Virus record (IMG/VR): IMGVR_UViG_3300030118_004476
Span: 1 to 22,189 of that record
From: a virus
Reading direction: 5' to 3' (one strand)
Length of the DNA: 22,189 nt
The position numbers and the translations under genes are program-made. Below, one piece after another: positions 1 through 22,189 of the stretch; the first letter of the stretch is position 1; each line of letters begins with the position of its first letter. A model generated the notes under the pieces. The model was not told the origin of the DNA and did no database searches. It saw only the letters and a list, made by a program, of their open reading frames with translations.

Positions 1-125
1 CCAACAGTTGGTTGTATAAAGTTTAATTCAGCTACTTCTATAAAAGCTGGTTTTACTAAATACTTGTCAGTATTTTTGTTTGTAAAAGCTATATCAATTA
101 CTTGTGTTGGTGTTATCAATGCCAT
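1..125 (-). CDS. Head-tail connector-like protein, 5' part only (cut by window edge)
   Basis: An open frame starts at ATG 125..123 and runs off the left edge, giving 41 codons that begin MALITPTQVIDIAFTNKNTD and continue through VKPAFIEVAELNFIQPTVG. This opening resembles small connector or adaptor proteins (DUF6712-like or gp6-like) that sit beneath the portal in Bacteroidota phages; that assignment is from memory of the family, not from a search. It overlaps the 3' end of the portal gene by 32 bases in a different frame, as is common between adjacent virion genes. It is the next gene in the minus-strand head operon after the portal, which fits a connector. The rest of the protein lies outside the window, so length and fold cannot be checked. 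Confidence 0.6.
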   Translation of the reverse strand, partial: MALITPTQVIDIAFTNKNTDKYLVKPAFIEVAELNFIQPTV

Positions 126-1395
126 CTTTTAATTTGTTTTTTTCTAATAATAATAACTCCATTTCTTCTGGTGTCAACTCAGGTAGATGGAATATCTTTC
201 TACCCTCCTCTACAGATATATAATCAGTAGGATTAATAGCACCCAGCATAGTAACTGGAGGCTTGTTGACTATATGTAAATCAGAAACATCAAGACCTGC
301 GTGTATTGATAAAATCTTTTTTATAGACCTTATCATCATGTGCTGAGGTTCTTTTACAACCGTTGACATAACTATATCATATATAGTTAGTATCTGTTGA
401 TTGTTACCTAAAGAACCTGCAACCTGTATTCCAGACAACGCAGGATTCCATCTATGTGCTGATATTATATTGTCATTAGTGATTTGTTGTAGCTCCATAA
501 AAGAACCGTCACTTGTATCATTAATAACCTGAACATTAGAGGCAGACTCATCTCCATTCTTAGCTATAAAAAGTATCTTAGAGTTATTGTTTTCTCCAGT
601 CAACTTTTCTCTTGCCTCATCTATAAACATTTGAGCCTCATCCTCAGACATATCTGCTCCAAGCTCAATAATTGCTGATGGCATAAAGCCATTCTTAAAT
701 CTGTTTAAATTATATTTACCTATTTGGTTTGCTATTTTTATATGGTCTAAAGCTGCCACATAATCTGGTAAACCATAATAATAATATGTGCTTTCATAAT
801 CAGAAAAGTGCATAACAGAACGCTGAACGCCTCTTTCTGCCTTTCTAAATTTTGGGTAAATATCTAAGCTTTTTATTTTTGTTTCAGACCTTTTTACATT
901 TGCCCAATTAGGATGTATAAGTATCTTGTCTTGTGTTTTTGCTACTCTTGCTGTTGTCGCATCAATATGATATAGGTTTACAAAACCATTACCAACAACA
1001 ATTTCAATATAAGCATTACCATGAGTCCAGTAATCTGATATAACCTTTCTCATTACATCATCAAGATTTTCTCCTGACGCATTAACATCTTCCATAAAAG
1101 AAGTTAGCTCCTCATTAGAAGAACGAAAACCCTCACCAATGGTAAAGGTTGTTTTTGTTGTTAAGATTGCCCTATGAGTTGACGCAGACCTTGCTAACTC
1201 ACTAAGATGTTGTGGAAATAAATTATCATCTCCAAAAGGAATCCACTTATTTTTTAATTTATTTAAGTTTTTTACTTCCTCTGGTGCATCTTGAGAAGTC
1301 TGCTTAGAAAAACCGTAAGCAAGTAGTTTATTCTTTGCTGGCTTTTGGTAATACCTGCTTCTCTTTTTGCTTGCTTGTGGCTTTTTTGTAGTCAT
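94..1395 (-). CDS. Phage portal protein
   Basis: The 433-aa product looks like a portal protein of the HK97/PBSX-like type, the dodecameric ring at one capsid vertex through which DNA is packaged and ejected. A basic N-terminus (1-50) is followed by WIPFGDDNLFPQHL (51-64) and a core with DYWTHGNAYIEIV (121-133), typical of the portal clip/stem fold. The segment HRWNPALSGI (314-323) corresponds to the HR-x-PP-LLG-like motif of portals and is followed by a C-terminal helical region. Length fits the family. It starts at ATG 1395 and overlaps the upstream lysine-rich gene by 68 bases and the downstream connector by 32, so it is part of a tightly packed minus-strand operon. It probably shares the promoter at 1628-1659. 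Portal position downstream of the capsid gene is unusual; terminase, portal, protease, capsid is the commoner order. Confidence 0.88.
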   Translation of the reverse strand: MTTKKPQASKKRSRYYQKPAKNKLLAYGFSKQTSQDAPEEVKNLNKLKNKWIPFGDDNLFPQHLSELARSASTHRAILTTKTTFTIGEGFRSSNEELTSFMEDVNASGENLDDVMRKVISDYWTHGNAYIEIVVGNGFVNLYHIDATTARVAKTQDKILIHPNWANVKRSETKIKSLDIYPKFRKAERGVQRSVMHFSDYESTYYYYGLPDYVAALDHIKIANQIGKYNLNRFKNGFMPSAIIELGADMSEDEAQMFIDEAREKLTGENNNSKILFIAKNGDESASNVQVINDTSDGSFMELQQITNDNIISAHRWNPALSGIQVAGSLGNNQQILTIYDIVMSTVVKEPQHMMIRSIKKILSIHAGLDVSDLHIVNKPPVTMLGAINPTDYISVEEGRKIFHLPELTPEEMELLLLEKNKLKDGIDNTNTSN

Positions 1396-1612
1396 TTACT
1401 TTTTTGTTTTTATTAGATTTTTTTTCTGATTCAACCTTAATATAAGGCTTTTTCATTTTATACAACTCTTCTAACAAAAGTTTGTTTTTTGAAACATCCT
1501 TTAGAGTTTTGGAAGAAATTTCATACTTACCTACCATCTTCGCACCTCTACCAAATTGTATTATCTCGCCTGGATTATTTTCAAAATATTCTTTATCTAA
1601 TGTATATTTCAT
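1328..1612 (-). CDS. Small lysine-rich protein of unknown function
   Basis: A 94-aa product starting at ATG 1612 (MKYTLDKEYFENNPGEII). A longer frame can be opened with TTG at 1630, but that codon lies inside the promoter -7 box at 1628-1635, so the ATG is preferred; its leader AAAAAATTATATT is A/T-rich like other starts here. The N-terminal half (1-60) looks like a small folded domain with FGRGAKMVGKYEI; the C-terminal third is a very basic tail rich in Lys and Glu that could bind nucleic acid or be disordered. It is the first gene after a terminator-like hairpin and a strong promoter and overlaps the portal by 68 bases, so it is likely made with the portal. I do not recognise the family; a minor head or assembly role is only inferred from position. 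Confidence 0.72.
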   Translation of the reverse strand: MKYTLDKEYFENNPGEIIQFGRGAKMVGKYEISSKTLKDVSKNKLLLEELYKMKKPYIKVESEKKSNKNKKVNDYKKATSKQKEKQVLPKASKE

Positions 1613-1627
1613 AATATAATTTTTTAG

Positions 1628-1659
1628 CAAACATAAAGAAAATTTGGGGGAATGTCAAA
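1628..1659 (-). promoter_or_regulatory. Bacteroidota-type promoter for the portal operon
   Basis: Read on the minus strand, TTTG (1659..1656) is followed after 20 bases by TATGTTTG (1635..1628). This matches the Bacteroidota primary sigma consensus TTTG-N19-21-TAnnTTTG exactly. The same -33, spacing and -7 octamer occur in the plus-strand promoter at 4996-5027. Transcription would begin a few bases after 1628, leaving a short leader before ATG 1612. The -33 box lies in the loop of the hairpin at 1643-1670. Confidence 0.68.
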
Positions 1660-1670
1660 CACCCCCCAAA
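1643..1670 (-). terminator. G/C-run hairpin, probable terminator after the tail-tube-like gene
   Basis: TTTGGGGG (1643-1650) and CCCCCAAA (1663-1670) form a perfect 8-bp stem around a 12-base loop that can pair internally (TGT with ACA). On the minus strand it is followed by TTTTCTTT, a U-rich tract expected of an intrinsic terminator. It stands 24 bases after the stop of the tail-tube-like gene and just before the portal operon, so it would separate an abundant structural transcript from the portal transcript. Confidence 0.5.
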
Positions 1671-1694
1671 AATTCAATATAATAAGAGTAGCTA

Positions 1695-2279
1695 TTATTG
1701 TAAAGTAACTCCTGCTGTAACAGTTGCAGGGTAAGTAATAGTACCTGTGTACTCAATAGGGTACTCACCTTGCTGTCCAGTCAAAGTAATAGCTGTTCCG
1801 TTAGCATCTTGCAACGCAACACCTGTTGATTGCTCACCAGAAGTAAACTCTAAGTAACCTGTTTTTTCAAATATTTGGTCATATCCTAAAACAAATTTGT
1901 AAGTTTCACCTGGGTCACAGTCATCAGCGTAAGTCTCTACAACAGCGTAGATACCACAGCTTTGAGCAAGCTCGTCTAACCTTGCATTAACCTCTGCTGT
2001 AACTTTAGGAATATAAAACTCTAAAGATACATCTATAATTGTACTACCGTTTTCTCTGGTAGCATTTGCAGTGAAGCCTGCTGTGTTTCTGTCAAACTGA
2101 AACTCAAAAGCAGTAGCCGCAGCAGCACCAGCAGCATCAACTGATGGGAAGCTATCATATACTCCAGAACTGAATGAAGGTGTGCCTAATTTGTCTTGCT
2201 CTACTAAAACAATTCTCTTTATACCACCTCTTCGGTTTCTGTCGCAACAAGTTACTTCATGTCCTTGTGTAATTGCCAT
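1695..2279 (-). CDS. Structural protein, probably tail tube (major tail protein-like)
   Basis: A 194-aa acidic product opening MAITQGHEVTCCDRNRRGGI. The arrangement, namely a Cys/Gly-rich N-terminus with a GGIK(R/K) turn, a central FQFDRNTAGFTANATRENGS strand pair, a helix VTAEVNARLDELAQSC (113-128), a VVE...G..FVLGYD strand pair and an ITLTGQQGEYP...TGTI end, resembles small beta-rich tail tube or major tail proteins of Bacteroidota phages. This is pattern recognition, and a capsid decoration protein is the main alternative because the gene directly follows the major capsid gene rather than sitting next to the tape measure. It is flanked by hairpins at 2319-2336 upstream and 1643-1670 downstream, consistent with a highly expressed monocistronic-like segment. 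Start ATG 2279 has the usual AT-rich leader. Confidence 0.72.
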   Translation of the reverse strand: MAITQGHEVTCCDRNRRGGIKRIVLVEQDKLGTPSFSSGVYDSFPSVDAAGAAAATAFEFQFDRNTAGFTANATRENGSTIIDVSLEFYIPKVTAEVNARLDELAQSCGIYAVVETYADDCDPGETYKFVLGYDQIFEKTGYLEFTSGEQSTGVALQDANGTAITLTGQQGEYPIEYTGTITYPATVTAGVTLQ

Positions 2280-2318
2280 AATTTTAAAATTTTTAAGTTA
2301 TTAATAAATTTAAGTAAT

Positions 2319-2336
2319 GGGAGGGTTTCCCCTCCC
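2319..2336 (-). other. GC-rich hairpin downstream of the major capsid gene
   Basis: GGGAGGG (2319-2325), loop TTTC, and CCCTCCC (2330-2336) form a perfect 7-bp stem with a 4-base loop, 8 bases after the capsid stop codon. It stands out in this AT-rich DNA. On the minus strand it is followed by ATTACTTAAATTTATT rather than a clean U-run, so it is either a weak or partial terminator or an mRNA 3'-end stabiliser that raises capsid message relative to downstream genes. Confidence 0.45.
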
Positions 2337-2344
2337 TATACATA

Positions 2345-3316
2345 TTAGTAAGAAATGGTTGCAGCTAAAACATCATCTTTCAGTGCTACTCCAAATGAGT
2401 AACTCATTCTGAATCTGTTTTCTTTACAATCTCTGTTATACCACATATCTACATCCTGTACCTCAAAGTCAGTACCTACTGCGATAGCATCTTTTGCTAA
2501 CAACATAGCACATTCTTTCTTAGCAGTTCCAGATGGAGCGCCAGTTGGCATTGTACCACCATAAGCTGCGATATTTACATCCCAGTCAGGCATTACTTCC
2601 ATTCTGATTCCGTTGAAAGATAAGTTTGCTATACCACCTTGTAGGTCTTGGTATGCTCCTTGTACTCCTTTAGAAGTTAACTCAGCTCTATACTTGTCAG
2701 CAAAAGAACGAGATACATAAAGAAGTTGGTCAGAAGCAGCTAACTCGTTAGAACGAGCAACCATTAAGTCATCAAGAGCTTTGATAGCACCGTCAGCAGG
2801 AACATAAGTTACATTAGTAACACCGTCAGCAGCTTTCCAGATACCATCACAAAGTTTTTGTACTGTTGAAGCTTCTCCAGCAGCAGCATCTCCCCACCAT
2901 AAGATAGTAGAGAAATCTCTCATAATACCACCCATTAGTAATTCAGAAACCATTTGCATAATTACTGTACCGTCAAGGTCTAATCTATCAATACCTTGTC
3001 TTAATAATTGAGACTTAATGTGATTGTAAAGAGCAGAAGCTTTTTGTGCGTGTTCTACTTCTAAACGACATAATGTTAAAGTAACATTGTCATTTGTACT
3101 TTGCTCAGTGTTTGCTTGGAAACAATCAGTGCCATTAAATGCTTTTGTAACATCTTTCATAGCTGAATACTTGTCAAGCAAAATAGATGAACCAGAAATG
3201 TTAGTCATAACATCAAAGTGGCTCAAGTTGTTGTTTGAAATAAATAGAGGCTGTAAGAAATACTTACTTGCATCCTCTTGACTCCATGTTAATGAAGTGT
3301 CTATAATATTTGCCAT
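2345..3316 (-). CDS. Major capsid protein
   Basis: A 323-aa product beginning MANIIDTSLTWSQEDASKYF. It looks like an HK97-fold major capsid protein of Bacteroidota phages: an N-terminal arm, a region with long helices (HAQKASALYNHIKSQLLRQG; DLDGTVIMQMVSELLMGGI), the conserved-looking FSTILWWGD segment, a DLMVARSNELAASDQLLYVSRSFADKYRAEL P-domain-like stretch, and a beta-rich end with DMWYNRDCKENRFRMSYSFGVAL. It lies 26 bases downstream of the protease/scaffold gene, the classic protease-scaffold-capsid order, and is followed by a strong hairpin at 2319-2336. Codon choice is cleaner and its leader (TATTAAAACT-ATG) is typical for the window. No Lys-Asn crosslink can be predicted. The call rests on context plus family likeness, not on a single invariant motif. 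Confidence 0.85.
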   Translation of the reverse strand: MANIIDTSLTWSQEDASKYFLQPLFISNNNLSHFDVMTNISGSSILLDKYSAMKDVTKAFNGTDCFQANTEQSTNDNVTLTLCRLEVEHAQKASALYNHIKSQLLRQGIDRLDLDGTVIMQMVSELLMGGIMRDFSTILWWGDAAAGEASTVQKLCDGIWKAADGVTNVTYVPADGAIKALDDLMVARSNELAASDQLLYVSRSFADKYRAELTSKGVQGAYQDLQGGIANLSFNGIRMEVMPDWDVNIAAYGGTMPTGAPSGTAKKECAMLLAKDAIAVGTDFEVQDVDMWYNRDCKENRFRMSYSFGVALKDDVLAATISY

Positions 3317-3342
3317 AGTTTTAATATTTTATAATTTTATAA

Positions 3343-3696
3343 TTAAATTTTAAATGTTTCCGCTAAGTTAGACCAAGCATCTGCTTTTTTCTCACCAACT
3401 ACTGGGTGTGGGTCTGATTCAGGAGCAGTAGCCGTAGGCTTTGCTTCCATCTTAGCTAATTTTTCCTCTAATGATTTTACCTCATCAATTAAGGCAAGAA
3501 TATTAGATTCTTTTTCTTCTAAAGATTCAGAAAGTTCTGTGTTTTCTTTATTAGACTTGTTAATCATGTCTTCTAAAGATGCCATTTTTTCTGTTACTTC
3601 TTCATTGTCAAGAACTTTAACCTCAGCAACATTTTCTACTTTATTTGAAAATAAGTCTGAAATAAAATTCTTTAACTCTTCAAAGTGCTTTTCCAT
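3343..3696 (-). CDS. Possible nested scaffolding protein from an internal start in the protease gene
   Basis: Met400 of the protease (ATG 3696..3694) begins MEKHFEELKNFISDLF, exactly where the protease domain ends and the coiled-coil tail begins. The bases just upstream, AATAAAAAATTATTAAAA, are as A/T-rich as the leaders of the capsid and tail-tube-like genes in the same operon. A separate in-frame 117-aa protein would be a scaffold in the manner of lambda Nu3, which starts inside the protease gene C. It would have heptad-like segments LEDMINKSNKENTELSESL and LALIDEVKSLEEKLAKMEAK and share the C-terminus ADAWSNLAETFKI. The nested product is inferred from the start context and domain boundary only. 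Confidence 0.4.
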   Translation of the reverse strand: MEKHFEELKNFISDLFSNKVENVAEVKVLDNEEVTEKMASLEDMINKSNKENTELSESLEEKESNILALIDEVKSLEEKLAKMEAKPTATAPESDPHPVVGEKKADAWSNLAETFKI

Positions 3697-4893
3697 TTTT
3701 AATAATTTTTTATTAGAGTTAAACATATCAACTACAATGCTTGTATTTTTGTAGTTAAGGTTATTCACATCAAACTTGGCTGCTAAAGCAATAGGTTCTT
3801 CTATACTGTTTATAAAACCAGCTTCAAGAGCTTCGTCTGCCGTAAACCAGGTTTCTTCATCCATCCAGTTACGGATTTCTGATTCGTCTTTCCCTGTTTT
3901 ACTTACATAAATATTTACAAGCCTATCACTCATTTTATCCATAAGGTCAGCAGCTTTTCTCATATCTTTTGCACCTCCTGTTTCTCCACCCCATACATTA
4001 TGAATCATAAACAAGCTATTTTGACTCATAGTAACCTCGTCAGCAGCTAAAGCTATTATAGAAGCAATAGATGCAGCGAGACCCTCTATCTTGGCGGTAA
4101 CTTTTTGAGGCATACGCTTTATAGCGTCATGTATAGCAAGACCATCTATAACTGAGCCGCCTGGGGAGTTAATTCTTAATAGAATTTCCTCTGTAGAGAT
4201 TTCTTTCATTTCTTCAATAAAGGTTTTGGAATCTACACCCCAATTCCCTATTTCATCATAAATAACAACTTCTGTGCTATTATTTATTGTATTTTTTATA
4301 TTATACCAGTTCATATCTGTTAAATTTTTAAGGTTAGAATGTTCACGAACCTCGCCATTCATATATGTAAACATTATAGTCATCTCAGTTCCGTCTTCAT
4401 CAACTTGAGTGACATATAGAACTCCATTTTCATGCAATTCTTTCATTTGTTCTTCTGTGAAGTCATACTTGTGGTCGTAATGAACTTCATTTTTCTTATC
4501 AATTTGCTCTAACTTTCTGATAGCCCACTCAACTCCCTCTGTTCCTCCCCAAGCATCCCACATTATGCCTCCGCAGCCCTCATCATAAGGAACATCTTTG
4601 TGTTGTTGATGTCTTTTAAAACTTGCCATACGAGCAATAGTTTCTCTACTTAGGGCCTCTCTTCTTGCTAACTGGCCAGCACGAGTCCAGCCCACATTAG
4701 TTCCGCAATCGCTTCCGTTTTCTTCTTTATATTTTATAGCCCTTTTTGCATTTGTTGTTGCCGCTTTAGGGTAATCATTGTATGTTTGATTGTAGCCTGA
4801 GTTAGCAGATTCACATTCGCTTAATGAATCATACTTACAGTCACCATAATCTCCCCATTTATATTTTCCGCTTTCGCATTTTTTACAAGGCAT
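3343..4893 (-). CDS. ClpP/S49-type prohead protease with extra N-terminal domains and scaffold-like C-terminus
   Basis: A 516-aa head-maturation protease that cleaves scaffold and capsid inside the prohead. Parts in order: a Cys motif (C3, C6, C19, C27; CKKC...GDCKYDSLSECE); a domain at about 41-132 containing GWTRAGQLARREALS, TIARMASFKRHQQ and GCGGIMWDAWGG; a linker to 205; then the ClpP fold at about 205-370. There INSPGGSVIDG (241-251) is the glycine-rich oxyanion segment, GLAAS supplies the probable nucleophile Ser275, FMIHN gives His298, and Asp345 in WMDEETWF is the candidate acid. After about 397 follows a charged coiled-coil scaffold-like tail ending in LAETFKI. The gene opens the head module and precedes the capsid gene. 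ClpP-type proteases with fused scaffold are known in phages; the 200-residue N-terminal extension is the odd part. The Zn or other role of the N-terminus is unknown. Confidence 0.85.
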   Translation of the reverse strand: MPCKKCESGKYKWGDYGDCKYDSLSECESANSGYNQTYNDYPKAATTNAKRAIKYKEENGSDCGTNVGWTRAGQLARREALSRETIARMASFKRHQQHKDVPYDEGCGGIMWDAWGGTEGVEWAIRKLEQIDKKNEVHYDHKYDFTEEQMKELHENGVLYVTQVDEDGTEMTIMFTYMNGEVREHSNLKNLTDMNWYNIKNTINNSTEVVIYDEIGNWGVDSKTFIEEMKEISTEEILLRINSPGGSVIDGLAIHDAIKRMPQKVTAKIEGLAASIASIIALAADEVTMSQNSLFMIHNVWGGETGGAKDMRKAADLMDKMSDRLVNIYVSKTGKDESEIRNWMDEETWFTADEALEAGFINSIEEPIALAAKFDVNNLNYKNTSIVVDMFNSNKKLLKMEKHFEELKNFISDLFSNKVENVAEVKVLDNEEVTEKMASLEDMINKSNKENTELSESLEEKESNILALIDEVKSLEEKLAKMEAKPTATAPESDPHPVVGEKKADAWSNLAETFKI

Positions 4894-4917
4894 ATCTTCT
4901 GTAAAGTTAAATATTTA

Positions 4918-4949
4918 CAAAAATAAAAACATAGTTAGGTAATGTTAGG
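4918..4949 (-). promoter_or_regulatory. Candidate head-operon promoter with CCTAAC direct repeat
   Basis: On the minus strand TATTTTTG (4925..4918) fits the TAnnTTTG -7 box and lies 24 bases before the protease ATG at 4893. No TTG is found where the -33 box is expected (near 4945). Instead CCTAAC occurs twice, at 4949..4944 and 4939..4934, in direct orientation with a 10-base period. A promoter lacking a -33 box but carrying a helically phased repeat suggests activation by a phage or host protein, as in middle or late phage promoters. The activator is not identified. Confidence 0.4.
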
Positions 4950-4995
4950 AAATTTTTGGAACAGAATTAGAAATTAAAAGATTTTTCTTAAAAAA

Positions 4996-5027
4996 TTTGG
5001 TTTATAAATTATATTGTTGTATGTTTG
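4996..5027 (+). promoter_or_regulatory. Strong Bacteroidota-type promoter for the replication module
   Basis: TTTG (4996-4999), 20 bases, then TATGTTTG (5020-5027) match the Bacteroidota -33/-7 consensus in sequence and spacing. Transcription would start a few bases beyond 5027, giving an A-rich leader of about 25 bases (ATTAACAAAAACATTAACAA) ending at ATG 5058. It probably drives the early plus-strand genes at least as far as the hairpin at 6811-6874. The -33, spacer length and -7 octamer equal those of the promoter at 1628-1659. Confidence 0.75.
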
Positions 5028-5057
5028 CTCAATATTATTAACAAAAACATTAACAAA

Positions 5058-5453
5058 ATGGAAAAAGAAACAAGAAAAGAAACGCTAAGAAGATTATTTA
5101 TTGAAAATAACTTAGTACAAGAAGATGTGTTTAAGCACAAATTCTACACAATTATTACAAGAGCAGGTATAGATAAGATACAAGCTGCAAACAAAATTGA
5201 CATCAAATATAATTTAATTTATAATTCTGATGATACAAAATGTGTTATAATTAAAGCCACTGGTAAACTTGGCGATAAAGTTATAGAAACATTTGGTGAG
5301 GCTGCACCTATGAATAACACAAATGGTTATCCTGTTGCTATGGCAGAAAAAAGAGCTATGAGTAGAGTTGTTCTAAAATTAGCTGGATTTTATGAGCATG
5401 GTGTGTTTTCAGAAGATGAAGCTGATGATTTTAAAAGACCAATGAATGGATAA
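5058..5453 (+). CDS. Probable phage recombination protein (ssDNA-annealing/ERF- or Rad52-like, tentative)
   Basis: A 131-aa product starting at ATG 5058 (MEKETRKETLRR). An upstream TTG at 5025 is inside the promoter -7 box, so it is not used. The body has KFYTIITRAGIDKIQ (31-45) and the C-terminal YPVAMAEKRAMSRVVLKLAG with EHGVFSEDEADDF. The A-x-AEKRA-x-x-R-x-x-L-x-LAG pattern followed by an acidic FSEDEADDF end is familiar from phage annealing or ERF/Rad52-type recombination proteins and from uncharacterised relatives. It is first in the replication module, where such recombinases often sit, and RusA occurs later in the module. It overlaps the next gene by 8 bases (ATGGATAA). The recombinase assignment is a family-pattern inference; the protein is short for a complete ERF or RecT. 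Confidence 0.6.
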   Translation: MEKETRKETLRRLFIENNLVQEDVFKHKFYTIITRAGIDKIQAANKIDIKYNLIYNSDDTKCVIIKATGKLGDKVIETFGEAAPMNNTNGYPVAMAEKRAMSRVVLKLAGFYEHGVFSEDEADDFKRPMNG

Positions 5454-5709
5454 AGACTGGATTGATGACATTATAGATGACGAGCCTGCTACTTGGTGGC
5501 AGTTAGAAAAAATAGAAAGACTGTGTCAAACATCTTCTACTGGCTCAAACTATATATGTCCATCAACTGGTGCGTATAAATATGACCCTAACACATTAAC
5601 TTATGAAGAAGCAAGTGCCATTATCTATAACCTTAAAGAAAACGACAACCCAAGAGATTGTAGAGACCAATTTTTACTCGTACTTAAACGAAACGGAGGA
5701 ACTATATGA
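5446..5709 (+). CDS. Small protein of unknown function next to the recombination gene
   Basis: An 87-aa acidic protein starting MDKDWIDDIIDD. It contains EPATWWQLEKIERLCQTS and, near the C-terminus, LTYEEASAIIYNLKEN. The combination AT-x-x-Q-x-x-x-IE-x-L ... LT-x-EEAS-x-II-x-L is a small helical module often found at the C-terminus of phage recombination and DNA-processing proteins. Here it is a free-standing gene whose start overlaps the stop of the recombination-like gene by 8 bases, so the two are probably translationally coupled and may work together. No catalytic motif is visible. Confidence 0.68.
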   Translation: MDKDWIDDIIDDEPATWWQLEKIERLCQTSSTGSNYICPSTGAYKYDPNTLTYEEASAIIYNLKENDNPRDCRDQFLLVLKRNGGTI

Positions 5710-5731
5710 AATTAAGCAAATCCTAAAGTTT

Positions 5732-6124
5732 ATGCGTGAAAACCTTATAAGGCAAGATAGAGCCTGTTGGTTTATCAGTTTAGATGATTATATATCTTTT
5801 TTTAAAATGATACCTGAAAAACTTTGGTCAACAAGACCTATATTCTATTTTAGAAAAGGCAAGTTTGATGGCCTTGGATTACTTGGTGAAAGAGTGCATG
5901 AGTATAATATATTATCAAAAACATTACAACTATACTTTGAAGACGGTGTAGGTATGAGATTAATTGATGTTTTAGATAATCGTGAGGAGTTTTTTAAAGA
6001 AATTAAAAGTCAAAAGGACAGATTATTAGATGCCTTGACTTATATAAAATTAAATGTAAACGAAAATGAACTTAGAAAAATATATGTCAAATCAAGGAAA
6101 ATTTGTGATGGGAGGTATTATTGA
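5732..6124 (+). CDS. Protein of unknown function in the replication module
   Basis: A 130-aa product if started at ATG 5732 (MRENLIRQDRACWFISLDDY). The frame is open back to ATG 5603, which would add 43 residues (through NFYSYLNETEELYEIKQI) but overlap the preceding gene by 107 bases. The short start is preferred because the overlap would be far larger than elsewhere in the module and the extension uses codons (ACG, TCG, AAC-GAA-ACG) that look out of place in this AT-rich DNA. The protein is mixed alpha/beta with RPIFYFRKGKFDGLGLLGERVHEY in the middle and a charged helical end. I do not recognise a family. Its stop overlaps the DnaA-like gene. Confidence 0.58.
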   Translation: MRENLIRQDRACWFISLDDYISFFKMIPEKLWSTRPIFYFRKGKFDGLGLLGERVHEYNILSKTLQLYFEDGVGMRLIDVLDNREEFFKEIKSQKDRLLDALTYIKLNVNENELRKIYVKSRKICDGRYY

Positions 6125-6515
6125 TAACAAAGTAGATATGCTGTTTGAGATAACAGAAACAATGACTGGTGTTACAAGAGACCAAGTATTATCAAATAGA
6201 AGAAACCAAGAAATAGCTATGGCAAGAAGCATTATAGGCTATATGTTACATAATGAGCTTGGTGTTACTGTTATGAACTCTGGTAAAATTATTAACAGAG
6301 ACCATTCAACAATAACTCATTATAGTAAAAGCTTTGACGCTAACTACAATTTTTACTCTAAATACAGAGAACTATACACAAACATTAGTGAGTTATTTTG
6401 GAGTAACTTTATTGATGTAGATAGTAAAGATATAGATTTAGAAATTAAAAAATTACAAAATCTTATTGATAAGCTTGAAGATAAAAAAACTAATTTATTA
6501 ACTAAAAACAATTAA
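6066..6515 (+). CDS. DnaA domain IV-like DNA-binding protein (replication initiation)
   Basis: A 149-aa protein (from ATG 6066) whose middle contains the DnaA C-terminal DNA-binding fold: EITETMTGVTRDQVLSNRRN, then IAMARSIIGYMLHNELGVTV, then IINRDHSTITHY. The last matches the DnaA signature (R-DHSTV-H) that contacts the major groove of DnaA boxes. Unlike DnaA it lacks the AAA+ ATPase domain, so it can bind but not melt DNA by itself. A C-terminal coiled segment (LEIKKLQNLIDKLEDKKTNLL) may oligomerise. It sits two bases before the SSB-like gene and upstream of loader-like and primase-helicase genes, fitting origin recognition or competition with host DnaA. Starts at 6084 or 6108 would reduce the 59-base overlap with the preceding gene and leave the domain intact. 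Confidence 0.8.
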   Translation: MNLEKYMSNQGKFVMGGIIDNKVDMLFEITETMTGVTRDQVLSNRRNQEIAMARSIIGYMLHNELGVTVMNSGKIINRDHSTITHYSKSFDANYNFYSKYRELYTNISELFWSNFIDVDSKDIDLEIKKLQNLIDKLEDKKTNLLTKNN

Positions 6516-6517
6516 TC

Positions 6518-6805
6518 ATGGAAGAAAAAAAGTATGTAAACGGTGTCTTAATTAAAGAAAAAGTTTTTGACAACGGTGGCTCACAATTAAAAATGAGCAT
6601 TAAGGTTAGTGATTTTATGTCAGAAATAAAAGACATAGAAGACAATGGTTGGGCTAATTTAATTATTAGTAAAAGACAATCACCATCAGATAAAGGTGTT
6701 ACGCATTATGTTAAGGTTGACACTTGGAAACCTGACCCTAATAAAGCACAGCAACCTAAAGTAGCTGTAGTAGATAACTCTAAAGATGATGATTTACCAT
6801 TTTAA
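6518..6805 (+). CDS. Small SSB-like protein with a DDDLPF C-terminal tip
   Basis: A 95-aa protein with a short beta-rich body (GVLIKEKVFDNGGSQLKMSI; WANLIISKRQSPS; THYVKVDTWKP) and a flexible acidic end KDDDLPF (89-95). The final residues are the same kind of C-terminal tip that bacterial SSB uses to recruit repair and replication partners; Bacteroidota SSBs often end DDLPF. The body is about 70 residues, shorter than the usual SSB OB-fold, so it may be a minimal phage ssDNA-binding protein or a decoy that carries only the tip. It follows the DnaA-like gene by two bases and is followed by the hairpin at 6811-6874. ssDNA binding is inferred; the tip is directly seen. Confidence 0.75.
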   Translation: MEEKKYVNGVLIKEKVFDNGGSQLKMSIKVSDFMSEIKDIEDNGWANLIISKRQSPSDKGVTHYVKVDTWKPDPNKAQQPKVAVVDNSKDDDLPF

Positions 6806-6810
6806 TTTAT

Positions 6811-6874
6811 AGGTTGGTGGGTTGTAGGCTATTTAATTATGTCTCTCCGTAGTTTACGGCCCACCCTCCTTTTT
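6811..6874 (+). terminator. Long hairpin with T-tract: terminator or attenuator
   Basis: GGTGGGTTGTAGGCT (6816-6830) pairs through 15 consecutive positions with AGTTTACGGCCCACC (6851-6865), counting four G-U pairs, around a 20-base loop. AGG (6811-6813) with CCT (6868-6870) extends the stem after a 2x2 mismatch, and TTTTT (6870-6874) follows. A competing small hairpin, CCGTA-GTT-TACGG (6847-6859), uses part of the same strand. It lies in the only sizeable gap of the replication module, between the SSB-like gene and the next start at 6891, whose leader is AACAAAACAAAACAAA. Confidence 0.55.
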
Positions 6875-6890
6875 AACAAAACAAAACAAA

Positions 6891-7490
6891 ATGAAAAGAA
6901 AATTTAAAGGTATATGGATTCCTGCTGATGTATGGGAATCTAAAGATTTAACTTTGCAAGAAAAAGTCTTTCTTGTAGAAATTGATTCACTTAATAATGA
7001 TAAAGGTTGTTTTGCAAACAATAATTATTTTGCAAAATTTTTTGGCCTATCAACTACAAGGGTTTCTTTAGTAATTAACAGTCTTATAAAAAAGGGCTTT
7101 GTAACATCAAGTATCTTACAATCAGAGGGTAACAAACGAATATTAAAGACCTATTTAACAAAAGTTAAAAACCCTTTGCCACAAAAGTTAAAACATAATA
7201 ATACAGTTAGTAAAACAAATAATAAAGAAAAAGAAGAACTATTTGACATTTTTTGGAAACTATACGATAAACCAGTTTCTAAAAAACCAGCTAAAGAAAA
7301 GTTTATTAGATTATCTTTAGATAACTGTAAGAAATGTATAGAAGTTGCCCCTATATATGTTCAAAGCACTCCTGACAGAAAGTTTAGGAAACACGCTGTA
7401 ACCTGGCTGAATCAGGAGTGTTTTGATGATGATTATACTGTAAATAATGGACAGATAAATTCTGGTAAATTAAAAGGTATGATATTATGA
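6891..7490 (+). CDS. Winged-helix replication protein (helicase loader/replisome organiser-like)
   Basis: A 199-aa protein. Residues about 9-76 form a winged helix-turn-helix: WIPADVWESKDLTLQEKVFL, then NNNYFAKFFGLSTTRVSLVI as the HTH and IKKGFVTSS as the wing. A Lys/Asn-rich linker (about 90-112) leads to a C-terminal domain with FDIFWKLYDKPVSKKPAKEK and FRKHAVTWLNQECFDDDY, the F-W-x-x-Y...K-x-A-x-x-x...H-A-x-x-WLN pattern of phage replication proteins that bridge origin and helicase. It starts with an A-rich leader after the 6811-6874 hairpin and overlaps the primase-helicase gene by ATGA at 7487, so the two are coupled. Its likely job is to bind DNA and help load the helicase; direct loader activity is inferred from context. 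Confidence 0.75.
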   Translation: MKRKFKGIWIPADVWESKDLTLQEKVFLVEIDSLNNDKGCFANNNYFAKFFGLSTTRVSLVINSLIKKGFVTSSILQSEGNKRILKTYLTKVKNPLPQKLKHNNTVSKTNNKEKEELFDIFWKLYDKPVSKKPAKEKFIRLSLDNCKKCIEVAPIYVQSTPDRKFRKHAVTWLNQECFDDDYTVNNGQINSGKLKGMIL

Positions 7491-9181
7491 CATTTAGAGA
7501 TTATGGCATAATAATAAATAAAAACAAAGGACAGGTTAAAACAAAATGTCCAAAATGTTCACATGAACGAAGAAAAAAATCAGAACCATGTTTGTCTGTT
7601 AACATAGACGAGGGTATATGGAATTGTCATAACTGCGGTTGGAAAGGTTCTTTAAATAAAGATAAATATATGAGAGAGATACAATATGTAAGGCCAAAGA
7701 TAAAACCAAAAATATCTAAATATTCAGATAATGTTTTGAATTGGTTTATGCTTAGAGGCATAACAGAAAAAACTTTAATAGCTAATAAAATAAGCGAGGG
7801 TATAGAATATATGCCACAATTAGGTAAAGAGACATCTACCATACAGTTTAATTATTATAAAGACAATGAACTTATCAATGTTAAGTATAGAGATGCAAGA
7901 AAAAACTTTAAACTTGTAAAAGATGCAGAAAAAATACTATACGGACTTGATGATATAAAAGGTTGTGATGAGGTTATTATTGTTGAGGGTGAAATAGACA
8001 AGTTATCTTTTTATGAAATAGGTTTTAAAAATTGTGTATCTGTACCTAATGGTGCTTCTAATATGAAGCTTGAATATATAAAAGATTTCCCTGATGATTT
8101 AAAAAAAGTTTATATAGCAACAGATACAGATGAGCCAGGTAGAAAATTAGCAGAAGAATTATCAAGAAGAATAGGAAGAGATATTTGTTATAGAGTAGAT
8201 TTTAAAGATTGCAAGGATGCTAACGAATATCTATTAAAGTATAATTCTCAGGATTTAAGAGATAGAATTAGTAAAGCAAAAGCATATCCTTTAGAGGGTG
8301 TTATAAGTTTAGATAGTTTTGATTTAGATATAGACGATTTATATAAAAATGGTATGTCAAGTGGTGATAAGGTAAATCATGCTACTCTTGACAGATTATT
8401 TAGCTTTAAAACATCACAACTAACAGTTATAACAGGTGTGCCTACACATGGTAAAAGTAATTGGCTTGAACATATATGTATGAGATTATCTTGTATGCAC
8501 AACTGGAGTTTTGGTGTGTTTTCTCCTGAACACTACCCTCTACAATTACATTTTTCTGTATTAGCAGAAAAGTTTACTGGTAAAACATTTAGAGAAAAAA
8601 CTATATATGATAGAATGAGTAGAGGTGATTTAGAGTTTGCAAAAAAATTTATTTCTAAAAGGTATCATTGGATAAGGCCTGATGGTGATGTTTTTACTAT
8701 AGACTCTATACTTTCTGCTGCCGCAGGACTTGTAAAAAGATATGGTATAAAAGGTTTAATTATTGACCCATACAATAAAATACACGCAAATATTGGTTCT
8801 CAATCAGAAACACAATACATAAATGATTTTTTGACAAAGCTTACAATATTTAAACAAAAATATGATATACATATATTTTTAGTTGCACACCCAAGAAAAA
8901 TGCAAAAAAAAGATAATGGTTTGTATGATGTGCCAACACTTTATGATATAGCTGGTTCTGCAAATTTTTATAATCAGGTAGATAATGGTATAACAGTTTA
9001 TAGAGATTTTCAAACAGGCCATAGTCATGTTTATGTCCAAAAAGTAAAATTTAGACATATTGGTGAAATTGGTGAAGCTGTATTTAATTATAATTTACAA
9101 AATGGCAGGTATTATGAAATTGCAGAAAGCCCTGACAATGAGCCTTACAAAAATGAAAACACACAGTTGAACTTAATTTAA
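7487..9181 (+). CDS. Primase-helicase, T7 gp4-like (Zn finger, TOPRIM, RecA-like helicase)
   Basis: A 564-aa bifunctional replication protein that synthesises primers and unwinds the fork. The N-terminal zinc finger has C21-x-x-C24 and C47HNC50GW. The TOPRIM primase fold has VIIVEGEIDKLSFY (163-176, Glu167) and VYIATDTDEPGR (208-219, Asp213 and Asp215). The RecA-like helicase has Walker A GVPTHGKS (317-324, Lys323), Walker B KGLIIDPYN (422-430, Asp427) and the FLVAHPRK segment (464-471) typical of DnaB/T7 gp4 motif H3. Length agrees with T7 gp4. It overlaps the winged-helix gene by 4 bases. No DNA polymerase is seen in the window, so it presumably feeds a host polymerase or one encoded elsewhere. 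Confidence 0.92.
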   Translation: MTFRDYGIIINKNKGQVKTKCPKCSHERRKKSEPCLSVNIDEGIWNCHNCGWKGSLNKDKYMREIQYVRPKIKPKISKYSDNVLNWFMLRGITEKTLIANKISEGIEYMPQLGKETSTIQFNYYKDNELINVKYRDARKNFKLVKDAEKILYGLDDIKGCDEVIIVEGEIDKLSFYEIGFKNCVSVPNGASNMKLEYIKDFPDDLKKVYIATDTDEPGRKLAEELSRRIGRDICYRVDFKDCKDANEYLLKYNSQDLRDRISKAKAYPLEGVISLDSFDLDIDDLYKNGMSSGDKVNHATLDRLFSFKTSQLTVITGVPTHGKSNWLEHICMRLSCMHNWSFGVFSPEHYPLQLHFSVLAEKFTGKTFREKTIYDRMSRGDLEFAKKFISKRYHWIRPDGDVFTIDSILSAAAGLVKRYGIKGLIIDPYNKIHANIGSQSETQYINDFLTKLTIFKQKYDIHIFLVAHPRKMQKKDNGLYDVPTLYDIAGSANFYNQVDNGITVYRDFQTGHSHVYVQKVKFRHIGEIGEAVFNYNLQNGRYYEIAESPDNEPYKNENTQLNLI

Positions 9182-9196
9182 TAATTTATATATTTG
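9167..9196 (+). promoter_or_regulatory. Promoter giving a near-leaderless transcript of the 9201 gene
   Basis: TTG (9167-9169), 19 bases, then TATATTTG (9189-9196) match the Bacteroidota promoter consensus. The -7 box ends only 4 bases before ATG 9201, so the transcript would start at or close to the start codon. The -33 box overlaps the end of the primase-helicase gene. The block TATATTTGCATTATG is repeated with one change in the minus-strand promoter at 10817-10847. Confidence 0.6.
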
Positions 9197-9200
9197 CATT

Positions 9201-9617
9201 ATGATAACTTTATTTGAAGATATTACATACGAACTGACAGAATATGAAACAGACACACTATTACCTATTGTTGTTAAAGGTTTAGAAAGAAAATATGGTA
9301 AACAAAATGCTATAACAAATAAGAAAATTTGTGAAGCACTAAAAAACAAAGGCTATAAAATAACTGAACCAAGACTTAGAAAAATTATACATCATATAAG
9401 GGTTGAACAGCTTATAGTTGGTTTATGTTGTAATAGTAAAGGTTACTATGTGACAGATAGTATTGAGGAGCTTGGCAGATATGTTGAAAGTCTTGCACAG
9501 AGAATAAGAAGTCAACAATCTATATATAAAAGTATGAAGCTTTGCATGGATAAGATAAAATTATTAGATAAAAAATTAGGCCTTGATGATAAAATAAATT
9601 GGTCTGTAAAACATTAA
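9201..9617 (+). CDS. Small winged-helix-like protein of unknown function
   Basis: A 138-aa protein. Residues about 20-80 look like a winged helix: TLLPIVVKGLERKYGKQNAI, KKICEALKNKGYKITEPRLR, then KIIHHIRVEQLIVGL and a hairpin CCNSKGYYVTDS. A C-terminal helical part (SLAQRIRSQQSIYKSMKLCM) is likely coiled. Similar small proteins occur next to replication genes in Bacteroidota phages, but I cannot name the family. It has its own near-leaderless promoter at 9167-9196, separating it from the primase-helicase transcript, and is followed by the DUF3310 and RusA genes. A DNA-binding or regulatory role is plausible from the fold; no partner can be read from the sequence. Confidence 0.7.
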   Translation: MITLFEDITYELTEYETDTLLPIVVKGLERKYGKQNAITNKKICEALKNKGYKITEPRLRKIIHHIRVEQLIVGLCCNSKGYYVTDSIEELGRYVESLAQRIRSQQSIYKSMKLCMDKIKLLDKKLGLDDKINWSVKH

Positions 9618-9620
9618 AAT

Positions 9621-9953
9621 ATGGAACATAGCGAATATTATTATGATTATACCAGGAATTGTACTTGTAATGGTAACTGTAAATGTGGTAAGGTAGAAAA
9701 ACAAGATTGTAGAGTACCGAGATATTATGTTGGTAAAAATGGTTATGAAGCGAGAAAGGTCTGTGACAACTTTAATCTACCTTATCACTTAGGAACTGCA
9801 ACGACTTATATTTTGCGTGCATACCATAAACATGACACACCCATTGATTGTTTGCGTAAAGCAATAGCACACTTAGAATTTGAAATTGAAAAATACGAAG
9901 ATAATAGAACTGAAAATAGCTGCTGTTCCAAAACCAAGAATGACCAGAGCTGA
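9621..9953 (+). CDS. DUF3310 family protein with Cys-rich N-terminus
   Basis: A 110-aa protein. The core (about 33-92) matches the DUF3310 pattern of small phage proteins, often found with DNA metabolism genes: RVPRYYVGKNGYEARKVCDN, YHLGTATTYILRAYHKHDTP and LRKAIAHLEFEIEKY. Function of this family is not established. The N-terminus adds a Cys cluster (C14, C16, C20, C22, C30; NCTCNGNCKCGK) that could bind a metal and is not part of the usual DUF3310 core. The 3' end (DNRTENSCCSKTK) overlaps the RusA frame by 74 bases. It starts 3 bases after the previous stop and is probably co-transcribed from the 9167-9196 promoter. Confidence 0.75.
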   Translation: MEHSEYYYDYTRNCTCNGNCKCGKVEKQDCRVPRYYVGKNGYEARKVCDNFNLPYHLGTATTYILRAYHKHDTPIDCLRKAIAHLEFEIEKYEDNRTENSCCSKTKNDQS

Positions 9954-10287
9954 CGCTTGGAAAAAAAGACCTTGCGTTGTAAATTATTGGGCTTACAAAG
10001 ATGAGCTTAGATTACTTATGTCTAAAAATGGTTTAGATATTGATAAAGAAATATATGCAGAGTTCTATATACCAATGCCTAAATCATGGAGTAAAAAGAA
10101 ACAAAATCTGTTCGTTGGCAAGGAGCATGAAAAGAGGCCAGACATAGACAATCTTGTAAAAGGTGTTATGGATGCCTTGTTTAAAGAAGACTCCCATGTT
10201 CATACTATATATGCTAAAAAGTTTTGGTCTAAAGAGGCTAAAATAGTATTTATACCTAAACATCTATTGTGCGAATATTTGACTTAA
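9880..10287 (+). CDS. rusA: RusA-type Holliday junction resolvase
   Basis: A 135-aa RusA endonuclease that resolves recombination and replication junctions. Visible features are the N-terminal strand IIELKIAAVPKPRMTR, the metal-binding RPDIDNLVKGVMDALF (Asp88 and Asp90) and the following KEDSHV (Asp104), matching the three acidic residues of RusA, then IYAKKFWSKEAK. No ATG lies upstream of the N-terminal strand; TTG at 9880 or 9886 is the only suitable initiator, giving a 74-base overlap with the DUF3310 gene in another frame. It ends 32 bases inside the oppositely oriented HTH gene. The family call is firm; the exact start is not. Confidence 0.87.
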   Translation: MKLKNTKIIELKIAAVPKPRMTRADAWKKRPCVVNYWAYKDELRLLMSKNGLDIDKEIYAEFYIPMPKSWSKKKQNLFVGKEHEKRPDIDNLVKGVMDALFKEDSHVHTIYAKKFWSKEAKIVFIPKHLLCEYLT

Positions 10288-10579
10288 CATCAAATTTCTT
10301 TCTTTGTTTATATACTATATTTTTAGCTTGTTTTTCTGAAATACCATACTTAACAGAAAGGTCAATAAAAGTGTTACCCACATGACCTTTATTAGACACT
10401 AAATATTTATCAAAGTCTAATATCATCATGTAGTTCCTTAATGTTTTAGGGGGTATTAAGCCTTGAGCAGACAGTTGATATATAACATCACCAAGAGCAA
10501 AAGTGTCTCCAAATCTTTTACATAGTGACTTGTATAGCGTGTCACGAAACTCAAAAACTATACTTCTTTTATTAGCCAT
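10256..10579 (-). CDS. Small helix-turn-helix protein
   Basis: A 107-aa basic protein. ATG 10579 shares a base with the upstream stop (TAATG), so it is translated by termination-reinitiation after the Cys-rich gene; a TTG two codons earlier is less likely. The N-terminal half (FRDTLYKSLCKRFGDTFALG) is helical. The C-terminal region FIDLSVKYGISEKQAKNIVY, followed by KQRKKF, is a good helix-turn-helix, similar in shape to the recognition region of Mor-type activators or small terminase subunits. A transcription activator for late genes or a DNA-packaging role is possible, but neither can be settled from the sequence. The last 32 bases overlap rusA tail to tail. Confidence 0.7.
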   Translation of the reverse strand: MANKRSIVFEFRDTLYKSLCKRFGDTFALGDVIYQLSAQGLIPPKTLRNYMMILDFDKYLVSNKGHVGNTFIDLSVKYGISEKQAKNIVYKQRKKFDVKSNIRTIDV

Positions 10580-10812
10580 TACCAAAGACCTTTAGGACAC
10601 TCTATATAGAACTCATCCATTCTTGTTTTTATATTTAAAAAGCAACCGCAAGAAGCACACTTCTCTAAAGCTTTTATTCCAAACGGCTTTCTGTATGAAC
10701 CACAAGTATTTGAACGACATATAGACATTCTCTTATTAAAGAGTTTTTCTGAGGATTTTTTTACTCCTTTTCCTACAAAGTAATCCCAAAAAATATAAAT
10801 TAATGTTTTCAT
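10579..10812 (-). CDS. Small Cys-rich (zinc-ribbon-like) protein
   Basis: A 77-aa protein with Cys at 32, 37, 52, 55, 57 and 72. KCASCGCFLNIKTRMDEFYI followed by ECPKGLW is the familiar C-terminal signature of small phage proteins found after tail genes in Bacteroidota phages (CGCF-x-x-x-KTR...CP-x-G-x-W). Paired cysteines imply a zinc ribbon. The N-terminus MKTLIYIFWDYF is hydrophobic and might be membrane-associated. It starts 4 bases after a promoter -7 box and is coupled to the next gene by TAATG. The function of this family is unknown to me. Confidence 0.72.
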   Translation of the reverse strand: MKTLIYIFWDYFVGKGVKKSSEKLFNKRMSICRSNTCGSYRKPFGIKALEKCASCGCFLNIKTRMDEFYIECPKGLW

Positions 10813-10816
10813 AATA

Positions 10817-10847
10817 CAAATATATATAAAATTACTAATTAAAACAA
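10817..10847 (-). promoter_or_regulatory. Promoter giving a near-leaderless transcript of the Cys-rich/HTH gene pair
   Basis: On the minus strand TTG (10847..10845), 20 bases, then TATATTTG (10824..10817) and 4 bases to ATG 10812. The -33 box lies in the last codons of the tape measure gene. The block TATATTTGTATTATG is 14/15 identical to the start region of the 9201 gene, so both transcripts probably start at or near the start codon and may be expressed at the same time. Confidence 0.6.
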
Positions 10848-13800
10848 TGTACTGTTTGATTCTATTGTAGAAACATCAGTTTGTGTTTGTGTTATACTAC
10901 TTTCTGTAACAACAACTTCTTGTGTATTTATACTTGCTGTTATAGAATTAGCAAAGTCTTGCATTTGTTGTTCTGGGCTAACTTGTGTAGATTGTAGTCT
11001 ATTAGCTAAACCTGCAACGGTAGGTGTCATTCCTCCGTCTTGGAAAGAAATACCTCCTCCAGCAACATTCATAGCTGAAAGCTGAGGCCTAAACATAGCT
11101 GTTGACCTTTTATTTATAACAGCCTCACCGCCCTCTAATTCAACAACTCTACCTCCTGCGTTAAACTTAACACCACCTTGTGCGTGACTTGGCCCATGAA
11201 CCATACCACCTTTTGCAAACTGAGGTATCATACCACCAAGCTTTCCAACGAATTTTTGTGAAGCAATAGCGGCAACCTGTAAAGCACTAAGAGAGCCAAC
11301 TATAGCAGCTAAAGGTATTCCTGCAATAGGCCCAGCACCAGTAGGTGGGGGTGCTAAAGCTGCTACTGTAGCTAAAGCTCCCTGTATTAAGGCAGAAACT
11401 ATCTGATTTGCTTTTGCAATTTGAAATTCTTTTTTAGCTATCTTTCTTAACTCTTGATTTTTCTTTTCTTCAATATCTTCTTCTCTTTGTGCCGCAATTC
11501 TTCTTAGGTTTTCTTTAGCTGCCTCATTATCACCAAGAGCATCAAGTTCTGCTTGCAAGGCATCATCTCTATCTCTTTTATCCATATCAAACCTCTCTTC
11601 AATAGCTTGTCTTTCTAAAGCAAGCTGGTTTGTTGCAAAGGTCTCAAAAGCACTAAATGCCATTTGGAAAAGCATATTAAACTGGTCTATCGCACCTGAC
11701 ACAGCATCAATCATTTCATTGGTTGTGTTGTTGTTTATTTTCTTTATAGCGTTACCAGTTTGTACAGCATTTCTTATTCTTGCTTCACCAAACTCTTCAT
11801 CACTGGCTAACATTTCATTAAGCTGTGTTTGAAAATCTCTGTTTTCATCAAAGTTTAATCCTGTTCTTTGATTAAAGTTTCTGATTTCTTGCTTTATTCT
11901 GTTGTCGCCATTTTGTTTTATTAGTCTAAGCTGTTTACGGAATCTTCTTGCTATACCTCTGTTTTCTTGTTCTCCAAAATCATTTCTTAATCTTTCTTGC
12001 TCAATTAGACTGTCTTCAAGTATTTTTATTCTTTCATTATCTATTGCGACAAGTTTGTTTCTCGCATCTTGCTTTAGATTTATAACTAACTGGTCATTTT
12101 GTTTTATTTTAGCAAGCTCTTCTTGACTCATTTCTGTTAAAAGTCTTTGCGTCAACTCCTTAGAAGCATCACCACCTTTTTCTAAAATATCAAGCTCTTC
12201 TACACTTAAGTTTTTCAAAACCTCAAACTTACTTTTGTTGTTTAAAATAGTTTGTGTTTTAATTTCATTATTATCAGATTCTAAAGCTTTTTTTATTCTC
12301 TGTGTATTTGTTACAGCTAATTGTCTTTGTTTTGATAGACCGTCTAACTCTGTTTGTAGCTCTTGCCTAATAGCTTCTTTTCTGTTTTCAATTCTATCTG
12401 TTAATAAAGCTGCTAATGATTTATTTAGCTCTTTGGTTAGGTCTTTAACTTTATTTAATCCAAACCCTTTTTCTGTGAAGTTTTTAAGTTCTTTTGTTCC
12501 TGTTTTTAAACTACCTACTAAGTCATTAAAAAAGTTGTCTAATAAAGAAACCTCAATACCAAGTTTTTCAATACTTTGTCCATTTTTACGACTTGATATT
12601 TCAGCAGCTCTGGACTCTATATCAAAACCTTTTAGACCCCCCTCGCCCTCATTCATTTTTTCTACAAAAGTTTCAATCTTATTATTCATGTCTGTTAAAT
12701 CTTCACCAAACAAACCGCTTTTAGCATTTACCATATCAAAGAACTTTACTAAAGCACTTTTTTCAAACAACTCTTGTTCTTTTTTACCTATAACAATATC
12801 TTGCTGGTCTTTCTGCAACTTTCTAAAATCTATAAGCTGCTGGTCTAAAAGTTTTTTTGTTTTAACTCTAAAAGTATCTTCACCTTTTAATCTTAATCTT
12901 TGATAAACTTCTGTGTCCTGTAACTGTAAGGCAAGACTTTTCTGTAACTCCTCTCTTTCTTCTTTTAAAGCTTTTATTTCCAAAGCAAGGTCTTCTGCAT
13001 TAGCCTGTCTCTTTAGTGCTTTTTCTTTTTCTCTTATAAGAAGAAAAGCTCTCTGTCCTGCTGTTCCGTCTTTAATACTTCCACCTTGTTTTTTATCTGC
13101 TGCCTCTGCTTTTTTAAGCCTTTCATCAAAATTATCAAGTAGTTCTTTATCAGCCTTTAATTGTTCTTTTGCTAATACTAACTCCTTTTCTTTTCTTTTT
13201 ATTTCTGATTTGTTTGTAGCTAATTCTAATTTTTCTTCCTCTTGTCTTATTGCAAGTTCTCTAAGCTCAATTAACTCTTCTTCTGTGGCTAACTCTATAT
13301 CAATAAGACCAAGTTGCTCTTTAAACTCACCTTTAAAAGCCCTCATAGCCCTTGCTCTTGCGGTTGTACCCTCTTCAAGCTGTATAATGGCTTCAAGCTC
13401 ATTTAAAAGTGCATTGTTAAGTCTTTTTTGTGCTAACTCAGCCTCAGATGTTTCTCTTCTAAGAGTAAAGAAAGCACCTGCAAGACCAGCTACAGCCGTT
13501 GCTATATTTATAAATATATTAGCTTTCATGGCTGTTGTTAGAGTTTTTGTTGCCGCAGAAGCACCAAGCATAGCTGTTCTCAATGCCATAAAACTATCAG
13601 CCATATTTTTTATACCTGTAATAAGCTTTACAGCACCAACAGCAGCTAATCTGACTGCTAAAGTAGCTAATATAGCACTCGCAACTTTTATTGTATTCTT
13701 TATAGCGTTTAAAGCAGTATCACTGTTTGTTATACTTTGTATAAAGTTTGTTAAACTAAAAACTATTTGTCTTAGATTTGTGTCAAACTCATCACCAAGT

Positions 13801-14936
13801 GCAATACTTAAACCCTCAGCAGCAGATTTTAAAATAGTCATATCACCCTCTAAGGTGTCTAATCTTATTTGTGACATTCTTGAAGCAGCATCCTCTGCAT
13901 TATTAAGAATATCTACACTTGTTTTTAAACCGCCAATATTTTGCATTAAAGCAAGAAACGCAGGAGCAGAACGCTTATCTAAAAGTTCAATAGCCTCTGT
14001 AGCTCCAAAACCCTCTTCTTTTAATTTCTCCATAGCTTCTACAAGCTCTGGCAAACCTGTAACTGGGCCTCCTAATCTCTTAGCTAATTTAGAAGACTCG
14101 TCACCAAGTCTAAGAAATACATTTTTAAGTGCGTTACCTGCAATAGAACCACTTATACCATTATCAGCAAGATTAGCCATAAGTGCTGTGGTTTCTTCTA
14201 AAGTAAAACCTGTAGTTCTTGCAACTGGTGCAACAAACTTCATAGATTCAGTAAACTTATCAAGGTTAAGTGCGGAACTTGTAAAAGAAGCTGCCATAAC
14301 ATCTACTACATTTTGCGTTTGCACAGCGTCTTTACCAAAAGCTCTAAGTGTAGAACCTGCTATCTGTGCTGACTTAGCAAGCGACTCTCCTGTTGCTGCC
14401 GCAAGATTTAGTGTTGCTCCTGTAGCAGCATTTATCTCATCTACACTAAAACCTAATCTCGCAAACTCTTCTTGTAACTTACCTACTTGTGTTGCTGTAA
14501 ATATTGTAGTAGCACCAAAATCTCTGGCTGTTTTTTCTAAACTTTCAAACTCCTCTGCTGTCGCACCAGATATGGCTTTTACAGCAGCAAGCTGTGCTTC
14601 AAAGTCAGTAAAGGCAGTTACAATATTTTTTAAACCACCAACAATAGCTCTTACAGCAAAAGCAGAAGCAATAGCTACAGCAGCAGACTTAAAGGTATTA
14701 ACAAGCCTATTACCTGCTTTATTAAGGTTGTTAGCACCAGTAGCAGCTTGACCCATACTACCTTTTAAGGTGTCAAACTGTTTCCCAAGTGTTTTAATTT
14801 CAGCAGTTTTTTTCTTATACTCCTCGGTATCTTTGGTAAGTTTTTTTAACTCAGTTCTTGCTTTTATTATTTGTTTTTGTAATTGCTCTAATCCCTTAAG
14901 GTCAGCTTGAAATTGATATAGTGTAGTTATTGCCAT
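10839..14936 (-). CDS. Tail tape measure protein (TP901-type)
   Basis: A 1365-aa protein that sets tail length and passes through the tail tube during DNA ejection. After an N-terminal coiled coil (1-65), the TP901-type core (about 110-340) has FEAQLAAVKAISGATAEEFE, IFTATQVGKLQEEFARLGFS, EETTALMANLADNGISG and SAPFLALMQNIGG-like segments (here KRSAPAFLALMQNIGG). Hydrophobic segments lie near 418-438 and 468-488 and around 1178-1235 (ALIQGALATVAALAPPP). Long charged coiled coils fill 500-1170. The end carries GGMVHGPSHAQGGV and ELEGGEAVINKRS, a signature common in Bacteroidota tape measures. It starts 2 bases after the stop of the 1550-aa tail protein. If roughly 1.5 angstroms per residue applies, the tail would be about 200 nm. 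Confidence 0.93.
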   Translation of the reverse strand: MAITTLYQFQADLKGLEQLQKQIIKARTELKKLTKDTEEYKKKTAEIKTLGKQFDTLKGSMGQAATGANNLNKAGNRLVNTFKSAAVAIASAFAVRAIVGGLKNIVTAFTDFEAQLAAVKAISGATAEEFESLEKTARDFGATTIFTATQVGKLQEEFARLGFSVDEINAATGATLNLAAATGESLAKSAQIAGSTLRAFGKDAVQTQNVVDVMAASFTSSALNLDKFTESMKFVAPVARTTGFTLEETTALMANLADNGISGSIAGNALKNVFLRLGDESSKLAKRLGGPVTGLPELVEAMEKLKEEGFGATEAIELLDKRSAPAFLALMQNIGGLKTSVDILNNAEDAASRMSQIRLDTLEGDMTILKSAAEGLSIALGDEFDTNLRQIVFSLTNFIQSITNSDTALNAIKNTIKVASAILATLAVRLAAVGAVKLITGIKNMADSFMALRTAMLGASAATKTLTTAMKANIFINIATAVAGLAGAFFTLRRETSEAELAQKRLNNALLNELEAIIQLEEGTTARARAMRAFKGEFKEQLGLIDIELATEEELIELRELAIRQEEEKLELATNKSEIKRKEKELVLAKEQLKADKELLDNFDERLKKAEAADKKQGGSIKDGTAGQRAFLLIREKEKALKRQANAEDLALEIKALKEEREELQKSLALQLQDTEVYQRLRLKGEDTFRVKTKKLLDQQLIDFRKLQKDQQDIVIGKKEQELFEKSALVKFFDMVNAKSGLFGEDLTDMNNKIETFVEKMNEGEGGLKGFDIESRAAEISSRKNGQSIEKLGIEVSLLDNFFNDLVGSLKTGTKELKNFTEKGFGLNKVKDLTKELNKSLAALLTDRIENRKEAIRQELQTELDGLSKQRQLAVTNTQRIKKALESDNNEIKTQTILNNKSKFEVLKNLSVEELDILEKGGDASKELTQRLLTEMSQEELAKIKQNDQLVINLKQDARNKLVAIDNERIKILEDSLIEQERLRNDFGEQENRGIARRFRKQLRLIKQNGDNRIKQEIRNFNQRTGLNFDENRDFQTQLNEMLASDEEFGEARIRNAVQTGNAIKKINNNTTNEMIDAVSGAIDQFNMLFQMAFSAFETFATNQLALERQAIEERFDMDKRDRDDALQAELDALGDNEAAKENLRRIAAQREEDIEEKKNQELRKIAKKEFQIAKANQIVSALIQGALATVAALAPPPTGAGPIAGIPLAAIVGSLSALQVAAIASQKFVGKLGGMIPQFAKGGMVHGPSHAQGGVKFNAGGRVVELEGGEAVINKRSTAMFRPQLSAMNVAGGGISFQDGGMTPTVAGLANRLQSTQVSPEQQMQDFANSITASINTQEVVVTESSITQTQTDVSTIESNSTLF

Positions 14937-14938
14937 AA

Positions 14939-17900
14939 TTAATAAATTGTTTCGCTTCCGTCAGTATCACCTAAATCATCAGGTGTGCTTGAAAGGTAAA
15001 GCTTTTGTTTTTTACCACTTTTGTCTATAAAGTAAACATCTCCAGTTATAGTGTTTTCACCATGTGTAAAGTTTGCAACAACCTCTCCACCATAAAAGTT
15101 AATATCACCATTTTTACTAACACTTATTACATTTTGTTTTATGTATCTTTGTAATCTCTCGTTATAGTAACCACCACCAACTTGAAATATGTCAGATGGT
15201 TTATATTCATTACCACAACCTAAAACAACCTGACCCTTTCCAGCTACAAGTCTTTTACCAAAAGCTACAGAGCTGTCGTTTACAGAATTTTTATCTTCAA
15301 AATCGTAAGATTGATTTGTAATTCCGTTTTTATTTGTATATACTAAAGGCTCAACTACTGTCTCACGAGGCAAACTATTTAAAATATCTATAGTAAGGTT
15401 GTTTTTTAAATTAACAGTTGTGCTTTTATCAGGACTACCATCTTCTAAAAGAATACTGTGGTTATCTTTAGTAACAAGATAAGTCTTGTTGTTGACTCTT
15501 ATTTTACCTGTTTGATTTGGCGTTGAAGTAAGACTCCCATAATTTGTGTTAGGAGGTAATGATAAGACTATACCGCCTTTTCTAAATTTAACATCTCTTT
15601 TCCATTCTACAAGCTCAACTTTAGTTAGTTCGTTTTTACCTGGCTTATAATCTACAATTTTGTTGACAGTCCAGTAAGTAGATATGCCGCCATCCATTTC
15701 TATTTTTATAATATCTCTATAATCAAATGTAGCAATATCTGTTGGTGTAAGATTCATTTGACAAGTTCTTAAAGCAGCACCACCATTTATTTTTTGATAA
15801 TAACCACCATAGTATCTGTCAAAAAGACCTCTTTGAAATGTGCTTCCTGAGCCTATATTATACCAAGATAAATTATCTTCATAAGTAGAACTACTTGCAT
15901 GATTGTAGTTATAGGTATGAGCATAAGGGTAGTTTGGGAAAAAAGCAGGATTACCTAAATCATCTGCTAAAGACCACATATTTGTTTCTGTACTTAATCC
16001 ATACCAGTTTAAAATTCTAATATTGAATTTAGTGCTATTGTCTGGTCTATCAAAACCATTAAACCAACCCCAACTCATTGGGTCTCCACTCCACATACAA
16101 GGAACAATAGGACAGATATTTGCTGATGGATTTGTGGGTATAGTTCTATCTCCCTCAAAACCTGTATTTCCTTTGATTCTAAATGTTGGTGAAAAAACAT
16201 CAGTTCCAAGAGCAAATGTTTCTTTCCTATATAAATCTCCATTCTCTATATCTAAAGACCACAGCTCTGTGTTCATACTTGTATTATATCTTTCAGTAAC
16301 TATAGTATCACTGTCATCTATCTTGTACTTAAACTCTGTAACTTTAGCCATCTCCTCTATGATAAACTTGTCAGACCAATTAGATTTATCTATCTTTTTT
16401 GACCAATCAAGAACCTTGCCAGAACCATAAAAATCATCATAAGGTTCAACAAATACAGTTCTTGTATTTTCATCAGCAGTCCAGTGTAAATTAAACAACT
16501 GTGTCAATCCTTTGATAAAATCTATTTGCTTTGTGCATGGTAAAATTTTCTCAAGATTTATTGCTGTTGGTGGTGTGTAAGCATTATCTGCTAATGGGTA
16601 TGCTACGAAATCTTGGTCTTTTATCCAGCCTTTTACTTTGTTTAAAGGCCCTGCGTTACCAAGACCTGCAAAATTTAATCCTCCAAAAGCCACCTGAACC
16701 TCATCACCAGCAACAAGGTCTATATCTATATCAATCCAATGAGTGTTCCAGGAATTATTACCATCTGCTTCAATATTCCAAACAGCATTTTGTGAACCTA
16801 TACCATTATAAGGTGGCTCTGTAGAGTCAGTAGGATTACCCATCATATTTAAAGGGCCTGGAGTACACTGATTAAAAAAGGGAGGGTTATAATCAATTAC
16901 ACAACCATTTACATAAAGCCAAACAGACCATCTACCCTTGTTATCCCCAAATCCATTTTGTTTTAACTTTACTCTTGCTGAGTAATAAAGTCTATATCTA
17001 CCAGTAAAAGGAACTTGATAACCGCCATTCACAAAGTTTGATGTGTTTTGTATATAAGCAGGTGCGTTTAAGACAGGGTTTAATGATGGGTAATATCTTC
17101 TATATGTGTTTCCCCCAGTCCCAGTAGCAGGTATAGTTGGTAAACTTTCTTCAGCCGCAAGAGAAGCTGTTGTATAGTAATCACCATCTTCACCAAAGGT
17201 GGGTATGTTGTCTCTATAATCTTCACCACTTGTGTAAGGAACAATGAGCTTCTTAAAAAAATCTGTGTTGAAAAAGTTACTATCTACTGTGTAAGGTGTT
17301 GGTTGGCCGTTATTTTCTATTTGAGAAAATATAGCATCAACTATTGCTTTTACATATAAGGCTGGGTGTAAATCATCTTGTGATATAGTTGTGTTGTTAC
17401 CGTTAGACCACTCGCCATAACTAATTAAAGGATATACATAAGGAATTTGGTCAACAGTTTTACTCCAACTCTGTGTAATGTTATCATAGTTTTTAAAATG
17501 CTTACCATCACTTGATTCTTGTGTTATATTAAAATCAAGGTCACAAATTTTTGTGTCACCAAGTCTTTGTGGCCAAAAGCTTGGGTCTTCAATAATATGG
17601 CATTTATATGCTCCACCTTTGCCAGTTGACATTTGCTCAATTCTTGCATAACCCTCAAAAACATATATACCTTTTGCTTTTATTCTTGCTTTTCTCCAAG
17701 ATATATCTTCTCTTTTTCTAACAGAGCCATCAGCAGTCATGCTTTTTAAAATCCTTTGATTGTGATGATTTGCAGGAAGCTCAAATGTTTTAGAAAAACC
17801 AGAAGACCTCTTACCAGGCTGTTTTACATTTGCAGAGTTAAAATTTAAAGATAAAGGAACTTTGTCAACATCTAAAATATCTAAATACTCATAATTTTCA

Positions 17901-19591
17901 ACATCTGTCCTTTCAATAAGGTTTTTTTCTATTTCCTGTGTAATAGGTATAGATTTTTCTACCGTAGTGTAACCTGCGTTGTATATTCTTAAATCTCCTA
18001 TTATAGCTGAGTAAGGCTGACTTTCGTCTATTGGTTTTATTTTAAGTAAACTTTCAGTATATGACGCTATTCTTTTTCTTTTGTAACAGTTTGGGTAAAA
18101 TGAACCATAATCACTATCATTTTCAGGTTTTACTGCAACAGAAGCTACTGATGCAACTAAACCAGTTGTTTGTATTACATTATCATAAAAAGGAACTACA
18201 ACCGTTGTAAATCCTGGTTCTGTTATATTATAAACATAGCCTGAACCATCTTTTTCAAAATTTATTTCAGACATAGCAAACTCAAGGTCATCAAATTGGC
18301 CTGCTCCTATAACATTTTCTTCTGGACATAAAATTTGAACAGTACAGTTATTTAATTCATTTATTGTAATATTTATTTTTTTACCGCCAGTAGAAGCGTT
18401 TTGACAAGGAGAATATGGTTTGTTAGAATACCTTTGAGAAAGTGCTGTACTATACCAAAAAGCAGGAAGAGCGCCACCACTATCATAACCACCACCAAAA
18501 GTCATGTTGGTTGGAATAGCAGAATAATTGTCATCTTCACTTCCTTGTATACCGTCTAAACCTGCGTCTTGATAAGCCATAGGCACTTCTACATCCCAAC
18601 CCTCTCCACCGCTTAAGTGTCTTCCCTGTCTTGTAGAGTCAAATTTTATAGCACCTGCTATATACTCCCAAAGATAACTATGCTCCCATGGTGATACTGT
18701 AAAATTAAAACTACTCCAAAAATCTACTGTTTGAAACCAATTTAGAACATTGTCTAAATACTGTTCTGGAACAGGAATACCTTTTTCTACTAAATCACTA
18801 CCGTTATACAAAAAACCATAACTTGTTTGTTGTGTAATTTGTTCTGAACCTAAAGTTTGTGCTATTGCAGATAATGTTGATTCTTTACCTCTTCCGACAG
18901 CACGAACAAGAACTGTTTGACCAAAACCCTCTAATATTTCAAAAGAAAATGTAAAACCAGCAGCCCAGGTGTTAGGTATTCCTCTGGCATATAAAATACG
19001 ACCCTGCTCTGTGTTCTCTCTGTTTTCTGATGCTCTGTTCTCAGAATCAGTAGGGTAATTCTCGCTATCCATAGAGTAAGTATTACCATTGAATAATGAT
19101 GATGTACCTGGTATTATATTACTATCTAAAGTAAACGCTATAATACTGTTTGGGTTATAAAAACACATACTGCCACCACTTTGCGGATTGTATGTAAACT
19201 GATTGCCAAATAAGTTTGTAAATTCACCGTAACCAAACCATGGCAACCCAGCAGGGTCATCATCTACCCTATACATAAGTCCATTTAAGTTTAGAGTAGA
19301 GGTGTCGTTTGGTAAAGAATAAGGCGACTGTTGATAATCATTTTCTATAAGCCATTGTATGCCTATAGGATTTAGATACTTATAGTGTTGGACAATACCA
19401 CCAGCATACGGTGTAAAACTGTTAAAATCAGGATTAGAAGCGAGCTGTTGAGTACAAATCTTCTGCTCATCAAAACTTCTCCTTGTTATTGAGCCAGTCT
19501 GTATTTCTGTTGTAAGAGTTAATCTTTGCTCTTCTACAGATTGTACTGCTACTTCTAATATTAAATCGTTTATATTTGGAGAATCAGCCAT
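14939..19591 (-). CDS. Large tail-tip/baseplate protein (hub-like domain, possible host-interaction regions)
   Basis: A 1550-aa structural protein. Its middle (about 555-700) contains VPLSLNFNSANVKQPGKRSS, GFSKTFELPANHHNQRIL and GIYVFEGYARIEQM. This SLNF...KR-x-x-FSKTF-x-x-PAN-x-x-N pattern marks the hub-like tail protein of Bacteroidota siphophages that closes the tail tube. The first 550 residues are Asn/Gly/Tyr/Ser-rich with little Lys, as in extracellular beta-rich or adhesin-like parts, and contain a local Ser-Glu-Asn repeat stretch near 173-193. Residues about 850-960 look like a beta-sandwich (GRYRLYYSARVKLKQ, GDEVQVAFGG), possibly carbohydrate-binding. The C-terminus has VYFIDKSGKKQKLYL. 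It lies directly after the tape measure in transcription-opposite order (upstream of it), coupled by TAA-N1-ATG to the previous gene. Receptor binding is inferred. Confidence 0.8.
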   Translation of the reverse strand: MADSPNINDLILEVAVQSVEEQRLTLTTEIQTGSITRRSFDEQKICTQQLASNPDFNSFTPYAGGIVQHYKYLNPIGIQWLIENDYQQSPYSLPNDTSTLNLNGLMYRVDDDPAGLPWFGYGEFTNLFGNQFTYNPQSGGSMCFYNPNSIIAFTLDSNIIPGTSSLFNGNTYSMDSENYPTDSENRASENRENTEQGRILYARGIPNTWAAGFTFSFEILEGFGQTVLVRAVGRGKESTLSAIAQTLGSEQITQQTSYGFLYNGSDLVEKGIPVPEQYLDNVLNWFQTVDFWSSFNFTVSPWEHSYLWEYIAGAIKFDSTRQGRHLSGGEGWDVEVPMAYQDAGLDGIQGSEDDNYSAIPTNMTFGGGYDSGGALPAFWYSTALSQRYSNKPYSPCQNASTGGKKINITINELNNCTVQILCPEENVIGAGQFDDLEFAMSEINFEKDGSGYVYNITEPGFTTVVVPFYDNVIQTTGLVASVASVAVKPENDSDYGSFYPNCYKRKRIASYTESLLKIKPIDESQPYSAIIGDLRIYNAGYTTVEKSIPITQEIEKNLIERTDVENYEYLDILDVDKVPLSLNFNSANVKQPGKRSSGFSKTFELPANHHNQRILKSMTADGSVRKREDISWRKARIKAKGIYVFEGYARIEQMSTGKGGAYKCHIIEDPSFWPQRLGDTKICDLDFNITQESSDGKHFKNYDNITQSWSKTVDQIPYVYPLISYGEWSNGNNTTISQDDLHPALYVKAIVDAIFSQIENNGQPTPYTVDSNFFNTDFFKKLIVPYTSGEDYRDNIPTFGEDGDYYTTASLAAEESLPTIPATGTGGNTYRRYYPSLNPVLNAPAYIQNTSNFVNGGYQVPFTGRYRLYYSARVKLKQNGFGDNKGRWSVWLYVNGCVIDYNPPFFNQCTPGPLNMMGNPTDSTEPPYNGIGSQNAVWNIEADGNNSWNTHWIDIDIDLVAGDEVQVAFGGLNFAGLGNAGPLNKVKGWIKDQDFVAYPLADNAYTPPTAINLEKILPCTKQIDFIKGLTQLFNLHWTADENTRTVFVEPYDDFYGSGKVLDWSKKIDKSNWSDKFIIEEMAKVTEFKYKIDDSDTIVTERYNTSMNTELWSLDIENGDLYRKETFALGTDVFSPTFRIKGNTGFEGDRTIPTNPSANICPIVPCMWSGDPMSWGWFNGFDRPDNSTKFNIRILNWYGLSTETNMWSLADDLGNPAFFPNYPYAHTYNYNHASSSTYEDNLSWYNIGSGSTFQRGLFDRYYGGYYQKINGGAALRTCQMNLTPTDIATFDYRDIIKIEMDGGISTYWTVNKIVDYKPGKNELTKVELVEWKRDVKFRKGGIVLSLPPNTNYGSLTSTPNQTGKIRVNNKTYLVTKDNHSILLEDGSPDKSTTVNLKNNLTIDILNSLPRETVVEPLVYTNKNGITNQSYDFEDKNSVNDSSVAFGKRLVAGKGQVVLGCGNEYKPSDIFQVGGGYYNERLQRYIKQNVISVSKNGDINFYGGEVVANFTHGENTITGDVYFIDKSGKKQKLYLSSTPDDLGDTDGSETIY

Positions 19592-19592
19592 A

Positions 19593-20948
19593 TTAATTTT
19601 TTTGTACTAATGTGTTTTCAGATAAAGTGTATTTAAACTCTATAAAATGTCTGCCGTTTTCTGTTGTGTGTAGCTTATAGCTTGACTTTATAATATTTAT
19701 AGCTACAAGCCCACCACTACCAGTTTTAGTTTCAGAAGTTTGATTTATAGTTGTTGTTATCCATGTTAAAGGCGAAACTATAAGTTCCTCAAGCCAATTT
19801 GCATCTTCTGTTGTAACAGGTTGTGAAAAAACAGTAAATACTTGTTTTCTCTTATTTAACAAACTTGTTCTTGAATGTTGACCTCTTAACACACCAAAAG
19901 TTTGAGAGTCTGACCTATCAAAATTTGTATGTCTGTCAAACTCAACACCAGAAACATCTGTTTCTTTAGATATAGTTCCTGTGGCTGTAAAGAAGTCAAA
20001 AGCACCTCTCATATTTTTAAATATAAATGTTGTATGTTGACATTTGTCAAAACCATCAGTTAGCTTGTAATACATTGGCAAACTTCTTCTTATAACATTA
20101 CCAGTTGCAATACTTTTAAAATTAAAACGAATCCTCATTTCATTAGTTGCTAAAGTTCCGTTATTGTTCAATAGCATATTTTGATTTGGAGAGCCGACAA
20201 GAAAAAGCCAAAAACTTAAAACTAAAGGATGAACATGAAAAGCTATATGTTGGTCAATTATGTAGTTTGCAGGAATCTCCTCTATGACACCTGCACCGTT
20301 TCTAATTTCTAAAAAAGCCTGTCTTGTATTTATGTAACTATATAGTAGTGGATAGAAAAAGTAAAATCCTTGCTGTATGTCAATAACCTGGTTTCTTGTT
20401 TGATTTGTCATTAACAAAGCCTCGCTACTGTTAAACCAAGGTGAAGCACTATTGTTACTATAGTTGGCAACAAATCTATCCATTTTTATATAACTGCCTG
20501 ATGTGTCAGTAGCCTCATCAACCATTGTGTTTGTAGCTGTAACTATAAAAAAGTTTGTATCTTTTTCTGTGCTATCATCCTCTAAAGAACCGTCATTAGT
20601 TTCAATAACTGCATTTATTTTTAACACAAACTTTCTCCATAACATTTTGTCAAAATTTGCACACCAGTTTTGATTATAAAAAGATTCTTCATCCTCAAAA
20701 TAGTTAGAACAATATTCTGATACATTAAAACTAAAAATATCACCGCCATCATCAGTATAACCGTTCATTTCTACTAAAGTGTCTATAAAGTTACCTGAAC
20801 CTGGCACATCCTCAAGTAATAAACTACCCTTATAATGTGCAACTGTGTTACCGCCTGAATTTGTAGTACGAACCCTAATAACTATAGGTCTTTGACAACT
20901 TACAAATTTACCATGCGGCTGACTTATTATACTAAAATTTACAGCCAT
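19593..20948 (-). CDS. Tail protein of unknown role, distal-tail/tip-like
   Basis: A 451-aa beta-rich protein beginning MAVNFSIISQPHGKFVSCQR. An Ig- or FN3-like N-terminal region (PIVIRVRTTNSGGNTVAHYK ... DDGGDIFSFNVSEYCSNYF) is followed by a middle rich in aromatic residues and by TFIFKNMRGAFDFFTATGTI, FDRHTNFDRSDSQTFGVLRG and LVSPLTWITT-like segments (here LIVSPLTWITTTINQTS). The KN-x-x-GA-x-D-x-F-x-x-TG segment occurs in tail proteins of Bacteroidota siphophages next to the hub gene, where a distal tail protein would be expected. The stop-start junction with both neighbours is TAATATG, showing tight coupling in the tail operon. The fold and the Dit-like role are inferred from position and pattern. 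Confidence 0.72.
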   Translation of the reverse strand: MAVNFSIISQPHGKFVSCQRPIVIRVRTTNSGGNTVAHYKGSLLLEDVPGSGNFIDTLVEMNGYTDDGGDIFSFNVSEYCSNYFEDEESFYNQNWCANFDKMLWRKFVLKINAVIETNDGSLEDDSTEKDTNFFIVTATNTMVDEATDTSGSYIKMDRFVANYSNNSASPWFNSSEALLMTNQTRNQVIDIQQGFYFFYPLLYSYINTRQAFLEIRNGAGVIEEIPANYIIDQHIAFHVHPLVLSFWLFLVGSPNQNMLLNNNGTLATNEMRIRFNFKSIATGNVIRRSLPMYYKLTDGFDKCQHTTFIFKNMRGAFDFFTATGTISKETDVSGVEFDRHTNFDRSDSQTFGVLRGQHSRTSLLNKRKQVFTVFSQPVTTEDANWLEELIVSPLTWITTTINQTSETKTGSGGLVAINIIKSSYKLHTTENGRHFIEFKYTLSENTLVQKN

Positions 20949-20949
20949 A

Positions 20950-21486
20950 TTATCTTATGTTTAATTCTTTATTTAATTCTTTATTTATCTCCATGGCTAA
21001 TATAGCGTTTAAATCTGACTGTATTTGCTTTTCCATATCTTGTTTCAATGAATCAAGCCAGCCTGTTGATTTTACTGTCCTACCCCTTTCACTTGCTGCA
21101 TTAGCAACTTTAAAAGCCATTCTTTTCGCAGATTGCTCATCTAAACCATATTTTGTTTTTGCCCAATTAATCAAAGCACCTATATAATTACTTTGGCCAC
21201 CTGGGCTTCTAAATTGTCCGTAGGGTGCATCTGATGGTGTTCTACCAAATTTATTACTACCACCTGTGTTTAACCTTACAGCAGTGTCACTACCTTGAAA
21301 ATCCCATAATAAAAAACCAGCAGTTAACCTTGGAAATGTTGCTCTAATACTATCAGAAGTAGCATAAGTTGTTGACTGTATTGATGTGTTAGAACCAACA
21401 ATACTTGTATTCAAGGCATTTCTCATTTTAGACTCTGTTCTAAAACCAGTTTTGTGCAAAGCTTGTATGACATTTTGTAAAATCAT
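20950..21486 (-). CDS. Tail-completion/head-tail joining-like protein (HK97 gp10-like)
   Basis: A 178-aa product starting at ATG 21486 (MILQNVIQALHKTGFRTESK). A longer frame to 21567 overlaps the previous gene by 80 bases and is rejected because the ATG at 21486 follows that gene's stop by one base (TAATATG), the same junction seen twice more in this operon. The middle has DSIRATFPRLTAGFLLWDFQ, and the C-terminal part has YIGALINWAKTKYGLDEQSA and AASERGRTVKSTGWLDSLKQ, ending in a helix. Helical proteins with an AKR-x-A-x-K-x-A...W-x-D-S-x-x-x-x-x end are typical of gp10-like tail-completion proteins that lie before the tail tube genes. Assignment is moderate; a minor tail protein is the alternative. 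Confidence 0.72.
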   Translation of the reverse strand: MILQNVIQALHKTGFRTESKMRNALNTSIVGSNTSIQSTTYATSDSIRATFPRLTAGFLLWDFQGSDTAVRLNTGGSNKFGRTPSDAPYGQFRSPGGQSNYIGALINWAKTKYGLDEQSAKRMAFKVANAASERGRTVKSTGWLDSLKQDMEKQIQSDLNAILAMEINKELNKELNIR

Positions 21487-21487
21487 A

Positions 21488-22180
21488 TTATGGGTTTGAA
21501 GTTTCTGAGCCTGGATAAACTGGTGGGAAAGTAGGTGCTGAATCTGTTGTGCTACATGGGTCATCATCTACATAACAACAAGTTCCGTCATCTACACCAG
21601 CATTAGGGTCGTAGTTAATAGCAAGTGGGTCAGTACAACCACAAGAGCCAAAATAATCTTGACATGGTTCGTTACAACCACTATTACCTGTAGAGCCACC
21701 ACCACAAGGGTCAACGCTAACAGCAATATTTGCTATAGCATCAAATCTAACACGAAGAGCTACTACTTTATCATTTAAAATACCTTTTTCTCTTGTTATT
21801 GTTATTTTGTGTTTTGGTATATGTGCTTTACAACCTCCACCACCACTTATACCAAGTGCAAGACAAGAAAGCATATTCCAACATTTTAATTCTAACTCTG
21901 CCATAATAGCTATAACATTGTCATCAAATATTTGAATACCTTGTGTACTACCAGCAGATATAGGTCTTGCCATAATACATTCAAAAGTGTAAACTTCTTT
22001 TACACCCTCTGCTATGTATGATGATGGATAATTAACATTTAGTAAATCATAACAAACATTGTGGTCAAAATTTATTGATTCTGGAGAACCCACTTTAAAA
22101 GTACAAAATCCTGCGGCAGTAGCACAAGATTTAAAGTCGTTCATAAGAGAAACTAAGTTGTATTGTGTTGTATAAGACAT
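21488..22180 (-). CDS. Tail-terminator-like protein with C-terminal Cys-rich GCTDP repeat
   Basis: A 230-aa protein in two parts. Residues 1-155 are an alpha/beta region (LVSLMNDFKSCATAAGFCTF ... ALRVRFDAIANIAVSVDPCG) with the size and place of a tail-terminator or tail-completion protein, the first gene seen of the tail operon. Residues 157-230 are a Gly/Cys/Ser/Pro-rich extension with GCTDPLAINYDPNAGVDDG (181-199) then TCCY. That motif is a short acidic, Cys-bearing repeat frequent in secreted proteins of Flavobacteriia and in some marine phages; the DD-G-T acidic turn suggests calcium binding. The extension probably projects from the virion or connector, but the function is not known. The right edge leaves only 9 bases upstream of ATG 22180, so its promoter is not seen. 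Coupled to the next gene by TAATATG. Confidence 0.75.
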   Translation of the reverse strand: MSYTTQYNLVSLMNDFKSCATAAGFCTFKVGSPESINFDHNVCYDLLNVNYPSSYIAEGVKEVYTFECIMARPISAGSTQGIQIFDDNVIAIMAELELKCWNMLSCLALGISGGGGCKAHIPKHKITITREKGILNDKVVALRVRFDAIANIAVSVDPCGGGSTGNSGCNEPCQDYFGSCGCTDPLAINYDPNAGVDDGTCCYVDDDPCSTTDSAPTFPPVYPGSETSNP

Positions 22181-22189
22181 TTTATTTAT

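Follow-up and report, generated by a model that had tools for sequence, protein, structure and literature searches.

How does a phage whose replication and head genes are read in opposite directions from one short gap separate the expression of the two sets? The question is raised by a virus record from IMG/VR, IMGVR_UViG_3300030118_004476, all 22,189 bases of which were analysed and are referred to here as the window. The gap was located correctly in the original prediction, as reading of the sequence confirmed, and it is bounded by the first genes of two blocks:

4894-5057: divergent gap of 164 bases, with replication genes on one side and head genes on the other
3343..4893, minus strand: gene for the head maturation protease, with which the head block begins (PF00574, 5.5e-35; PHROG head maturation protease, 8.8e-71)
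5058..5453, plus strand: first gene of the early/replication block, ATG at 5058, 69-91% identity in 8 long relatives

The head block (portal, MCP and protease) and the window's tail block lie on the minus strand, and the replication block, running from 5058 to 10287 with genes for RusA, a primase-helicase, a DnaA-domain protein and a replication initiator, lies on the plus strand. Nearly all structural genes of eight long relatives (37-42 kb) share one strand, with the early block opposite. Starting at the divergent gap, their late strand carries the head, terminase and tail genes and, last, a homologue of gene 10256, described below. The ‘head’ and ‘tail’ blocks of the window are thus two parts of one late strand, split by the contig ends. 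The layout around the gap is preserved to the exact base in dozens of related phages and, as part of the single explanation developed below, the gap is probably the early/late switch of an uncultured phage group. An N-terminal extension beginning MPCKKC... or MAKTYNDYPQ... was also seen in the protease of the window (3343-4893) and its relatives; it is missing in many relatives, where translation begins at MNWYN or MNWYS.

The phage probably has a flavobacterial host, an assignment made from the promoter type and the nearest cultured TerL, that of Flavobacterium phage 11b (52.6%). No phage record matches gene 10256 or its neighbour 10579, the sole MCP match among cultured phages is 23% identical, and no homologue of 10256 was found in the 11b genome. 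We found no described late promoter of such phages in the open-access literature, nor did the open literature yield an account of late-gene control in Bacteroidota phages.

The promoter reading into the replication genes can be read directly in the sequence:

4996..5027, plus strand: early promoter TTTG-N20-TATGTTTG, directed towards the replication genes
4996-4999 and 5020-5027, plus strand: its TTTG and TATGTTTG elements, separated by N20

It had been predicted to be a full consensus, and positions 4996-5027 do match the Bacteroidota housekeeping pattern TTTG-N19-21-TAnnTTTG. The match alone carries little weight, as the pattern is not rare: it occurs three times in the window, and 13 of 100 shuffled sequences reach three. 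Support for the early motif comes instead from its conserved place and spacing, the TTTG-N20-TTAyATTG geometry being present in all 26 distinct sequences of clade B, the more distant of the two clades of relatives.

The opposite strand carries a different arrangement:

4918..4925, minus strand: late promoter P1, -7 box TATTTTTG, predicted transcription start near 4913
4926..4947, minus strand: spacer of 22 nt, fixed in length and variable in sequence, holding the second CCTAAC (4939..4934)
4948..4961, minus strand: proximal unit TTCCAAAAATTTCC (TTCC-N6-TTCC, 14 bp), spanning -48 to -35 and centred near -41.5, putative activator site
4969..4982, minus strand: weaker distal copy ATCTTTTAATTTCT, centred near -62.5, 21 bp further upstream than the proximal unit

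The unit centres follow from placing the -7 box at -12 to -5, with the start 4-5 nt downstream of it, the offset known from Flavobacterium johnsoniae (PMC6847099). As predicted, the sequence has a -7 box at 4925..4918 and no TTG at the -33 distance. This lack is general: a TTG 18-22 nt before the box was found in 0/43 late promoters, against about 15% of background positions. Since the -33 element is barely visible at most F. johnsoniae promoters (PMC6847099), its absence is weak evidence alone and counts only together with the conserved unit, which on the late strand is separated from the -7 box downstream of it by exactly 22 nt. The late promoter thus combines a -7 box, no -33 box and a conserved site at a fixed upstream distance. 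The unit lies between the divergent promoters and upstream of both start sites, hence outside both transcripts, which argues for a role at the DNA level.

Protease and MCP searches gave 28 and 80 loci, respectively, for alignment on the late strand. The aligned relatives share AATTTCC-type repeats in a fixed register, not CCTAAC. In clade A, to which the window belongs, the core is TGTGCAAtAAATTTCC, but TGTTCCAAAAATTTCC in the window and L009; exactly 22 nt and the -7 box (TATAATTG, TATTATTG or TATTTTTG) follow, and a second copy of the unit lies 21 bp upstream of the core. This distal copy is conserved in the clade, as ATTCCATAAATTTCC in L007 and in similar form in L002, L006, L008 and L010; none was seen in most clade B members. 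The clade B arrangement is a core TTTATTCCAnnAAnTTCC, 22 nt and TTATATTG, found in 17/17 of the first set; the core common to both clades is TTCC-N6-TTCC. In the subgroup of L011 and L016 the proximal unit has diverged and the gap is 22-23 nt. Identity across the spacer is 0.44 in the window's clade and 0.59 in clade B, compared with 0.78 and 0.92 across the unit.

A 67-bp matrix of the site scored 15-72 in the relatives and at most 7.6 in 2 Mb of simulated sequence. Training members are among the relatives scored, and two tests on held-out sequences were added for this reason. Trained on clade B alone, a model put the window site at the top of 44,268 positions, though only narrowly (6.7 vs 6.3), and one built from clade A minus the window and its closest relative also placed it first (23.1 vs 9.9). 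The cross-clade model was uneven, the true site ranking from 1 to 136 in other clade A genomes. Scored for the unit alone, the window site reached 25.0; the next-best place had 12.2, and the highest value in 30 second-order shuffles was 18.1. The best unit scores in the genome of phage 11b (16.9-18.2) fell in the range of shuffled controls and lay mostly inside genes.

Scans of 2.9 million IMG/VR contigs gave the location of the element more widely. The exact pattern TTTATTCCANNAANTTCC-N22-TTATATTG occurred in 47 contigs, every match lying 4-15 nt before the protease ATG, and it had no match, as an exact pattern including its -7 box, in 84,980 prokaryote genomes. When the gap was left open (10-34), 48 matches were obtained, of which 47 had a gap of 22 and stood before the head-protease gene; in the remaining one (L165) it was 12. 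The search for a variant unit, TTTGTTCCANAAANTTC, at any gap of 8-28 returned 43 matches, all equal to a 12-nt gap after the last C. All 43 lie before the gene that follows TerL, 12 nt from a -7 box, and L165 belongs with these. The spacing of the second site type is thus shorter by exactly 10 bp, and its centre is at -31.5. The hits are related sequences, with only 27 and 21 distinct ones underlying 47 and 44 hits, and the exact spacing is for that reason partly inherited. Among the distinct hits spacer identity is 0.59 and 0.63 and unit identity 0.92 and 0.95, the latter being partly fixed by the search pattern.

A third, weaker kind of late site probably lies upstream of terS. In clade A it consists of TTGTGTAATATATTtCC followed by TTG and about N20 to the box. 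The clade B form is AGTTCC-N22-TTATATTG, preceded by a decayed copy, TTTATTACACTAACTGCA. Both this site and the post-TerL one were seen in relatives, as they fall beyond the ends of the window. In the window's clade, TTATnCACA DnaA boxes immediately adjoin the unit-like element before terS (G001 35896, L113; G002 12799, L114) and may mark an origin or a site for a DnaA protein. Most long relatives also have a unit-like and box-like sequence opposite the late strand, just before the gene following terS (G010 1163, G013 1249, G012 33040, G008 19257, G002 13488 and G001 36586), which would read antisense.

The position of the start codon is a separate observation. In many clade B head promoters (L131-L164) the ATG begins 3-5 nt past the -7 box, as it does at the post-TerL promoter (L166-L208) and before the 10579 homologues. 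This predicts leaderless mRNAs, which are a minority in F. johnsoniae (PMC6847099).

Taken as a whole, the best explanation is probably a class of late promoters at which host RNA polymerase works together with a phage activator, bound near -41.5 or, at the second site type, -31.5. The early promoter would be an ordinary Bacteroidota TTTG-N20-TAnnTTTG promoter, read at once by host RNA polymerase. The late promoter would keep the -7 box, with the TTCC-N6-TTCC unit in the place of the -33 element; a phage protein would bind the unit and recruit host polymerase to the head genes, in the manner of class II activators. Before the post-TerL gene, the variant unit would act from one helical turn nearer (gap 12, about -31.5) and, given the unit's presence there, that block would also be turned on by the same protein. 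A related element is found before terS as well.

Three genes of the window bear on the identity of the activator:

10256..10576, minus strand: candidate late activator gene, 106 residues, all-helical, C-terminal helix-turn-helix (HTH)
10579..10812, minus strand: Cys-rich protein of 77 residues, always adjoining 10256, in 8/8 long relatives
6066..6515, plus strand: DnaA domain IV HTH protein (PF08299, 5.5e-10), early, alternative regulator

On this evidence the product of 10256 is the likeliest candidate, if a tentative one. The gene is present in 18/18 contigs over 20 kb, ends the late strand in all eight long relatives, with 10579 next to it, and has no match among cultured phages or in genome contigs. 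Its AlphaFold2 model is confident (pLDDT 87.6), and the C-terminal HTH bears a weak resemblance to Mu C and Mor, among other proteins. Against the Mor/C family (PF08765) the best score was 14.8 bits for a cut-off of 24.9, with 0/18 contigs over it, and 6/19 members matched the family weakly (best E 0.0071). Foldseek placed Mu C (9l0x) third and Mor (1rr7) seventh, but with E above 1, and VIA-align of the HTH only gave Z scores of 5.7 for C and 4.8 for Mor, below TnpE (7.8) and HetR (6.2). The matches to TnpE, HetR and homeodomains were taken as shared HTH geometry only.

The place of 10256 at the end of the late strand would be odd for a late activator unless a -7 box of its own works. In 13/18 sequences such a box, TAnnTTTG or TAnnTTTA, begins 11-12 nt ahead of the 10579 ATG; it has no unit, and the promoter is usually without a -33 TTG. 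The 10256/10579 pair may thus be transcribed without the late unit. The 10579 product has no Pfam family above cut-off and belongs to PHROG 13558, of unknown function. Gene 9201, found in only 5/18 contigs, was rejected as the regulator. A phage sigma factor system was also rejected, neither sigma-70 region 2 (PF04542, 18 contigs) nor region 4 (PF04545, 9 contigs) being detected by searches that were positive in controls. The single-subunit RNA polymerase domain PF00940 had no match in 9 contigs, and none in the control genomes either.

A more specific proposal, possible though somewhat doubtful, is that one new HTH activator of the 10256 family would work with a Bacteroidota-type RNA polymerase from two fixed positions, -41.5 and -31.5, separated by a helical turn, and that in many members transcription would begin at the start codon or just beside it.

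The best surviving alternative, an unlikely one, is that the activator binding the unit is instead the early DnaA-domain-IV protein of gene 6066, an arrangement that would tie late transcription to replication. This gene belongs to the early block and occurs in 18/18 contigs (11 over cut-off), the terS region of the window's clade has TTATnCACA boxes beside the unit, and the clade B units include TTATTCCAC, which comes near to a DnaA box. However, the window's own unit has no DnaA-like box, and the protein diverges among relatives (24-68% identity) whereas the unit is nearly fixed. Moreover, a DnaA-like protein (gp034) is annotated in the flavobacterial Cellulophaga phage phi10:1, where no promoter-like unit was found in the part of the genome scanned. 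A DnaA box as universal core was rejected, as it misfits the window's unit.

Somewhat less likely again, the unit could be the operator of a phage repressor that holds the late promoters off until replication. At both sites it overlaps or adjoins the -33 region, and it is also close to the early -33 box, so that a bound protein could block either promoter, and promoters without a -33 element are normal in the phylum (PMC6847099). Yet a repressor site needs no single register, and the gap was 22 or 12 only in 91 matches. The TTG missing at -33 from all 43 late promoters, although about 15% of background positions have one, also counts against a repressor.

It is improbable that the protein recognising the unit is a host transcription factor. 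In favour of this reading, host factors bound near -41.5 are common. Against it stands the lack of an exact match to the full pattern in 84,980 bacterial and archaeal genomes, a comparison that covers the pattern with its own -7 box and leaves room for host sites with another -7 box.

The activator element named in the original prediction was the CCTAAC pair, and although its copies do lie at 4949..4944 and 4939..4934, 10 bp apart, as the one CCTAAC-N4-CCTAAC in the window against 0.01 expected by chance (shuffles), and are in phase with the TTCC half-sites, to which they may add an extra half-site in this phage, their role as the activator site is very improbable, given that two copies occur in only one of 43 late regions, that of the window, and the second lies in the variable spacer. 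CCTAAC-N3-5-CCTAAC was absent from every protease relative and was rejected as a conserved element. The CC of the first copy is the end of the conserved unit TTCCAAAAATTTCC (4961..4948), which had gone undescribed; looked for in relatives and at the other late operon, the CCTAAC version of the claim fails and the overlapping TTCC-N6-TTCC passes. The wider idea of a constitutive early promoter set against an activator-type late one fits the data (26/26 early geometries, 0/43 late promoters with a -33 TTG, and a unit at invariant distance), and only the element was wrongly named.

What emerges is a precise code for the promoters of structural genes in an uncultured group of phages, together with a short list of candidate regulators. 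It turns late-gene switching with the unusual Bacteroidota polymerase into a question that can be tested with reporters, and the code identifies the group's head and post-TerL operons in metagenomic contigs by DNA pattern alone.

Several known systems resemble parts of this arrangement. The Pho box consists of direct repeats about one helical turn apart, and CRP as a class II activator is centred at -41.5, features that the unit described here shares. These are bacterial regulators with other sequences, however, and no such regulator was identified in these phages. In T4 middle promoters a box for a phage activator also replaces the -35 element, and MotA binds close to -31.5, where the 12-nt-gap site is centred; the head-promoter site differs in lying one turn further upstream, and the sequences are unrelated. 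The likeness to Mu Pm/Mor and the C late promoters lies in a -10 box without a -35, an activator site, here a proposed one, in place of the latter and a small phage HTH activator, here a candidate. The Mor element is centred at -43.5 (PMC4390567), compared with about -41.5 here. It is a 16-bp element with two 5-bp inverted repeats, whereas the conserved site here, which also replaces the -35 element, proved on a dyad-symmetry test to be a direct repeat, TTCC-N6-TTCC. In addition, one site type here sits a helical turn nearer, the polymerase would be of Bacteroidota type, and 10256 falls outside the Mor family by cut-off. A further comparison is with the Bacteroidota housekeeping promoters (TTTG / TAnnTTTG, sigma-ABfr; PMC6847099), which the early promoter fits and of whose -7 box the late one is a close variant. 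The late promoter differs from them in having no -33 element and a conserved unit at a fixed distance.
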